A DNA stretch of 64,000 nt from Haloferax marinisediminis. GTDB taxonomy: Archaea > Halobacteriota > Halobacteria > Halobacteriales > Haloferacaceae. The translations under genes and the position numbers were made by a program. Of the stretch, positions 1 through 64,000 are shown one piece after another (the stretch's first letter is position 1; every line of letters starts with the position of its first letter). The stretch covers positions 682,001 through 746,000 of the forward strand of contig NZ_WKJP01000001.1 in the NCBI RefSeq assembly GCF_009674585.1, written 5' to 3'. Below the pieces are notes generated by a model. The model ran no database searches. It had not been told where the DNA came from and was given only the letters and a program-made list of their open reading frames with translations.

Positions 1-1
1 C

Positions 2-1186
2 GGTGACGTGTACTCGCGTATCTCGAACCCGACGACTCGCATCCTCGAACGCCGACTCGCCGCCCTCGAAGCAGGCGTCGACGCAGTGGTCACCTCCTCG
101 GGAATGGCCGCTCTCGACGCTATCACCACTGTCCTCGCCTCCGCCGGCGACAACGTCGTCCTCGCCGAGGACATGTACGGCGGCACCTCGTCGTACTTCT
201 CGAAGACCGCCACCCGACGAGGTATCGAACCACGAACCGTCGAGACGTTGGACACGGACGCCTACGCCGACGCCATCGACGAGAACACCGCGTTCGTCCA
301 CGTCGAGACGGTGGCGAACCCATCCCTGAAGACGCCCGATTTCGAGGCCATCGCCGACGTGGCTCACGACAATCGCGTCCCACTCGTCGTCGACAACACG
401 TTCGCCACACCCGCGCTCTGTCGCCCCATCGAACACGGCGCCGACATCGTCTGGGAGTCCACGACGAAGTGGATTCACGGGTCGGGAACGACTGTCGGCG
501 GCGTCGTCGTCGACGGCGGAACCTTCCCGTGGGACGCAGCGGACTACGACGAACTCTCGGGCGAGAACCCCGCCTTCGGCGTCGACTTCGTCGAACGGTT
601 CGGTGAGCGAGCGTTCTCACAGGTCGTCCGTCACCGTGCCGTCAGGAGCACCGGCGGTTGCCAGTCTCCGTTCGACGCGTGGCAGACGATTCAGGGGCTC
701 GAAACGCTGGCGCTCCGGATGCGCGCCCACTGCGAGAACGCCCGTATCGTCGCCGAGTTCCTCCGCGACCACGAGGCCGTCTCGTGGGTGTCGTACCCCG
801 GATTCGAAGACCACGAGACCCACGACCTCGCGTCGAAATATCTCGAAGGCGGATACGCCGGCATGGTCACGTTCGGCCTCGAAGGTTCCGACGACCAGGC
901 CTCCTACGAGGCCGCCAAGACTGTCTGCGAGTCGGTCGAACTCGTGAGTTTCCTCGCGAACATCGGCGACGCGAAGACGCTCTTGATTCACCCCGCATCG
1001 ACGACGCACGCGCAACTCTCCCACGACGAACAACGCGCGGCGGGCGTCGCTCCCGACATGCTTCGCCTCTCGGTCGGCATCGAAGACGCCGCCGACATCG
1101 TCGCCGACCTCGACCAGGCAATCGAACAGGCACTGGCCGAACGAGCGGACGACGAGCGAACACCGATACTGACGGAGGAACCATGA
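2..1186 (+). CDS. O-acetylhomoserine sulfhydrylase / cystathionine gamma-synthase family, 5'-truncated by the window edge
   Basis: PLP-dependent enzyme of the Cys/Met metabolism family, expected to join O-acetylhomoserine with sulfide or cysteine for methionine synthesis. The frame is open from base 2 and enters mid-protein at the YSRISNPT substrate-binding stretch, so about 55 N-terminal residues lie to the left. The Schiff-base lysine in the STTKW motif is encoded at 467-469 and the PLP-contacting aspartate is in VDNTFATP. The downstream gene at 2548 is a close paralogue that retains the N-terminus. Its stop overlaps the metX start by four bases (ATGA), so the two are probably cotranscribed and translationally coupled. 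Whether it prefers sulfide or cysteine cannot be told from sequence alone. Confidence 0.9.
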
Positions 1187-2430
1187 GTCGCGGACGAGTC
1201 GCACCCGGCCGAAAAGTGGAGTCGGAGGTCGTCGACCTCGGCGAGTTCCGCTTCGAATCGGGTGAGGCGATTCCCAACCTGCAGGTGGCGTACGAAGCCT
1301 ACGGGGAGTTCACCGGCGACAACGCCGTCGTCGTCTGTCACGCCCTCACCGGAAGCCAACACGTCGCTGGTCACGGGAGCGGGGCCAGTGTCTCGGGACA
1401 GGCCCGTGCGTGGTGGTCCGACATCGTCGGCCCAGGCAAGGCAATCGACACGAACGAGTACTACGTCGTCTGTGTGAACGTCCCCGGGTCTTGTTACGGG
1501 TCGAGCGGCCCCGCAAGCGACAGCCCAGACGGGGAACCGTGGGGAGTCGACTTCCCACCAGTCACCGTCACCGACTGGACACGCGCACAGCGCCTCCTCC
1601 TCGACCACCTCGGTATCGGCCGGCTCCACGCCGTCGTCGGCGGGTCCGTCGGTGGGATGAACGCCCTCGACTGGGCCGTTCAGTATCCCGACGACGTAGA
1701 CCGTCTCGTCGTCGTCGCGGCGGCGGCGCGTCTCGACCCGCAGTGTCTCGGCCTCGACGCCGTCGCACGCCGGGCGATTACGACCGACCCGAACTGGAAC
1801 GGCGGTGACTACTACGGCGACGACAGTCCCGACCCAGAGGGTGGACTCGGATTGGCACGCCAAATCGGCCACCTAATGTACCTCTCGAAGGACTCGATGG
1901 ACCGCAAGTTCGGCCGACGGTCCGCTGGTCGTGGTGGCCGTGGGGATACGTACCCTGCGGACCCGGCGGCAGCGTTCTTCCCGTACCGCGAGGTGGAGTC
2001 GTACCTCGACTACCAAGCCGAGAAGTTCTCCGAACGGTTCGACGCGAACTCCTATCTGTACCTCACCCGCGCCATGGACGACTTCGACCTCTCGGAGGGG
2101 TACGAGTCCGATTCGGCCGCTCTCGCGGCGTTCGAGGGCGAAGCACTACTCGTCTCGTTCACCGGCGACTGGCACTTCACCACCGAGCAATCGGAGTCGC
2201 TGGCAGAGTCGTTCCGCCGAAACGACGCACCCGTCGCACACCACGTCATCGAGTCCGACCACGGCCACGACGCCTTCCTCGTCGAACCGGAGAAGGTCGG
2301 GCCACCACTCGACGACTTCCTCACTGCGGGAGTCGCTGGACGCGCTGTGACAGACACGCTCGCCGACAGCAGCGAACCCGAGTCGGAGAAGGACTTCGCA
2401 CCGGTTCACTCGTCGCTGTTCAGTCGATAG
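1183..2430 (+). CDS. metX: Homoserine O-acetyltransferase MetX
   Basis: Transfers an acetyl group from acetyl-CoA to homoserine, making the substrate of the flanking sulfhydrylases. It is an alpha/beta-hydrolase fold protein of 415 residues, the usual size. The nucleophile Ser155 lies in GGSVGGMN, and the acid/base pair is about Asp329 (in FTGDWHF) and His360 (in SDHGHDAF). The frame stays open far upstream, but that part overlaps the previous gene. The ATG at 1183, in a four-base ATGA overlap, gives the family N-terminus. Homoserine O-succinyltransferase activity can occur in this fold, but the genomic pairing favours acetylation. Confidence 0.94.
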
Positions 2431-2547
2431 CGTGTTGATTCCCTCGGGATTTTGCGGTGCTGAGCATCGCGTGCAACTTCGTCACAGACACCGGCGGGAT
2501 TTGCGCTCGCCACCTTGCTTTAGCCCTGTCCTGCCGACTCTCTGTAC

Positions 2548-3840
2548 ATGAGTGACGACACGCCCGGGTTCCACACCCGGAGCCTTCACGCAGGACAGGA
2601 CCCCGACCCAGAGACGGGTGCTCGCGCACCACCGCTGTATCAGACCACGTCGTACGTCTTCGACGACGCCGCCGATGCCGCGGCACAGTTCGCGCTGAAA
2701 AAGCCCGGCCACATCTACTCGCGCCTGATGAACCCGACCGTCGGCATGCTCCAAGAGCGTCTGGCATCGCTCGAAAGCGGTGTCGGTGCCGTCGCAACCT
2801 CGTCCGGGATGGCCGCGTTCGACCTCGTGAACTTCCTTCTCGCGTCGGTGGGCGACAACATCGTCTCCGCGTCGTCGCTGTACGGCGGAACCTACACGTA
2901 CCTCACCCACTCGGTCGAACGCCGCGGCGTCACCACCCGCTTCGTCGACACCCTCGACGTAGACGCCTACGAGGAGGCAATCGACGAGGACACCGCGTTC
3001 GTCCACCTCGAAACCATCGGCAATCCGGCGCTCGTGACGCCCGACATCGAAGCCATCGCTGACGTCGCACACGACCACGGTGTGCCACTCGTCGTCGACA
3101 ACACGTTCGCGACGCCGTACCTCTGCAACCCCATCGAACACGGTGCCGACATCGTCTGGCAGTCGACGACGAAGTGGATTCACGGCGCCGGCACGACCAT
3201 CGGCGGCGTCCTCATCGACGGTGGCACCTTCCCGTGGGGCGAGTACGCCGACGACTACCCTGAGATTGCAAAGCCGAACCCGGCGTACCACGGCGTCAAC
3301 TTCGACGAGACGTTCGGTCCCGCCGGATTCACCTACGCCGCCATCGCCCGCGGTCTCCGCGACCTCGGGAACTCCCAGTCGCCGTTCGACGCGTGGCAGA
3401 CGCTCGAAAAACTCGAATCGCTCCCGCTTCGGATGCGTGCCCACTGTGAGAACGCACAGGCCGTCGCGGAGTTCTTAGACGACCACGAGAAGGTGTCGTG
3501 GGTGAACTACCCCGGTCTCGAATCCCACGAGACCCACGAGGAAGCCTCGAAGTACCTCTCGGGTGGCTACGGTGGCATGATTACGTTCGGACTGGCCGAC
3601 GGCTACGAGGCCGCGAAAGGGACCGTCAACAACGTCGAACTCGCGTCACTCCTCGCCAACGTCGGCGACGCGAAGACGCTCGTCATCCACCCCGCGTCGA
3701 CGACTCACCAGCAACTCACCGAAGACGAACAGGCCGCCGCTGGCGTCACGCCCGACATGGTCCGTCTCTCGGTCGGTATCGAAGACGTCGACGACATCAT
3801 CGCCGACCTCGACCAGGCGATTCGCTCGGCGTCGAACTGA
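2548..3840 (+). CDS. O-acetylhomoserine sulfhydrylase (O-acetylhomoserine aminocarboxypropyltransferase)
   Basis: Full-length 430-residue PLP enzyme of the Cys/Met metabolism family. It opens with the family signature FHTRSLHAGQ, has the YSRLMNPT motif near residues 57-64 and PLP lysine Lys209 in STTKW. It is very similar to the truncated gene before metX, so metX is bracketed by two paralogues and the trio forms a homocysteine-synthesis unit. A 117-base gap separates it from metX, so it may have its own promoter. The long length and absence of a cystathionine-lyase context make sulfhydrylase the most likely activity, but gamma-synthase activity cannot be excluded. Confidence 0.9.
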   Translation: MSDDTPGFHTRSLHAGQDPDPETGARAPPLYQTTSYVFDDAADAAAQFALKKPGHIYSRLMNPTVGMLQERLASLESGVGAVATSSGMAAFDLVNFLLASVGDNIVSASSLYGGTYTYLTHSVERRGVTTRFVDTLDVDAYEEAIDEDTAFVHLETIGNPALVTPDIEAIADVAHDHGVPLVVDNTFATPYLCNPIEHGADIVWQSTTKWIHGAGTTIGGVLIDGGTFPWGEYADDYPEIAKPNPAYHGVNFDETFGPAGFTYAAIARGLRDLGNSQSPFDAWQTLEKLESLPLRMRAHCENAQAVAEFLDDHEKVSWVNYPGLESHETHEEASKYLSGGYGGMITFGLADGYEAAKGTVNNVELASLLANVGDAKTLVIHPASTTHQQLTEDEQAAAGVTPDMVRLSVGIEDVDDIIADLDQAIRSASN

Positions 3841-3913
3841 GGTCGCCGTCGGCGGTCACCGAACCGAGCGTTCGACCGCCGCCCCTTTTGCAGATGAGCG
3901 GGAATGAGAGTTC

Positions 3914-5074
3914 GTGGTAGAAGCACTCCTCTTCGTCGGACTCCTGGTGGCAGTGTTCGTCGGGTTCAACATCGGCGGGTCGTCGACCGGGGTCGCTTTC
4001 GGGCCGGCCGTCGGGAGCGACGTGCTCGGCAAACTCGCCGCCGCGGCGTTGATGACCGGGTTCGCGCTGCTGGGTGGCTGGACCATCGGGCGCGAAGTCG
4101 TCGCCAAGATGGGCGGGGAAATCGTCCCACAGAGCGAGTTTACCCTCGCGGCGAGCGTCGCCGTCCTCTTCTTCGTCGGGTTGGCGCTCTTGGTCTCCAA
4201 CACGTTCGGCGTCCCCGCGTCCACGTCGATGACGGCAGTCGGTGCCATCGCTGGCCTCGGCCTCGCCCGTGGCTCTCTCAACTCCGACGTGATGCTCGAA
4301 ATCATCTCGTGGTGGATCGTCGCGCCCGTCATCGCGTTCTGGATTTGCGCGGTCATCGGCCGCTACGTCTACCCGTATCTGGACGCGTGGCTCAAACTCG
4401 ACCAGAGTCCGGGTGCGCTGGTCGTCCTCGACCGCGACGGGTCGATTCCGCGTCCACGACTCGGCCCGAACACGACCTATCGCGAGTTCGGGAGTACGAT
4501 TCTCGTCGTCGTCGTCGCCTGTTACATGGCGTTCTCTGCAGGCGCCTCGAACGTCGCCAACGCCGTCGCGCCACTCGTCGGCAACGGCGCAGTCGACATG
4601 AACACGGGTATCCTCATCGCCGGTGGCGCGATTGGACTCGGTGCGTTCACGATCGCTCGTCGGACGCTCGACACCGTCGGAAACGACCTCACCGAACTCC
4701 CCATCCTCGCGGCGCTCATCGTCGAAGCGGTGAGTGCGTCGCTCATCTCGTTCCTCTCGGCAATCGGTATCCCTGCGAGTCTGGCGGTGAGCGCGACGAT
4801 GTGTATCGTCGGCCTCGGGTGGGGTCGTGCGACCCGGACCGTCACGCTCGGTGATGCACTCAGTGGCGGCGAAGCACCGAAAGTGTCGGTCAACGCTCTC
4901 GCTGCGGAACGCGAAGACAAGGTCCCGAAAATCGGTGAAGAGGCACCCGACGAACTCTCTGCCCACGACTTGTTCGACCCCGGAACGACCGGGCGTGTCA
5001 TCTTCTTCTGGTTGCTCACGCCCTCCCTGTCGGCAATCGCTTCCTACGCCCTGTTCTCTTCGAGCGTCTTCTGA
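3914..5074 (+). CDS. Inorganic phosphate transporter, PiT family
   Basis: Integral membrane protein of 386 residues with about ten hydrophobic segments. The duplicated PiT signature is visible as GFNIGGSS near the N-terminus and FSAGASNVANAVAPLVG in the second half, each followed by a Gly-rich helix. The family imports phosphate (often as a metal-phosphate complex) by cation symport. A hydrophilic loop of about 60 residues precedes the last helix. Translation most likely begins at GTG 3914; no upstream ATG fits. It stands alone between the methionine genes and ferredoxin, and no PhoU-like partner is adjacent. Confidence 0.88.
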   Translation: MVEALLFVGLLVAVFVGFNIGGSSTGVAFGPAVGSDVLGKLAAAALMTGFALLGGWTIGREVVAKMGGEIVPQSEFTLAASVAVLFFVGLALLVSNTFGVPASTSMTAVGAIAGLGLARGSLNSDVMLEIISWWIVAPVIAFWICAVIGRYVYPYLDAWLKLDQSPGALVVLDRDGSIPRPRLGPNTTYREFGSTILVVVVACYMAFSAGASNVANAVAPLVGNGAVDMNTGILIAGGAIGLGAFTIARRTLDTVGNDLTELPILAALIVEAVSASLISFLSAIGIPASLAVSATMCIVGLGWGRATRTVTLGDALSGGEAPKVSVNALAAEREDKVPKIGEEAPDELSAHDLFDPGTTGRVIFFWLLTPSLSAIASYALFSSSVF

Positions 5075-5197
5075 CGGGCGACTGCCCGAGGAAGTGACAT
5101 TCGGATAACAGTCTACTGTGACTGAGTCGGTCACGCTGGCCAGTTTCGGCGTACGGAACAGCAAAGTCTAATGGTGTGGCCTCCGAACCGCTTGTTG

Positions 5198-5587
5198 ATG
5201 CCCACGGTAACCTACCTCAACTACGAAACTCTCGACGACCAGGGCTGGGACCTCGACGACGAGGACCTCTTCGACAAGGCTGCTGACGCTGGCCTCGACG
5301 CAGAGGACTTCGGTGAACTCGAAGTCAACCAGGGCGAATACATCCTCGAAGCCGCGGAAGCACAGGGCTACGACTGGCCCTTCAGCTGCCGCGCAGGTGC
5401 CTGTGCGAACTGTGCTGCCATCGTCAAGGAAGGCGACATCGAGATGGACATGCAGCAGATCCTCTCCGACGAGGAAGTCAACGACAAGAACGTCCGTCTG
5501 ACCTGCATCGGTTCGCCAACGGCTGACGAGGTCAAGATCGTCTACAACGCGAAGCACCTCGACTACCTGCAGAACCGCGTCATCTAA
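5198..5587 (+). CDS. fdx: Halobacterial 2Fe-2S ferredoxin
   Basis: Plant-type 2Fe-2S ferredoxin of 129 residues, the major one-electron carrier of haloarchaea and acceptor for 2-oxoacid:ferredoxin oxidoreductases. Cluster ligands are Cys64, Cys69 and Cys72 in CRAGACANC and Cys103 in LTCIGSP. Residues 1-40 carry the acidic insertion typical of halophilic homologues. The reading frame opens earlier at 5171, but the ATG at 5198 gives the conserved [17 protein letters not shown] start. A T-rich tract follows the stop. This is one of the surest lineage markers in the window. Confidence 0.97.
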
Positions 5588-5600
5588 GACGCCAACTCAG

Positions 5601-5612
5601 AACTTTCTTTCG
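5601..5612 (+). terminator. T-rich terminator after ferredoxin
   Basis: AACTTTCTTTCG begins about 15 bases after the ferredoxin stop. Haloarchaeal transcription commonly ends at short oligo-T tracts without a strong hairpin. The next gene has its own start about 90 bases on. Confidence 0.4.
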
Positions 5613-5688
5613 ACGCCGACCGGTGAGCGGTAGCGCTGTCCTGAACGACAGTCTGTTCTCACAAGCCGACAGGAACTTGTCACGCTGA

Positions 5689-6642
5689 GTGGTCGGTCTG
5701 GACGTGTCACAGTCCCTCGAATCCCTCCCCGACGAATTCGACGTCTCCCTCCCCCACGAAGCACGCGAATTGGGGCGACTGAGCCTCTTTCTCGTCTGCA
5801 TCACGCTCACCATCGGACTCGCGTACTGGCTCAACCTCAGACTCCGGGGCGTTCCGGTCGTCGGCCCGCTCTCGGCGTACGGAGTCGCCGGACTCGCCCT
5901 GCCGACGCTCACGTACGCGAAGTACCGTGGTCTCGACGTCTCGATTTCCCTGCCACGACCGACACAGGTCGGCAACGTCGCTGCCGTCGTCTTCACGCCA
6001 CTGCTCGCCATTCTCGCGACGAGCGTCGCCACGATGGTGGCGTTCGACACGTCGTTTGCCGCGCTCGTCGGGTGGACGTACGCCCCACAGTCATCCCTCT
6101 TTGGCATCCTCCCGAGAGCCACCAAATTCTCGGTTCTCGGTCGCGGGTGGTACGGCCTCCTCGTCGTGGTACTCGTCGAACTCCTGCGAAGTCGAGTCGG
6201 GATGCGTTCGACGCACGCCGCCGCGTTCACGGCGGCAGCAGGACTGTACTTTCACTCGGTACTCAGAGACACTGGCCTCTCACTCGTCACCGCTGCCGCA
6301 ACGTGGCGGTTCTACGCCTTCGCTGTCGTCCTCGTGGCTACCATCGCCGGCGGCATCACGCTCGGATTTATCTATCGAGGCGCAATCGAGCGTTCACTCC
6401 GCGTCGTCTACCGACCGCTCTACGTTCCGGTGTTCGCACTCGGACTCTTTCTCTTCGCTGCGTTCGTCACCATCTTGGCAGAGGTCCCGGGTGGATTCGA
6501 ACACGCGCTGTGGGCACTCGCCTTCGGGTCCGCAGCACTCGGCTACGAGCGCACCGACTCGGTTTGGGTGCCGGTCGTGGTGATGTTCGTCTTCGACGTT
6601 GGGTTTCGTCTGGTCCACTTCTTCGAAGTCGCCGTGTTCTGA
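5689..6642 (+). CDS. Uncharacterised polytopic membrane protein
   Basis: A 317-residue protein with about eight hydrophobic segments. The first predicted segment begins near residue 30 after an acidic, probably cytoplasmic, N-terminus. Polar motifs on membrane edges (for example LVELLRSR in the middle and FDVGFRLVHFFE at the end) recall CPBP/abortive-infection membrane proteases, but I cannot identify the diagnostic EExxR and HxxxB pairs securely, so no function is assigned. GTG 5689 and GTG 5704 are both possible starts. It lies between ferredoxin and pibD on the same strand. Confidence 0.75.
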   Translation: MVGLDVSQSLESLPDEFDVSLPHEARELGRLSLFLVCITLTIGLAYWLNLRLRGVPVVGPLSAYGVAGLALPTLTYAKYRGLDVSISLPRPTQVGNVAAVVFTPLLAILATSVATMVAFDTSFAALVGWTYAPQSSLFGILPRATKFSVLGRGWYGLLVVVLVELLRSRVGMRSTHAAAFTAAAGLYFHSVLRDTGLSLVTAAATWRFYAFAVVLVATIAGGITLGFIYRGAIERSLRVVYRPLYVPVFALGLFLFAAFVTILAEVPGGFEHALWALAFGSAALGYERTDSVWVPVVVMFVFDVGFRLVHFFEVAVF

Positions 6643-6708
6643 CCCTGCTCAGTTTCAGGATTGATACCCTTCCCGAACACCTAACTCCCCTGCCCCCCGT
6701 CTGCCGGT

Positions 6709-7734
6709 ATGTTCGGTATCGGTACGCTCCCCGACCTCTTGCGACTGGTCGTCGTCCCCGTCCTCGCGTGGACCGCGTGGCGCGACATTCGCACGCGGCG
6801 CGTCCCCAACGTCGTCTGGTACCCGCTGGCGGCGCTGGGGCTCGCCTTGCTCGCGTGGGAACTGTTCGGCCACCTCCCCGTCGAGACGGTGTTCGACCGA
6901 CTCTATCTCATCCGCGTCGGCGTGAGCGTCTTCTTCGTCATCCCGCTTTCGTACCTGTTCTGGCGACTCGGTGGCTTCGGGGGTGCCGACGCCAAGGCAC
7001 TCATGGTGTTCGCCATCCTGTTGCCGACGTTCCCGAGTTACACCGTCGGCGAACTGGTGTTCCCTCTCGAACGGACTGCCCTCGGCGTCTTCTCGATGAC
7101 TATCCTCACGAACACTGTCATCGTCGGCCTCGCCTACCCGTTGCTCCTCGCCGCTCGCAACCTCGCGGCCGGTGAGTTCGAATTTCCGCTGTCGTTCGTC
7201 GGCCGGCGCGTCACCGTGCCGTCGCTCGCGACGACTCACGGGCGCCTGTTCGAGTCGGCCGACGGCATCACGCGAAACGGCCTCGACCTCGACGCGCTTC
7301 GGATGTATCTTCGCTGGCGTGGTCTGACGCTCTCGGACCTCTGCGAAAATCCACAGGCTCTCCGCGACCCGGAGACGATTGGTGAGACGTTCGAACCGAC
7401 TGACGGTGCGGTCCACCGTGCAGTGAGTACGGATGGGGGACTCACCATCGACGACGACGGCACTGCAGACCCGGAACCCGTCGAAGAGACCGGTTCAGAC
7501 ACGGACTTCGACGACCCGTGGGGTGCGGCCGAATTCTTGGACAGCATCGACGGCTCTGCCTACGGAACGACCCCCGAGAAACTCCGAGGCGGTCTCGAAC
7601 TCGTGACGACCCGCGACTCCGTCTGGATTTCGCCGGGCATCCCGTTCATCGTCCCGATGTTCGTCGGTCTCGTCGTCGCATTCCTCTACGGCGACATCCT
7701 CTTCGGCGTCCTCAGCGCGGTTGGAATCGCCTGA
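6709..7734 (+). CDS. pibD: Archaeal prepilin/preflagellin peptidase PibD
   Basis: Membrane aspartyl protease (peptidase A24) that removes class III signal peptides from archaellins and type IV pilins. The two catalytic aspartates are Asp26 in AWRDIRTRRVPN and Asp94 in FGGADAK, the latter being the archaeal GxGD-type motif. Six or so membrane segments surround them. The 341-residue length exceeds that of bacterial enzymes because of a hydrophilic insert of about 170 residues (roughly 175-315) before the final helix, a haloarchaeal trait. No pilin genes adjoin it. Confidence 0.93.
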   Translation: MFGIGTLPDLLRLVVVPVLAWTAWRDIRTRRVPNVVWYPLAALGLALLAWELFGHLPVETVFDRLYLIRVGVSVFFVIPLSYLFWRLGGFGGADAKALMVFAILLPTFPSYTVGELVFPLERTALGVFSMTILTNTVIVGLAYPLLLAARNLAAGEFEFPLSFVGRRVTVPSLATTHGRLFESADGITRNGLDLDALRMYLRWRGLTLSDLCENPQALRDPETIGETFEPTDGAVHRAVSTDGGLTIDDDGTADPEPVEETGSDTDFDDPWGAAEFLDSIDGSAYGTTPEKLRGGLELVTTRDSVWISPGIPFIVPMFVGLVVAFLYGDILFGVLSAVGIA

Positions 7735-7811
7735 CCGATGCTGTCTGCGGACAGGTCGCTGGCGTGTGACGACGCACAAGAGATAACCCCCGTCACCTCG
7801 TGGCCCGAATC

Positions 7812-8180
7812 ATGACGGTCGATGTCGACTTCGGTGAGGACGGACTCGTCCCCGCCGTGGCACAGGATGCGGAGTCCGGGGAGGTTCTCATGCTGGCGTA
7901 CGTCTCGCCGGAGGCCCTCGAACGGACGCTCGAAACGGGCCGGGCACACTACTACTCGCGGAGTCGCGACGAACTCTGGGAGAAGGGCGCATCGAGCGGC
8001 CACACACAGAACGTACAGGAAGTCCGCGTCGACTGTGACGCCGACACGCTGCTGTATCTCGTCGACCAGAACGTCGGCGCGTGCCACACTGGCCACCGGT
8101 CGTGTTTCTACCGGACCATCGACGGTGAGACCGTCGGTGAACGCGTCTTCGACCCCGACGCCGTCTACGACGGCGAGTAA
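7812..8180 (+). CDS. hisI: Phosphoribosyl-AMP cyclohydrolase HisI
   Basis: Opens the purine ring of phosphoribosyl-AMP in histidine synthesis. The 122-residue monofunctional enzyme carries the metal-binding region [13 protein letters not shown] and the [11 protein letters not shown] motif with zinc-ligand cysteines. The separate HisE pyrophosphohydrolase is not fused to it. ATG 7812 is preferred to the GTG 12 bases upstream because [12 protein letters not shown] matches the expected start. hisA and hisB are nearby but not contiguous, so the pathway genes are dispersed. Confidence 0.94.
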
Positions 8181-8204
8181 CCGAATGGCGCATCGACAGA
8201 AGAG

Positions 8205-8450
8205 ATGGTAAACGCAGTCACCGTCGTGGCGTCCGTCGCCGGGCTCGGGTGCTTCGCACTCGGTGCCAGACACCTCAAGAGTGCTGCTGCCGCCCGACGC
8301 GTGACTCGGTCGGACGACCCCGAGTTCGTCCTCGACCCAACCCGTGAGGCCCCGCCGGACGACGAACTCGACGGCGACGACCTCGAACGCGGGTTCATGC
8401 TGCTCGTCTTCGGAGCGCTCGCGCTGGTCTTCGCGGCGATTAGTCTGTAG
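8205..8450 (+). CDS. Small two-helix membrane protein
   Basis: An 81-residue protein with an N-terminal hydrophobic segment (about 3-20), an acidic central loop including DPTREAPPDDELDGDDLER, and a C-terminal hydrophobic segment (about 62-80). It follows hisI by 24 bases and is probably cotranscribed with it. No family is recognised. The acidic linker, GC3 pattern and position support it being real. Confidence 0.7.
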   Translation: MVNAVTVVASVAGLGCFALGARHLKSAAAARRVTRSDDPEFVLDPTREAPPDDELDGDDLERGFMLLVFGALALVFAAISL

Positions 8451-8486
8451 AAACGGACCAGTAAGAGAAACGCTGTTTCCCGGTTC

Positions 8487-9851
8487 TTACAGGTCTGCTA
8501 TCGCAGCGCGGAGCGCGTCTTCGGCGTCTTCTGCCAGTTCGGTCGCCCGTTGTTCGCTCCGACCTTCGGCGTAGATTCTGACTTTGGGTTCGGTTCCCGA
8601 CGGTCGCACGAGCACCCACGCGTCACCGTAGTCGAGGCGGTAGCCATCGGTCGTGTTCGGCGTCGCGTCGGCGGCCGCAGCGTACTCGTCGGCGGCGTTG
8701 AGCATCGCCGTCAGCTCCGCTTCAGTGTCGTACTCGATGTTGATGCGGACGTTGTAGTAGTCTTGATACGGTGCGACGACTTCGCTCGCCGGACGTTCGG
8801 CGACGAGTTCGAGGAACTTCGCCGCGATGTAGGCGCCGTCGCGGACGAGACGGTAGTTCGGGAAGAAGACGCCGCCGTTGCCCTCGCCGGCGACGGGGAC
8901 GTTCGTCCCTGCGCGCCAGAGTTCGCGGATACGAGTGATGAGGTTCGTCGCGCCGATGGGTGTGAGTTCGAGGTCGGCACCGACCTCTTCGCAGACGTCG
9001 ACGAGTCGTTGCGAGACGTTGACTGCAGAGACGGTGGCGTCGCCCGGTTCGAGGAAGGCCGCAGCGAGGGCGGCAAGCGAGGCCTCACCGGAGATTGACT
9101 CGCCGTGTTCGTCGACGAAGACGGCACGGTCGGCGTCACCGTCGTGTGCGATGCCGATATCGGCGTCCGTCGCGCGGACGAGTCGTTCGAGGTCACGGAG
9201 GTTCTCTGGGACCGGTTCGGACTCTCGGCCGGGGAAGTGACCGTCCGGTTGGGCGTTGACTGTGCGGACTTCACAGCCGAGTTCGCGGAGGAAGTCGGGC
9301 GTGACGAGCGACCCGGCGCCGTGGCCAGTGTCGAGTGCGACGGTGAGGTTCGCGTCGGCGATGGCCTCGCGGTCGACGCTGGCGAGGAGTTCCTCGCGGT
9401 AGTCGTCGTTCGCGGTGTCGACCGACCGGCAACTGCCGACTTCGTCCCACGCTGCAACGTCGAACTCTTCGGTGAGGATGTGGTCTTCGATGCGCTCTAA
9501 CTCCTCGACAGAGAGTTCCACGCCGTCCTCACCGACGAGTTTGACACCGTTGAACTCGGGTGGGTTGTGTGACGCGGTGATGACGACGCCCGGAATCGAC
9601 TGGTCTTCGCAGTACCGGACGGCGGCGGGCGTCGGCACCACGCCGAGGTCGTCAACGTCGACGCCGACGCTCGCGAGGCCGGCGCTGGCAGCGTTGACGA
9701 ACATCTCTCCTGTGGTTCGAGTGTCGCGTGCGATGGCGACGCGGTCTGCTGTCCAGACCGTCCCGGCAGCCTTAGCGACGCGGAGGACGAATTCCGGTGT
9801 GAGGCTCTCACCCACCACACCGCGCGTCCCGCTGGAACCGAAGAGTTTCAT
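8487..9851 (-). CDS. glmM: Phosphoglucosamine mutase / phosphomannomutase family
   Basis: Alpha-D-phosphohexomutase of 454 residues that interconverts hexose 6- and 1-phosphates, feeding nucleotide-sugar synthesis. The phosphoserine is Ser94 in TASHNP, the Mg-binding loop is DGDADR in the middle, the sugar-specificity loop reads EGNGG, and the C-terminal phosphate loop is RPSGTEPK. The N-terminus FGSSGTRG is typical of archaeal GlmM/ManB. Substrate (glucosamine, mannose or glucose phosphate) cannot be decided from the sequence. It is divergent from hisA across a repeat-containing spacer. Confidence 0.9.
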   Translation of the reverse strand: MKLFGSSGTRGVVGESLTPEFVLRVAKAAGTVWTADRVAIARDTRTTGEMFVNAASAGLASVGVDVDDLGVVPTPAAVRYCEDQSIPGVVITASHNPPEFNGVKLVGEDGVELSVEELERIEDHILTEEFDVAAWDEVGSCRSVDTANDDYREELLASVDREAIADANLTVALDTGHGAGSLVTPDFLRELGCEVRTVNAQPDGHFPGRESEPVPENLRDLERLVRATDADIGIAHDGDADRAVFVDEHGESISGEASLAALAAAFLEPGDATVSAVNVSQRLVDVCEEVGADLELTPIGATNLITRIRELWRAGTNVPVAGEGNGGVFFPNYRLVRDGAYIAAKFLELVAERPASEVVAPYQDYYNVRINIEYDTEAELTAMLNAADEYAAAADATPNTTDGYRLDYGDAWVLVRPSGTEPKVRIYAEGRSEQRATELAEDAEDALRAAIADL

Positions 9852-9907
9852 TGAGTGTGTCTGGATTCCCCCACGACAAAGCCGTTCCGAACTGTTGCTT
9901 CACGACT

Positions 9908-9977
9908 TACAGAACGTTCTGTCCCCGATGTCACCGCATTCGTACAGAACGTTCTGTCCCCGATGTCACCGCATTCG
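9908..9977. repeat. Perfect 35-bp tandem duplication with 14-bp palindromes
   Basis: Positions 9908-9942 and 9943-9977 are identical. Each copy contains the perfect palindrome ACAGAACGTTCTGT (9909-9922 and 9944-9957), so two dyads sit 35 bp apart between divergent glmM and hisA. The second copy ends next to the TATA-like CGTTTAGGC (about 9980-9988) that would serve hisA. The arrangement looks like a duplicated operator, but no regulator is known to me for this motif. Confidence 0.9.
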
Positions 9978-10012
9978 GTGCGTTTAGGCACGTCGCACGC
10001 TCACGATGGCGT

Positions 10013-10729
10013 ATGTTCCCGGAGTTCGAAGTTATCCCCGCTGTCGACATGCAAGGTGGCGAAGTCGTGCAACTCGTTCAGGGCGAACGCGGCACCGAAA
10101 AGACCTACGGCGAACCAGTCGAGGCCGCACGTCGGTGGGTCGACGCAGGTGCGAAGACGCTCCACCTCGTCGACCTCGACGGTGCCTTCGAGGGTGAACG
10201 AAAGAACGCACCGGCAGTCGACGCCATCCTCGACGCGGTGGACGTCCCCGTCCAACTCGGCGGTGGCATCCGCACCGCCGACGACGCTCGTGCGCTCTTC
10301 GAGCGAGGAGTCGACCGCGTGATTCTCGGAACCGCGGCCGTCGAAAACCCGGACATCGTCTCGGAACTCGCCGAGGACTACCCCGACGGCGTGATGGTCA
10401 GCCTCGACGCGAAAGATGGTGAAGTCCTCGTCTCCGGGTGGACCGAAGGGACCGGTCTCGACCCCGCCGAGGCCGCCGCTCGCTACGAGGAACTCGGTGC
10501 TGCAGCAATCTTGTTCACCGACGTAGACGTCGAGGGACAACTCGAAGGCGTCCACCTCGAAACGACGTCCCGCGTCGTCGACGCGGTCGACATTCCCGTC
10601 GTCGCCTCCGGCGGCGTCGCCTCTCTCGACGATATCGAAGCGCTCCGAGACGTCGACGCGGCGGCCACCGTCGTCGGCACTGCGCTCTACGAAGGCCGAT
10701 TCACGCTCGAAGAAGCGATGGACGTCTAA
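10013..10729 (+). CDS. hisA: ProFAR isomerase HisA
   Basis: TIM-barrel isomerase converting ProFAR to PRFAR in histidine synthesis, 238 residues. The N-terminal catalytic Asp12 is in VIPAVDMQGG, the second acid is in the ILFTDVDVEG strand about half-way, and the phosphate-binding loops are QLGGGIRT and VVASGGVAS. The frame is open upstream through the tandem repeat, but that extension lacks homology. ATG 10013 starts the domain and lies about 28 bases after a TATA-like element, so the message is probably leaderless. Confidence 0.95.
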   Translation: MFPEFEVIPAVDMQGGEVVQLVQGERGTEKTYGEPVEAARRWVDAGAKTLHLVDLDGAFEGERKNAPAVDAILDAVDVPVQLGGGIRTADDARALFERGVDRVILGTAAVENPDIVSELAEDYPDGVMVSLDAKDGEVLVSGWTEGTGLDPAEAAARYEELGAAAILFTDVDVEGQLEGVHLETTSRVVDAVDIPVVASGGVASLDDIEALRDVDAAATVVGTALYEGRFTLEEAMDV

Positions 10730-10754
10730 TCCGTCGGTTGCGACCGCATTACAG

Positions 10755-11036
10755 TTACAGGCGAATGTACTGCCCGACGAGTGCGGCAACGCTGTCGACG
10801 GCTCCGTAGACGCCGACGGCGACGAACAGCACGCCGATGAGTACAGTTTCCAATCGCGACGTGGCGAGGAAGGGGCCAGCGAGGACGAGCATACTGAGGG
10901 TCACCACGTCGCGTTTCGGGTTCAGCCCGTGTGTCGACGTCGCCTCGGGGACGGGTTCTGACGCAGTTTCACGCGCGCTTCGTGACCCACCGTCTGGTGC
11001 TTCCTCTGACGAACCTCCGTCCAACGAGTGTGACAT
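10755..11036 (-). CDS. Small membrane protein, haloarchaeal
   Basis: A 93-residue protein whose N-terminal half is acidic and Ser-rich and whose C-terminal half holds two hydrophobic segments (about 48-66 and 68-88) ending in GQYIRL. ATG 11036 is chosen because GGAGGAG lies just upstream, inside the end of the previous micro-gene; longer in-frame extensions are arginine-rich and implausible. It follows the 52-residue ORF on the same strand by 17 bases, suggesting a two-gene operon. Function unknown. Confidence 0.7.
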   Translation of the reverse strand: MSHSLDGGSSEEAPDGGSRSARETASEPVPEATSTHGLNPKRDVVTLSMLVLAGPFLATSRLETVLIGVLFVAVGVYGAVDSVAALVGQYIRL

Positions 11037-11053
11037 CACGTCTCTCCTCCTCG

Positions 11054-11212
11054 TTAGCGGTTGTTCTGCGTGCCATCGCCGAGTACCGTCGCGCCTGCTG
11101 CCAGTGCGACGAGTACGAGGCCGAGCGCTACAACCATCTCTGATTGCGCAGTCAGCAGTAGTCCACCCACGCAGATGGTGTACCCAGCCACCAGCGCACC
11201 CTTTCGATGCAT
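11054..11212 (-). CDS. 52-residue membrane micro-protein
   Basis: Starts MHRKGALVAG, with two hydrophobic stretches (about 6-21 and 26-44) separated by a short TAQSE turn, and ends GDGTQNNR. It is below usual gene-finder length. Support is the positive-inside N-terminus (HRK), the two-helix hairpin pattern and tight spacing (17 bases) to the next small membrane gene, whose ribosome-binding site is at this gene's 3' end. Function unknown. Confidence 0.6.
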   Translation of the reverse strand: MHRKGALVAGYTICVGGLLLTAQSEMVVALGLVLVALAAGATVLGDGTQNNR

Positions 11213-11420
11213 ACACCAGTCTATCCGTCTGAAGATATGAACTTCAGGCAGACGGACGTCTGACGTTCGACAGGAAACTGGTGTTTCAGCGGCTCTTCGG
11301 TGGAATCAGTCGCTCGTCCACTGACTGGCCCCACCACAGCCGGGAACCTGCCGGCGATTCACGCTCGTTCGGACACCGCCGACGAGAATCCCTATATGCA
11401 CGGCCTCCCTCGAACGCGAC

Positions 11421-12014
11421 ATGAGCGACGCCGACCGAACCGCGGCCGTCTCCCGTGAGACGTCCGAGACGACCATCGACGTGACACTCACCATCGATGG
11501 CGACGGCGACGCCGCCGTCGACACCGGCATCGGATTCTTCGACCACATGCTGGAAGCCTTCGCCAAACACGGGCTGTTCGACCTGACGGTCCAGTGTGAC
11601 GGTGACCTCCACATCGACGATCACCACACCGTCGAGGACGTGGCGATCGTCCTCGGCGAGGCGTTCACGGAGGCACTGGGCGACAAGCGCGGTATCGTCC
11701 GCTACGCCGACCGAAAGGTCCCGCTCGACGAGGCCGTCGCATCCGTCGTCGTCGACGTGTCTGGCCGGCCGTTCTTCGAATTCTCCGGTGAGTTCTCACA
11801 ACCGTACGTCGGCGAGTTCACGAGCGTCATGGCCGAACACTTCTGCATGTCGCTGGCGATGAACGCGGGACTCACACTCCACGCCGGCGTCGACGGCGAA
11901 AACGCCCACCACGAAGTCGAAGCGCTGTTCAAGTCGCTCGCGCGCTCACTCGACGATGCGACTCGCGTGGACCCGCGGCGCTCCGACACGCCGAGTACGA
12001 AAGGAAAACTCTAG
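11421..12014 (+). CDS. hisB: Imidazoleglycerol-phosphate dehydratase HisB
   Basis: Dehydrates imidazoleglycerol phosphate in histidine synthesis. The 197-residue monofunctional enzyme contains the two metal-binding histidine motifs DDHHTVEDV and [10 protein letters not shown], plus [10 protein letters not shown]. The bacterial phosphatase domain is absent. A TATA-like CCTATATGC at 11392-11400 lies 21-29 bases before the ATG, consistent with a leaderless transcript. It converges on the zinc-finger gene at 12021. Confidence 0.95.
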
Positions 12015-12020
12015 GCCGCC

Positions 12021-12692
12021 TCAGGGTTTTCGAAGCGTTCCGTCGTCGTCGACGAGGAGCCCGCGCTCGACTGCGTAGTCGAAGATATCCGCGACTTCCT
12101 GGTCGTCGAGGTCGTATGCGTTCGACGCCAACGCTTCGACGTCTCCCCGCTCGACGGGGAACTCGCGGTTCTGGAGGATGCGGACGACTTTTCGGAACTG
12201 TGGTGGCTCTGCTGGCGTGTCGTCGTCAGCGACCGTCTCTTCAGGCTCTACGTCGTCGTCGTGAGCTTCGCCGTCGTCTGCCTGAACTGAGTCGACTTCG
12301 AGAGGGTCGGTGTCGTCTTCGGCTTCGTCTGGGGAGTCGTGGTCGGCCGGTTCGGGTGGCGTCGGTGTGGTGTCGACCGCTTCAGACTGTGCCTGATGGG
12401 CCGATGAACTCTGTTCGTCGACGCCATCGGACTGCGTCCGGTTGCCTGCCGAGGTTCCCTCGGCAACGTCGCCGGACTGTGCCCGGCGGGCCGACGAGCT
12501 TTGCTCGTCGACTTCGGTGTCGACACCCAGTCGCGTGAGAAGCGGTGCGATGACGTCGGTCAGCGTCTCTTCACAGTGTCCACAGAGGGCGACCCGTTGC
12601 TGGTCCGTTGCCGGCGTGAATTCCGGTGGCAGCACCTCGAAGACGCCGACGGCGTCAGCGCCACAGAAGTCGCACGTACGTAGTTCGCGCAT
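12021..12692 (-). CDS. Zinc-finger protein with acidic linker and C-terminal winged-helix-like region
   Basis: A 223-residue protein. Residues 1-50 hold a treble-clef-like zinc finger with CDFC (7-10) and CGHC (37-40). Residues 61-105 are three tandem 15-residue repeats (VDEQSSSARRAQSGD type), followed by a very acidic Pro/Asp-rich linker to about 165. The last 55 residues (PPQFRKVVRILQNREF onward) look like a small helical or winged-helix domain. The repeat DNA forms hairpins (listed separately). It could be a transcription-associated zinc protein; no specific function is recognised. Confidence 0.75.
   Translation of the reverse strand: MRELRTCDFCGADAVGVFEVLPPEFTPATDQQRVALCGHCEETLTDVIAPLLTRLGVDTEVDEQSSSARRAQSGDVAEGTSAGNRTQSDGVDEQSSSAHQAQSEAVDTTPTPPEPADHDSPDEAEDDTDPLEVDSVQADDGEAHDDDVEPEETVADDDTPAEPPQFRKVVRILQNREFPVERGDVEALASNAYDLDDQEVADIFDYAVERGLLVDDDGTLRKP
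12378..12512 (-). repeat. Three tandem 45-bp coding repeats, each able to form a hairpin
   Basis: The segment encodes residues 61-105 of the zinc-finger protein as three 15-residue units. Outer units (12385-12422 and 12475-12512 on the plus strand) share most of 38 bases. Each unit contains an inverted repeat: CGACGAGC-TTT-GCTCGTCG at 12492-12510, GCCGAGG-TTC-CCTCGGC at 12448-12464, and an imperfect GATGAAC/GTTCGTC pair in the third. Confidence 0.85.
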
Positions 12693-12833
12693 GCACGAGG
12701 CGTCTTCGCCGCGACGGTTAAACCCTCTTGCCGAGGGGGTCGCTTCGGCTGTGTGAAAACGGGGTCACCGGTGTCCAGTCGTGCGTTCGACATACCACTT
12801 AATGTAGCTGGCCGTAAACCTGCGAAACGACGA

Positions 12834-13337
12834 ATGTTCGACGAGATTATGGAGAAGTTCGAAGGCAGCCCGAGCCAACAGGCTGTCATTCGGCTCCTCT
12901 TGGAACGTGGCTTCTCCGTGAACGACCAGGGACGGGTCGTTTCGGGCGGCATCGAGATTCCGAACACCGGTATCGCCCGCGAGGCAGGCGTCGACCGACG
13001 CGTCGTCGATTCGACGACCGATGCAATTCTCGCAGACGAGGAACTCCGACGCATCTTCCAGAACATCTCGGCGATTCCGAGTCTGATGGACCTCGCGCCG
13101 GTCCTCGACCTGTCCGTACTCACCGTCGAGGTTGCGAACGCCGACGAACCGGGTATCGTCGCCACCGTCACCTCGAAACTCGCCGACGCTGGAATCTCTA
13201 TCCGCCAGACGATTAGCGAAGACCCCGAATTCACCGACGACCCGAAACTCTACATTATCACGGACGAAGCCATCCCCGGCGAGCTTCTCAACGACCTGTC
13301 GAACCTCGATTTCGTCCGACGCATCACCATCGCCTGA
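12834..13337 (+). CDS. HTH and ACT-domain regulator of amino-acid metabolism
   Basis: A 167-residue archaeal regulator. The N-terminal half (about 1-80) is a helix-turn-helix domain (QQAVIRLLLERGFSV, then IAREAGVDRRVVDSTTDAIL). The C-terminal half (about 95-165) is an ACT domain (LTVEVANADEPGIVATVTSKLADAGISI), a ligand-binding fold that usually senses amino acids. ATG 12834 is preferred over the upstream in-frame ATG because the first 27 codons of the longer frame have no family resemblance. Its place among his genes makes a link to amino-acid supply attractive but unproven. Confidence 0.85.
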   Translation: MFDEIMEKFEGSPSQQAVIRLLLERGFSVNDQGRVVSGGIEIPNTGIAREAGVDRRVVDSTTDAILADEELRRIFQNISAIPSLMDLAPVLDLSVLTVEVANADEPGIVATVTSKLADAGISIRQTISEDPEFTDDPKLYIITDEAIPGELLNDLSNLDFVRRITIA

Positions 13338-13390
13338 CGGGCCAACCGCCTGTTCGCCCGACACAAATTCTGTCAGTCTAGCAATAACAC

Positions 13391-13401
13391 TCTTATAATA
13401 A
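13391..13401 (+). promoter_or_regulatory. TATA box of the zinc micro-protein gene
   Basis: TCTTATAATAA, centred about 25 bases before ATG 13420. This spacing predicts transcription starting at or next to the ATG, i.e. a leaderless mRNA. Confidence 0.6.
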
Positions 13402-13419
13402 ATCGTGTTATCTAGCCGC

Positions 13420-13536
13420 ATGGCTCAGGTCCGAAACTGCATGTGCTGTGGGACGCAGATATCGGAGACACGCAACCTCTGCGGCGTCTGCATCCAAAAC
13501 GGGTGTACGCCGTACACGAACGCGTGTGGGCAGTGA
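13420..13536 (+). CDS. 38-residue zinc-finger micro-protein
   Basis: A very short ORF rich in cysteine: Cys7, Cys9, Cys10, Cys21, Cys24, Cys29 and Cys36 in 38 residues, arranged as CMCC, CGVC and two further single cysteines. This is enough for one or two zinc sites. A strong TATA box lies 25 bases upstream and the ATG would be at the transcript 5' end. Haloarchaea encode many such small zinc-finger proteins, mostly without known function. It is below usual length cut-offs. Confidence 0.75.
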   Translation: MAQVRNCMCCGTQISETRNLCGVCIQNGCTPYTNACGQ

Positions 13537-13602
13537 CCTGACGACTGGACGACCTCGGTCCGGTGGGAACCCTTTTCCATGCCGCGACGCCAACTCGCAG
13601 TC

Positions 13603-14235
13603 ATGACTGACGCCTACCGTACCGTCGCGGACCGGGCCGAAGCGCGGTTCGAGGTCAGCGGTTCAGAGTTCATCGGCTACATCACACCCGCCGAGACGGT
13701 CGAAGACGCGGAGGCGTTCATCGACGAAATCGAGGAGCGACATCCAGACGCGACACACAACGTTCCTGCGTATCGCGTTCCTGCTGGCTCTGCGTCGTCG
13801 GCCGTTCCGGGCGGCGGGAACGTCATGCTCCGCGAGTACCAGAGCGACGATGGCGAACCAACCGGGTCGTCCGGCAAACCAGCACTCAACGTCCTCGTCC
13901 AGCAAGACGTGCGCAACGTCGCCGCCGTGGTGACACGGTACTACGGCGGGACGAACCTCGGCGTCGGCGGCCTCGCCCGCGCCTACTCTCGCGCCGTCAA
14001 AGAGGCGCTCGACGCCGCCGGCATCGTCGAAGAGATTCCACACGAACGGTTCACTGCGACGGTCGACTACGACGACTCCGGCGACGTTCGTGGCATCCTC
14101 GAATCGACGGGTGTCGAGTTCGAGGCCGACTACGACCAGCGCGTCTCCTTTTCGGTTCGTGTTCCTATCGACGACGCTGACGGACTACGTGACAGACTCC
14201 GGAGTGCGACGAGCGGTCGCGTCGAAATAGAATAA
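13603..14235 (+). CDS. YigZ/IMPACT family protein
   Basis: A 210-residue member of the UPF0029/IMPACT family. The N-terminal domain (about 1-125) contains the conserved EFIGYITPAETVEDAEAFI start and the DDGEPTGSSGKP and TRYYGGTNLGVGGLARAY motifs. The C-terminal part is the ferredoxin-like DUF1949 domain. Family members have been tied to translation or stress regulation in other organisms, but the biochemical role in archaea is unknown. ATG 13603 is preferred over 13579 because the family N-terminus begins with the AYRTVADRAEARFEVSGSEF region. Confidence 0.88.
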   Translation: MTDAYRTVADRAEARFEVSGSEFIGYITPAETVEDAEAFIDEIEERHPDATHNVPAYRVPAGSASSAVPGGGNVMLREYQSDDGEPTGSSGKPALNVLVQQDVRNVAAVVTRYYGGTNLGVGGLARAYSRAVKEALDAAGIVEEIPHERFTATVDYDDSGDVRGILESTGVEFEADYDQRVSFSVRVPIDDADGLRDRLRSATSGRVEIE

Positions 14236-14247
14236 AAAGCGCCGACG
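14234..14247 (-). terminator. T-rich terminator of the TRAP transporter operon
   Basis: On the minus strand a GC-rich stretch just beyond the TRAP permease stop runs into GCGCTTTTTATT, an oligo-T tract typical of haloarchaeal termination. Confidence 0.45.
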
Positions 14248-17085
14248 TTAGTCGGACGGTTCGGGCGAGCCTGCTGGGGTCTCGCGCTTTCCTTGTTCTG
14301 CTTCACGGCGGTTCTTCAATGCGAGTGCACCGAAGAGGACGCCACCAGCGAAACGCATCGCCAGGTCGACGGTGACCGTGTTGGGGACGGTTCCGACGAG
14401 TCCGAGTGCGCCACCGAGGTCGAACACAGCGTTCAGGAGCAACATCGGTGCCATGAGCAGGAACGCGGCGATGGCGAACAGGCCGCGCTCGACACGACTG
14501 ACGCGACTGTAGAAGTACCCGATAACCGTCGCCCCCAGCGCGATGACGCCGATGAAGACGCCAATGACGGGGATGAGAATCTCGGGGATGGAGTACGCGA
14601 AGTCGGTGAGGTCTGCAAACGTGACGGTCGTCGCTGCCTCACCACGGCCGCGGAGGAGCAAGATACCCGGTGTGAGTGCGAACGCGAACGGGACGACTGC
14701 CTTGTTGAGTGACAGCGAGAACGCTTGGACCCCGGTCTGGAACGGGTCAGACCGGGCGATACCAGACGCGGCATACGCTGCCACTGCGACCGGTGGTGTG
14801 ATGTCTGCAATCACCCCGAAGTACAGGATGAACAGGTGTGCTGCGAGCAGTGGGATGTCCGACGACTGTGCAATCGCCGGGCCGAGGAGGGAGACGAGGA
14901 TAATGTACGTCACCGTCGTCGGCATCCCCATTCCGAGGATGATAGAGGCGATTGCGGTGAACAGCAGAAGCAGGACGATAGAACCGCCTGCGACTGCCTT
15001 GATGAGGGCCGTCAGGTTCGGTCCGAGACCCGTCGCACTGACGACGCCGGGGATGATACCCGCGGCGGCGACAGCGACGACGACTTCGGTCGAGGTTCGC
15101 GCACCGGAGTCCATCGACTTGCCGATGAACGTCACGTAGCGGAACGCGTTGATGTCCGACAGCGACGGTCGAGAGATGGCGTTGGCGAGGTGGTCAGATG
15201 CTTCGTCGACGGCTTCGTCGAACTCGAGCAGTTCTGACTCGAGGGCCGGTCGGGCGAGCATCACCACGAGGCTGACGAAGATGGCGATGATACCGAGTTC
15301 GCCTGCGGCCGCGAGCACTGCGCCAGTGATGCTCAGCGCCGGACCGCTGCCGCCGGTGATGGCGTCGATGAGGCCGACGCCGGTGGCAGCGTACGCACCG
15401 ATTTGTGCGACGAAGAGGGCCACGATGCCGCCGATGAGCGGGATACGGGTCCGCTCGTTGTACGCAGAGACGACGGCCAGCAGCGCCATGATGGCGATGA
15501 GCGTGAACCACGCGGACCGTGCGACGGTCAGACGCTCGATGAGGAGGTAGTACAGCAACAGTGCAATCGGGATGAGGTAGAACCACCCGCGAGAGAGGTG
15601 CGAACGGAGGTTGACGACCTCGGAACGGTCGAGACCACCGATGTTGGCACGGGTCGCTTCGAGGTGGACCATCACCCACACACCGAAGAAGAACACGACG
15701 GCGGGAATCGCCGCCGCGATGATAATCTCCGAGAACGGCACGCCGATGAACTCGATCATCAGGAAGGCGGCCGCACCCATGACCGGCGGGAGAATCTGCC
15801 CACCGGAGGACGCAGATGCCTCGACGGCACCGGCGAACTCAGACCGGTAGCCAGACCGCTTCATCAGCGGAATGGTGAACGCACCGGTGGTCACGGTGTT
15901 CGCAATCGAGGACCCGGAGATGGTCCCCATGAACCCGGACGCGAGGATAGACGCCTTCGCCGGGCCACCCTTGCGGGTCCCCGTCGCGGCGTACGCGAGG
16001 TCGATGAACCACTGACCGGCACCGGACATCTCCAAGAACGCCCCGAACAGGATGAAGATGTAGATGAACTGCACAGAGACGGTGACCGGGATACCGAACA
16101 CACCGTTTTCAGTGTTGTACCAGAGGTTCTGGATGATGTTCGGCCACGTCCCTTCCGGGATGGAGAGGACGCCGATGAGCGGCATCGACGGCGAGATGAG
16201 GTAGCCGAATCTGGCGTAGACGATGAACGAGGCGACGATGAGCGTCAGGTAGAACCCGAGCGAGCGTCGGGTCGCTTCGAGCACCAAGAAGACGCCGACG
16301 ATGCCGAGGAAGAACGGGTAGGAGACGTCGGCCAGTGGGATGCCGAGTGCGCTGATTGCCTCGGCGATAATTCCGAGCGGACCGAGGTACTCAGCGACCG
16401 ACCGACCTGCTTCGAGACCGAAGATACGGAGTTGCTGAATCTCGGCCCACTCCATCACCATGTAGATGGCAGTCGCCGCCGCGAGGACGATGAAGAGAAC
16501 GTCGAGAGGCGTGACACGTTCGCGTTCTGGGTCGACTGCGAGCCATCGAACGCCTCGTCGAACGGCGTCTGCGGCACGTGTCACGGGGTGGTCTTCGCCG
16601 AGACTCGATGCGAGCGATGGAACGACGCGCCCGAGTCGTGTGGCGAACGCGCCGTGGCCGGTCGTCGGCGGGAAGAGGATGAACGCCAAGATGAGCGCGA
16701 AGGCGACGTGAATCGAGTTCACCTGCAGGAGCTGCAGTGCGCCCAGCGACACTTCACCAACGAGGGGAAGGGTCACCGTGAAGTCGAAGCCACGTGCCGC
16801 CAGCCACATCTGGAACACCGAGAAGGAGATGGCGATGATTGAGGTGATGACAGCGGCCCACCCGGTTATCGTCCGTTTCCGGTCGATTCCCTCTAACATC
16901 TCCTGTGCCTGCTCTTCGGTTAGTTTGTCGCCTGTACTCTCTCCCGCACGGTCTTCCGGCGACTCGCCGCCGTCGGTTCGGACCGCTGGCGAGTCGTCGT
17001 GTACTCCCGTCTGGTCGGACCGTGGGGAATCACTGTGTTCGGTGGGGTCGTCGGTTCGACCCTCGTCGTGTGTTCTGTTCGTCAT
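14248..17085 (-). CDS. TRAP transporter fused permease (DctQM type, TAXI system)
   Basis: A 945-residue integral membrane protein in which the small (4TM) and large (12TM) TRAP permease subunits are fused, as in TAXI-TRAP systems. An acidic hydrophilic N-terminus of about 70 residues precedes the first helices. The large-subunit core carries GSSIANTVTTGAFTIPLMKRSGY, and a second Gly-rich re-entrant motif GMGMPTTVTYIILVSLLGPA sits about two-thirds along. It lies four bases downstream of the DUF1850 gene, and the binding protein gene at 17623 completes the operon. Substrate cannot be inferred; TAXI systems are commonly linked to dicarboxylates or glutamate. Confidence 0.92.
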   Translation of the reverse strand: MTNRTHDEGRTDDPTEHSDSPRSDQTGVHDDSPAVRTDGGESPEDRAGESTGDKLTEEQAQEMLEGIDRKRTITGWAAVITSIIAISFSVFQMWLAARGFDFTVTLPLVGEVSLGALQLLQVNSIHVAFALILAFILFPPTTGHGAFATRLGRVVPSLASSLGEDHPVTRAADAVRRGVRWLAVDPERERVTPLDVLFIVLAAATAIYMVMEWAEIQQLRIFGLEAGRSVAEYLGPLGIIAEAISALGIPLADVSYPFFLGIVGVFLVLEATRRSLGFYLTLIVASFIVYARFGYLISPSMPLIGVLSIPEGTWPNIIQNLWYNTENGVFGIPVTVSVQFIYIFILFGAFLEMSGAGQWFIDLAYAATGTRKGGPAKASILASGFMGTISGSSIANTVTTGAFTIPLMKRSGYRSEFAGAVEASASSGGQILPPVMGAAAFLMIEFIGVPFSEIIIAAAIPAVVFFFGVWVMVHLEATRANIGGLDRSEVVNLRSHLSRGWFYLIPIALLLYYLLIERLTVARSAWFTLIAIMALLAVVSAYNERTRIPLIGGIVALFVAQIGAYAATGVGLIDAITGGSGPALSITGAVLAAAGELGIIAIFVSLVVMLARPALESELLEFDEAVDEASDHLANAISRPSLSDINAFRYVTFIGKSMDSGARTSTEVVVAVAAAGIIPGVVSATGLGPNLTALIKAVAGGSIVLLLLFTAIASIILGMGMPTTVTYIILVSLLGPAIAQSSDIPLLAAHLFILYFGVIADITPPVAVAAYAASGIARSDPFQTGVQAFSLSLNKAVVPFAFALTPGILLLRGRGEAATTVTFADLTDFAYSIPEILIPVIGVFIGVIALGATVIGYFYSRVSRVERGLFAIAAFLLMAPMLLLNAVFDLGGALGLVGTVPNTVTVDLAMRFAGGVLFGALALKNRREAEQGKRETPAGSPEPSD

Positions 17086-17088
17086 TGG

Positions 17089-17574
17089 TCAGTGGAGGGC
17101 GGCGTCGAGGACCGACTGGTTCGTGACACGAAGACGGACCGAGCGCGCATCGGAGAGCGCTACTAGGTCGTAGGTTTCGTCATCCACGTGGAGTTTGTGG
17201 CCGGCGATGTAGCCGGGTTTGACGTAAATCTCCTCCCAGCTTCCCTCTGGGTCGAAGACGTACGAGCCGTTTTCTTTGTGCACTTCAGCACGGGCGGGAA
17301 GGCCCCATCCGTACGACTCGAACTCCATTCTCGTCATCTCGAGTTCACCGTTTCGAACGGTGTACTCGTCGAGTACGCGCGTCTTTTCGACGCTGTGGTT
17401 GTACTCGATAGAGACGGTACTGTTCTCTTCGATGGCGACTGTCTTGAGACGCTCGCCAGTCTCTGCGTCCTCGACGACGAGTGCTTGTCCTGCTGGGACG
17501 GCGGCACTTCCCCCGACTGCGAGGGCTAACACCGCGACTGCGACGAGGATACGTGTGTAAATCGAATCAAGCAT
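17089..17574 (-). CDS. DUF1850-type protein of TAXI-TRAP operon
   Basis: A 161-residue protein with an N-terminal hydrophobic segment (about 7-28, signal or anchor) and a beta-rich extracytoplasmic domain containing FSIEYNHSVEKT-like sequence (SIEYNHSVEKTRVLDEYTV) and a Gly-rich YGWGLPA segment. This pattern matches DUF1850, a family regularly found between TAXI binding proteins and fused TRAP permeases. Its role is unknown; position suggests an accessory to transport. Gaps to both neighbours are short. Confidence 0.82.
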   Translation of the reverse strand: MLDSIYTRILVAVAVLALAVGGSAAVPAGQALVVEDAETGERLKTVAIEENSTVSIEYNHSVEKTRVLDEYTVRNGELEMTRMEFESYGWGLPARAEVHKENGSYVFDPEGSWEEIYVKPGYIAGHKLHVDDETYDLVALSDARSVRLRVTNQSVLDAALH

Positions 17575-17622
17575 CGAAAGGATGGGGTAGTATAGTGCGG
17601 TTCGCTGGAAGACCCTGACGAA

Positions 17623-18648
17623 TTAGCCGAAGTAGGCCTGTGCGCCGGGGTGCAGCTCGATGGACATCCCTTCTTGGGCGGTGTCCTTCGAGATGAAGTC
17701 CGTCTTGATGGTCAGGTCGTCGACGTTGTCGAAGATGGCGGCGGAGACGGCTTCGACGGTTGCGTCAGGCTGCTCGGCGTTGGTTGCAATCATCGCCTTG
17801 ACGGCGATGGTCGGGACAGCGTTCTCGAGGCCGTAGGTGCCTGCCGGAATCTCGTCGTCCGCGTAGAACGGGGCGGCTTCCTCGGCGGCCGCACGGGCGT
17901 CACCATCGATGGGGACGATGCGCACGTCTTCGGTCGCAGCGAGCTCTTCGATGGCGCCAACTGGCCAGCCACCGACGACGAACGCAGCGTCGATGTCGCC
18001 GTTCTTGAGCTGGTCAGATGCCTGCGAGAAGCCAGTGTTCTGCTCGTTGTAGTCGGTGACACCGATCGCGTCGAGAATCTGGTTCGCGTTGACCTGCGTT
18101 CCGGAACCGAGGTCACCGGTGTTGATAGTCTTACCCGAGAGGTCCGACGGCGTCTCGACACCCGAGTCTGCGAGCGTGACGATATGAATCGTCTCAGGGT
18201 AGAGCGTGGCGACACCGCGGAGGTTCTCGACTGCGTTCCCCTGGAACGCTTCGATACCCGTTCCTTCACGGGCGAAGAACGCAACGTCGTTCTGAATCAG
18301 TGCGAAGTCGGCGTCGCCGCGAGCGAGACTGCCGACGTTCTCGACGGATGCACCGGTGGACTGAACCTGAACGGTGAGGTCGGTTGCGCCTTCGATGACG
18401 GACTTGAACTCGTTCGAGAGCGGGAAGTACGTCCCACCCGTTCCGCCTGCGTGCCACGAGATGCGGGACGAACCGCCGCCACCGTTGCCACCGTTGCTCT
18501 CGGTCGTGGTCTCCTCGCCACCAGTGTCTTCGGTCGTGGTCTCTTCGCCACCGTCGCCACCGTTGCCGCCGGTACAGCCGGCGAGGCCGGCGAGGCCGAC
18601 TGCGCCTGTTGCAGCAATAAACTGTCTGCGGTCAAGTTTCCGAGTCAT
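17623..18648 (-). CDS. TAXI-family TRAP solute-binding lipoprotein
   Basis: A 341-residue periplasmic-type binding protein. The Tat motif DRRQFI (residues 6-11) and lipobox LAGC (Cys25) indicate Tat export and lipid anchoring, normal for haloarchaea. A Gly/Thr/Glu-rich linker follows (26-63), then the TAXI domain starting SRISWHAGGTGGTYFPLSNE. It is the first gene of the transporter operon. A TATA box 28 bases upstream predicts a leaderless message. Confidence 0.92.
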   Translation of the reverse strand: MTRKLDRRQFIAATGAVGLAGLAGCTGGNGGDGGEETTTEDTGGEETTTESNGGNGGGGSSRISWHAGGTGGTYFPLSNEFKSVIEGATDLTVQVQSTGASVENVGSLARGDADFALIQNDVAFFAREGTGIEAFQGNAVENLRGVATLYPETIHIVTLADSGVETPSDLSGKTINTGDLGSGTQVNANQILDAIGVTDYNEQNTGFSQASDQLKNGDIDAAFVVGGWPVGAIEELAATEDVRIVPIDGDARAAAEEAAPFYADDEIPAGTYGLENAVPTIAVKAMIATNAEQPDATVEAVSAAIFDNVDDLTIKTDFISKDTAQEGMSIELHPGAQAYFG

Positions 18649-19039
18649 ACAGTACCATTCGTATTAATCAATATATATTACTGTTCATGTCAGCACCAAT
18701 AATGTGTATATTTTCACACTAACATTCATAAATTATTAGTTAAAAAATTGGGTTTAATCTGCGAGTTGTTAGCATAGTTCTATGTCAAAAATGTCACGTT
18801 AAAATGTCATCCGAACGTCTCCTATCGTGCGTGGAGGCGACTCTGTGAGAGGATGAATCTTCGTCGTCGGCCGATGTTCGACCCGAAATGAAGGGGTTCG
18901 GTGGGTTCGTGCCCGTCGTATCCTCTACTGTGACAATGTTTGTCACGGCATTCGACGGGGGTGTGGTTCGGGACGTTCGAGTCGAACGAAATTCGACTCC
19001 AGTCTGGTGGTTCTCGACCCGAAGAGAGGGGGTGTCGGC
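18649..19039. other. AT-rich intergenic region without a supported gene
   Basis: The part from 18650 to about 18810 is strikingly AT-rich and contains the TAXI operon promoter. From there to 19039 GC returns to normal, but no reading frame with haloarchaeal composition is convincing. A plus-strand frame from 18888 overlaps the zinc-ribbon gene antisense and is not supported. Confidence 0.6.
18671..18681 (-). promoter_or_regulatory. TATA box of the TAXI-TRAP operon
   Basis: On the minus strand TAATATATAT lies about 28 bases before ATG 18648, placing transcription start within a few bases of the start codon. Confidence 0.6.
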
Positions 19040-19249
19040 TCAGTCGACGATAATCTCCGAGTCGGACGACCCTGCGGACCCGTCCGACGCCTTCGGTGAC
19101 ATCTCGTCTTTGTATCGTGTTATCCAGTCGGCGAAGCAGTTCGGACAGAGTCGTTGGTCGTCGACCGTCGACCGGTCGACCTGCAGGCGCACGGCCCGAG
19201 CGAGTGCGTCTTCGACTGGTTGACCACAGCCGTCACACGGGTCACTCAT
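19040..19249 (-). CDS. Small zinc-ribbon protein
   Basis: A 69-residue protein with two cysteine pairs: CDGC near residue 5-8 (DPCDGCGQP) and CPNC (LCPNCFADW) about 27 residues later, a typical single-zinc ribbon. The C-terminus is acidic and Ser-rich. It stands between the TAXI promoter region and upp and is transcribed with the same polarity as upp. No specific function is recognised. Confidence 0.75.
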   Translation of the reverse strand: MSDPCDGCGQPVEDALARAVRLQVDRSTVDDQRLCPNCFADWITRYKDEMSPKASDGSAGSSDSEIIVD

Positions 19250-19342
19250 CTTCGACTCCCTCCGCGAGTACGAGCGTCGTCCATGATTCGGAGTGCGCGG
19301 GTGGTAACTTAGTCGTTACCCGCGTTCGGTGCGACTGCGAAC

Positions 19343-20023
19343 TTACGTGGTTCGGAATGCACGGTCACCGGCGTCGCCGAGGCCGGGGACGATGTACCCA
19401 TCGTCGTCGAGGTAGTCGTCGATGGCGACCGTCAGGAGGTCGACTTCAGGGAACTGCTCGTGGACGCGAAGAAGTCCGTCGGGTGCCGAGACGGCCGAGA
19501 GGACGAACAGTTTCTCGGGGTCGACGCCCGCGTTTTCGAGGACGTGGTCGAGGACGGCACACATCGTCGACCCAGTCGCGAGCATCGGGTCGGCCACGAT
19601 GACCGTGTCCTCTTTGGTAATCTCGGGAAGTTTCACGTAGTCGATGGTGATGGGGAAGCCCCCTTCCTCGTTCATGCCCGCATCTTCGTCGCGACCGGCG
19701 GAGATGACACCTTGCTTCGCACGTGGGAACGCTTTGAGCAGTCCCTCGACGAACGGCGTCGCAGCACGGAGAACGTTGATGATGACCACGTTGTCGAGGC
19801 CTTTCACGCGCTCGCCAGTCGTCTCCTGAAGCGGCGTCTGGATGGTCACGTACTCGGTCTCCATCGCCCCGTCGATAATCTCGTAGCCACAGATGCGGCC
19901 GAGTTTGACGAGGCCTTTGCGGAACGCGACCTGCGTCGTCTGGACGTCTCGGAGGCGCGAGAGTGTGTCCTTCGCCAGCGCGTGCGTGATGAGGTACGCG
20001 TCGTCTCGGTCTTCGATGGGCAT
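19343..20023 (-). CDS. upp: Uracil phosphoribosyltransferase
   Basis: Pyrimidine salvage enzyme making UMP from uracil and PRPP, 226 residues. The PRPP-binding loop reads [12 protein letters not shown], and the uracil-binding C-terminal region [10 protein letters not shown] closes the protein. The middle motif [16 protein letters not shown] is family-typical. A TATA-like element (minus-strand CATTTATGT, 20052-20059) lies about 30 bases upstream, so the 5' leader is only a few bases. Confidence 0.95.
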
Positions 20024-20268
20024 CTTACCGAATAAGCGGATTCCCGAAGGACATAAATGCGGCTATCGGCCGCCAGCGGCCCCCTGCGAGTAGTTCACGA
20101 GTGGGCCGCGAACGTGTCTCACTGCGAGGGACCGACCTGCGTTATGCACGTACTACGTCGATGGATTGCGTCCAGTTGCGGCGGTAGCGAGCGTGAATGT
20201 ATGCCGGTGATTCTCACGATGTGGGTGTGCTGTGTATACCTATGTCATCGTGTCACGTATATTGGGGT

Positions 20269-20598
20269 ATGCACTTGCAGAATCGTCACGGGAAGAACGT
20301 CGACCCCGTCCCATTCTTGGTCGTTGCCTCGCTCGCGTTCATGTTCGTCATCTCGTTTGGACCGCTCTACGGGACGATATTTGGGCTCTCTATCGCAATG
20401 GGGGTCGTTGGCTCTCTCGTCGTCTCTGTCGGGTGTGGGATGCTCGCGTACTACCGATTCGTGTGGACGGTCGACCCAGACCACCGCGCCGAGATTCCTC
20501 CGAGCGTTCGCATGCAGAACCTCGGGTACGCGACGATTGCGTTCTTCTTGCTTCTCGTCCTGCTGTTACTCCCAGTCGTCTATCAGATTCTCAACTGA
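20269..20598 (+). CDS. Small multi-pass membrane protein
   Basis: A 109-residue protein from ATG 20269 with three hydrophobic segments (about 17-34, 37-60 and 85-107); the middle polar stretch WTVDPDHRAEIPPSVRMQN separates the last two. The frame extends upstream to an ATG at 20242, so the start is uncertain. It is divergent from upp across about 245 bases. Family not recognised. Confidence 0.7.
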   Translation: MHLQNRHGKNVDPVPFLVVASLAFMFVISFGPLYGTIFGLSIAMGVVGSLVVSVGCGMLAYYRFVWTVDPDHRAEIPPSVRMQNLGYATIAFFLLLVLLLLPVVYQILN

Positions 20599-20709
20599 GA
20601 CGACGTGGAACCTCCTCTGGTGGCAGATGGCTCTCTCGGCGTCGACGGTCGTGCATCCCCTGTGGCCAACCGACCCGGGATTTAACAACTGAGCGACTGA
20701 GCCGAGACT

Positions 20710-20931
20710 ATGGGGTTCGTTACCACGCTCATGGAGGTCCTCATGGCCTCGAACCAGTCGGCCGACCGGTCCGGGAAGGGCCGTGAATCGAAGGGCGGAT
20801 ACTGGTGTCACGACTGTTCAGAGCGCATCCTCGACCTCGACGTCGAGGGCGAGGGTCCACCATCGTGCCCGACCTGTGGCGACGAGATGGAGTTCGAGCG
20901 CTCGCCCGGAAGCACCGGGTGCGCGTGTTAG
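20710..20931 (+). CDS. Small C-terminal zinc-ribbon (RING-like) protein
   Basis: A 73-residue protein with CHDC (YWCHDCSERI) and CPTC (SCPTCGDEMEF) knuckles about 19 residues apart, then a short tail GSTGCAC. The N-terminal hydrophobic turn MGFVTTLMEVLM may be an extension; the ATG at 20743 (MASNQSAD) is an equally good start. Haloarchaea carry many such small zinc-ribbon proteins of unknown function. Confidence 0.7.
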   Translation: MGFVTTLMEVLMASNQSADRSGKGRESKGGYWCHDCSERILDLDVEGEGPPSCPTCGDEMEFERSPGSTGCAC

Positions 20932-20944
20932 CAGACTCGGGACG

Positions 20945-21151
20945 TCACTTCGTCACGACGTAGGTGATTGCTGTGAGTATCAGTGCCAACGACGCGACGT
21001 TGACGAACGTGAACGCCGCGAGGTCGAGGTACGAGAGTCCGTAGATGACGACGGTGGCGAACAGAGACGAGAGGATGAAGTTCATCACGATCAGCACGCG
21101 TGGGTCGCCCTCTCCCCACTCTATCTGCCCCGCGTTTTCTTCGTCGCTCAC
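20945..21151 (-). CDS. Small two-helix membrane protein coupled to CobW-like GTPase
   Basis: A 68-residue protein with an acidic N-terminus (MSDEENAGQIEWGEGDPR) and two hydrophobic segments (about 19-40 and 45-66). Its start overlaps the stop of the CobW-like gene by four bases (ATGA), so the two are translated from one message. No family is recognised. The strict coupling suggests a role with the metallochaperone. Confidence 0.72.
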   Translation of the reverse strand: MSDEENAGQIEWGEGDPRVLIVMNFILSSLFATVVIYGLSYLDLAAFTFVNVASLALILTAITYVVTK

Positions 21152-22437
21152 GATTCGACCTCCGGTTCGGCGAGGGCCAGTTCAGAACCAGCCTCGACCG
21201 GGTACTGACCGTCGTCGACGCTAACTCCCGGTTCGCGGATGTGTTGGTCCAGCGCTTCGACGAGCGCTGCTTCGTCCATGCCGCGGCCGATGAACACGAG
21301 TTCGGTCCGCTTGTCTCCGTACTCTTCGTGCCAGTCAATTTCGGGGTGGTTGCGGCGATACGTGTCCTGTTCGAACTCGGGGAGTGACGCAATCCACGGG
21401 CCACCGGCAGTGACGTACGCCGATGGGCCGGCCTGACTGTAGGTGTAGTGGACGTCTTCGGCGCCAGCAATCCACAGCGACCCTTTGGCGCGGACGACCG
21501 AGTCGGGAAGGTCTCCGAGCACCGCTTTCGCTCCATCGGGGTCGAGTGGAGCGCGCCGTCGGTAGACGAACGAGGTGACGCCGTAGGTCGCCTCCGCGTG
21601 CGAGACGACACTGTGGTCGTGGTCGTCGTGGTTGCCGTGGTCGTCGTGGTTGCCGTGGTCGTGACCGTGTCCATCTCCGTGGTCGTGTCCACTCCCGTCG
21701 ACTTCCGCAGCGTCTCCATCGTCGCTCTCGTGTTCGAGTGCGGCCCGCCAGCCGACGGGTGCGTCGGGGTCGTGGACGTCAGAGAGCAGGTGGTCGACAT
21801 CGACCGTACCGTGTGTCGTCTCGACCACGTCGACACTGGGTCGAAGGGCCTCGACTACGTCGCGAACCTCTCTGACTTCGTCGTCGGTGACGAGGTCACG
21901 CTTGTTGAGTACGACGAGGTCGGCGCTCTCGACCTGTTCGACGAGGAGGTCCGAGAGTGGTTGGACCGTTCCGTCGCTGTCCTCGGCGACGGTTCGTTCG
22001 GGGTCGCCACCGACGAACGTGTCGGCGAACAGGCGTGCGTCGACGACGGTGACGAGGCCGGCCACGTCGTATCTCGCGGCCGCCCGCGACGTGACGAAGA
22101 GTCTGGCGACGGGCCCGGGTCTCGACACCCCCGATGCTTCTACGACGAGGTGGTCGAACGACCGCTCCTGTGCGAGTCGAACGACGGCCGTCTCGAGGTC
22201 GTCCTGCAGTTCACAGCAGATACAGCCGTTGGACAACTCGGTCACACCCCCGCCGACGGTGAGTTCGGACTCGTCTGCCACCAACTCGGCGTCGACGTTC
22301 ACCGACCCCATATCGTTGACGAGGACGGCGATATCGTGGTCACCGGCGTTCGTCAACAGGTGATTGAGAAGCGTCGTCTTGCCCGCCCCGAGGCTCCCGC
22401 CGAGCACCGTCACAGGGATTGCCTCACGCGGTTTCAT
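21148..22437 (-). CDS. CobW/COG0523-family GTPase (metal chaperone), His-rich
   Basis: A 429-residue G3E-family GTPase. The Walker A loop is GGSLGAGKTT (13-22), the metal-binding CxCC motif is Cys72, Cys74 and Cys75 in GCICCEL, and the base-recognition motif is NKRD (178-181). Residues 251-280 are a run of His/Asp/Gly repeats likely to hold zinc or another divalent ion, preceding the CobW C-terminal domain. COG0523 proteins insert or traffic metals, often zinc; cobalamin-related activity is also possible. ATG 22437 is chosen since the longer open frame has no homology. It is first in a two-gene operon. Confidence 0.9.
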   Translation of the reverse strand: MKPREAIPVTVLGGSLGAGKTTLLNHLLTNAGDHDIAVLVNDMGSVNVDAELVADESELTVGGGVTELSNGCICCELQDDLETAVVRLAQERSFDHLVVEASGVSRPGPVARLFVTSRAAARYDVAGLVTVVDARLFADTFVGGDPERTVAEDSDGTVQPLSDLLVEQVESADLVVLNKRDLVTDDEVREVRDVVEALRPSVDVVETTHGTVDVDHLLSDVHDPDAPVGWRAALEHESDDGDAAEVDGSGHDHGDGHGHDHGNHDDHGNHDDHDHSVVSHAEATYGVTSFVYRRRAPLDPDGAKAVLGDLPDSVVRAKGSLWIAGAEDVHYTYSQAGPSAYVTAGGPWIASLPEFEQDTYRRNHPEIDWHEEYGDKRTELVFIGRGMDEAALVEALDQHIREPGVSVDDGQYPVEAGSELALAEPEVES

Positions 22438-22538
22438 GAGCGGGCATACCTCGTCCTGGTATATCAACCCGCGGGAATCCTGTGTAGTCGTTCGTGAGCG
22501 ATACGCTTTTGCCCGGCCATCGGTGAGTGTGTAAACTG

Positions 22539-22835
22539 ATGACGCTTGCCGCGCGCATCGAGTCCTATCGAACCCTCGTAGAGGAGTGGCTTCGCGGCCT
22601 CTACCACGGGATGATAACACACCCTGCCTACGAGAAAATCGAGAAACAGGCGGAAGACCACGAAGACGCGTTCATGCTCGCGTGTTTCCCGGACGCGTTC
22701 GGGATTCCGTCGCCCATCTCCTACTACACGGCTGAACTCCTCCCGTACCTCGAAGACGAGTTCGAGGCGTGGGAGCGACGCATGTGGGACCGAGGCTCGT
22801 TGCTCGAACGAAAAGGCCACCAATTCCACTTCTAA
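22539..22835 (+). CDS. Conserved 98-residue protein paired with ArsA-like ATPase
   Basis: A soluble, mostly helical protein beginning MTLAARIESYRTLVEEW, with a conserved-looking centre ACFPDAFGIPSPISYYTAEL and C-terminal EAWERRMWDRGSLLERKG. It ends one base before the ArsA-like ATPase starts, so the pair is surely cotranscribed. I do not recognise a family; a partner or adaptor of the ATPase is the simplest inference. It is divergent from the CobW-like gene. Confidence 0.75.
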   Translation: MTLAARIESYRTLVEEWLRGLYHGMITHPAYEKIEKQAEDHEDAFMLACFPDAFGIPSPISYYTAELLPYLEDEFEAWERRMWDRGSLLERKGHQFHF

Positions 22836-22836
22836 C

Positions 22837-23802
22837 ATGCGAAAATTCGTTTTCTTCGGCGGGAAAGGCGGCGTCGGTAAGACGACCATGTCGAGTGCAT
22901 ACGCAGTCAAATGCGCTCGTGCTGGCGTCTCGACACTGCTCGTCTCGACAGACCCGGCGCACAGCACCCGCGACGTGTTCGACCAATCGTTCACTGACAC
23001 GCCCCAACCAGTCGAGGACGAACCGAACCTCGACGCCATGGAAATCGACCCCGAGACGGAGGTTCGGGAACATCTCATGGAGACGAAGCGAGCGCTGGGC
23101 GAACAGGTGAGTCCGGCGATGGTCAACGAAATCGACCGGCAGATAGAGATGGCGCACCAGACGCCCGGTGCGCACGAATCGGCGCTCTTCGACCGCTTCA
23201 TCGACGTGATGCGGAACTCGGCGGAGTACGACCGTGTCGTCTTCGACACCTCGCCCACCGGCGGGACGCTTCGACTCCTCTCGCTGCCGGAGTACCTCGA
23301 TGGGTGGATTCAGCGACTCCTCCACAAGCGAAAGCAGTCGGTGAAACTGTTCGAACGCGCGGCTATCGGCAACAACGAACCACGACGGATGATGGAGGGT
23401 GACCCGATTATCGCTCGGCTCGAACAGCGTCGTGACGACTTCAACTTCGCCAAGGAGACACTGCAGGACGAGGCTGCCTTCTTCCTCGTCGTGAACCCCG
23501 ACGAACTCTCGATTCGAGAGACGAAGCGGGCGGTCGAACAGCTCGATTCGTACGGACTCGACGTCCGTGGACTCGCAGTCAACCGGTTGACTCCCGAACC
23601 CGACCCAGACGAACAGGGCAGAGGCGCGACGTTCTTGCGAGACAGAGTCAATACTGAACAGGAACGACTCCGCGAACTCCGCGACGACCTCACACCCCCG
23701 CTCGTGGCCGCAATCGAGACACGGGTCGCCGAAGTGAAGGGCGATTTCCTCGGTGAGGTCGCTGACGAGATTGAAGTTGGTGTGGAACTCTCCACAAATT
23801 GA
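22837..23802 (+). CDS. ArsA/Get3-family ATPase
   Basis: A 321-residue single-domain P-loop ATPase. The deviant Walker A motif is GKGGVGKTT (9-17) with two lysines typical of MinD/ArsA/Get3 proteins; switch I contains STDPAHSTRDVFDQ, and VVFDTSPTGGTLRLLSLPE is the switch II region. The family includes arsenite-pump ATPases and tail-anchored protein targeting factors. No arsB or arsR is nearby, so arsenic export is not indicated, and a membrane-protein targeting role is at least as likely. Confidence 0.88.
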   Translation: MRKFVFFGGKGGVGKTTMSSAYAVKCARAGVSTLLVSTDPAHSTRDVFDQSFTDTPQPVEDEPNLDAMEIDPETEVREHLMETKRALGEQVSPAMVNEIDRQIEMAHQTPGAHESALFDRFIDVMRNSAEYDRVVFDTSPTGGTLRLLSLPEYLDGWIQRLLHKRKQSVKLFERAAIGNNEPRRMMEGDPIIARLEQRRDDFNFAKETLQDEAAFFLVVNPDELSIRETKRAVEQLDSYGLDVRGLAVNRLTPEPDPDEQGRGATFLRDRVNTEQERLRELRDDLTPPLVAAIETRVAEVKGDFLGEVADEIEVGVELSTN

Positions 23803-23939
23803 GTAGTCATTACAATTGTCCGGCCGGATTGGTTCCCAAATCGGTACTGTTTTTCACCTACTAATCACATTCTATCCATTCCAAACTATCGTTAACGTTA
23901 AGGTAGACATTTTCGTGTCTCATGGTGGGGCAGAGTACC

Positions 23940-25706
23940 ATGGTACAAGTTATATGGCTGGTCGTCACCGTATTGGCGCTGTTTACTGTCGGGTATTTCG
24001 GATACTCGAAGTACCTCTCACAGTTCGTCGAACTCGACGAAGGTCGTGATACGCCGGCGCACAAGTACGAAGACGGGCAAGAGTATGTACCGGCAAAGAA
24101 GCCGGTCTTACTGGGGCATCACTATTCGAGTATTGCAGGCGGGGCACCCATCGTGGGGCCAATTACGGCTGGTGTGGTGTGGGGATGGGTCCCCGCACTC
24201 GCGTGGATTGCTATCGGAAATCCGCTTCTCGGTAGTGTCCACGACTTCGTGTCGCTGTCGAGCAGTCTGCGACACGACGGAAAGTCTATCGGATACATCA
24301 TCGGCGAGTACGTAGGCGAACGCGGCAAGAACATGCTGCTGTGGTTCGCGTTCCTCACCATCATTCTGGTGCTGGCGGTGTTCGCACTCGTGACGGGCAT
24401 CGTGTTCGACGCGTACCCGAGCGCGGCGACGGCGAGTTTGCTGTACATCGCACTCGCGTTCGTGTTCGGTGTCTACCTGTACCAACTGAACCTCCCGTTC
24501 ATCCCCGGGACGGTCCTGTTCGTCGCAGGTGTGTTCGCGAGCGTCTACGCCGGTATCCAGTTCCCACTGGTGCTGATTCCCGAAGGTGGGAGCACGTTCC
24601 TGCCGACGGTCATCAACCCGAACGTCTCCGCGTGGATTCCGATCATCATCATCTACGCTGCGCTCGCCAGTGCGCTGCCAGTGTGGATGCTGCTGCAACC
24701 GCGTGACTACCTCTCGTCGTTCCTGCTCTACGCAGGTGTTGGCGGAGCACTCCTCGCAATCATCGTTGGCACGTTCCTCGGAACCTCGTCCGAGCCGCTG
24801 GTCATCAACATCAGCGCGTACAACGGCTTCTGGGGTTCGACCGGCATCACGCCGCTGTTCCCCATGCTGTTCATCACCATCGCGTGTGGGACCATCAGCG
24901 GGTTCCACTCACTGGTGTCGTCCGGGACGACCTCGAAACAACTCAACAAAGAGACCGACGCCCGCCTCATCGGCTACGGTGGGATGATCGGTGAAGGTCT
25001 GCTCGCGACCGTCGCGCTCGCGACGCTCGCTGTCGCAGGTGTCACCGCAGGCGGCGGTATCGGTCGTGCACTCCCGAACTTCGCGGACGGTGGCGGTATC
25101 ATCCTGACGTCCTTCGGCATCCCTGCGGCCTACGGTGCGCCGTTCATGGCGCTCGTGCTCGTGAGCTTCCTGCTCACCTCGACGGACACGGCCGTCCGTC
25201 TGGGACGCTACATGCTCGAAGAGATCGTCGGCACGCCTGAGACGCAGGTCGAGGAGTACGCAATCCACCGCTACGTCAACCCAATCATTCAGGGTGTTCC
25301 CGCATACCTGCTCATCGCGAGTGGTTCGTGGCTCACCCTCTGGCAACTGTTCGGTGGCGCGAACCAGCTGCTCGCGGCGCTCGCACTGACGACTGCGACG
25401 GTGTGGCTCGCGAACTGGGACGACTCGAAACAGCTCATCTCGACGGGCGCTCCGATGGTCATCATGACGGGCATCACGACGCTCGGCCTGCTCTGGGTTG
25501 CACTCCACGACAACCTGTACGTGAAGTTCATCCAGGGTGCCGAGATGACGACCGTCCAGACAATCTCTGCAGTGGTTCAGATTGTCCTCGCACTCGTGCT
25601 CATCTACATCGGTATCTCCATCGTGAAGATGGGCTACGACAACATCCAAGAGGTCCGCGACAGTCCGGGTGCCGCCGTCACCGACGGTGGGCAGACGGAC
25701 GACTAA
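23940..25706 (+). CDS. cstA: CstA-family transporter (carbon starvation protein A)
   Basis: A 588-residue polytopic membrane protein with about 16 hydrophobic segments. CstA hallmarks include HHYSSIAGGAPIVGPI near residue 60, GNPLLGSVHDFVSL near 95, FHSLVSSGTTSKQL near 325 and the late FGGANQLLAALAL segment. CstA members take up pyruvate or peptides in bacteria. ATG 23940 is preferred to ATG 23922. Its upstream region is AT-rich with the palindrome TTAACGTTAA at 23892-23901. A T-rich terminator follows. Confidence 0.9.
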   Translation: MVQVIWLVVTVLALFTVGYFGYSKYLSQFVELDEGRDTPAHKYEDGQEYVPAKKPVLLGHHYSSIAGGAPIVGPITAGVVWGWVPALAWIAIGNPLLGSVHDFVSLSSSLRHDGKSIGYIIGEYVGERGKNMLLWFAFLTIILVLAVFALVTGIVFDAYPSAATASLLYIALAFVFGVYLYQLNLPFIPGTVLFVAGVFASVYAGIQFPLVLIPEGGSTFLPTVINPNVSAWIPIIIIYAALASALPVWMLLQPRDYLSSFLLYAGVGGALLAIIVGTFLGTSSEPLVINISAYNGFWGSTGITPLFPMLFITIACGTISGFHSLVSSGTTSKQLNKETDARLIGYGGMIGEGLLATVALATLAVAGVTAGGGIGRALPNFADGGGIILTSFGIPAAYGAPFMALVLVSFLLTSTDTAVRLGRYMLEEIVGTPETQVEEYAIHRYVNPIIQGVPAYLLIASGSWLTLWQLFGGANQLLAALALTTATVWLANWDDSKQLISTGAPMVIMTGITTLGLLWVALHDNLYVKFIQGAEMTTVQTISAVVQIVLALVLIYIGISIVKMGYDNIQEVRDSPGAAVTDGGQTDD

Positions 25707-25728
25707 CTCGCGAAACGAACCAGACGAA

Positions 25729-25740
25729 TTCTTTCTTTTG
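25729..25740 (+). terminator. T-rich terminator after cstA
   Basis: TTCTTTCTTTTG starts about 23 bases after the cstA stop, a pyrimidine/T tract of the sort that ends haloarchaeal transcripts. Confidence 0.5.
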
Positions 25741-25778
25741 CACCCGAGGCAGTGAGCCACCGGTGTCGGTGTCGCTCG

Positions 25779-25830
25779 TGACGACCCATCTCAGGGTACG
25801 GGCCTGACGACCCGTCTCTGGGTGCGAGCC
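25779..25830. repeat. Imperfect 26-bp tandem repeat
   Basis: Copies at 25779-25804 and 25805-25830 match at 22 of 26 positions (TGACGACCCRTCTCWGGGT core). They lie in the convergent space between cstA and the gene at 25937. No coding frame uses them convincingly. Confidence 0.75.
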
Positions 25831-25936
25831 GTTTCACTCGTGCGTGGTGGTCAGCATCACCGTTCGAGCGGTAACTGCTCGACTTCGGACAGTCGGACGA
25901 ACGACGGCGACCAAGAAGCGACGCCGTCTCGCTGAC

Positions 25937-26563
25937 TCACCGCGAGAGACGTCTGAGAACCCGGGTCAACAGCCCCGGCGTCGGTTCGAGAGAAGAGTCT
26001 TGCCAGAGTGTGAACGCACGCGCAACGTCTGCGTGCTCGCTCGCAACCACGTCCTCGTCGTCCGGCGCGACGACCACGAGATGGACCTCGTAGTGGCCGT
26101 GGTATCCGTACTTGAGGAGTTTCCGTCGAGAGAACCGGTTCACGAACGAGCGAACGTCGTCGGTGATGTCGGGGGCGACGAGGACGAACGTGAACTCAGT
26201 TCCCTGATGTTCTTCACTGCCGTCGATCCACTCTTCGGAGAGTGTGTCGGCGAGGTCGACGAGTCGCTCGACCTCGGCGAGCGTGGCCCGACTGGTGCGC
26301 CGAGCAAGCAGATACTCGTCCATGTAGTGGTTGGCGAAGTTGATAGACCGGTGGAGGAACTGCTTTTGGGTCTCGATGTGCATCGTCCCGAAGAGGTCGA
26401 AGGACTCGCCGTCGACCCGGTGGTCTTTCTCCAGGTCGTAGTTGTACATGAGGCGGTCCGAGACCCGGTCGAGGTACTCGTCTTCCCAGTCGGGGACGTC
26501 GGTCGCAGGCCCATCGCTGTCGGGCCGTCCCTCACCACTGCCGGGTCGGTCCACGTCGCTCAT
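25937..26563 (-). CDS. Conserved haloarchaeal protein, 208 residues
   Basis: Acidic N-terminal tail (1-28), then a soluble alpha/beta domain. Conserved-looking stretches are LFGTMHIETQKQFLHRSINFANHYMDEYLLARR and a hydrophobic-strand region FTFVLVAPDIT with YHGHYEVHLVVVAPDDEDV near the C-terminus. Its start overlaps the end of the upstream cupin gene by four bases, so the two form an operon. I do not recognise a domain family. Confidence 0.75.
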   Translation of the reverse strand: MSDVDRPGSGEGRPDSDGPATDVPDWEDEYLDRVSDRLMYNYDLEKDHRVDGESFDLFGTMHIETQKQFLHRSINFANHYMDEYLLARRTSRATLAEVERLVDLADTLSEEWIDGSEEHQGTEFTFVLVAPDITDDVRSFVNRFSRRKLLKYGYHGHYEVHLVVVAPDDEDVVASEHADVARAFTLWQDSSLEPTPGLLTRVLRRLSR

Positions 26564-26940
26564 CTCTCGTCCGGGTCGTACTGTTCGGCGTCACCCGACA
26601 CTGCTGGCGCGCCGATGGCGAGAATATCGACCGTCTCGGTCGCATCTTCGGGGTTGTGTGCGCGGTGCGGGCTCTCGGGGTCGGCGACGAACAGTCCACC
26701 TTCCGGCACCTCGAACGTCTCGTCGGGTGTCTCGACGAACAGCGTGCCCGAGAGGACGTAGAACGCCTCTTCCTGTTCGGTGTGATAGTGGTACTTCAGC
26801 GGCACCTGCTCGCCAGGTTCGGCCCGGAACCGATTGAGTGCGAACTTCTCTAAGCCACCTTCGACGCCGATGCGACGGAGTTCGCACGGGCGGTCTGGAA
26901 TCGGTTCGACGCTGTCTGTGTCCACGACGCGGTATCCCAT
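26560..26940 (-). CDS. Single-domain cupin protein
   Basis: A 126-residue double-stranded beta-helix protein. Cupin motif 1 is visible as KYHYHTEQEEAFYVLSG (two His and a Glu as potential metal ligands) and motif 2 as PESPHRAHNP. The ATG at 26940 gives MGYRVVDTDS, matching the length of small cupins; an upstream ATG at 27006 remains possible. It is translationally coupled to the following 208-residue gene. The ligand or reaction cannot be inferred. Confidence 0.88.
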   Translation of the reverse strand: MGYRVVDTDSVEPIPDRPCELRRIGVEGGLEKFALNRFRAEPGEQVPLKYHYHTEQEEAFYVLSGTLFVETPDETFEVPEGGLFVADPESPHRAHNPEDATETVDILAIGAPAVSGDAEQYDPDER

Positions 26941-27028
26941 GAGACGGTGCAACACGTTCGTCCCTATAAGCCCGTCGCGACTCGTGGGAAACCAAGGTTT
27001 ATTCATGATGATTACGAATCGGGGAAAC

Positions 27029-27238
27029 ATGGCAGAGCCGAAACGTGAGGCGTGTGGTCGATGTGCGATGACCACCGTCGTCGACGCGACCATGTCCGAG
27101 GAGCGCGACCCACTCGGGGGCGAGCGAATCGAGCTCGACGAGGCAGAACTCCGCGCAGTGTCGCCCAGCGCGTGGCTCGAAGGACTCTCGACCCGTCTCG
27201 ACGCCTTCGCCGAGCGAGTCATCTACGGAAACCGGTGA
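27029..27238 (+). CDS. Small conserved protein with a CxxC motif
   Basis: A 69-residue protein beginning MAEPKREACGRCAMTTV. One CGRC pair is present but no second pair, so any zinc site would need a dimer or partner. The C-terminal part (LSPSAWLEG-like region, RLDAFAERVIYGNR) is helical and acidic. The frame is open further upstream but overlaps the divergent cupin gene. Function unknown. Confidence 0.65.
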   Translation: MAEPKREACGRCAMTTVVDATMSEERDPLGGERIELDEAELRAVSPSAWLEGLSTRLDAFAERVIYGNR

Positions 27239-27324
27239 GCACCGTTCGAAATCGATGACGTTCACGCGTGTGAGAGGGCTTCTCGGAGCATTTTTATCCC
27301 TTAGCACGTAGTCCAGTCAACGAC

Positions 27325-28017
27325 ATGGAAGAGAGCATCTCCGGGTTCAAACGGCGTGGTTCTTGGGGGGAAGTCGTTGAACACGGGGAACGAATCACCC
27401 GTGCCCTCCACGAGTCCGGTGTCGAAGGCCCTCCCTTCGACGACTGGGACGAGTGGCGACCGAAGTCACACGAGCGACTGGGAGAAGACGTCAACGAGAA
27501 GACGGCGAAGCAAGCCAGTGTCGGCGAGGGCGAAGGCGAGAAGAAAGGAAAAGCGCCCAACGAGGACCTCAAGACGGCCGGTGAGAAACTGTCTCGCTCC
27601 TACGAGAAAATCGAAGAAGGAGACGACGAAGGTGCCGTCGAGTCGTGGCAAGACTCCATCAACTACGTCGCACGTGCTGCCGACTCCGCCGGACGGAAGG
27701 CCCTCCGCAAGGTCGAAGACACGGTCTACCGCAAGGTGATGACGCAACTCGCACCGTACTACTTCGACAACGAACTCATCAGCGCCAACATCCAGCAGGT
27801 CGGCCGCGGAACTGGTGACGAACTGTTCGTCTTCGAGGTGAACGTCAACGACGACGCCCTGAAGTCGCAGGTCTCCGACATCCTCCGGGGCTACGAAGAC
27901 GAAGTCGACCGCTGGCACATCGACACCCCAAAGGAGACGGAAGTTGCGGAGGCCGTCGAGGGTGTCGAAGTGCCGGTCACAGACGCAGAAAAGCAGTCCA
28001 AGTCGACGACGAACTGA
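27325..28017 (+). CDS. Conserved haloarchaeal protein (DUF5828-like)
   Basis: A 230-residue acidic soluble protein with no membrane segment. The N-terminal part contains HGERITRALHESG and DWDEWRPKSHERLGEDV. A charged Lys/Glu-rich helical linker follows (about 60-105). The C-terminal half includes VYRKVMTQLAPYYFDNELISAN and strands (DELFVFEVNVND). From memory this matches a haloarchaea-restricted DUF family. TATA-like TTTTTATCC at 27291-27299 suggests a leaderless transcript. Role unknown. Confidence 0.75.
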   Translation: MEESISGFKRRGSWGEVVEHGERITRALHESGVEGPPFDDWDEWRPKSHERLGEDVNEKTAKQASVGEGEGEKKGKAPNEDLKTAGEKLSRSYEKIEEGDDEGAVESWQDSINYVARAADSAGRKALRKVEDTVYRKVMTQLAPYYFDNELISANIQQVGRGTGDELFVFEVNVNDDALKSQVSDILRGYEDEVDRWHIDTPKETEVAEAVEGVEVPVTDAEKQSKSTTN

Positions 28018-28140
28018 CGACGTTCGCTGCCACTTCACTTTTCGACCCCGGATTCTGGCCGACGGGTTCGGTCTGGTTTTTCTCGCACACACCTGTCTCG
28101 GTTCGATAATACTGATACCGCTCGCCCGTGTTGTGTTCGT

Positions 28141-28380
28141 ATGGCCGAACTGCTCCGAATCGAGTCCGGGGAACTGACCGCCGACGAGATTCTCGATGCC
28201 CTTCGAGAGGGACGCCGTATCATCGTCCGCGCCGAGATGCTCGGTGGCGTCCACGAGGTGACGCTCCGACACGACGGGACGACGTTCTACTGCGACACGC
28301 CGACGACGCTCCACAAACACGAGGACGAAGAGGGGATGCGCTCGTGTGTGTTGAAGATGGGTTACGCGAAAGACGACTAA
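28141..28380 (+). CDS. Small conserved haloarchaeal protein, 79 residues
   Basis: A compact alpha/beta protein: helix TADEILDALREGRRIIVRAEM, then strands (HEVTLRHDGTTFYCDTP), then HEDEEGMRSCVLKMGYAKDD. Clean start and composition support expression. No domain is recognised. It sits between the DUF5828-like gene and the winged-helix regulator on the same strand. Confidence 0.72.
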   Translation: MAELLRIESGELTADEILDALREGRRIIVRAEMLGGVHEVTLRHDGTTFYCDTPTTLHKHEDEEGMRSCVLKMGYAKDD

Positions 28381-28452
28381 CGGGTCGGCCTCGTTTTCGG
28401 ACAGGTTTCCCGTAGGTGAGGGTTTAATTCGACGGACAGCGAACAGATGTGC

Positions 28453-28824
28453 ATGGTTGATGCACCGGATATGGAAGACCTGATGGAGACGGACGACCCG
28501 AACTTCGGGCACGTCCTCGCCTGCGTCTTCGGAATCCAGAGCCACGAGAGTCGGACGTACCTCGCGCTCCTCGACAACCCGGGAAGTACCGTTGCGGAAC
28601 TCGCAGACGTCCTCGAACGTGACCGGAGTAACGTCAACCGCTCGCTGACGACACTGCTCGACAAGGGGCTCGCAGACCGAAAGCGCCGACTGCTCGACCC
28701 CGGCGGGTATGTCTATCAGTACACGGCGACGCCGCTTCCGGAAGCCAAAGAGATGATGCACGGTGCCCTCGACGAGTGGGCCGACGACGTCCACGCCCGT
28801 ATCGACGCCTTCGGCGACTCGTAG
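28453..28824 (+). CDS. Winged-helix transcriptional regulator (TrmB/MarR-like)
   Basis: A 123-residue DNA-binding protein. The winged helix spans about 25-95 with recognition helix LAELADVLERDRSNVNRSLTTLLDKGL and a wing around LLDPGGYVYQYTA; a short helical tail completes it. It has no ligand domain. TATA-like GGTTTAATT at 28421-28429 lies 25-28 bases before ATG 28453, favouring that start over ATG 28447. A target cannot be named; adjacent thrC is one possibility. Confidence 0.8.
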   Translation: MVDAPDMEDLMETDDPNFGHVLACVFGIQSHESRTYLALLDNPGSTVAELADVLERDRSNVNRSLTTLLDKGLADRKRRLLDPGGYVYQYTATPLPEAKEMMHGALDEWADDVHARIDAFGDS

Positions 28825-28956
28825 GCCGACGAACGTTCGACTTTCAGTTTTCGCGCTCGTTCGGTTCGCTCGTGGCCGCGCGAGACGCCACGGTCTGACC
28901 GGCAGGTGCCGCCCAAACCCACCTGCTTTTGTCCCTCTGGTTCCACCGCCCGACCA

Positions 28957-30216
28957 ATGAGCCTCGAACTCACGGCACCCACGCCGGAAGAGCCAGCCGT
29001 CGCCGACGACGGCACCTGGCTCGAATGTATCGAGTGCGGCGCACAGTTCGCACCGTTCGACGACGTGCGATACACGTGCGACGACTGTGACGGACTCCTC
29101 GAAGTCCGCTACGCGTCCCCACCGACCTGGGACGACTTCGAAGGTCGCGGTGTCTGGCGGTACAACGCCGCGCTCCCGTTCGAAGTAGGCGTCTCGCTCC
29201 CAGAGGGTGCGACCCCGCTGCACACCGTCCCGCGCCTCGAATCCGACATCGGCGTCGAGACGCTTCGCATCAAACACGAGGGGATGAACCCCACCGGGTC
29301 GTTCAAAGACCGCGGCATGACCGTCGGCGTTCGCGTCGCCAAGGAACTGGGCGTCGGCCGACTCGCCTGCGCCTCGACGGGGAACACCTCGGCGGCGCTC
29401 GCAGCGTACGGTGCGCGTGGCGGAATGGAGACGCTCGTCTTGCTCCCGTCTGGGAAGGTCGCCGCCGGAAAGATTGCACAGGCCGCGCTTCACGACGCGC
29501 GCATCCTCGAAGTCGACGGCAACTTCGACTCCTGTCTCGACATCGTTCAGGACCTCGCTGCTCGCGGTGAAGTGTACCTCCTCAACTCGCTGAACCCCTT
29601 CCGCCTCGAAGGCCAGAAGACCATCGGCCTCGAGATTCTCGAAGAGTTCCACGAAGACTACGGCACCTACCCGGACCGTATCGTCCTCCCCGTCGGCAAC
29701 GCGGGCAACACGTCGGCGCTCTACAAGGCGTTCCGCGAACTCGTCCAGTCGGGCGCGCTCGACGCAGAAGACGTGCCGAAACTGACGGGTGTGCAGGCAG
29801 AAGGTGCCGCGCCGATGGTCGAAGCCATCGAGAACGGCTGGGACGAGACTCGCCGCTGGGACGAGGTCGAAACCATCGCAACCGCCATCCGCATCGGCAA
29901 CCCGGTCAACGCGCCGAAGGCACTGCCCGGCATCCGTGAGACCGGCGGAACTGCCGTCGCCGTCTCGGACGACGAAATCACCGAGGCACAACGCGACCTC
30001 GCTGCCGAAGGTGTCGGCGTCGAACCGGCGTCCGCCGCTTCGGTCGCTGGCCTCCGCAAACTGCGTGAGAACGGGACCATCGACGAGGACGAACAGGTCG
30101 TCTGTCTCACGACCGGCCATCTGTTGAAAGACCCCGATGCTGCGTTCGCGGCCGGGAACGAACCCGAGTCGGTCCCGAACGACACCGACGCGGTGCTGGA
30201 ACACCTCGCCGAGTAA
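28957..30216 (+). CDS. thrC: Threonine synthase
   Basis: PLP enzyme converting O-phosphohomoserine to threonine, 419 residues. The N-terminus holds a rubredoxin-like pair of CxxC motifs (CIECGAQF and CDDC). The PLP lysine is in NPTGSFKDRGM and the phosphate-binding Gly-rich loop is VGNAGNTSALYKAF. Homoserine is shared with the metX branch at the left of the window. ATG 28957 is chosen because it begins MSLELTAPTPEEP and upstream residues lack homology. Confidence 0.94.
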   Translation: MSLELTAPTPEEPAVADDGTWLECIECGAQFAPFDDVRYTCDDCDGLLEVRYASPPTWDDFEGRGVWRYNAALPFEVGVSLPEGATPLHTVPRLESDIGVETLRIKHEGMNPTGSFKDRGMTVGVRVAKELGVGRLACASTGNTSAALAAYGARGGMETLVLLPSGKVAAGKIAQAALHDARILEVDGNFDSCLDIVQDLAARGEVYLLNSLNPFRLEGQKTIGLEILEEFHEDYGTYPDRIVLPVGNAGNTSALYKAFRELVQSGALDAEDVPKLTGVQAEGAAPMVEAIENGWDETRRWDEVETIATAIRIGNPVNAPKALPGIRETGGTAVAVSDDEITEAQRDLAAEGVGVEPASAASVAGLRKLRENGTIDEDEQVVCLTTGHLLKDPDAAFAAGNEPESVPNDTDAVLEHLAE

Positions 30217-30334
30217 GCGCGGCGCTCCGCCACCGGTTCTCCCTCTCTCACCACTCGGTGCCCGGCGACCGCTGACGGATGTCAGTTGCTCGTCTGACAC
30301 ATCCTTTTGATTCTGTGCCACGTCGTACCACACG

Positions 30335-30787
30335 ATGTCGCTCAGTAGTTTGCCGACCGGAACTCTCGGAGGAGGTTCCGGGTCACGAACGTACCCGCCA
30401 GACGAGGCGGTGACCGGTTACTCCACGGCCGATACCAACCGGTCCCGTCGTCCTGCCGAGTCCCCTCCCACGCAGGACACTGCGTCACTTCGACGCGAGA
30501 ACGAGGCTCTTCGCCGTGCCAACCACCATCTCAAGGACCGCCTCGATTCGATGAACGAGAACCAACAGGACGTCATCGACCACTACGAACGATTGCTGGC
30601 GGAACTGTACCGTCGGCAGGCGTCGGGAGCGTCCGCTCGAACCGCTCGGTCACAGCCGTCTCACAGACGGTCGAAAAAACGTCGTCCATCGTCTCCATCG
30701 TCTACCACTCGGCGGACTCTCGGTCGACTTCGGTCGACGGTTGCTCGTGCAGTGGTGCGCGTGTCGTCGGCGTTCGGTCTCCGCTGA
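30335..30787 (+). CDS. Coiled-coil protein with basic C-terminus; possible frameshift near 30610-30680
   Basis: A 150-residue frame. Residues 50-95 form a clear coiled coil (LRRENEALRRANHHLKDRLDSMNENQQDVIDHYERLLAELYRR). After about residue 96 the sequence becomes Arg/Ser-rich, unusual for a haloarchaeal protein, and GC3 falls. The frame one base back reads SQTVEKTSSIVSIVYHS and runs without stop into an octapeptide repeat ending at 30882, with better GC3. The annotated C-terminus may therefore be the wrong frame. An A6 run at 30674-30679 is one possible slip site. Function unknown. Confidence 0.55.
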   Translation: MSLSSLPTGTLGGGSGSRTYPPDEAVTGYSTADTNRSRRPAESPPTQDTASLRRENEALRRANHHLKDRLDSMNENQQDVIDHYERLLAELYRRQASGASARTARSQPSHRRSKKRRPSSPSSTTRRTLGRLRSTVARAVVRVSSAFGLR

Positions 30788-30878
30788 CGCAGTCGAACTG
30801 GTCCCCACTGACGCAACCAGATTGGTCCCCGCTGGCGCGGCCGAACTGGTCTCCGCTGGCGCAATCGAATTGGTCCCG
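30784..30878. repeat. Four tandem 24-bp repeats encoding a cryptic octapeptide
   Basis: Units at 30784-30807, 30808-30831, 30832-30855 and 30856-30878. In the frame starting at 30784 they read LTQSNWSP, LTQPDWSP, LARPNWSP and LAQSNWSR before TGA at 30880-30882. Many differences between units are third-position or conservative. The frame is offset from the preceding gene, which stops at the first unit. Confidence 0.88.
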
Positions 30879-30909
30879 CTGACGGTGTGAACGTCTTCGC
30901 TGACCCTGC

Positions 30910-32487
30910 TCAGAGGGTGATTGCGTCGACGTCGATGATACGGTCGTCTGCGAGGAGTTTCTCGCGGACCTCCTCGGTGACTTCGTCGTCGAGGTTGTAG
31001 ACGGTCAGTGCTTCGCCGCCGGCCTTTGCGCGACGGGCGTTGAACATCCCTGCGATGTTGACGTCGTTCTCGCCGAGGACCGTTCCGATGAAGCCGATGA
31101 CGCCGGGTTTGTCGTAGTTGCGAGCGACGAGCATCTGGCCGTGCGGGATGGCGTCGAGGCGGTACCCGTTGATGCGGACGATACGCGGGTCGTCACCTGC
31201 GAACAGCGTCCCGGAGATGGTCATCTCTTCGTCGCCGTTGCGGACGGTGACCGTCACGAGACTCTGGAAGTCTTCCGACTGGCGAGACTTCGACTCGGTG
31301 ACTTCGATGCCGCGTTCTTTCGCAATCTGCGGCGCGTTGACGGCGTTGACCTGCCATTCGAGCGGTGTGAAGACGCCCTTGAGCGCAGAGGCCGTGACGA
31401 GTTCGAGGTCTTCGGCGGCGATGTCACCGTGGTAACTGACTTCGACTTCGCCGAGACGCCCGTCGAGGAGTTGGGCAGCAATCTTGCCGGCGGTTTCGGC
31501 GAGTTCGATGTACGGTCGGATGCGCGGGAAGGCGCTCTCGTCGACCGAGGGCGCGTTGAGCGCGTTCATCACCGGTTCCTCGCGGAGCGCGGCGACGATT
31601 TGGTCGGCCGTCGAGACGGCGACGTTCTCCTGTGCGGCCGACGTGGACGCACCGAGGTGCGGCGTGACGACGACGTTGTCGACGCTGAGGAGCGGGTTGT
31701 CCGGCGAGACGGGCTCGTCGGCGAACACGTCCACTGCGGCACCGTCGAGGACACCGGCCTCGACTGCCTCTGCGAGGGCCGTCTCGTCGACGACGCCACC
31801 GCGAGCACAGTTGATGAGGTAGCCGCTGCCCATCGTTTCGAGTTCCTCGGTGGAGATGAGCCCCTCCGTCTCGGGCGTCAGCGGCGTGTGGACCGTCAGG
31901 AAGTCAGCACGCGAGAGACACGCGTCGAACTCGACGAGTTCGGCACCGAGCTGCTCGGCGCGTTCTTGGCCGATGTACGGGTCGTACGCGACGATGTCCA
32001 TCCCGAGTGCGTGGAACTTCTTTGCGACCTCTTGGCCGACGCGGCCGAGGCCGACGACGCCGAGGGTCTTGCCGTTGACCTCGTTTCCGAGGTAGTCAGA
32101 CTTGGCCCACTCGCCGTTCTTCAGGCGGGCGTGTGCCTGTGGAATCGAGCGCGCGGCGGCGAAGCCCATCGCAACCGTGTGCTCGGCGGCGGCACGAACG
32201 TTGCCCTCAGGCGCGTTGGCGACGATGACGCCGTGTTCGGTTGCGGCGTCGATGTCGATGTTGTCGACACCGATACCAGCGCGACCGACGATGACGAGGT
32301 CGGGTGCTGCCTCGAACACTTCGGCGGTGACCTGTGTCCCGGAGCGGACGATGAGCCCATTTGCGTCGGAGACGGCTTCCAGCAGTGCGTCGCCTTCGAC
32401 ATCGTACGCGGTCTCTACTTCGTACCCAGCCTCACGAAGTCTGTCCAGACCCGCATCGGCGATTGGGTCCGTGACGAGTACCTTCAT
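30910..32487 (-). CDS. serA: D-3-phosphoglycerate dehydrogenase
   Basis: First enzyme of serine synthesis from 3-phosphoglycerate, 525 residues (the long form). Order: substrate domain, Rossmann domain with GVVGLGRVGQEVAKK, catalytic His region VVVTPHLGASTSAAQENV, an intervening domain, and a C-terminal ACT domain (NYDKPGVIGFIGTVLGENDVNIAGM) that usually mediates serine feedback. ATG 32487 (MKVLVTDPIAD) is the family start. It is divergent from serB, completing two steps of the pathway. Confidence 0.95.
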   Translation of the reverse strand: MKVLVTDPIADAGLDRLREAGYEVETAYDVEGDALLEAVSDANGLIVRSGTQVTAEVFEAAPDLVIVGRAGIGVDNIDIDAATEHGVIVANAPEGNVRAAAEHTVAMGFAAARSIPQAHARLKNGEWAKSDYLGNEVNGKTLGVVGLGRVGQEVAKKFHALGMDIVAYDPYIGQERAEQLGAELVEFDACLSRADFLTVHTPLTPETEGLISTEELETMGSGYLINCARGGVVDETALAEAVEAGVLDGAAVDVFADEPVSPDNPLLSVDNVVVTPHLGASTSAAQENVAVSTADQIVAALREEPVMNALNAPSVDESAFPRIRPYIELAETAGKIAAQLLDGRLGEVEVSYHGDIAAEDLELVTASALKGVFTPLEWQVNAVNAPQIAKERGIEVTESKSRQSEDFQSLVTVTVRNGDEEMTISGTLFAGDDPRIVRINGYRLDAIPHGQMLVARNYDKPGVIGFIGTVLGENDVNIAGMFNARRAKAGGEALTVYNLDDEVTEEVREKLLADDRIIDVDAITL

Positions 32488-32649
32488 GCGCGTAGGGACA
32501 TACTCACGGGGGTTAAGAGTTGCCACAACGGCCGATATCGTGACAATGAGAGTGTCTCACACGATTATTCGTGCGTCAGGTCGGTATCACGATGTCCGTG
32601 TTTCTGCCGACGAGAAAGCTTTGAAACCCCACGGGAACGACGGGCACGT

Positions 32650-33300
32650 ATGCGAATCATCGCCTTCGACTTCGACGGCACGCTCTCGGACTCGGAGATG
32701 ACCGTTCTCCTCGGCAAGCGAAACGGGACTGCCGAGAAGATGGCCGACATCACCGAACGCGCCATGAACGACGAAATTAGCTACGCAGAGAGTCTGCGCT
32801 CCCGCGCTCGACTCCTCGAAGGACTCGAAGAGGAACTCGCCGAAGAGGCCTACGGCGAGGTCGAACTCCGCCCCGGCGCGGCCGAACTCATCCAGCGCCT
32901 GCGCGACTACGGCCACCACGTCGCCATCTTCACCGGCGGGTTCAAACGCGGCGTCGAACGCGCACTGGAAAAGGAGGGCGTCGAAGTCGACGACATCGTC
33001 TCGAACCACCTGCCCATCAAAGGCGGCCGACTCACTGGCGACGTCGAAGGGTCGCTCATCGAGGGGACGAAAGACACGGCGTTAGAGAACTACGCCGCCG
33101 AACACGACGTTCCGATGGAACGAACCGTCGCCGTCGGTGACGGTGCGAACGACCTGCCGATGCTCGAAGTCGCCGGCCTCTCGGTTGGGTTCGTCCCGAA
33201 GAACGCGGTTCGCCCCGCCTGTGACGTTGTCGTCGCCTCGATGGACCGTCTCGGCAAGGTGTTCGAGGGCTACAACATCCTCGACGCCACCGAAGAGTAA
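32650..33300 (+). CDS. serB: Phosphoserine phosphatase
   Basis: HAD-superfamily phosphatase of 216 residues, last step of serine synthesis. Motif I DFDGTLSD gives nucleophile Asp7 and acid Asp9; motif III/IV reads VAVGDGANDLPML near the C-terminus; motif II is in FTGGFKRGVE. The frame is open across serA antisense for 500 codons, but ATG 32650 starts the domain. TATA-like GCTTTGAAA at about 32615-32623 sits about 30 bases upstream. Divergent pairing with serA supports the assignment over other HAD phosphatases. Confidence 0.93.
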   Translation: MRIIAFDFDGTLSDSEMTVLLGKRNGTAEKMADITERAMNDEISYAESLRSRARLLEGLEEELAEEAYGEVELRPGAAELIQRLRDYGHHVAIFTGGFKRGVERALEKEGVEVDDIVSNHLPIKGGRLTGDVEGSLIEGTKDTALENYAAEHDVPMERTVAVGDGANDLPMLEVAGLSVGFVPKNAVRPACDVVVASMDRLGKVFEGYNILDATEE

Positions 33301-33410
33301 GGCACGAATCACCGTTTTTCCGGCAGCAGTCTCCCCGCGAGCATCCTTTCCGCGCCAGCAACTCTTGTGTCCTGCTAACGTTTATCACGATTCACGTCGT
33401 ATCAGTATTT

Positions 33411-33602
33411 ATGGCAATTAGCGACTTCAACACGCCCGAGCTGTGGGTGGCGGGGTTCGTCTTCGTAGCCCTCGCGCTCGCCGCCCAGTACGAGGGCGTG
33501 GTCCTCCTCGACTTCCGCACACTCGGCATCGACAAATCGCTCCCCGCTGCCGTGGCAGTGGTGGGGACGATGCTGGCGCTGTGGTGGTTGGATAGCGAAT
33601 AA
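33411..33602 (+). CDS. Small membrane protein, 63 residues
   Basis: Two hydrophobic segments (about 10-31 and 43-60) joined by the loop EGVVLLDFRTLGIDKSLP, and a short acidic tail. A TATA-like CGTTTATCA about 30 bases before the ATG predicts a leaderless message. It converges on the dihydrolipoamide dehydrogenase gene with only 20 bases between stops. Function unknown. Confidence 0.72.
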   Translation: MAISDFNTPELWVAGFVFVALALAAQYEGVVLLDFRTLGIDKSLPAAVAVVGTMLALWWLDSE

Positions 33603-33606
33603 AAAA
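33601..33606 (-). terminator. Oligo-T terminator of the 2-oxoacid dehydrogenase operon
   Basis: On the minus strand six T residues lie 17 bases beyond the lpdA stop, at the convergent junction with the small membrane gene. Confidence 0.5.
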
Positions 33607-33622
33607 GACTGTTTCTGCTGGG

Positions 33623-35050
33623 TTACCGATTCAGCGTGTGAATCGCCTGTCCGAGCGCGTTCTCTGCGGCCTCCATGACCGCTTCGGCGAGCGTCGGGTG
33701 CGTGTGGATGGTCGACGCGACGTCTTCGAGCGTCGCGCCCATCTCGATTGCGAGGGCGACTTCGGCCACTAACTCGGACGCTTCTGGGCCGACGATTTGC
33801 GCGCCGAGGATGAAGCCAGAATCGTCGTCGGCGACGATGCGAACGAAGCCATCGGCGTGGCCCGTGGTGAGCGCGCGACCGGAGGCGGTGAAGGGCATCT
33901 GCCCGACGAGCGGCGTAAAGCCCATCTCTTCGGCCTCGTCTTCGGTCATGCCGACGGTGCCGATTTCGGGGTCGGTGAAGACGGCGGCCGGGACGGCCTG
34001 ACTGTCGAAGGCGACGGGTTCGCCGGCGATGTGTTCGGCGGCGACGATGCCTTCTTTCGAGGCGACGTGCGCGAGCATCGGTGTGTCGGCCACAATGTCT
34101 CCCACTGCGTAGATGTGTTCGACGTCGGTGCGGCGGAAGTCGTCGACAGAGAGGAACCCGCGCTCGTCGGCTTCGAGGCCGGCGTTTTCGAGTTCCATCG
34201 TGTCGGTGACGGGCGAGCGCCCGACCGCAACCAGGACCTTGTCGGCGCGGTACTCGTTCTCTTCGCCGTCTTCGGTCTCGGTCGTCACCATGATGCCGTC
34301 GTCGTCTTCGCGCCAGCCGCTGGCACCCTCGCCGAAGTTCATGTCGATGCCGAGGTCCTCGGCGCGCTTGCGGACGACACGGGCGACGTCAGACTCGTAG
34401 CCGGGGAGGATGTCGTCGAGCATCTCGACGACGGTCACTTCGGAGCCGAGTTTGGCGAACGTGGTCGACAGCTCCATGCCGATGTAGCCACCGCCGACCA
34501 CGACGAGGCGGTCCGGGACGGTGTCTGCGGCGAGGGCGTCACGAGACGACCAGACCTGTTCGTCCGCGAAGTCGAAGCCCGGAATCTGGATGACGCGCGA
34601 CCCGGTTGCGATGATACAGTGTTCGAACTCGATGGTCTCCGAACCCTGTCCTTCGCCACCGTGGGCGATTCGCACGGCGTTCTCGTCTTTGAAGCGAGCG
34701 GTTCCCTCCACGAGGTTGACGCCGTTTGCCTTGCACAGCTTTTCGACGCCGCCGGTGAGTTGGTTCACGACGCCGTCTTTCCAGTCGCGCAGTTGCGACA
34801 TGTCGACGACGGGGTCGGCGTGGATACCCATCTCTTCGGCGTTGCCCGCCTCGTGGGCGAGGTCGGCGCTCGTGATGAGCGCTTTCGACGGGATACACCC
34901 GTAGTTCAGACAGGTGCCGCCGTAGGCGTCTTTCTCGACGAGCGTCGTGTCGAGTCCTTGCTGTGCGGCGCGGATGGCGGCGACGTAGCCACCCGGTCCA
35001 GCACCGATGACCAGTACTTCGGTTCCAGTCGCGATATCTCCAACAACCAT
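33623..35050 (-). CDS. lpdA: Dihydrolipoamide dehydrogenase (E3)
   Basis: FAD/NAD disulfide oxidoreductase of 475 residues that reoxidises the E2 lipoyl group. FAD-binding GAGPGGYVAA is at 16-25, the redox disulfide is Cys47/Cys52 in GGTCLNYGCIPSK, the NAD motif is VVVGGGYIGMELS, and the C-terminal dimer-interface acid-base His/Glu is in HTHPTLAEAVMEA. It is the last gene of the E1-E2-E3 operon; its first base coincides with the last base of the E2 gene. Confidence 0.96.
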   Translation of the reverse strand: MVVGDIATGTEVLVIGAGPGGYVAAIRAAQQGLDTTLVEKDAYGGTCLNYGCIPSKALITSADLAHEAGNAEEMGIHADPVVDMSQLRDWKDGVVNQLTGGVEKLCKANGVNLVEGTARFKDENAVRIAHGGEGQGSETIEFEHCIIATGSRVIQIPGFDFADEQVWSSRDALAADTVPDRLVVVGGGYIGMELSTTFAKLGSEVTVVEMLDDILPGYESDVARVVRKRAEDLGIDMNFGEGASGWREDDDGIMVTTETEDGEENEYRADKVLVAVGRSPVTDTMELENAGLEADERGFLSVDDFRRTDVEHIYAVGDIVADTPMLAHVASKEGIVAAEHIAGEPVAFDSQAVPAAVFTDPEIGTVGMTEDEAEEMGFTPLVGQMPFTASGRALTTGHADGFVRIVADDDSGFILGAQIVGPEASELVAEVALAIEMGATLEDVASTIHTHPTLAEAVMEAAENALGQAIHTLNR

Positions 35051-36549
35051 TATTCGAGCACCAGCAGTTTGGGGTCTTCGAGCAGTTCCTTGATGCGGTT
35101 CGTAAAGCGTGCACCCTGTGCGCCGTCGACGATGCGGTGGTCGAAGGATAGAGAGAGTGTAAGGATTTTTCGTGGCACTATGTCACCGTCAACGACACGG
35201 GGCTTATCCTTGATTGCGCCGAGCGCAAGGATTGCCACCTCTGGGTAGTTGATGATCGGCGTCGCGTACTCGCCACCGATGCCGCCGATGTTGGTGATGG
35301 TGAAGGTGCCACCACGCATCTCGTTGGGCGAAATCTTGCGGGTGCGGGCCTTCTCGACCAGTTCGTTCATCTCGTCAGCAATCTGGAGCATCCCCTTGCG
35401 GTCTGCGTCGTGGACGACGGGAACCATGAGACCGGCGTCCGTCGCGGTGGCGACGCCGATATTGTAGTCCTCGCGGAGGACGATTTCTTCGTTCTCCTCG
35501 TCGAGTTGCGAGTTGATGTACGGGAAGTCCTTCAGCGCCGCGATGACCGCCTTCATCACGAACGGCATGTAGGTGAGCTTCGTGTCCCGCTCTTCGGCGA
35601 CGGGCTTGAGTTGCGAGCGCAGTTCGACGAGTTCCGTCACGTCGACTTCGTCGTGGTGGGTGACGTGTGGTGCCGTGTACTTCGAGCGCTGCATCTGGTC
35701 GGCGATGGCCTTGCGGACGCCTTTGAACGGGATGCGCTCGCCAGCGACGGGACCAGCCTCAGCCGTCTCGGCCGTGGCGGTTCCTGCTTCGGGTTCGGCG
35801 GCGACTGCGTCGGCGTCTGCGGCCTGTGCGGCGCGCTGGGCCTCGGCGTACTCGCTGACGGCGGCGGGCGAGACGAACGCCTCACCGTCACGCATCTCGG
35901 TCGCGGGCACGGCGTCGATGTCGACGCCTTTCTCTTTTGCCAGCGCACGGGTCGCGGGTGCAGCGAGCGTCTTGTCTCGGTCGGCGCTCTCGGCAGACGG
36001 GGCAGCGCTTTCGTCACGCTTCTCCGTCGCCGACTGGCCGTTGATTTCGATGTTCCGTGGGCCGCTGTCTTCTTCTGCTTCGTCGGCCTCGGCGGCCGCG
36101 CGAACGTCGTTTTCGGTCACGCGTCCACTCGGGCCGCTCCCGTCGATGGACCCGAGTTCGACGTCGAGTTCGCGGGCGAGGCGTCGGACACTCGGCGCAG
36201 CAAAGACGCGCCCGCCGGTTTCGTCCGACTCCGTGTCTGCTGACTCTGCTTCGGATTCTGCTTCTGCGTCAGGTGCTGCGGCAGTTTCGGTTTCGTCGGC
36301 CTCGTCGCCACCGACCTGAATGGTGATGATGACGTTGCCGACGGGAACGACTTCGCCCTCTTCGGCGAACAGTTCGTTCACCGTCCCATTGAACGGCGAG
36401 GGAACGTCGACGAGTGCTTTGTCGGTCTCGACTTCTGCGAGTACCTGGTCTTCGGTTACCTCGTCGCCCGGTGCGACGTGCCACGTTACGAGTTCGCCTT
36501 CTGCGACGCCTTCACCGACGTCTGGGAGTTTGAATTCCTTGAGTGCCAT
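35050..36549 (-). CDS. pdhC: Dihydrolipoamide acyltransferase (E2)
   Basis: Core of a 2-oxoacid dehydrogenase complex, 499 residues. One lipoyl domain at 1-75 with Lys44 in ETDKALVD; a Ser/Glu/Ala-rich linker; a peripheral-subunit-binding domain at about 113-150 (APSVRRLARELDVELGSI); a second PSBD-like segment at about 195-235 (APATRALAKEKGVDIDAV); then the catalytic domain with SLSFDHRIVDGA near the end. Substrate (pyruvate, branched-chain or other 2-oxoacid) is not decided by sequence, and haloarchaea mainly use ferredoxin oxidoreductases for pyruvate. Confidence 0.93.
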   Translation of the reverse strand: MALKEFKLPDVGEGVAEGELVTWHVAPGDEVTEDQVLAEVETDKALVDVPSPFNGTVNELFAEEGEVVPVGNVIITIQVGGDEADETETAAAPDAEAESEAESADTESDETGGRVFAAPSVRRLARELDVELGSIDGSGPSGRVTENDVRAAAEADEAEEDSGPRNIEINGQSATEKRDESAAPSAESADRDKTLAAPATRALAKEKGVDIDAVPATEMRDGEAFVSPAAVSEYAEAQRAAQAADADAVAAEPEAGTATAETAEAGPVAGERIPFKGVRKAIADQMQRSKYTAPHVTHHDEVDVTELVELRSQLKPVAEERDTKLTYMPFVMKAVIAALKDFPYINSQLDEENEEIVLREDYNIGVATATDAGLMVPVVHDADRKGMLQIADEMNELVEKARTRKISPNEMRGGTFTITNIGGIGGEYATPIINYPEVAILALGAIKDKPRVVDGDIVPRKILTLSLSFDHRIVDGAQGARFTNRIKELLEDPKLLVLE

Positions 36550-36551
36550 TG

Positions 36552-37535
36552 TCAGAAGTTCACCGCTTCACGAATTCCGTCTTCGACGCGGGCGACCGAC
36601 GGGAGGTAGTAGTCCTCCAGTGCGTACAGTGGGTACGGAACGTCGTAGCCTGCGACGCGCTTTACGGGCGCTTCCTGATAGAGCAGCGCCTCTTCTTGGA
36701 TGATGGACGTGATTTCGGCGCCGAGGCCACCGGTCTTGGGTGCCTCGTGGACGACGACTGCACGCCCGGTCTTCTTGAACGACTCGACGACTGTGTCACG
36801 GTCGAGTGGCGAGATGGTGCGGAGGTCGACGACTTCGGCGTCGATGCCCTCTTCTTCGAGGTTTTCGACTGCTTCGAGCGTCGGGCGGGTCATCGCGCCG
36901 TAGGTGAACACCGACACGTCGGTTCCCTCTTTGCGGACGGCGGCTTCGCCGATGGGGACGGTGTAGTCCTCTTCGGGGACCTCACCGCGGAACGCGCGGT
37001 AGATGAGTTTGGGTTCGAGGAAGATGACTGGGTCGGGGTCGCGAATCGCGGAGATGAGCAGTCCCTTCGTGTCGTACGGCGTCGAGGGGATGACGACCTT
37101 CAGGCCGGCCTCGTGCGCGTAGAACATCTCTTTCGACTCGGAGTGCGATTCGGGGGCGCGGATGCCGCCACCGTAGGGTGCGCGGAGGACCATCGGAAGC
37201 GTGTAGCGCCCGCGAGTCCGGGTCCGGAACCGCGACATGTGGCTGATGATTTGGTCGTACGCCGGGTACATGAACCCAGAGAACTGCATCTCGGGAACTG
37301 GCTTCAGCCCCATCGCGGCCATGCCAATCGCGGTTCCGACGATGCCGGACTCGGCGAGTGGCGTGTCGATGACGCGGTCGTCACCGAATTCGTCCCAGAG
37401 GCCTTCGGTCGCGCGGAAGACGCCGCCGTTCTTGCCGACGTCTTCGCCCATGACCAACACCTCGTCGTCGAGGTTCATTTCGGTGTAGAGACCGTCCCGT
37501 ACCGCCTGTACGATGGTAAGATTCTGTGCGCTCAT
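36552..37535 (-). CDS. pdhB: 2-oxoacid dehydrogenase E1 component, beta subunit
   Basis: Transketolase-like subunit of 327 residues. The thiamine-binding glutamate lies in MGEDVGKNGGVFRATEGL, and AESGIVGTAIGMAAMGLKPVPEMQF is the typical TPP-pyrimidine region. Two bases separate it from E2 and its start overlaps the E1-alpha stop by four bases. It works only as an alpha2beta2 heterotetramer with the upstream subunit. The family covers pyruvate and branched-chain enzymes; substrate unresolved. Confidence 0.94.
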   Translation of the reverse strand: MSAQNLTIVQAVRDGLYTEMNLDDEVLVMGEDVGKNGGVFRATEGLWDEFGDDRVIDTPLAESGIVGTAIGMAAMGLKPVPEMQFSGFMYPAYDQIISHMSRFRTRTRGRYTLPMVLRAPYGGGIRAPESHSESKEMFYAHEAGLKVVIPSTPYDTKGLLISAIRDPDPVIFLEPKLIYRAFRGEVPEEDYTVPIGEAAVRKEGTDVSVFTYGAMTRPTLEAVENLEEEGIDAEVVDLRTISPLDRDTVVESFKKTGRAVVVHEAPKTGGLGAEITSIIQEEALLYQEAPVKRVAGYDVPYPLYALEDYYLPSVARVEDGIREAVNF

Positions 37536-38638
37536 TCTCGGAGGAACCCTTCGTCGCCAACCTTCTCACGGAGTGCTTCGAACTCCTCGTACTGTGCTTG
37601 AACCTCGGGGGTCCGCTCGGCGTAGGCGTAGTCGAACATCTCGCTGGGTTCCGGACGTGGTTCGGACTCAGCGGCCTCGATGGCGTCGGCAACTCGTTGC
37701 TTGATGTCTGCCTCGATTGCCTCGACGGACTCGTCGTCGAGTCGGCCCGTCTCGCGGAGGAACGTCTCCAGTCGCGGGATGGGGTCTTTTGCCTTCCACT
37801 TCTCGACTTCGTCGTCGTCGCGGTAGACGGTTGGGTCGTCGGCGGTGGTGTGTGCACCGAAGCGGTACTGGACCGCCTCGATGAGGGTGGGACGCCCTTC
37901 GCCCTCTGCGGGGTTCTTGGCTTTCTCCAGTGCGGCCTTGGTTACAGAGTAGACAGCAAGCGGGTCCATGCCGTCGACCTGCACGCCGTCGATGCCGTAG
38001 GCGGTGGCCTTCTGTGCGATGGTCTCGGAGGCCGTCTGTCGTTCGCGGGGGACGGAAATCGCCCACTGGTTGTTGTTACAGAAGAAGACGTTGGGGGTGT
38101 CGAAGACGCCCGCGAAGTTCAGCCCTTCGTGGAAGTCGCCTTCGGACGTCGCCCCGTCGCCGAAGTAACAGATAACTGCCTTGTTCTCCTCACCGCGGAG
38201 TTTGAACGACCATCCAGCACCCGTCGCGTGGGGGATTTGCGACGCGATGGGGACGGCCGGCGGGAAGAGATTCACACCCTCCGGCATCTGGTTACCTTTC
38301 TCGTGGCCCATCCAGTACAGAAGCGTCTGTTTGAGCGGAAGCCCCCGGAGTAACGCCGCACCGTGCTCGCGGTAACTGGGGACCATCCAGTCGTCTTCGT
38401 CGAGCGCGATGGCGCTGCCAATCTGTGCGCCTTCCTGTCCCGACAGCGGTGGATAGGTTCCCATCCGACCCTGTCGCTGCAGGCTCACTGCCCGAGTGTC
38501 GAAGTGTCGGGCAAGGCGCATGTTGCGATACATGTCGACCAGTGTCTCGTCGTCGATGTCGGGGACTTCACCGACGACAGTCCCGTTCTCATCGAGCACT
38601 CGTACCTGGTCCTGTGGGTCACGCTGAAGCACGCTCAC
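37532..38638 (-). CDS. pdhA: 2-oxoacid dehydrogenase E1 component, alpha subunit
   Basis: TPP-binding subunit of 368 residues. The thiamine diphosphate motif begins GDGATSEGDFHEGLNFAGVF and ends FFCNNNQWAIS. The phosphorylation-loop-like stretch RFGAHTTADDPTVYRDDDEV follows. I choose GTG 38638 (MSVLQRDPQ) because GGAGGG lies seven bases before it at 38646-38651; the longer frame has no homology. First gene of the operon alpha-beta-E2-E3, with AT-rich promoter elements just upstream. Confidence 0.93.
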   Translation of the reverse strand: MSVLQRDPQDQVRVLDENGTVVGEVPDIDDETLVDMYRNMRLARHFDTRAVSLQRQGRMGTYPPLSGQEGAQIGSAIALDEDDWMVPSYREHGAALLRGLPLKQTLLYWMGHEKGNQMPEGVNLFPPAVPIASQIPHATGAGWSFKLRGEENKAVICYFGDGATSEGDFHEGLNFAGVFDTPNVFFCNNNQWAISVPRERQTASETIAQKATAYGIDGVQVDGMDPLAVYSVTKAALEKAKNPAEGEGRPTLIEAVQYRFGAHTTADDPTVYRDDDEVEKWKAKDPIPRLETFLRETGRLDDESVEAIEADIKQRVADAIEAAESEPRPEPSEMFDYAYAERTPEVQAQYEEFEALREKVGDEGFLRE

Positions 38639-38680
38639 TGGAGAACCCTCCTGTTCATGGCAAAATCGACACCCGCTGGC

Positions 38681-38705
38681 GTTATATTGTTTTCGTATAT
38701 AATTT
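38681..38705 (-). promoter_or_regulatory. Promoter region of the 2-oxoacid dehydrogenase operon
   Basis: Two TATA-like elements on the minus strand, ACAATATAAC (38681-38690) and AATTATATAC (38695-38704). Either would start transcription 20-40 bases before GTG 38638, leaving room for the GGAGGG ribosome-binding site. Confidence 0.55.
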
Positions 38706-38939
38706 ACTTTGGTTCGGAATATTGCGCTGCTGGCCGTGCTATGTAAACTCACACAGGACAAAATTGGACATTTTGACTTCTAAACGATTCTTCCTGATGG
38801 TCATTAGTGAGAACCCACATCTCACCGAGAAATAATCAGAAATATCGACAACGTTTCAGAACGCGACGGGAGAAATCGGGGCACAATCTGACAGCGGTGT
38901 ATCACCACTGTCGGTTCGGCCAGACGAGTGGCTCGCGCG
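38706..38939. other. Intergenic region between lipA and the dehydrogenase operon
   Basis: No gene is seen. GC is lower than in the flanking genes. An imperfect inverted repeat (GACAGCGGTG-TAT-CACCACTGTC, 38890-38912, one mismatch) lies about 30 bases beyond the lipA stop and could take part in ending the lipA transcript. Confidence 0.5.
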
Positions 38940-39875
38940 TTACTGACCAGCGGCCGCGCGTGCTGCCTGCCGCGCTTCTTCGACGCTCGACCCCTCGCGG
39001 AGGAGTGCGTCGACGAAGAGTTCGCCCGCTTTGTACGACGACCGGACCATCGGACCGGAGGCGCAGTAGAGGAAGTCGAGTTCCTCTTCGGCGACCTGTC
39101 GCCACGTGTCGAACACGTCGGGGTGGACGTACTCGAACACGTCGAGGTGGGTCCGCGACGGTTGGAGGTACTGGCCGAACGTCACGATATCCACGTCGGC
39201 CTCGCGGAGGTCCGATAGTGTCTGGTAGACTTCGTGGGCGTGTTCGCCGAGGCCCAGCATGATGGACGTCTTCGTGTGGATGTCCGATTCGTCTGTGACC
39301 TGCTGGAGGACCGACAGCGACTGCTCGTAGCCTGCTCGTCGGTCACGAATCGGCCACTGGAGGCGTTCGACCGTCTCGATGTTGTGGGCGATGACGTCCG
39401 GACCGGCGTCGATTATCTTCCGGACGAGTTCGGGTTCGCCCTGGAAGTCGGGAATCAGCACTTCGACGAGGACGCCGGGGTCACGGCGTTTGATTTCTCG
39501 AATCGTCTCCGCGAAGTGCCCGGCACCTTGGTCGGGTAAGTCGTCACGGTCCACGGAGGTCAACACTACGTAGTCGAGGCCGATTTCGGCGACGGCGTCG
39601 GCGACGTTCGCAGGTTCCTCGGGGTCGAGTGGCTCCATCCCGCCGGTCATGACGTCACAGAAGTTGCACCCTCGCGAGCACCGGTCGCCCATGAGCATGA
39701 ACGTGGCCGTCCCGGGCCCGTCTCGACCGCTCCAACACTCTCCGAGGTTCGGACAGTTGGCTTCCTCACAAACCGTGTTGAGGTTTCGGTCTCGGAGTGT
39801 GGCTTTGATGTCGGTGAAGCGCCGGCCCGATGGCGGTCGCATCTTCAACCAGTCTGGCTTCCGCCGCGTGCGCAT
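38940..39875 (-). CDS. lipA: Lipoyl synthase
   Basis: Radical-SAM enzyme that inserts two sulfurs into protein-bound octanoyl groups, 311 residues. The LipA-specific auxiliary cluster cysteines are in CEEANCPNLGEC and the radical SAM cluster is CSRGCNFCDV. It is transcribed toward the dehydrogenase operon whose E2 lipoyl domain is its natural substrate. No lipB or lplA gene is adjacent. The RRKPDWLKMR N-terminus is typical of the family. Confidence 0.95.
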   Translation of the reverse strand: MRTRRKPDWLKMRPPSGRRFTDIKATLRDRNLNTVCEEANCPNLGECWSGRDGPGTATFMLMGDRCSRGCNFCDVMTGGMEPLDPEEPANVADAVAEIGLDYVVLTSVDRDDLPDQGAGHFAETIREIKRRDPGVLVEVLIPDFQGEPELVRKIIDAGPDVIAHNIETVERLQWPIRDRRAGYEQSLSVLQQVTDESDIHTKTSIMLGLGEHAHEVYQTLSDLREADVDIVTFGQYLQPSRTHLDVFEYVHPDVFDTWRQVAEEELDFLYCASGPMVRSSYKAGELFVDALLREGSSVEEARQAARAAAGQ

Positions 39876-40161
39876 GGTCAGTTCTTACGAGGCGACAGGC
39901 AAAAACATGAGGATTACCACGGTGTCGGTTATTCTATTGACACAATATCCAGTGCCAGTATGGCCAAACCCACAGACGTGAGGGCACTGTCCTGTGCTAC
40001 CACACTAGCTAAAGAAGAGGACAAACATACACAACTTTCACGAAAAAGAAAACGTTCGCTTCGAATTCATCACGACTTTCCATCATTGTGGATGTAAAAC
40101 CGTGCTAGATATATCATAGAACTGAAAAACTTATATCCGAGTAAAGATTTTCGTACAGTGT
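39876..40161. other. AT-rich intergenic region upstream of a micro-ORF
   Basis: No gene is supported here. Composition is distinctly AT-richer than the surroundings, with A-rich tracts around 40040-40055 and two TATA-like elements (ATATATC about 40109-40115 and CTTATATC at 40130-40137). The region holds the lipA upstream sequence on the minus strand. Confidence 0.5.
40130..40137 (+). promoter_or_regulatory. TATA box upstream of the 35-residue micro-ORF
   Basis: CTTATATC is centred about 28 bases before ATG 40162, the spacing expected for leaderless haloarchaeal genes. Confidence 0.45.
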
Positions 40162-40269
40162 ATGAACTGGAAACACCGCCGAAACCTGTCGAAGGCTGAA
40201 TCGAAGAAGCGCGAAGCCACCGCGGGAACGAACTGGTCGTTCATCGCTGTCCTCGCCGGCGCGGCGTAA
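40162..40269 (+). CDS. Putative 35-residue basic micro-protein
   Basis: Starts MNWKHRRNLSKAESKKREAT and ends with a short hydrophobic stretch (SFIAVLAGAA). The N-terminal 20 residues are strongly basic. Support is the well-placed TATA box and fit to the region's codon bias; evidence is otherwise thin because no homologue can be checked here. It lies alone before the helicase gene. Confidence 0.4.
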   Translation: MNWKHRRNLSKAESKKREATAGTNWSFIAVLAGAA

Positions 40270-40448
40270 GACAGGAGACGGCCGGTATCGCGCCCTGAAT
40301 GGTCCCCTGAACACGTTTTTTGTACTCTCGTTCGCCGAGCGTCCTCACCGAATGGAGAAACGCCTTTCCCCACGGACGACTCGGCTACCAGTATGACCCT
40401 CGTCTTCGTCTCGCTTCCGGCCTCTGTCTACACACGGAGGTGCGCCCT

Positions 40449-42788
40449 GTGAAAGTCGCCGAGGCGGTTCCCGAATTCGCCGACGCGTTCGGGTTCGAGG
40501 AGTTCAACCGAATGCAACGGGAGGCCCTTCCGGGCATCCTCGACACCGACCACAACGTGGTCGCGTCCGCGCCCACTGCCAGCGGAAAGACGGCGCTCGC
40601 GGAACTCGCGATCTGCAAGACGCTCCGCGACGACGGGACCGCACTGTTCATCGCCCCGCTTCGCGCCCTGACAACCGAAAAAGAGACCGAGTGGGAACGG
40701 TTCGAAGACCTCGGCTACTCCGTCTACGTCGTGACCGGTGAACGCGAGTTGAACCCCCGACGCGCCGCACGCGCGGACATCCTCGTGATGACGCCGGAGA
40801 AGACCGACTCCGCCACGCGTAAACACGACTCCGCGCGCTACTCGTTCATCGAGAACGTCGACTGCGTCGTCATCGACGAAGTCCACCTGCTCGACTCTGA
40901 AACCCGTGGCGGCGTCCTCGAAGTCACCGTCTCGCGGATGCGTCGCATCTGCGACCCGCGTATCGTGGCGCTCTCGGCGACGATGCCGAACATCGACGAC
41001 GTGGCGGCGTGGCTGGACGCCCCCCGCGAGACGACGTTCGAGTTCGGCGACGACTACCGCCCCGTCGACTTGCACGCGGGCGTGAAGACGTACACGCACG
41101 GCGAGAACTCGTTCGCGGACAAGTACCGCCGCCTCTACCGGGCGTTCGACCTCGCAGAACCTCACATCCGCGACGGTGGGCAGTCGCTCGTCTTCGTCTC
41201 CTCGCGGCAGGACGCGGTCCGTGCCGCCGAGAAAGCGCGCGACGAACTCGCCAAACGAGACGTGCCAATCGGCGCTCGCGGCGACTACGACTTCCACAAC
41301 GAGGCGAAAGAACTGAGCAACGACTCGCTTCGAAAGGGCGTCTTGGACGGCGTCGGATTCCACCACGCTGGCCTCGCCCGCGACGACCGCGAGGCGGTCG
41401 AAGAGTGGTTCAAAGAAGGGAAGATTCAGCTCCTGTTTTCGACGTCGACGCTGGCGTGGGGCGTGAACCTCCCTGCGCGCTGTGTCGTCATCCGCGACAC
41501 GAAACACCACGACCCACTCGAAGGCGAAGTCGACATCTCGCCGCTCGACATCCTCCAGATGCTCGGGCGCGCCGGCCGACCCGGATACGACGACGTTGGA
41601 TACGGGTGGGTCGTCTGCGACCACGCAGACCAGAACAAGTACCGCCGCCTCCTCCGCGAAGGCAAGGAAATCGAGTCACGGCTCGCCGAGGACCTCGATG
41701 CACACCTCAACGCCGAAATCGCGATGGGAACGATTCGGGACTTAGACGACGTGATGTCGTGGCTGGAGACGACGTTCTACTACCGACGGGCGCAGTCGGA
41801 CCCGAGCGCGTACGACTTCGAAGACCTGCGCTCTCGCGTCCGCGACGTCCTCGACCGACTGGTCTCTCGCGGGTTCGTCGAGATGGACGACGACCTCTCT
41901 ATCGACGCGACACCGCTCGGTCGTCTCACCTCCAAGTACTACCTCCGCCTCGGGACCGCGACGCGGTTCGCCACGCTCGCCAACCGCGACCGAATCACGG
42001 CCGATGGCATCCTCGAAGCGGTCGCCGGCGCGGCCGACTTCCGACAGGTCTCGTCTCGACAGTCCGAAGTCGACGCCGTCAACTCGGTGCTCGCAGGCGT
42101 CTCGACCGAACTCGAAGACGGCCCGCGAAAGGTGCTGGCGATTCTCCACGCGAGCATGGCGAACTCGACGCCGAGCGAACTCCGCAGCGACGCGTGGGTC
42201 ATCCGCCAGAACGCGCTTCGTCTCCTCTCGGCGCTCCGTGAATTCTTGGATACCTTCGCGGACGCCCGCGCGGCGAACCTCGCTCGCCGGGTCGAAGCAC
42301 GCGTAGACCACGGCGTCAGCGGCGATGCCGCGGCACTCACTGCGGTCGATGGTATCGGCCCCGGCCGCGCTCGCACACTCGCAACCGGAGGCCTCTCTTC
42401 GCCCGCCGACGTGGTCGACGCTGGCGTGAAAGAACTCACTCGCGCGGGACTCTCGCAGGGCGTGGCCGAACGCGTCGTCGAGAGCGCCAAGAACCATCCC
42501 GCACCCGAAATCGAGTGGGGCGCGTTCCCCGAGACGGTCGCCCGCGGCGAGAGCGACATGCACGATATCCGTGTGACCAACGCCGCCGGTGGCGGGTCAG
42601 TCGGTATCCGCGTCACCGTCAACGGCGTGGAGATGTCGGCAAAAGAGTGCTACCTCACGGACGAGGTGGTCGTCCCCGTCGGTGTCTTCGGCGCGACGGA
42701 CGACGAACTGGCGTTCACCGTCGAAGTGACGTTCCCCGACTTACCGTTGCTCCCGATTCGGGAGACGCGGACGGTTCGGGTGGAGTAG
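40449..42788 (+). CDS. Hel308/Ski2-like DEAD/DEAH-box helicase
   Basis: A 779-residue superfamily 2 DNA/RNA helicase. Motif I APTASGKT (41-48), motif II DEVH, motif III LSATMPN, motif VI GRAGRPGYDD, then winged-helix and ratchet regions and a helix-hairpin-helix (VDGIGPGRARTLA) near 640. The last 90 residues form a beta-rich extension. Hel308 proteins act on stalled replication forks; RNA helicases of the same clade are an alternative. GTG 40449 is chosen because GGAGG at 40436-40440 lies eight bases upstream, although the frame is open to 40320. Confidence 0.87.
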   Translation: MKVAEAVPEFADAFGFEEFNRMQREALPGILDTDHNVVASAPTASGKTALAELAICKTLRDDGTALFIAPLRALTTEKETEWERFEDLGYSVYVVTGERELNPRRAARADILVMTPEKTDSATRKHDSARYSFIENVDCVVIDEVHLLDSETRGGVLEVTVSRMRRICDPRIVALSATMPNIDDVAAWLDAPRETTFEFGDDYRPVDLHAGVKTYTHGENSFADKYRRLYRAFDLAEPHIRDGGQSLVFVSSRQDAVRAAEKARDELAKRDVPIGARGDYDFHNEAKELSNDSLRKGVLDGVGFHHAGLARDDREAVEEWFKEGKIQLLFSTSTLAWGVNLPARCVVIRDTKHHDPLEGEVDISPLDILQMLGRAGRPGYDDVGYGWVVCDHADQNKYRRLLREGKEIESRLAEDLDAHLNAEIAMGTIRDLDDVMSWLETTFYYRRAQSDPSAYDFEDLRSRVRDVLDRLVSRGFVEMDDDLSIDATPLGRLTSKYYLRLGTATRFATLANRDRITADGILEAVAGAADFRQVSSRQSEVDAVNSVLAGVSTELEDGPRKVLAILHASMANSTPSELRSDAWVIRQNALRLLSALREFLDTFADARAANLARRVEARVDHGVSGDAAALTAVDGIGPGRARTLATGGLSSPADVVDAGVKELTRAGLSQGVAERVVESAKNHPAPEIEWGAFPETVARGESDMHDIRVTNAAGGGSVGIRVTVNGVEMSAKECYLTDEVVVPVGVFGATDDELAFTVEVTFPDLPLLPIRETRTVRVE

Positions 42789-42830
42789 TCGCGCTTCGTT
42801 TTCGTCGCGCACGCTGCAAGCGATTCTGTC

Positions 42831-43475
42831 TCAACCGAGCAACGCGGTCCGAAGTTCTTCGGGCCCGTCGACGATTTCGTCCGCCTGCGAGAGGTCTAAC
42901 GCGGCGTTGTGGTCCGCGCGGTACGCGATTGTGTGCGCACCCGAGCGGGCGGCCGACTCGATGCCGTTGACCGAGTCTTCGACGACGACGCAGTCTTCGG
43001 GGGTGACGCCGAGTCGCTCGGCGGCCTCCTCGTAGATGTGGGGTTCGGGTTTGCCCGGGTCGTCGATGTCGTCTGCCGAGAGGACCAAGTCGAGTGGGTC
43101 GAGGTCGAACCGTTCGCGGACGACCGAAATCCAATCTTGTGGGGCCGACGAGACGATGGCGACTTTCTTGCCCGCGGCGCGGAGGTCTGCGAAGAGTTCT
43201 TCTGCGCCGTCCATCAAGACGACTTTCTCGCCGTAGACGTCCACGCTGTTCTCTTGGTACGCCGCGACGAACTCCGCTTTCGTGACGGTCGTTCCGTAGG
43301 CCTCGTCGAGGTAGTCGTATATCTCGCGGAAGTTCATTCCCGTAATCTCTTCGTGTGCGGGGTCGCCCGACTCGATGGCATCCGCGAAGACCCAGTCGTC
43401 TTCGAAGGCGTGCCAGTACTGCTCGGAATCGACTAACACTCCATCCATGTCGAACAGCACGACGTTCGCATCCAT
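42831..43475 (-). CDS. HAD-superfamily hydrolase (phosphatase, CbbY/PGP-like)
   Basis: A 214-residue haloacid-dehalogenase phosphatase. Motif I FDMDGVLVDSE supplies the nucleophilic aspartate, motif II is in AIVSSAPQDW, motif III lysine is in GKPEPHIYEEAA, and motif IV is VVVEDSVNGIESA. The alpha-helical cap lies between motifs I and II. The conserved D after motif I marks beta-phosphoglucomutase/phosphoglycolate-type members; the true substrate is unknown. ATG 43475 starts the domain. Confidence 0.88.
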   Translation of the reverse strand: MDANVVLFDMDGVLVDSEQYWHAFEDDWVFADAIESGDPAHEEITGMNFREIYDYLDEAYGTTVTKAEFVAAYQENSVDVYGEKVVLMDGAEELFADLRAAGKKVAIVSSAPQDWISVVRERFDLDPLDLVLSADDIDDPGKPEPHIYEEAAERLGVTPEDCVVVEDSVNGIESAARSGAHTIAYRADHNAALDLSQADEIVDGPEELRTALLG

Positions 43476-43595
43476 GCTTCGACCTGTGCCGCGGCGGACA
43501 AATGCCTTCGTGCCGCGGCATCGCTCGTCGCGGACGCGATGGCCCTTCAACCTTCGGACGAAGGTTCAAATCCGAATCCGGGGCCACCTCGGCGC

Positions 43596-44327
43596 ATGGA
43601 ATCAATCCGCGTCTTCGCCGGTGACTGCACTATCCGATTCGAGGGGTCTCGTGACCGCGTCCAACGTGGTCGGGTTGTCGTCGTCGCCAAACCTGACCGA
43701 ACCGTCCTCGTCCACGACATCTCGGGATACCAACCCGTGGCGTGGTTGACTCGCGCCGACTCCTTGACCGTCGAGTCCGGCCCGGCATCGTTCAGCCTCG
43801 TCGCCCGCGCTGGCGACCAGGTCCTCACCGTCGACTCACACGACTCTGCTCGTCGTTCTGAGTACCCCGCGAGCGAGGCGGGCGTCCCGGTCGGAAGCCA
43901 CCCCGACACCGGCGAACCGCTCGTCCGAACGAGTGGCACTGTCGTCGGTCTCGACTCGGGCGTGGAGTTCCCGCTGCCTGCAGGTGCGACGGTCCTCGAT
44001 TCGACGTGTGACGACTGTGGCCTGCCACTGATGCGAGTCGAACGCGGGGCCACGTTCGAGGTCTGTATCGACCGCCAGTGCGACCCGCTGGACGACCACG
44101 TGAAAGACCGATTCGACGGCGAGTGGACCTGTCCGGACTGCGGGTCACCGCTCCGCATCATCCGTCGGGGCGGTCGCTTGCTCGCCGGATGCGACGCCTA
44201 TCCCACGTGTGAGACGGCCTTTTCGGTCCCCACGGGTGTCGTCGTCGACGACTGCGACTGTGGCCTGCCGATATTCGAGACGGGTCGTGGCCGGCGGTGT
44301 CTCGACTCGACGTGTGAGTTCGCATGA
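43596..44327 (+). CDS. NucS N-terminal-like domain (DUF91) fused to topoisomerase-type zinc ribbons
   Basis: A 243-residue two-part protein. Residues 1-110 resemble the N-terminal beta domain of the NucS/EndoMS mismatch endonuclease (VFAGDCTIRFEG, then VVVAKPDRTVLVHDISGYQPVAWL). Instead of the RecB-like nuclease, the C-terminus has three cysteine clusters of the topoisomerase I C4 type (CDDCGLPLMRV, CPDCGSPLRII, CDCGLPIFET, with paired downstream Cys). No nuclease motif is seen. Probable role is DNA or RNA binding rather than cutting. It precedes endA and may share its message. Confidence 0.8.
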   Translation: MESIRVFAGDCTIRFEGSRDRVQRGRVVVVAKPDRTVLVHDISGYQPVAWLTRADSLTVESGPASFSLVARAGDQVLTVDSHDSARRSEYPASEAGVPVGSHPDTGEPLVRTSGTVVGLDSGVEFPLPAGATVLDSTCDDCGLPLMRVERGATFEVCIDRQCDPLDDHVKDRFDGEWTCPDCGSPLRIIRRGGRLLAGCDAYPTCETAFSVPTGVVVDDCDCGLPIFETGRGRRCLDSTCEFA

Positions 44328-44437
44328 CTCGGAACAGCCGACATCGGCCGTGGCCTCGCCGGTGGCGACAGGGTCGACCCGCCGGGTTCGCCGTCGGCAT
44401 CGCAGACCCTTTGTCGTCGCCCCACCCCGATGCGAGT

Positions 44438-45457
44438 ATGCAAGGACGCCTCGAAGACGGTGTCGTCCATCTCCCGGGCGACGCCCGACAGCGGTTCCAC
44501 GACTCACGTGGCTATGGGAGGCCGACCGGTGGGAACGACCTCGACGTCGCGCCCGTCGAGGCCGCACATCTCCTCTCGCGCGGCGATATCGACAGCGTCG
44601 ACGGCATGGGCCTGCGCGAACTCCTCGCGCGGACCGGCACGACGCTCGACTTCGTCGTCTACAAAGACCTGCGCGACCGGGGATTCTACCTCTCGCCTGC
44701 GCGCGAAGCGTGGCCCGGTGTGGACGACCCAGAAGGCGCGGATTTCCTCGTCTACCCGCGTGGAAAGGGTCCGTGGGACGGTGAGGTCGAGTATCGAATC
44801 CGCGTCGTCGGTGAGCGCCAGTCGATTCCTGTCTCGTCGCTCGGTGAGACCGTTCTCGCCATCGTCGACGAAGACGGCGACCTGACGTACTTCGACACCG
44901 AGGGGTACGACCCCGAGGGGACGGCCGTCGAGGACCTTCCGTCCGGCCTCGACGCTGAACTGCTTTCGGACCGCGCGCTCCTGTGGGACGGCGTCGACCA
45001 GCTCTACCAGCAGGGCTTCTACGGCCAGCGACTCTACGGTCGCAACGCCGACAGTGGACCGCTCCAACTGTCGCTTCTCGAAGCGGCGTATCTCGCCCGA
45101 CGTGACGTCCTCGACATCGCCGAATCCGACGTAGTCTCGCGCGGCCACGACGTCGAAGGCGACCGATTCGACCGCCGACTCGCGGTCTACACCGCACTTC
45201 GAGAGATGAAGACGGTCCCCAAGAGCGGGTTCAAGTTTGGGTCCGACTTCCGGGTCTACACCGACTTCGAGACGGTCTCGAACCTCTCGCACTCCGAGTT
45301 CCTCGTGCGCGTGGTCACACCCGACCACACGTTCGTCCCGCGTGACCTCTCACTGGACGTTCGCCTCGCCGGCGGTGTCCGCAAGCGAATGGTTTTTGCG
45401 CTGACCGACGCCAACGGACAGATAGACTGGCTTTCGGTCAGTCGGCTTACGCCATGA
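44438..45457 (+). CDS. endA: tRNA-splicing endonuclease EndA
   Basis: Cuts tRNA introns at bulge-helix-bulge motifs; 339 residues, matching the euryarchaeal homodimeric type in which two subunit-like repeats are fused. The first half (LLARTGTTLDFVVYKDLRDRGFYL) is a degenerate copy of the second (YTALREMKTVPKSGFKFG). Catalytic residues in the second half are Tyr in DFRVYTDF, His in NLSHSEFLV and the Lys of the downstream strand region. ATG 44438 (MQGRLEDGVV) is the domain start. Its stop overlaps trpS by four bases. Confidence 0.94.
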   Translation: MQGRLEDGVVHLPGDARQRFHDSRGYGRPTGGNDLDVAPVEAAHLLSRGDIDSVDGMGLRELLARTGTTLDFVVYKDLRDRGFYLSPAREAWPGVDDPEGADFLVYPRGKGPWDGEVEYRIRVVGERQSIPVSSLGETVLAIVDEDGDLTYFDTEGYDPEGTAVEDLPSGLDAELLSDRALLWDGVDQLYQQGFYGQRLYGRNADSGPLQLSLLEAAYLARRDVLDIAESDVVSRGHDVEGDRFDRRLAVYTALREMKTVPKSGFKFGSDFRVYTDFETVSNLSHSEFLVRVVTPDHTFVPRDLSLDVRLAGGVRKRMVFALTDANGQIDWLSVSRLTP

Positions 45458-47043
45458 CAGACGACGAACCCGCGGAGCGAATCCGCACCGATGGAGGCAC
45501 AGCAGAGGGGAAAGACGAAGTCGCCCTCGACCCGTGGGGCTCGTCGACCATCGCCGACTACCGGAAGTTGTTCGAGGAGTTCGGCATCGAGGAGTTCGAC
45601 GAAATCCTCGACGAGGTGCCGAACCCGCACTACCTGATGCGCCGCGGCGTCATCTTCGGCCACCGCGACTACCGTCCAGTCCTCGAAGCGATGCGTGACG
45701 GCGACGACTTCGCTGTCCTCTCGGGATTCATGCCGACGGGCGACCCGCACATCGGCCACAAACTCGTCTTCGACGAGATAATCTGGCATCAACAGCAGGG
45801 TGGCGACGCGTACGGCCTCATCGCCGACATGGAGGCACACTCTGCCCGCGGCATCTCGTGGGACGAAATCAACGAGCACAGTCGTGACTACCTGCTGTCG
45901 CTCATCGCACTCGGATTCGACACCGAGGAAGGTGAACTCTACCGACAGTCGGACAACGACCGTCTCCAGCGACTCGCGTTCGAACTTGGCGGGAAGGCCA
46001 ACTACTCCGAGTTCGAGGGCATCTACGGCTTCGACGGCGAGACGAACATCTCCCACATGCAGTCGGTCGTCACGCAGATGGCCGACATCCTCTACCCGCA
46101 GTTGGACGACCCGAAACCGACGGTCATCCCCGTCGGTCCCGACCAGGACCCCCACGTCCGCTTCGCTCGTGACCTCGCCACGCGGATGCGCTTCTTCAAG
46201 GTGACAGAAGCGTTCGCGTCGTTCGAACTCGACGACACCGAGCGCCCGGTCGTGGCCGCGGCCTACGACGCCCGCGAGGAGTACGCCGATGAACCCGACA
46301 TCCCGAGGTGTGGTGAAGCAGCCGAGTGGTTGGCCGACGCGAACCTCGACGCCGCCGGCATCCTCGTCGAGGAGTCCGTCCGCGACTCCGCGGTCGAGAA
46401 ACTCGAAAACGCCGGGATGGAACCGCTCCGTCCCCGAATCCGCTTCTTCGCCCGACAGGCGACAGACGAGGCGTTCGAGGCACTCATCGAGGAAATCGAC
46501 GGCGAGAAACGCCGATACGACCAGCACATCGACGCCTTCGACATCGACGTCGAGGAAGCAGAAGACCTCGCCCGCGAGGTCGAAGCCCACCACGGCGGCT
46601 ACGGGTTCATTCCGCCGTCGTCCATCTACCACCGCTTCATGACCGGTCTCACGGGCGGCAAGATGTCGTCGTCCATCCCTGCGAGTCACATCTCGCTCCT
46701 CGACGACCCCGAAGACGGCTACAACAAGGTCAAATCCGCCACGACTGGCGGCCGCGACACCGCCGAAGAACAGCGCCGTCTCGGTGGCGAGGCCGACAAG
46801 TGTCCCGTCTACGAACTCTATGCGTACCTCCTCACTGGCGACGACGACGAACTCGCCAAAGAGGTGTACGACGAGTGTATCGGCGGCGAGCGACTCTGCG
46901 GAGGGTGCAAAGAACAGGCCGCGACGATGATGCGCGAGTTCCTCGAAGACCACCAGGAAAAGCGCGAAGAAGCCGAAGCAGTCCTCGACTCGCTCGACAT
47001 CGATTTGGAGACTGAGCGACGGGGAGTGGCCGCCGAACACTAA
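45454..47043 (+). CDS. trpS: Tryptophanyl-tRNA synthetase
   Basis: Class I aminoacyl-tRNA synthetase of 529 residues, the archaeal type. The HIGH motif is in PTGDPHIGHKL and the KMSKS equivalent is TGGKMSSSIPASH. A Cys-rich patch near the C-terminus (CIGGERLCGGCKEQ) is present. It is translationally coupled to endA, notable because the haloarchaeal tRNA-Trp gene carries an EndA-spliced intron (established for Haloferax). Confidence 0.93.
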   Translation: MTDDEPAERIRTDGGTAEGKDEVALDPWGSSTIADYRKLFEEFGIEEFDEILDEVPNPHYLMRRGVIFGHRDYRPVLEAMRDGDDFAVLSGFMPTGDPHIGHKLVFDEIIWHQQQGGDAYGLIADMEAHSARGISWDEINEHSRDYLLSLIALGFDTEEGELYRQSDNDRLQRLAFELGGKANYSEFEGIYGFDGETNISHMQSVVTQMADILYPQLDDPKPTVIPVGPDQDPHVRFARDLATRMRFFKVTEAFASFELDDTERPVVAAAYDAREEYADEPDIPRCGEAAEWLADANLDAAGILVEESVRDSAVEKLENAGMEPLRPRIRFFARQATDEAFEALIEEIDGEKRRYDQHIDAFDIDVEEAEDLAREVEAHHGGYGFIPPSSIYHRFMTGLTGGKMSSSIPASHISLLDDPEDGYNKVKSATTGGRDTAEEQRRLGGEADKCPVYELYAYLLTGDDDELAKEVYDECIGGERLCGGCKEQAATMMREFLEDHQEKREEAEAVLDSLDIDLETERRGVAAEH

Positions 47044-47052
47044 CTCGGTTCG

Positions 47053-48075
47053 CTACAACCCGACATCTTCGCCGATACCTCTCGCTCGCGCCTTTTCGTA
47101 GAGATATTCGGCAGTCGCCGCGTCCAGAACCGCCGAGCCAACGCTCTCGACGACGAGTATCTCGTCGTCCGCTTCCCGGCCGACGACGCCCTCGAACACC
47201 TCGGAGAGGGGGACGAGGTCGGACTCCGCGAGACCCGCTGCGCGAATGTCACCGATGTCGGCGACTTCCTCGGGTACGTCGGCGAACACCCGTGCTGCTC
47301 GGTCGAAGGTCGTCGGGTCGAGTTCCTGCATCTCCGCGGTGTAGGCCCCGACGGCGACGACGAGCGTTCCCGGTTCGAGCCACTCGCCGTCGAAGACTGG
47401 TTCCGTGCTAGTCGTCGTGGTGACGACGACGGTTGCATCGGAGACGGCCTCTTCGGGTGAATCGACTGCTTCTGCGGGGAGTCCCGCTTCGCGGAGGTCT
47501 GCTGCACACGCCTCGCGGGAGTCGCTCGGCGAGTAGATGTGAACCGATTCGACGTCTGACCCGGCAGCGATGGCACGAGTCTGCCAGCGTGCTTGTGTCC
47601 CTGCCCCGAGGACGCCGAGCCGAATTGGGTCGTACGCGAGGTACTCTACGGCCAATCCGCCGATACACCCCGTGCGAGCGCTCGTGATGGTCGTCCCATC
47701 GAGGAATGCGAGCGGCAGTCCCGTCGTCGCGTCGGTCAACACGACCTGTGCGTTCACCGTCGGAAGTCCCTGTTCGGCGTTGTGTTCGTGGACGGCAGCG
47801 AGTTTCGTCGCATACACTTCTCGGCCGTGAATGTACGCCGGCATCGTCAGTGCAGTCCCGAGTGGGGCCTGCTGCTCGGCGTCGGCTGGCTGTGGCACTG
47901 TTCCCCCGATCCCGTTTCTGGTCACGTCGACGTCGATTCCGACCGGAAAGTGTGGCCTCGGCGGTCGCTCTACTTCACCGCGGCCCTGTTTCACGAACGC
48001 TTCTTCGACGACGGGGAAGAGTTCTGAGAGTGAGAGAAGTTCGCGGACGGCGTCAGCAGAGAGGATGCGAACCAT
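47053..48075 (-). CDS. Ornithine cyclodeaminase / mu-crystallin family protein
   Basis: A 340-residue NAD(P)-dependent enzyme. The Rossmann motif is VLGAGTQARWQTRAI, preceded by the substrate-site region RTGCIGGLAVEYLA. The family includes ornithine cyclodeaminase, alanine dehydrogenase, ketimine reductase and tauropine/opine enzymes, so the reaction is open. It is divergent from an FAD-dependent amine/amino-acid oxidase-like gene, with a dyad operator-like sequence between them, which suggests amino or imino acid metabolism. Confidence 0.87.
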   Translation of the reverse strand: MVRILSADAVRELLSLSELFPVVEEAFVKQGRGEVERPPRPHFPVGIDVDVTRNGIGGTVPQPADAEQQAPLGTALTMPAYIHGREVYATKLAAVHEHNAEQGLPTVNAQVVLTDATTGLPLAFLDGTTITSARTGCIGGLAVEYLAYDPIRLGVLGAGTQARWQTRAIAAGSDVESVHIYSPSDSREACAADLREAGLPAEAVDSPEEAVSDATVVVTTTTSTEPVFDGEWLEPGTLVVAVGAYTAEMQELDPTTFDRAARVFADVPEEVADIGDIRAAGLAESDLVPLSEVFEGVVGREADDEILVVESVGSAVLDAATAEYLYEKARARGIGEDVGL

Positions 48076-48120
48076 ACCCCGACTACTCACGTCGGTGAGA
48101 TGAACTTATTGGGTATCGTT

Positions 48121-48139
48121 AGTGTGTCACAGACACACT
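48121..48139. promoter_or_regulatory. Perfect 8+3+8 dyad in a divergent promoter
   Basis: AGTGTGTC-ACA-GACACACT lies between the ornithine-cyclodeaminase-like gene (start 48075) and the FAD oxidoreductase gene (start 48169). TATA-like sequences flank it on both sides (AACTTATT about 48103-48110 for the left gene, ATAACAC about 48142-48148 for the right). It is well placed for one regulator to control both genes. Confidence 0.6.
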
Positions 48140-48168
48140 CATAACACTGGGAAAAATCAGAGACGACT

Positions 48169-49335
48169 ATGCACGTCCTCATCGTCGGCGGCGGCGTCGT
48201 CGGACTCGCCTGCGCCCACGCGCTCGCCGACCGTGGCGCCGAAGTCACCGTCTGTGAGGCGGGGACACTCGGCGGCGGAAGTTCAGGCCGCGCGGCGGGC
48301 GGTATCCGCACACAGTTTTCGACGCGCGTGAACGTCGAACTCTCGCTTTCGAGTATTCCCGTCTGGGAGTCGTTCGACGACGAGTTCGGCGTCGATATCG
48401 ACTATCGACGACCGGGCTATCTCTTCTTGGCCCGGACCGAGGAGACGGCCGCGGCCTTCCGCAAAAACGTCGAGATGCAGACCGATGCTGGCGCGCCGAG
48501 TCGGCTCCTCGACCCAGACGAGGCACGCGAGTACGTCCCCGAACTTCGCACAGAACAGTTCGTCGCCGCCACCTACTCACCCGCCGACGGAATCGCGGAC
48601 CCACACTCTGCCGTTCAGGGGTACGTAGAGGCAGTCCGAAGCATGGGCGGTGACATCCGGAGCAACACGCCAGTGACCGGCCTCTCACGCGAGGGCGAGG
48701 ATAGTGACAGCGACGGCGAGGGGTGGCGCGTCGAGACGCCTGACGAGACCATCGAGGTAGACGCCGTGGTGTGTGCGGCGGGTGCCTGGACGAAGCGGGT
48801 CGCTGCACTCGCGGATATCGACCTACCAATCGCACCTCGTCGGCGGCAAATCGCCGTCGTCGAACCCGACGGCGACCTCCCCGAAGATGCACCGCTGACT
48901 ATCGACCTCGACACAGGGTCGTACTTCCGGCCAGAACGTGACGACACTGCCATCGTCGGCGGCCACTTCGCCGAGGAAGATCCGGACGTCGACCCCGACC
49001 GGTTCGACGAGTCGATGGACATCGAATGGGCGGTCGAAGCGACCGAACGGGCCAACGACTGTGCCGCGTACTTCGGCCCGGAGACGAAGATTCGGAACGG
49101 GTGGGCCGGGTTGTACGCCGTGACCCCCGACCACCACGCAATTTTGGACGAAGTCGCGCCGGGGTTCGTCGTCGCGGCCGGCTTCTCTGGACACGGGTTC
49201 CAGCACGCACCGGCGACGGGTGAAGCAGTTGCGGACCGCTGTCTCGGCGAGAACGAGTGCGAGGTGGACGTCTCTGCCCTCTCAGCCGCCCGGTTCGAGT
49301 CTGGCGAGACGCTCACAGAACAGAACGTGGCGTGA
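48169..49335 (+). CDS. FAD-dependent oxidoreductase (DAO family: glycine/sarcosine/D-amino-acid oxidase-like)
   Basis: A 388-residue flavoprotein. The N-terminal dinucleotide fold is VLIVGGGVVGLACAHALADRG, followed by the DAO signature GGGSSGRAAGGIRTQFS; the C-terminal FAD motif is WAGLYAVTPDHHAILDE with FSGHGFQHAPATG. The family oxidises secondary or D-amino acids such as sarcosine, glycine, proline or D-amino acids. Divergent neighbour is an imine/amino-acid reductase-like enzyme. No sarcosine oxidase small subunits are near. Confidence 0.9.
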   Translation: MHVLIVGGGVVGLACAHALADRGAEVTVCEAGTLGGGSSGRAAGGIRTQFSTRVNVELSLSSIPVWESFDDEFGVDIDYRRPGYLFLARTEETAAAFRKNVEMQTDAGAPSRLLDPDEAREYVPELRTEQFVAATYSPADGIADPHSAVQGYVEAVRSMGGDIRSNTPVTGLSREGEDSDSDGEGWRVETPDETIEVDAVVCAAGAWTKRVAALADIDLPIAPRRRQIAVVEPDGDLPEDAPLTIDLDTGSYFRPERDDTAIVGGHFAEEDPDVDPDRFDESMDIEWAVEATERANDCAAYFGPETKIRNGWAGLYAVTPDHHAILDEVAPGFVVAAGFSGHGFQHAPATGEAVADRCLGENECEVDVSALSAARFESGETLTEQNVA

Positions 49336-49420
49336 CGGTCGTGGTGTGACAGTCGTGGTGTGAAGATTGGTGACGTGACGGCTGTGACGTGGTGGCCGTG
49401 ACGTGGAGGCAGTCTCGTGA
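49333..49420. repeat. Low-complexity GTGAC/GTGGT repeats
   Basis: Between the FAD oxidoreductase stop and 49420 the sequence is built of loosely repeated GTGACGGTCGTGGTGTGACA-like units (GTGAC recurs at least six times). It has no coding capacity that I can support. Confidence 0.6.
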
Positions 49421-49436
49421 AGCGAGTCGGTAGCCG

Positions 49437-49703
49437 TTACGCGCTCATGTTGACCACGGCCCGAAGCTCCCCGAGTACACGAGTCGGGTCGGCAACGTCG
49501 CGCGACGCGAGTACCTGATAGCTGCCGCTCTGCTCGACGATTCGGTAGGTGACCTCGCCGTCGTCGAACTCGTACGGCGGTTTCGACTGGACGAGGATGG
49601 CGTCTACGTCGTCTCTGTCGTCCGGTCGGTTCGGTGGTTTGACGATGAGTGACGCCTCTTCACCGAGTCGAATCGCCTCCAGCATCGTGGCCAAGTCTCG
49701 CAT
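49437..49703 (-). CDS. Small conserved haloarchaeal protein, 88 residues
   Basis: An alpha/beta protein with MRDLATMLEAIRLGEEASLIVKPP at the N-terminus, an acidic central turn and strands DGEVTYRIVEQSGSYQVLASR, ending ELRAVVNMSA. No family is recognised. It is convergent with the FAD oxidoreductase gene. An alternative start is ATG 49685 (MLEAIRLGEE). Confidence 0.7.
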   Translation of the reverse strand: MRDLATMLEAIRLGEEASLIVKPPNRPDDRDDVDAILVQSKPPYEFDDGEVTYRIVEQSGSYQVLASRDVADPTRVLGELRAVVNMSA

Positions 49704-49870
49704 TCGTCTTCGTCGCTCGTGTGTCGGCCGGTGATAAGAAAGTATCTCTGTTCCGACTGGTGGGGACGTTTCGAGTGGTGGTCGCGGCGAGATGGCGGCA
49801 TTCAGGCGAACGTGTCACGCTCTCTCACGATTCCGGAACCGTTTTGAAGGAACGTGGCTTCCTCGAAGAT
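49704..49870. other. Non-coding upstream part of the pheS leader region
   Basis: No gene is supported. A weak TATA-like TTTTGAAG near 49842-49849 is about 25 bases before the leader ORF. Together with the following mini-ORF and hairpins the gap before pheS is 384 bases, unusually long for this compact window. Confidence 0.45.
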
Positions 49871-49957
49871 ATGACAACCGAACCTGTCTGTGATGGTGTC
49901 AGCGTCACTCGTGAACCAACCACCGACGGGTTCGACTTTTTTGCGCTGACCGCCTGA
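49871..49957 (+). CDS. Possible 28-residue leader ORF with clustered Phe codons
   Basis: Reads MTTEPVCDGVSVTREPTTDG then FDFFALTA and TGA. Three of four consecutive codons near its end are Phe (TTC GAC TTT TTT). It is the last open frame before phenylalanyl-tRNA synthetase and is followed by serial hairpins. It could be a regulatory leader, a small protein or chance. Nothing outside position and composition supports translation. Confidence 0.35.
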   Translation: MTTEPVCDGVSVTREPTTDGFDFFALTA

Positions 49958-49961
49958 GGTC

Positions 49962-50036
49962 GGCGGACTCCGCCCCGGCGCGACCGCGCCCGGTGGACGA
50001 AACCGACCCCTTCGGTCAGACTCGCCGTTCGGCGAG
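49962..50036 (+). promoter_or_regulatory. Serial stem-loops between leader ORF and pheS
   Basis: Four short hairpins follow one another: GGCGG-act-CCGCC (49962-49974), GGCGC-gacc-GCGCC (49977-49990), ACCGA-5 nt-TCGGT (50002-50016) and CTCGCC-gttc-GGCGAG (50021-50036). pheS starts 52 bases later. The GC-rich stems would be stable in RNA; their function is unknown. Confidence 0.55.
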
Positions 50037-50087
50037 GCTTCGAAACTGCTAACCGACTACCAGACGGCTAACGCCACAACGAACCAG

Positions 50088-51587
50088 ATGCGACTTCCGG
50101 AATCACAGGTCGCGGTGTTGAACGCCGCGAGCGCTACAGACGAACGGACGATAGAACAGTTGGCGGAGGCGACAGACCTGAAACCAGAGACGGTGACGGG
50201 TGCTGCCTTCGACCTGCGCGACGACGGCCTCGTGTCGGTCACAGAGACCGTCGAGGAAGACGTCGAACTAACCGACGAAGGTGTCGAGTACGCCGAAGAC
50301 GGCCTCCCCGAGGTCCGACTCTACCGCGCCGCACTCGACGTTGGCGACGGCGACTCGGTCCCGATGGGACAGGTCATCGGCGCCTCCTCGCTCGGCGGCC
50401 CACAGGTCGACATCGCGCTGTCGAACTTCGCGCGAAAGGGCTACGGGCACATCGACTCGGGCGAACTCGCGCCCGACGCGGACGCCGACCCCGACGCAGA
50501 CGAAGAAGCGGCCGCACTCGCGGCCCTCGTCGCAGGCGACGACGTCGACGACGACGTCCTCGACCAACTCGAATCACGCAACCTCGTGGTTCGCCGCGAG
50601 CGAACCATTCGGACCATCACCCTCACCGACGAGGGCGTCACGGCCCTGATGGAGGGTGTCGAGGCGGCCGAGACGGTGGACCGTCTCACTCCCGAGATGC
50701 TCACCTCCGGCGAGTGGGAAGACGTCGAGTTCACCGAGTACAACGTCGAAGCCGACGCACCCGAGGTCCGCGGCGGCAAGAAACACATCCTTCGACAGAC
50801 CGCAGACCGCGTAAAAGACGTGCTCGTCGGCATGGGCTTCTCCGAGATGGAAGGCCCCCACGCCGACGCGGACTTCTGGATCAACGACTGCCTGTTCATG
50901 CCGCAGGACCACCCGGCGCGCACTCACTGGGACCGATTCGCCCTCGACGTGCCGCCGATGGAAGACATCCCAGAAGACCTCATCGACCGCGTCCGCGATG
51001 CGCACCTCAACGGTGTCGGCGAAGACGGTGACGGCTACCACTCGCCGTGGAGCGAGGACTTCGCCCGCGCAATCGCGCTTCGTGGGCACACCACGTCGCT
51101 GTCGATGCGCTACCTCTCGGGCCACGAAGTCGGGGAGTTAGAGCCGCCGCAGCGGTACTTCTCCGTCGAGAAGGTCTACCGGAACGACACGCTGGACCCG
51201 ACGCACCTGCTCGAATTCTACCAGATCGAAGGCTGGGTGATGGCCGAAGACCTCTCGGTGCGCGACCTGATGGGCACCTTCGAGGAGTTCTACTCACACT
51301 TCGGCATCACGGACATCCAGTTCAAACCGCACTACAACCCCTACACGGAGCCGTCGTTCGAACTGTTCGGCCGACACCCCGAGACGGGCGAACTCATCGA
51401 AATCGGCAACTCCGGGATGTTCCGCGAGGAGGTCCTTCGGCCACTCGGCGTCGAGTGCGACGTGATGGCGTGGGGGCTCGCACTGGAGCGTCTGTTGATG
51501 CTCATGTACGGCTTCGACGACATCCGCGACGTCCACGGAACGATGTGTGACCTCGACCTGCTCCGCGAAACGGAGGTGCTCCGATAA
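50088..51587 (+). CDS. pheS: Phenylalanyl-tRNA synthetase alpha subunit
   Basis: Class II aminoacyl-tRNA synthetase subunit of 499 residues, archaeal/eukaryotic type with winged-helix modules in the first 200 residues (LPESQVAVLNAASATDERTIEQLAEAT). The catalytic core includes motif 2 region VEKVYRNDTLDPTHLLEFYQIEG and motif 3 region GLALERLLMLMYGFDDIRD. It forms a heterotetramer with PheT. The stop codon shares one base with the pheT ATG (TAATG), so the two are coupled. Confidence 0.96.
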   Translation: MRLPESQVAVLNAASATDERTIEQLAEATDLKPETVTGAAFDLRDDGLVSVTETVEEDVELTDEGVEYAEDGLPEVRLYRAALDVGDGDSVPMGQVIGASSLGGPQVDIALSNFARKGYGHIDSGELAPDADADPDADEEAAALAALVAGDDVDDDVLDQLESRNLVVRRERTIRTITLTDEGVTALMEGVEAAETVDRLTPEMLTSGEWEDVEFTEYNVEADAPEVRGGKKHILRQTADRVKDVLVGMGFSEMEGPHADADFWINDCLFMPQDHPARTHWDRFALDVPPMEDIPEDLIDRVRDAHLNGVGEDGDGYHSPWSEDFARAIALRGHTTSLSMRYLSGHEVGELEPPQRYFSVEKVYRNDTLDPTHLLEFYQIEGWVMAEDLSVRDLMGTFEEFYSHFGITDIQFKPHYNPYTEPSFELFGRHPETGELIEIGNSGMFREEVLRPLGVECDVMAWGLALERLLMLMYGFDDIRDVHGTMCDLDLLRETEVLR

Positions 51588-53299
51588 TGCCCGTAGTCGA
51601 CGTTCAACCAGACGAACTGCGCCGCCTGACCGGCCACGAAGAGAAGTCCGACGAAGAGTTCAAAGAAGACCTGTTCGCGCTCGGCCTCGAGTTCGAGGGC
51701 GTGACCGACGACGGAGCGTTCCAACTGGAGTTCGGCCCTGACCGTCTCGACCGTCTCTCGGTCGAAGGTGTCGCCCGGTCGCTTCGCTACCAGTACGGCG
51801 ATGCTCGTGGCGTCTCCGTCCCGAAGACGAACGACCCCGACTGGACCATCGTCGTCGACGAGTCCGTTCCGGACGAGCGCCCGTACGTCACGGGGGCAGT
51901 CGTCCGCGGTGTCGACTTGGACGACGCCGCGCTGGACTCGCTCATCCAGTTGCAAGAGAAACTCCACGCGACGATGGGGCGCAAGCGCGCCAAAGGAGCC
52001 ATCGGCATCCACGACCTGACGATGCTGAAAGGCGACGTGCTCTCGGAGCAATCGACGGGGAACTCCATCACGTACAAGGGAATCGCCCCCGACGGCGACA
52101 CCTTCGTCGCCCTCGACTCCAACGAGGAACTTACTCCCGCGGAAGTGCTCGAACAGCACGCGACCGGCCGAAAGTACGCCGACCTCGTCTCCGAGTACGA
52201 GCGCTACCCGGCTATCTACGACGAAATCGGGCTGTTCTCGTTCCCGCCGGTCATCAACGGCCGCCGGACCGAGGTGTCGACCGACTCGCGTGACCTGTTC
52301 GTCGAACTCACCGGCACCGACCAGTGGACCATCGACCGGATGTGCAACATCATCTGCTACGCGCTGGCCGCCCGTGGGGCGACTATCGAGCAGGTCGAAG
52401 TCCAGTACGACGAGGGAACCGTCGTCAAGCCCGACTTCGAGGTCGACACGAAACACGTCAGCCACGACCGCATCGAGTCGATTCTCGGCATCGAGCTGGA
52501 GATGGACGAAGTCATCAACCTCTTCGAGCGCTCCGGCCTCGGTGTCGAAGCGGAACTCGGTGAGGAGACGATTTACGAAGTCTCCGTTCCGCCGTACCGC
52601 GTGGACGTCCTGCACCCTCTCGACCTCGTCGACGACGTGGGTCGCGCCTACGGATTCAACGAACTCGAACCGCGCTACCCCGACGTGGGAACGGTCGGCC
52701 AGCGACACGAGCGCTCTCGGGTCGCAGACGCCGCCCGGAACAGTCTCGTCGGCCTCGGGTTCGAGGACATGCTCAACTTCCACATGATTTCGGAGGAAGA
52801 GAACTACGAGCGGATGGGCATCGAACCTGGAACGGACGTTCTGGGTGGCGGCGAACCCGCCTCCATCACCGAACCGTACAGCGAGGACTACACCATGCTC
52901 CGGACGTGGGTACTCCCGTCGCTGTCGATGGTGCTGGAGAACAACACCCACCGCGCGTACCCGCAGGACCTCGCCGAAATCGGCCACGTGGCCCATCGCG
53001 ACGACGACGAGAACACTCGCGTCGCCGAAGCACGACACGTCGCTGCCGTCCTCGCACGCCACGACGTGAGCTACGAGGACGCGAAGGCCCGTCTCGCGAC
53101 GCTCTGCCGCGACTTCGACGTCGAACTGGAGACGCCGGCGACCGAGCACCCGTCGTTCATCCCCGGTCGAACTGCCGCCGTCGTCATCGACGGTGAAGAA
53201 GTCGGTATCGTCGGTGAACTCCACCCGAAGGTCATCGTCGAACACGACCTCGAACTGCCGGTCGCGGCGTTCGAATTCGACCTGTCTGCGCTACAGTAG
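51587..53299 (+). CDS. pheT: Phenylalanyl-tRNA synthetase beta subunit
   Basis: A 570-residue archaeal-type beta subunit, shorter than bacterial PheT. N-terminal editing B3/B4 region around GLFSFPPVINGRRTEV, followed by B5 domain and the class II-like domain (GRAYGFNELEPRYPDVGTVG and the ENNTHRAYPQDLAEIG stretch). It ends at the second-motif-like HPSFIPGRTAAVVIDGEEVG. Partner of PheS; also provides Tyr-tRNA(Phe) proofreading in this family. Confidence 0.96.
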   Translation: MPVVDVQPDELRRLTGHEEKSDEEFKEDLFALGLEFEGVTDDGAFQLEFGPDRLDRLSVEGVARSLRYQYGDARGVSVPKTNDPDWTIVVDESVPDERPYVTGAVVRGVDLDDAALDSLIQLQEKLHATMGRKRAKGAIGIHDLTMLKGDVLSEQSTGNSITYKGIAPDGDTFVALDSNEELTPAEVLEQHATGRKYADLVSEYERYPAIYDEIGLFSFPPVINGRRTEVSTDSRDLFVELTGTDQWTIDRMCNIICYALAARGATIEQVEVQYDEGTVVKPDFEVDTKHVSHDRIESILGIELEMDEVINLFERSGLGVEAELGEETIYEVSVPPYRVDVLHPLDLVDDVGRAYGFNELEPRYPDVGTVGQRHERSRVADAARNSLVGLGFEDMLNFHMISEEENYERMGIEPGTDVLGGGEPASITEPYSEDYTMLRTWVLPSLSMVLENNTHRAYPQDLAEIGHVAHRDDDENTRVAEARHVAAVLARHDVSYEDAKARLATLCRDFDVELETPATEHPSFIPGRTAAVVIDGEEVGIVGELHPKVIVEHDLELPVAAFEFDLSALQ

Positions 53300-53379
53300 C
53301 GCGTCAGGTTTCTGTTTTCTTCTCGAATGTGCCGACGGGTTCCGTGAGGTTATCTACTCCCGAGTCCTCCGGAGTCCCG

Positions 53380-54248
53380 ATGAAAATCCTCGTAACCGGC
53401 GCAACCGGGCAACAGGGCGGCGCCGTCATCGACCACCTTCTCGCTGACGAATCGGGTCAGTACGAGGTGTACGGACTCACTCGCGACCTGTCGAGTGCCG
53501 CTGCTCGGTCGCTCGTCGAACGCGGCGTCCACGTCGTCGAAGGTGATTTGCGCGACCGAGACCGGATGGTGACGCTCCTCGAAGGCGTCGACGGCGTCTT
53601 CTGCGTGACGACGTTCTTCGAAGACGGCCCAGAGATTGAGACCGAACAAGGCGTGACCGTTGCTGACGCCGCGGCCGAGGTTGGCGTCTCTCACTTCGTC
53701 TACGCGTCTGTCTCCGCTGCGGACCGCGCCCCACTCGCGCACTTCCAGTCGAAGTTCGCTGTCGAAGAACACATCCGCGGGCTCGACCTTCCAGCGACGA
53801 TTATCCGCCCGCCGTACTTCATGCAGAACTTCGAGTGGCTTCGAGGTGACATCGAGGCCGGAACGCTCCAGTTACCGCTGTCACCAGACAGCGTCCTCCA
53901 CATGGTCTCGCCGACGATATCGGCCAGACGGTCGCGGCCGCATTCGCCGACCCCGACCGATTCGTCGGCGAGACCATCGACCTCGTGGGCGACGCACTGA
54001 CACCCACCGAAATCGCTGCCACGTTCGCCGACGTGCTGGATATCGCGGTCGAGTTCGTCTCGGTCCCACTCGACGAGTACCGCGAGCAGCGCGGCGACGA
54101 AATCGCCGACATGTACGCGTGGTTCGACGACGGCGCGTACGACGCGACCCGTCCGGACCTCTCTCGATTTGGCATCTCGCTCCGAACGCTCGCACAGCAC
54201 CTCGCCGACAACGACACGTGGCGGCCCGCACCTGCCCCGGTTAGATAA
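53380..54248 (+). pseudogene. NmrA-like NAD(P)-binding protein, frameshifted
   Basis: An NmrA/atypical SDR protein of about 290 residues split over two frames. The first part starts MKILVTGATGQQGGAVIDHLL (dinucleotide motif GATGQQGG) and is coherent to LPLSPDSVLHMVS near 53910. It then degenerates to Ser/Arg-rich sequence and stops at 54000. The frame two bases on continues DDIGQTVAAAFADPDRF and GDALTPTEIAATFADVLDIA to 54248. The total length is one base short of a multiple of three. A one-base deletion around 53905-53915 explains it; a sequencing error is equally possible. Confidence 0.85.
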
Positions 54249-54342
54249 CTACGGGTAATTTAAGATTCCTCGTCATTCCTTTTGTGCATTTGGTTTGAGA
54301 ACGATAGAAACCTTTAGGATGTAACTCATCGCCAGTTCTTGT

Positions 54343-55548
54343 ATGAACGATTATGAACTAACCCGCGAGACGCTGGCAGTCACCCACGGCGAGCGCGGAC
54401 AGGCCCCCGCACCCGGTATCGAAGACGTCGTCATCCCGCTTCACCTGTCGTCGACGTATTCGGTTCCCGACGTGGACCCCGATGCGGACCTCGAACTGCT
54501 GGACCCGGACGCGGGTGAGTTTCTCTATTCGCGCTTGTCGAACCCCACGCGTAACGCGTTAGAGCATCGGTTAGCAGCGCTCGAAGGGGCCGAACACGCC
54601 CTCGCGTTCGTCTCCGGGACGGCGGCGATTGCGGCGACGATGACGGCGGTGATTCGCCCCGGCGACCACATCGTCGCGTTCGAAGACCTCTACGGCGGGA
54701 CCAAGACGATGCTCAACCGCCTCTTCGGCGAACGACTCGGCGTCGACGTGACGTTCGTGGACGCGACGGACCCCGAAAACGTCGAATCCGCGATGCGTGA
54801 CGAGACGCGCCTCATCTGGATGGAGACGCCGACGAATCCGCTCATGCACCTGTGTGACATCGAGGCCATCGCGGCAATCGCCGACGAGTGGGACGCCGTC
54901 TTCGGCGTGGACAACACGTTCCTCAGTCCGTACTTCCAGAACCCGCTGTCACTCGGCGCCGACGTGGTCGTCCACAGCACCACGAAGTACCTCAACGGCC
55001 ACTCCGACTCGATTGGGGGCGCCGTCGTCACCAACCGTGACGATATCATGGACGAACTCGCGTTCCTCCAGCGCGTCGGCATGGGGTCGATGCTCTCGCC
55101 GTTCGACTCGTACATGACCCTTCGCGGTATCAAGACCCTCCCGCTTCGGATGCGCCAACACGAAGAGAACGCGATGGAGATTGCGCGGTTCCTCGAATCT
55201 CACGAGGCCGTCACGCGCGTCCTGTATCCGGGCCTCGAATCTCACCCACAACACGAACTCGCCGCACGCCAACAGTCTGGATTCGGTGGGGTGCTCTCGT
55301 TCGAGCTCGACACCGACCTCGACGGCACGGCCGAGTTCCTCGGTCGCCTCCGTGAGTTCCCACTCGCAGTCAGTCTCGGTGGCGTCGAGAGTCTCATCGA
55401 GCATCCGGCGACGATGACGCACTCGCCGCTCGCACAGACCGAACGCGACGCACTCGGTATCTCGGACTCGTTGCTCCGGATGTCTGTCGGTGTCGAGCAC
55501 GTCGACGACCTCCTCGCAGACCTCGACGCGGCGCTGGCCTCGGTCTGA
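54343..55548 (+). CDS. Cystathionine gamma-synthase/lyase family PLP enzyme
   Basis: A 401-residue member of the Cys/Met metabolism PLP family, third in the window. The YSRLSNPTRNALEHRLAALEG region and PLP lysine in VVHSTTKYLNGHSD are present. STTKY with GHSD is typical of cystathionine gamma-synthase/lyase, differing from the STTKWIHG of the O-acetylhomoserine sulfhydrylases at the left. It could run transsulfuration in either direction or act as methionine gamma-lyase. Its AT-rich upstream region (54249-54342) probably holds the promoter. Confidence 0.88.
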   Translation: MNDYELTRETLAVTHGERGQAPAPGIEDVVIPLHLSSTYSVPDVDPDADLELLDPDAGEFLYSRLSNPTRNALEHRLAALEGAEHALAFVSGTAAIAATMTAVIRPGDHIVAFEDLYGGTKTMLNRLFGERLGVDVTFVDATDPENVESAMRDETRLIWMETPTNPLMHLCDIEAIAAIADEWDAVFGVDNTFLSPYFQNPLSLGADVVVHSTTKYLNGHSDSIGGAVVTNRDDIMDELAFLQRVGMGSMLSPFDSYMTLRGIKTLPLRMRQHEENAMEIARFLESHEAVTRVLYPGLESHPQHELAARQQSGFGGVLSFELDTDLDGTAEFLGRLREFPLAVSLGGVESLIEHPATMTHSPLAQTERDALGISDSLLRMSVGVEHVDDLLADLDAALASV

Positions 55549-55644
55549 AGTCGCGTCGGTATTCCTTCCACGGCCCCAACCCGTTTGTCTGGGCCGCTAA
55601 CCGAGTTGTTTAACAGTCTACCCAGTGGTAGATACGCCAAACCA

Positions 55645-58251
55645 ATGCCGAGCGGAGAATACGACCCGGAAACCGTCGAGGCGAACTGGCAAGAGAGGTG
55701 GGTCGACGAAGACCTGTACGCGTACCCAGCGGGTGCTGTAGACCCCGACACCGTCTTCTCCATCGACTCGCCGCCGCCGACTGTCTCCGGGAGTCTTCAC
55801 TGGGGCCACGTCTACGGCTTTACTCTCCAAGACTTCGTCGCCCGGTTCAACCGGATGCGTGGCGAGGAGGTTTACTTCCCGTTCGGATACGACGACAACG
55901 GAATCGCGTCCGAACTGCTGACCGAAGAGGAACTCGGCATCAAGCACCAGGACTACGAGCGACGCGAGTTCCAGAAACTCTGCCGCGAGGTCACCTCGAA
56001 GTACGAAGCGGAGTTCACCGAGAAGATGCAGAACCTCGGTATCTCTATCGACTGGGACCAGACGTACCAGACGATTTCGCCCGAGGTCCAGCGCATCTCG
56101 CAGCTCTCGTTCGTCGACCTCTACGAGAAGGACCGCCAGTACCGCCAGCGCGCGCCAGCCATCTGGTGTCCCGAGTGTGAGACCGCGATTTCGCAAGTCG
56201 AAACTGAAGACGACGAACAGCATTCGCACTTCCACGACATCGAGTTCGGCGTCGCCGATTCGGACGATTCGTTCGTCATCTCGACGACGCGTCCCGAACT
56301 CCTCCCTGCGTGTGTCGCCGTCTTCGTCCACCCCGACGACGACGACAACCAGCACCTCGTCGGTCAAGAGGCGGAGGTTCCGCTGTTCGGTCAGCGCGTG
56401 CCCATCCTCGAAGACGAGCGTGTCGACTTAGAGACCGGAACGGGCCTCGTCATGTGCTGTACCTTCGGTGACCAGACGGACATCGAGTGGTACCAGGCAC
56501 ACGACCTGCCCCTCCGCGTCGCCATCGACGAGTCCGGCACGATGACCGAGGTTGCCGACGAGTACGCCGGTCTGTCCTCTGACGAGGCCCGCGAGGCAAT
56601 CGTCTCGGACCTCGACGACGTCGATGCACTCCTCGACAAGCGCGCCATCACGCACACGGTCAACGTCCACGAACGCTGTGGCACGAGCGTCGAGTTCCTC
56701 GTCAAAGACCAGTGGTACATCAAACTGCTCGACAAGCGCGAGGAGTACCTCGAAGCAGGTGAACAGATGGACTGGTTCCCGGACAAGATGTTTACGCGGT
56801 ACAAGAACTGGATCGAAGGACTCCAGTGGGACTGGGCCATCTCGCGCCAGCGCTCGTCCGGAATTCCGTTCCCGGTCTGGTACTGCGGCGACTGTGAACA
56901 CGTCGTCGTCGCCGAGCGCGAAGACCTGCCGGTCGACCCGCTTTCGGACGACCCGCCGGTCGATTCGTGTCCCGAGTGTGGTCACGACGAGTTCGTCGCC
57001 GAAGACGACGTCTTCGACACCTGGGCGACGTCGTCGCTCACGCCACTCATCAACGCTGGATGGGACTGGGACCCCGAGACCGAGTCGTTCGAGATGGACA
57101 AGCCCGAACTCTACCCGTTCGACATGCGCCCGCAGGGCCACGACATCATCTCGTTCTGGCTGTTCCACACGGTCGTCAAGTGCTACGAGCACACCGGCGA
57201 GGTTCCGTTCGACAGCGTGATGATCAACGGGATGGTCCTCGACGAGAACCGCGAGAAGATGTCGAAGTCCGTCGGCAACGTCGTCTCCCCCGACCAGGTT
57301 CTGGAGAAGTTCCCCGTCGACGCCGCCCGCTACTGGGCCGCCGGAAGCGCCGTCGGCGACGACCTCCCATATCAGGAGAAGGGCCTCGTCGCGGGCGAGA
57401 AACTGATGCGCAAACTCTGGAACGCGTCGAAACTCGTCGAGAGCCTCACCGAAGACGCCCCCGAGGAGTTCGACCACGACGACCTCAAGACGCTCGACCG
57501 CTGGCTGCTGGCCTCGCTCGACCGCGAAATCGAGTACGTCACGGAGAAGTTCGAGAACCGCGAGTTCTCGAAGGCCCGCGATAGCCTCCGGAGTTTCTTC
57601 TGGCACACGTTCTGTGACGACTACCTCGAAATCGCCAAACAGCGACTCCGCGAGGGCGACGACCCGTCGGCGGCGTACACGCTTCAGACTGCCCACCAGC
57701 AGTTCCTCATCATGTTCGCGCCCATCCTCGCTCACGTCACCGAGGAGCTCTGGCGCGACATGTACTCCGAAGAGAGCGTCCACGAACAGTCGTGGCCCGA
57801 ACCGCTCGGCCTCGACGCCGACTTCGAGGCAGGCGAGACTGCCATGGCCGTCGTCGGTGCCCTCCGGAAGTACAAGAGCGACGCCCAACTCTCGATGAAC
57901 GCGTCTGTCGAGGATGTCGAAGTCTACGGCAACATCGACGGCTTCGAGGAGGACATCAGCGGCGTGATGCACGTCGAGTCGCTCTCGTCGACCGACGACG
58001 AACCGCCAATCGAGTCGGTCATCTCGGGTATCGACCTCGACTACTCCATCGTCGGCCCCGAGTTCGGCAGCAAGGTTCCTGACATCGAGGCGGCACTCGC
58101 ACAGGACGACTACGAACTCGTCGGCGACGAACTCCACGTCGCGGGCGTCGAACTCGGCCCCGACGCGTTCGAGGTCAACGAAGAGCGCACCTACTCCGGC
58201 GAGGGCGAATTCGTCGAGACCGAGGGCGCGCTCATCATCATCAAGAACTGA
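55645..58251 (+). CDS. valS: Valyl-tRNA synthetase
   Basis: Class I synthetase of 868 residues. HIGH equivalent is GSLHWGHVYG, the KMSKS loop is REKMSKSVGN, and an inserted CP1 editing domain lies between (STTRPELLPACVAVFVHP marks the editing site). A zinc-knuckle pair is present around CPECETAISQ and CPECGHDEF. ATG 55645 (MPSGEYDPETVEANWQ) matches the family start; the frame opens earlier at 55585. A hairpin and pyrimidine/T tract follow the stop. Confidence 0.95.
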   Translation: MPSGEYDPETVEANWQERWVDEDLYAYPAGAVDPDTVFSIDSPPPTVSGSLHWGHVYGFTLQDFVARFNRMRGEEVYFPFGYDDNGIASELLTEEELGIKHQDYERREFQKLCREVTSKYEAEFTEKMQNLGISIDWDQTYQTISPEVQRISQLSFVDLYEKDRQYRQRAPAIWCPECETAISQVETEDDEQHSHFHDIEFGVADSDDSFVISTTRPELLPACVAVFVHPDDDDNQHLVGQEAEVPLFGQRVPILEDERVDLETGTGLVMCCTFGDQTDIEWYQAHDLPLRVAIDESGTMTEVADEYAGLSSDEAREAIVSDLDDVDALLDKRAITHTVNVHERCGTSVEFLVKDQWYIKLLDKREEYLEAGEQMDWFPDKMFTRYKNWIEGLQWDWAISRQRSSGIPFPVWYCGDCEHVVVAEREDLPVDPLSDDPPVDSCPECGHDEFVAEDDVFDTWATSSLTPLINAGWDWDPETESFEMDKPELYPFDMRPQGHDIISFWLFHTVVKCYEHTGEVPFDSVMINGMVLDENREKMSKSVGNVVSPDQVLEKFPVDAARYWAAGSAVGDDLPYQEKGLVAGEKLMRKLWNASKLVESLTEDAPEEFDHDDLKTLDRWLLASLDREIEYVTEKFENREFSKARDSLRSFFWHTFCDDYLEIAKQRLREGDDPSAAYTLQTAHQQFLIMFAPILAHVTEELWRDMYSEESVHEQSWPEPLGLDADFEAGETAMAVVGALRKYKSDAQLSMNASVEDVEVYGNIDGFEEDISGVMHVESLSSTDDEPPIESVISGIDLDYSIVGPEFGSKVPDIEAALAQDDYELVGDELHVAGVELGPDAFEVNEERTYSGEGEFVETEGALIIIKN

Positions 58252-58260
58252 GCGAGAGAC

Positions 58261-58292
58261 GGCGACCGCTCGGTCGCAGAAAACTCTCTTTT
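58261..58292 (+). terminator. Hairpin and T tract after valS
   Basis: GCGACC-gctc-GGTCGC (58262-58277) is followed by CTCTCTTTT (58284-58292), resembling an intrinsic terminator at the convergent junction with pyrD. Confidence 0.5.
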
Positions 58293-59346
58293 ACCGGTCT
58301 ACACCGACGGCGTCTTCGATACTGTCGAAGCCGTCGCGTTCGAGGCGGTCGAGGAGGCCGCGGTTGATGTCGCGAGCGATGGACGGGCCTTCGTATATCA
58401 TGCCCGTGTAGAGTTGGACCATCGACGCGCCCGCGCGAATCTTCTGGTAGGCTCCTTCGGCGTCGGAGACGCCACCCACGCCGATGATGGGCACGTCGCT
58501 TCGGTCGGCGATGAAACGAATCATCTCGGTGGCCGAGTTCTCGATGGGCTTTCCGGAGAGGCCGCCGCGTTCGGCCTGATTGGCGTTCTGGAGCGAGTCG
58601 GGTCGGGAGGTGGTCGTGTTGCTCGCGATGATGCCGTCGAGGGAGAGGTCGTCGACGACTTCGAGTGCGTCTTCGACGGCGGGGTCCGGAAGGTCGGGGG
58701 AGAGTTTCACGAGGAGCGGGTCGGCACCTGCGTCCACGAGCGTTCCGAGAATCGCTTCGAGGGAGTCGCGGTTCTGGAGGTCGCGGAAGCCCTCGCTGTT
58801 GGGACACGAGACGTTGACGACGAAGTAGTCCGCACCGTCGGCGACGCGTTCGTAGGTGTACAGGTAGTCTTCGGGGGCGTCCTCGGTGTCTGTCACCTCG
58901 GAGAGGGCGAGATTGACGCCGAGCGGAACGTCCGGACGTGGACCAGTCGAGAGTCGTTCGCCGACTGCGTCCGCACCCTCGTTGTTGAGGCCCATCCGGT
59001 TGATGAGCGCCTCGTCTTCGGGGAGGCGGAACATGCGTGGCCGGGAGTTCCCAGACTGTGGTTTCGCAGTGACGCCGCCGACTTCGATGTGCCCGAATCC
59101 GAGCGCTGCGAGGACGGTCGGAATCTCGGCGTTCTTGTCGAATCCGGCGGCGACGCCGACGGGATTGGGGAAGTCGAGTCCGAAGGCAGTCGTCGAAAGC
59201 CGTGGGTCGTCCACGCGGTACTGGTGTTCGAGGAACGATTCGACTGGCGTATCGCGGACCGACTGGAGCAGTCCGTGAATCGTCCGATGTGCAGTCTCTG
59301 GTGGGAGCGAAAAGAGGACTGGTTTGGCGAGTTGATAGGGGTTCAT
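58291..59346 (-). CDS. pyrD: Dihydroorotate dehydrogenase, class 2-like
   Basis: FMN enzyme oxidising dihydroorotate to orotate in pyrimidine synthesis, 351 residues. The N-terminal helices (MNPYQLAKPVLFSLPPETAHRTIHGLL) are those of class 2, quinone-dependent enzymes. The catalytic-base loop reads VVNVSCPNSEG, with Cys at the position that is normally Ser in class 2 and Cys in class 1. FMN-phosphate loop is IGVGGVSDAEGAYQKI. ATG 59346 is the family start. Pyrimidine link to upp in the same window. Confidence 0.92.
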   Translation of the reverse strand: MNPYQLAKPVLFSLPPETAHRTIHGLLQSVRDTPVESFLEHQYRVDDPRLSTTAFGLDFPNPVGVAAGFDKNAEIPTVLAALGFGHIEVGGVTAKPQSGNSRPRMFRLPEDEALINRMGLNNEGADAVGERLSTGPRPDVPLGVNLALSEVTDTEDAPEDYLYTYERVADGADYFVVNVSCPNSEGFRDLQNRDSLEAILGTLVDAGADPLLVKLSPDLPDPAVEDALEVVDDLSLDGIIASNTTTSRPDSLQNANQAERGGLSGKPIENSATEMIRFIADRSDVPIIGVGGVSDAEGAYQKIRAGASMVQLYTGMIYEGPSIARDINRGLLDRLERDGFDSIEDAVGVDR

Positions 59347-59409
59347 TGCTGAATTGTGTGCGGTCCGCTGGAGGCGGTTCTGTTTCGAGACGTCACGGCA
59401 CACCCGTGT

Positions 59410-59607
59410 TCAGAAGTCGTGTTCGACCTGGTCTGGGTCTGCTTTCTGGATGATGATTTTCCCGTCTCGAACGCGGACGAATACCTCGTCGCCGATCTCC
59501 ATGCCGGCAACTGCGAGTTCGTCTTCGTGGAGGTTGACGTGGACGTTGTGATACTCGCCATTCTCGTCTTTGGCGCCACTCGGGCTGAGCTTCTTTTTCC
59601 GGACCAT
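59410..59607 (-). CDS. AbrB/SpoVT-like small DNA-binding protein
   Basis: A 65-residue protein, MVRKKKLSPSGAKDENGEYHNVHVNLHEDEL... with a swapped-hairpin AbrB-type core (VHVNLHEDELAVAGMEIGDEVFVRVRDGKIIIQKA). Basic N-terminus. ATG 59607 is chosen because the minus-strand TATA-like ACTTATGTA (59641-59650) lies between it and the longer in-frame start at 59673. AbrB-type proteins are regulators or antitoxins; no toxin gene is beside it. Confidence 0.75.
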   Translation of the reverse strand: MVRKKKLSPSGAKDENGEYHNVHVNLHEDELAVAGMEIGDEVFVRVRDGKIIIQKADPDQVEHDF

Positions 59608-59756
59608 CTGGGGGTCTATCCGTTGGTTCGCCGCAGGGAATACATAAGTGTTGTCTCCGTCATTCCTCGCCACGCCGATTTTCCTCCCATTTCGAGTGTT
59701 TTTGCGACAAATTCGTCTGCGTGTTGACGACTCTCCAGCGTCACCATCCGCCGAGA

Positions 59757-59806
59757 GTATATAAGTAGATGCCCGTCGTCGGTCGAAAATGGGCGATATA
59801 TTTATG
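59757..59806 (+). promoter_or_regulatory. Two TATA boxes upstream of MC1 gene
   Basis: GTATATAAG at 59757-59765 and GATATATTTATG at 59795-59806. The second would start transcription about 15 bases before ATG 59845, leaving room for the AGAGGTGG ribosome-binding site at 59831-59838. Confidence 0.6.
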
Positions 59807-59844
59807 ATGTGCCATGTGGTTCATTGGCATAGAGGTGGAAAATC

Positions 59845-60159
59845 ATGGTACGCGAGGACGGTAAACGGAATTTCGTGCTCCGAGAGGAGGACGGTACAGA
59901 GACGAGTGTTTTCTCCGGGAGCATGCCACGGCAGGCAGCGCTCAAGGCAGCACGACGACTCGACCCAGCAGGGTCCGAAGAGGAAGCACAAGACGGCGCA
60001 GTCGAGATTCGACTCCGTGAGAAGGGAACCGACAAGGTTCACATCTTCGACGCGTGGGCGTGGGAGAGTAGCGCTCCTGAGGACAAGCCCGGCTGGATGG
60101 AAGGGAGCATCACCAAAGGAAACGTCTCTAAGAAGGGCATCGAGCACCTCGAAGAGTAG
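59845..60159 (+). CDS. Non-histone chromosomal protein MC1
   Basis: A 104-residue small DNA-bending protein. It matches methanogen MC1 along its length: RNFVLREEDGTETSVFSGSMPRQAALKAARR, IRLREKGTDKVHIFDAW and KPGWMEGSITKGNVSKKGIEHLEE. The halophilic version has an acidic insert (about 43-53). MC1 compacts and bends DNA in archaea lacking Alba. A proper ribosome-binding site and strong double TATA promoter suggest high expression. Confidence 0.93.
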   Translation: MVREDGKRNFVLREEDGTETSVFSGSMPRQAALKAARRLDPAGSEEEAQDGAVEIRLREKGTDKVHIFDAWAWESSAPEDKPGWMEGSITKGNVSKKGIEHLEE

Positions 60160-60489
60160 TCCGACAACGGTCACTTTCTTATCGCACGCGGGTACGCACG
60201 CACGAGCGATGCGTCTGTAGTTCGAGTAGCGAGTAGGCGAACGTCGAGCCGGTTTCTGATGCTCGGAACCACACAGACCCCCAGCGAGTCGATACGCCTT
60301 TGACTACGGCACCGTCAGTTTCGCTTGCGCGACCAACACCCGGTCAGACCGTACGTACAACGCGGGGGATGAACGGCCGGCCTCCAGTCGCGCGACATCA
60401 ACACTCACGAGAGACATTCATGTTTCTCTGAATTCATCACGATTTTATGAGGCTTCTCGACATGAAACCGCATGACGAAGCGCCTTTGG
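60160..60489. other. Intergenic region upstream of the rRNA promoters
   Basis: No gene supported. The stretch includes a TATA-like ATTTTATGA (60442-60450) that resembles the rrn promoter cores downstream, so it may hold an additional promoter. Confidence 0.45.
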
Positions 60490-60508
60490 TTCGACGGCCT
60501 TTTATGTA
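60490..60508 (+). promoter_or_regulatory. rrn promoter P1
   Basis: TTCGACGGCCTTTTATGTA matches the haloarchaeal rRNA promoter pattern TTCGANGG followed by a TTTTATG TATA core. Confidence 0.75.
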
Positions 60509-60636
60509 ACCGTGCCATTCGAAGTAATGTGAAGAAGCGCACGGGGGCACTCCCCCCGAAGGCTTCGTCCGAACGCCCACCGACCCAAGGTCGTTTGGCG
60601 CTCCACGGGATGACACACCTTCCCGGGGTGCCGACG

Positions 60637-60654
60637 ATACGACGGCCTTAAGTG
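60637..60654 (+). promoter_or_regulatory. rrn promoter P2
   Basis: ATACGACGGCCTTAAGTG, a second copy of the CGACGG plus TTAAG-type core. Confidence 0.65.
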
Positions 60655-60743
60655 GTCCAAGGCATTTCGGAAGAATGCGAACGACACAACGCGATTTCGG
60701 GGCGTTTCAACGCGTCCCGATTCACGGGTTGGGTCGAGCGAGG

Positions 60744-60760
60744 TTCGACGGGTTTATACC
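60744..60760 (+). promoter_or_regulatory. rrn promoter P3
   Basis: TTCGACGGGTTTATACC, a third copy; the GTTTATA core is closest to the 16S gene. Confidence 0.75.
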
Positions 60761-60841
60761 CTCGAACCACCTCGATTCAAATCCGAAGGAAATGAGGATT
60801 CCGCCCCTGCGGTACGCCGCAAGACGGTATCTGATGTTAGC

Positions 60842-60884
60842 CCTAGTAGTTCGGTGATATCCGAACGGATATCAGCGAACTCGG
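60842..60884 (+). other. 5' arm of the pre-16S processing stem
   Basis: Complementary to 62482-62525 downstream of 16S: CCTAGTAGTTC pairs with GAACTACTAGG, TCCGAACGGA with TCCGTTCGGA, and GCGAACTCGG with CCGAGTTCGC, separated by small bulges. This is the archaeal bulge-helix-bulge processing helix cut by the EndA type of endonuclease. Confidence 0.85.
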
Positions 60885-60965
60885 ACCTTTGAACGGTGAT
60901 TTGACAGCATTACGCTGCCATTCACCCGCCAACACCCCGCGACCAGGTTTAAATGGTCGCGACCC

Positions 60966-62439
<1,474 letters not shown>

Positions 62440-62481
62440 AACGAACGAGACCACCCCGACGGGGTGGCTCACTTTCGATCT

Positions 62482-62525
62482 CCCGAGTTCGCCGACGTCC
62501 GTTCGGACACCTTAGAACTACTAGG
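62482..62525 (+). other. 3' arm of the pre-16S processing stem
   Basis: Pairs with 60842-60884 as described for the 5' arm, closing the 16S precursor loop just before tRNA-Ala. Confidence 0.85.
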
Positions 62526-62533
62526 GCTGACAC

Positions 62534-62605
62534 GGGCCCATAGCTCAGTGGTAGAGTGCCTCCTTTGCAAGGAGGATGCCCAGGGTTCGAATCCCTGTGG
62601 GTCCA
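62534..62605 (+). tRNA. tRNA-Ala (anticodon TGC)
   Basis: Acceptor stem GGGCCCA / TGGGTCC with discriminator A at 62605, D-arm TAGCTCAGTGGTAGA, anticodon stem CCTCC/GGAGG with loop TTTGCAA and anticodon TGC at 62566-62568, and T-arm GGGTTCGAATCCC. CCA is not encoded. Located in the 16S-23S spacer as in other euryarchaea. No intron. Confidence 0.97.
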
Positions 62606-62823
62606 TGGTAAGCAATGTTCAACCCTCGTTGAATCGTGCCCCTTAAGTGTGGGACGACGATACGAAGGAATGAGCATTGACGACTGATGCACCAACCCGC
62701 GCAAGCGTGGTTGGGAAGGGTCGAATACGCGCCAGAAGACTACTGGGCGTATGATGAAACCGTGTGTACGTGCAATCCAGGCGTCCACTGGACCCGTTCT
62801 CCGGGTCACAGTGACTATATCAA
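62606..62823 (+). other. tRNA-23S spacer and 5' flank of pre-23S
   Basis: Transcribed spacer of the rRNA operon. The 5' arm of the pre-23S processing stem should lie here (about 62650-62800), but its partner is beyond the window, so pairing cannot be verified. Confidence 0.6.
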
Positions 62824-64000
62824 CTGGCTACTGTGCCAGCTGGTGGATAGCTCGGCTCGAGAGCCGATGACGGACGTGCCAAGCTGCGAAAAGCTTCAGG
62901 GACCCGCATGGAGGGTAAGAACTGAAGATCTCCGAATGGGAATCCCCACGCAATTGCCTTGCGCAATGGGGAACGCTCCGAATTGAAACATCTTAGTAGG
63001 AGCAGGAAAAGAAAGCAATCCGCGATATCGTGAGTAACGGCGAGTGAAAGCGACACAGTCCAAACCGAAGCCTTCGGGCAATGTGGTGTACGGACTACCC
63101 GTAACGGACCTGGATCTTATGTGAAGTCTCCTGGAACGGAGCGTGATACAGGGTGAAAACCCCGTAACATAAGAGAAAGGTCCCGGGGTTGTTCCAGAAT
63201 AGCGGGGGTTGGATATCCCTCGTGAATTACGCAGGCATCAACTGCGAAGACTAAACACTCCTCGAGACCGATAGCGAACAAGTAGCGTGAGCGAACGCTG
63301 AAAAGCACCCCGAAAAGGGCGGTGCAATAGGGCTTGAAATCAGTTGGCGATAGAGCGATGTAGCATACAAGGTCGTCTGACGAATGAACCGAGAGCGATC
63401 TCATAGTAAGACTCAGACGAAGCCGATGTTACGTCGTACGTTTTGAAAAACGAACCATGGAGTGCATCTGACTGGCGAGTCTAAGGGGTGAACCCCCGGA
63501 GGCATAGGGAAACCGATACGGCCGCAGTCTTTGACCAGGGCCACCGTCTTCAAGGGCGGGGAGCCAACCGGATGCGACCCGAAACCAAGTGATCTACGCC
63601 GGAGCAGGGTGAAGCGTGGCGAAAGCTGCGTGGAGGCCCGTTAGAGTTGGTGTCCTACAATACCCTCTCGTGACTCTGGTGTAGGGGTGAAAGGCCCATC
63701 GAACTTGGCAACAGCTGGTTCCAACCGAAACATGTCGAAGCATGACCTCTGATGAGATAGTCTGTGAGGTAGAGCGACCGATTGGGAATCCGGACTCCGA
63801 GAGGAGTTCGCTTCCCTGTCAAACTCCGAACTTACAGACGTCGTAGACTCAGGGAGTCCGGTGTGCGGGGTAAGCTTGTGCACCGTGAGGGAGACAACCC
63901 AGAGCTAGGTTAAGGACCCAAAGTGTGGATTAAGTGCGATTGAAGATTGTCTCGAGCCCTAAACAGCCGGGAGGTGAGCTTAGAAGCAGCTACCCTCTAA
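62824..64000 (+). rRNA. rrl: 23S ribosomal RNA, partial (3' end beyond window)
   Basis: From CTGGCTACTGTGCCAGCTGG onward the sequence follows the archaeal large-subunit rRNA 5' domain (GACGTGCCAAGCTGCGAAAAGC, then GTGAGTAACGGCGAGTGAAA and CTTGGCAACAGCTGGTT). The 5' end is placed by comparison with the haloarchaeal TTGGCTAC start and may be off by a few bases. The gene runs off the right edge after about 1.2 kb. Confidence 0.96.

Follow-up and report, generated by a model that had tools for sequence, protein, structure and literature searches.

A conserved Phe-rich leader ORF upstream of pheST in haloarchaea, a candidate ribosome-mediated attenuator

The window analyzed here, a stretch of 64,000 nucleotides of a Haloferax chromosome, carries pheS and pheT and, upstream of them, a short Phe-containing open reading frame (ORF). 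Its pheS shares 98% identity with those of its closest relatives (of the named records, Haloferax profundi), and pheS identity across the genus Haloferax is 95-98%. The original prediction had described a 28-codon ORF with three Phe residues in four codons, followed by stems and then pheS, and the sequence and the ORF list confirmed each of these elements at its position. The features of the locus are as follows.

49834-49847, + strand: core promoter of the leader, with BRE AAC at 49837-49839 and TATA-like TTTT at 49842-49845, recognized by conservation across leaders.
49871-49957, + strand: leader ORF of 28 codons, MTTEPVCDGVSVTREPTTDGFDFFALTA, predicted to be leaderless, with ATG at 49871 and TGA at 49955-49957 (sequence and ORF list; a matching 26-aa uORF in H. 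volcanii dRNA-seq).
49879-49888, + strand: 5' arm of hairpin P0, codons 3-6 (MFE of the ORF RNA; compensatory changes among leaders).
49925-49934, + strand: 3' arm of P0, holding the first Phe codon, TTC at 49931-49933 (MFE; compensatory changes).
49937-49942, + strand: Phe codons TTT TTT, a U6 tract immediately 3' of P0 (sequence; T-run selection; T5C precedent).
49958-50008, + strand: P1-P2 element (located in leaders without using pairing; pairing above shuffles and slid controls).
49958-49963 with 50003-50008, + strand: helix P1.
49964-49968 (CGGAC) and 49998-50002 (CGAAA), + strand: 5x5 internal loop of P1-P2, with hairpin P2 inside.
50041-50057, + strand: Box C, CGAAACTGCTAACCGAC, upstream of pheS and leader-independent, a candidate weak internal promoter or operator.
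50088-51587, + strand: pheS, Phe-tRNA synthetase alpha subunit, the putative controlled gene (ORF and class-wide protein matches).
51587-53299, + strand: pheT, beta subunit, identified by gene order and protein sequence, its start overlapping the pheS stop by one base.

The leader stop codon is separated from the pheS start by 130 nt. Phe stands at three of four codons (F-D-F-F) in the Phe-rich end GFDFFALTA-stop, and the transcript start is predicted at the leader ATG or a few nt away. The whole leader folds better than shuffled versions of itself (z -2.84), with GC-rich stems 3' of the ORF. Compared with the GFGFFFLTA of other Haloferax, the GFDFFALTA of this strain (49931-49946) has one Phe fewer and a longer T-run (T6); judged by sequence, the leader of the window is a little weakened.

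The conservation of the leader was investigated in pheS upstream regions gathered from family, class, and GTDB sets (230 in total, 197 distinct), where an ORF that begins with ATG and has a Phe cluster near its stop was scored as a leader. The data showed a Phe-rich leader ORF upstream of pheS in 161 of the 197 distinct haloarchaeal regions. It is typically 24-28 codons long with the pattern ...GFGFFFxx-stop, and 77 of these leaders contain GFGFFF exactly. The stop codon follows the last Phe by 0-4 codons in 158 of the 161, and pheS starts 35-248 nt 3' of the leader (median 135). The original prediction had allowed that three Phe codons could be chance, and by themselves they are indeed weak evidence; however, a chance ORF is refuted by this conservation and by the covariation and frame phase described below, and is hardly tenable. 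A promoter-plus-sORF scan of 44 other amino-acid or synthetase loci gave no cognate-rich leader, which also speaks against chance. The 20 pheS upstream regions taken from further classes of the phylum contained no comparable leader. Because the leader is present in 161/197 regions inside the class and in 0/20 outside it, it seems to have originated at the base of the haloarchaeal lineage.

A leader could not be recognized in about one sixth of the regions, so the device would be dispensable; several lineages that lack it, such as Halohasta, Halonotius, and part of Natronomonas, seem to have lost it on separate occasions. The 36 regions scored as leader-less include one read on the wrong strand (L030) and three altered copies in which the leader is still present, with a GTG start (L021), a start that is apparently ACG (L024), or a frameshift (L082); these changes are possibly decay or assembly errors. 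Two related leaders (L099 and L193) carry GFGFRPPKPAAFFAHL, in which an insert of several codons splits the Phe cluster.

When the leaders were aligned on the ATG, A was found at -34 and -33 in 92% and 91% and C at -32 in 75%, giving AAC at -34 to -32, with a further C at -37. T was found in 85-99% at -29 to -26, in a T-run that spans -30 to -26. This BRE/TATA promoter is conserved at a fixed distance, the leader ATG lying about 28 nt downstream, and because the geometry is fixed, transcription is expected to begin on the ATG or beside it and to give a leaderless transcript. The dRNA-seq data of H. volcanii list a 26-aa uORF (pI 5.9), to which no function was assigned, in the 150-250 nt 5'UTR of pheS (HVO_2948), with no additional TSS at the gene itself (Babski et al. 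2016, PMC4983044); Phe codons and structure are unmentioned there. A transcript start downstream of 49960, named in the original prediction as evidence against a leader, was therefore not seen in H. volcanii, where the start is upstream of the ORF (PMC4983044). Matched by length, pI, and position, this uORF is very probably the same element as the Haloferax leader. Several 26-aa Haloferax leaders have a computed pI of 5.94, and the listed mass of the H. volcanii uORF (2772) differs from those computed for Haloferax variants (2792-2850).

We analyzed the pairing within the ORF. P0 arises from pairing of nucleotides 8-16, in the conserved start M-x-[SPT]-E-[PS], with the codons that surround the first Phe, and at least 8 of the 9 pairs are present in 150 of the 161 leaders, in comparison with about 20 after codon shuffling within leaders. 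Codon 4 and its partner change together (GAA/TTC in 124 leaders, GGA/TCC in 8, GAC/GTC in 2, and GAG/CTC in 1). Of the 14 leaders with GGA (Gly) as codon 4, 8 have TCC (Ser) as its partner; of the 3 with GAC (Asp), 2 have GTC (Val) there; and GAG is sometimes matched by CTC (Leu). At nt 16 the paired bases are C-G in 64 leaders and G-C in 28 (97 paired, shuffle maximum 67), and a one-base shift of register reduces P0 pairing from 97% to 45-69%. The 87-nt ORF of the window folds into P0 (-29.1 kcal/mol, z -2.43). RNAalifold, run on six clades separately, recovered P0 for five of them, with little covariation score within clades; the covariation lies between clades. In whole-transcript ensembles P0 is only moderately stable (median pair probability 0.46), and a consensus terminator scan left it unflagged, the P0 loop exceeding the length that the scan allows. 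Covariation shows that P0, a hairpin predicted from sequence, is formed by codons 3-6 and the codons around the first Phe.

The conserved peptide start is explained by this hairpin, because its codons pair in P0. A functional microprotein encoded by the leader ORF would account for the strict conservation of the frame, but we consider it very improbable, since the middle of the ORF is unconserved and RNA pairing explains the N-terminus and the first Phe, including the paired compensatory amino-acid swaps from E/F to G/S, D/V, and E/L. Because the first Phe codon lies within a P0 arm, this Phe has in part a structural role, and sensing would fall to the two or three Phe codons that come next. 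The P0 loops are 34, 37, 40, 43, 46, 49, 52, or about 100 nt long, and 149 of 150 are identical modulo 3, a count partly conditioned on the requirement for an in-frame Phe cluster; among the regions scored as leader-less, there is one out-of-frame case only, the frameshifted L082. The three codons that follow P0 have T at positions 1-2 in 83-95% and C or T, mostly C, at position 3; therefore Phe is kept, not merely U. The strict conservation of the frame suggests that the leader ORF is translated.

The base composition of the Phe cluster was also determined. A T-run of at least 5 is present in the cluster of 88 of the 161 leaders, in comparison with 14 expected from simulation with pheS codon usage; the leader counts take in related genomes, and such a run is found in 74 of 137 distinct cluster sequences. 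A T-run of at least 4 is present in 101 of the 161 leaders, the window having U6, and TTTTTC is present in 70 leaders, where 13 were expected. Val before Phe is encoded by GTT in 13 of 15 cases, although GTT makes up 5% of Val codons. In 60 of the 161 leaders the Phe cluster has no T-run longer than 3, and therefore the U-tract is helpful, not required. A GC-rich hairpin followed by a U-tract is thus present, in the form of P0 and the U-rich Phe codons, but within an ORF, and the 4-5 or more U of archaeal U-tract terminators are found, though not universally. In H. volcanii the T5C motif terminates 95% of transcripts in vivo (PMC7237163), and in Methanococcus the termination factor aCPSF1 binds terminator U-tracts (PMC8716108). 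The TTTTTC of 70 leaders and the U6 of the window resemble these signals; however, T5C and U-tract terminators lie mostly in intergenic 3' regions, whereas the leader tract lies inside an ORF that is probably translated.

The same hairpin and U-tract geometry would suit a general translation sensor, in which P0 with the U-tract would act as a pause or termination signal that is lifted by any ribosome which initiates on the leader and covers the 5' arm of P0; charging with Phe would go unsensed, and the Phe residues would be a by-product of U-richness. That arm (nt 8-16) would lie beneath a ribosome initiating at a leaderless ATG, and the T-runs are selected beyond codon usage. We nevertheless judge such a sensor to be rather unlikely, because a pure U-tract would not hold T at positions 1-2 while allowing C at position 3, because the 60 leaders that lost T-runs of at least 4 retain Phe codons, and because the controlled gene is that of PheRS.

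Next to the stop codon, a second structure, P1-P2, was found in 136 leaders. Helix P1, of 6 bp, leads through a symmetric, purine-rich internal loop (YGGAN/NGAAA) to hairpin P2, and the YGGA starts 4-17 nt past the leader stop, usually 5-12 nt. Pairs 4, 5, and 6 of P1 formed more often than in any shuffle (85 vs a maximum of 69, 109 vs 88, and 115 vs 105). Slid registers of P1 pair at 32-43%, the true register pairs at 72%, and P2 pairs at 91%. From usual ribosome footprints, a ribosome at the stop codon should cover P1, and one stalled on Phe should not. The original prediction had placed four short hairpins after the ORF. GC-rich stems are present there, but they are not conserved units: P1-P2, which is conserved together with P0, encloses the first two of them, and the last two were seen in Haloferax only. 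The comparison among relatives that it had proposed as a check showed that the ORF, the Phe codons, and stems are kept, with two helices that covary.

The position of P1 also bears on a classical attenuator of the bacterial type, in which P1-P2 would be the antiterminator, an alternative hairpin downstream the terminator, and the stopping position of the ribosome would decide between them. The 5' strand of P1 lies just past the stop codon and could be masked by a ribosome that terminates there, and in Haloferax the 3' strand of P1 can pair with the next stem. However, over the whole set of leaders the complementarity of this 3' strand to downstream sequence was no better than in shuffles (mean longest stem 5.27 vs 5.30), a T-run longer than 3 was found between the leader stop and pheS in none of the 161 leaders, and neither mutually exclusive antiterminator and terminator hairpins 3' of the sensor codons nor a conserved bacterial-type terminator switch downstream of the leader was found. 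We therefore regard the classical attenuator as improbable. Translational control, by which the leader would set ribosome loading or reinitiation at pheS, is a common mode of action of uORFs elsewhere, and termination-reinitiation is known for overlapping genes of H. volcanii (PMC7531240). It is a quite improbable explanation here, because pheS starts well downstream of the leader, at the distances given above, and because the pheS start region is more open than the sequence elsewhere (0.59 vs 0.39 unpaired) and is not covered by conserved pairing. The lack of a downstream T-run, the lack of alternative pairing, and the open pheS start together argue against a bacterial two-hairpin switch and against start-codon masking, and sequestration of the pheS start codon was rejected.

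Two other ideas were rejected. T-box riboswitches control aminoacyl-tRNA synthetase genes by amino-acid supply and bind tRNA directly. The leader also stands at an aminoacyl-tRNA synthetase gene and contains a resemblance to GGUGGA..CC; however, Rfam, searched with the window region and with eight relatives, gave no match to the T-box or any other family, and the ACCA end of tRNA-Phe does not match UGGA. The idea that the P1 3' strand is an alternative pairing partner of the first Phe codon was rejected by inspection, because GAAA is unchanged in several leaders where that codon is TCC.

Box C (consensus CGGAACYGCTAACTGACC) lies 35-69 nt, mostly 36-52 nt, before pheS and is kept even in leader-less genomes, being present in at least 22 of the 36 regions not scored as leaders. 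In 59 genomes every match of the strict motif is at pheS, and a role as the operator of a regulon was rejected for this reason. Box C resembles a BRE with a weak TATA; no start site is listed there in H. volcanii.

The anatomy observed here would, we infer, serve as a ribosome-mediated, Phe-responsive attenuator of pheST, ancestral to the haloarchaea, in which the sensor codons and the U-tract of the terminator are fused; we give this reading a probability of roughly 60%. For stalling, termination at the U-tract, the role of aCPSF1, and the direction of the response, we infer the following course. Transcription would begin at the leader ATG, as the promoter geometry suggests, and the leaderless ORF would be translated, as the conserved frame suggests. 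P0 and the two or three U-rich codons behind it, normally Phe, would form a terminator-like signal of hairpin plus U-tract, so that sensor codons and terminator tract would be identical nucleotides. When Phe-tRNA is scarce, the ribosome would stall on the Phe codons and occupy the 3' arm of P0 and the U-tract, leaving P1-P2 free to fold, and the polymerase would proceed into pheST. With ample Phe-tRNA, the ribosome would depart at the stop codon, P0 would refold, and the exposed U-tract would be open to aCPSF1 (FttA), so that fewer transcripts would reach pheST. The main logical difficulty of the attenuator model lies in the order of events: the polymerase has made the U-tract before a ribosome arrives there, and termination must therefore act after the tract has emerged, which cleavage by aCPSF1 would fit. 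The role of P1-P2 is putative. If the attenuator model is true, ribosome position controls archaeal gene expression via the nascent RNA, and the leader is a natural test case of transcription-translation coupling with the termination factor aCPSF1/FttA. The model also proposes a role for an H. volcanii uORF that was previously detected and left unexplained.

Enterobacteria control pheST (pheM leader) and pheA (pheL leader) by ribosome-mediated attenuators. Like these, the haloarchaeal leader lies upstream of pheST and has a small ORF in which Phe codons cluster toward the end, with RNA stems behind it; it looks like an archaeal counterpart of bacterial amino-acid attenuators. We know of no attenuator of the one-hairpin design from bacteria. 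Attenuation of pheST is also named in PMC1262725. The analogy with bacterial pheST drawn in the original prediction thus holds for the Phe-rich leader ORF but goes no further: the haloarchaeal ORF is predicted to be leaderless, its main hairpin lies inside the ORF, its sensor codons would be the U-tract, it has no conserved downstream antiterminator/terminator pair, and the RNA polymerase and termination factor are different. Full-text searches of open-access papers turned up no amino-acid attenuator described for Archaea and, as the sole trace of the pheS leader, the H. volcanii uORF table; with this coverage, priority for the discovery of the leader is not certain. New here are the predicted hairpin P0 in the ORF with its compensatory changes, the U-rich Phe codons behind it, and the covarying P1-P2.

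Leaders of a similar kind were examined at other loci. In Haloferax, no such leader was found before pheA (prephenate dehydratase), chorismate-binding (trpE-type) genes, or PF00587 class II synthetases. The window has a TrpRS gene of family PF00579 (G000:C1:727511-728947) at about 45511-46947, about 3 kb upstream of pheS, and most of the Haloferax loci inspected show no small leader before this gene. Trp-rich leaders stand before the second TrpRS (relatives of HVO_A0127) in many genera, for example MVSTSRATCWRWRSTWEVDSIAV, MTTAPWRWWSPASGADSPAVVVAAA, and MTSALEWSWRWQTPSRADSVVVAGDVA, and the principle is therefore not unique to pheS. We tentatively propose, as a possibility somewhat short of an even chance, that the pheS leader is the first archaeal amino-acid leader-peptide attenuator, a one-hairpin design in which UUU/UUC would be both the ribosome sensor and the termination U-tract and a stalled ribosome would hide the terminator, and that with the parallel Trp leader it belongs to a haloarchaeal set. 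The Trp leaders, at 25 loci, are conserved and apparently leaderless, with CWRW, PWRWW, or EWQWRW, and a uORF is likewise listed for HVO_A0127 in H. volcanii. In the Haloferax Trp leaders, codons 16-19, around or after the Trp cluster, are a possible pairing partner of codons 3-5.
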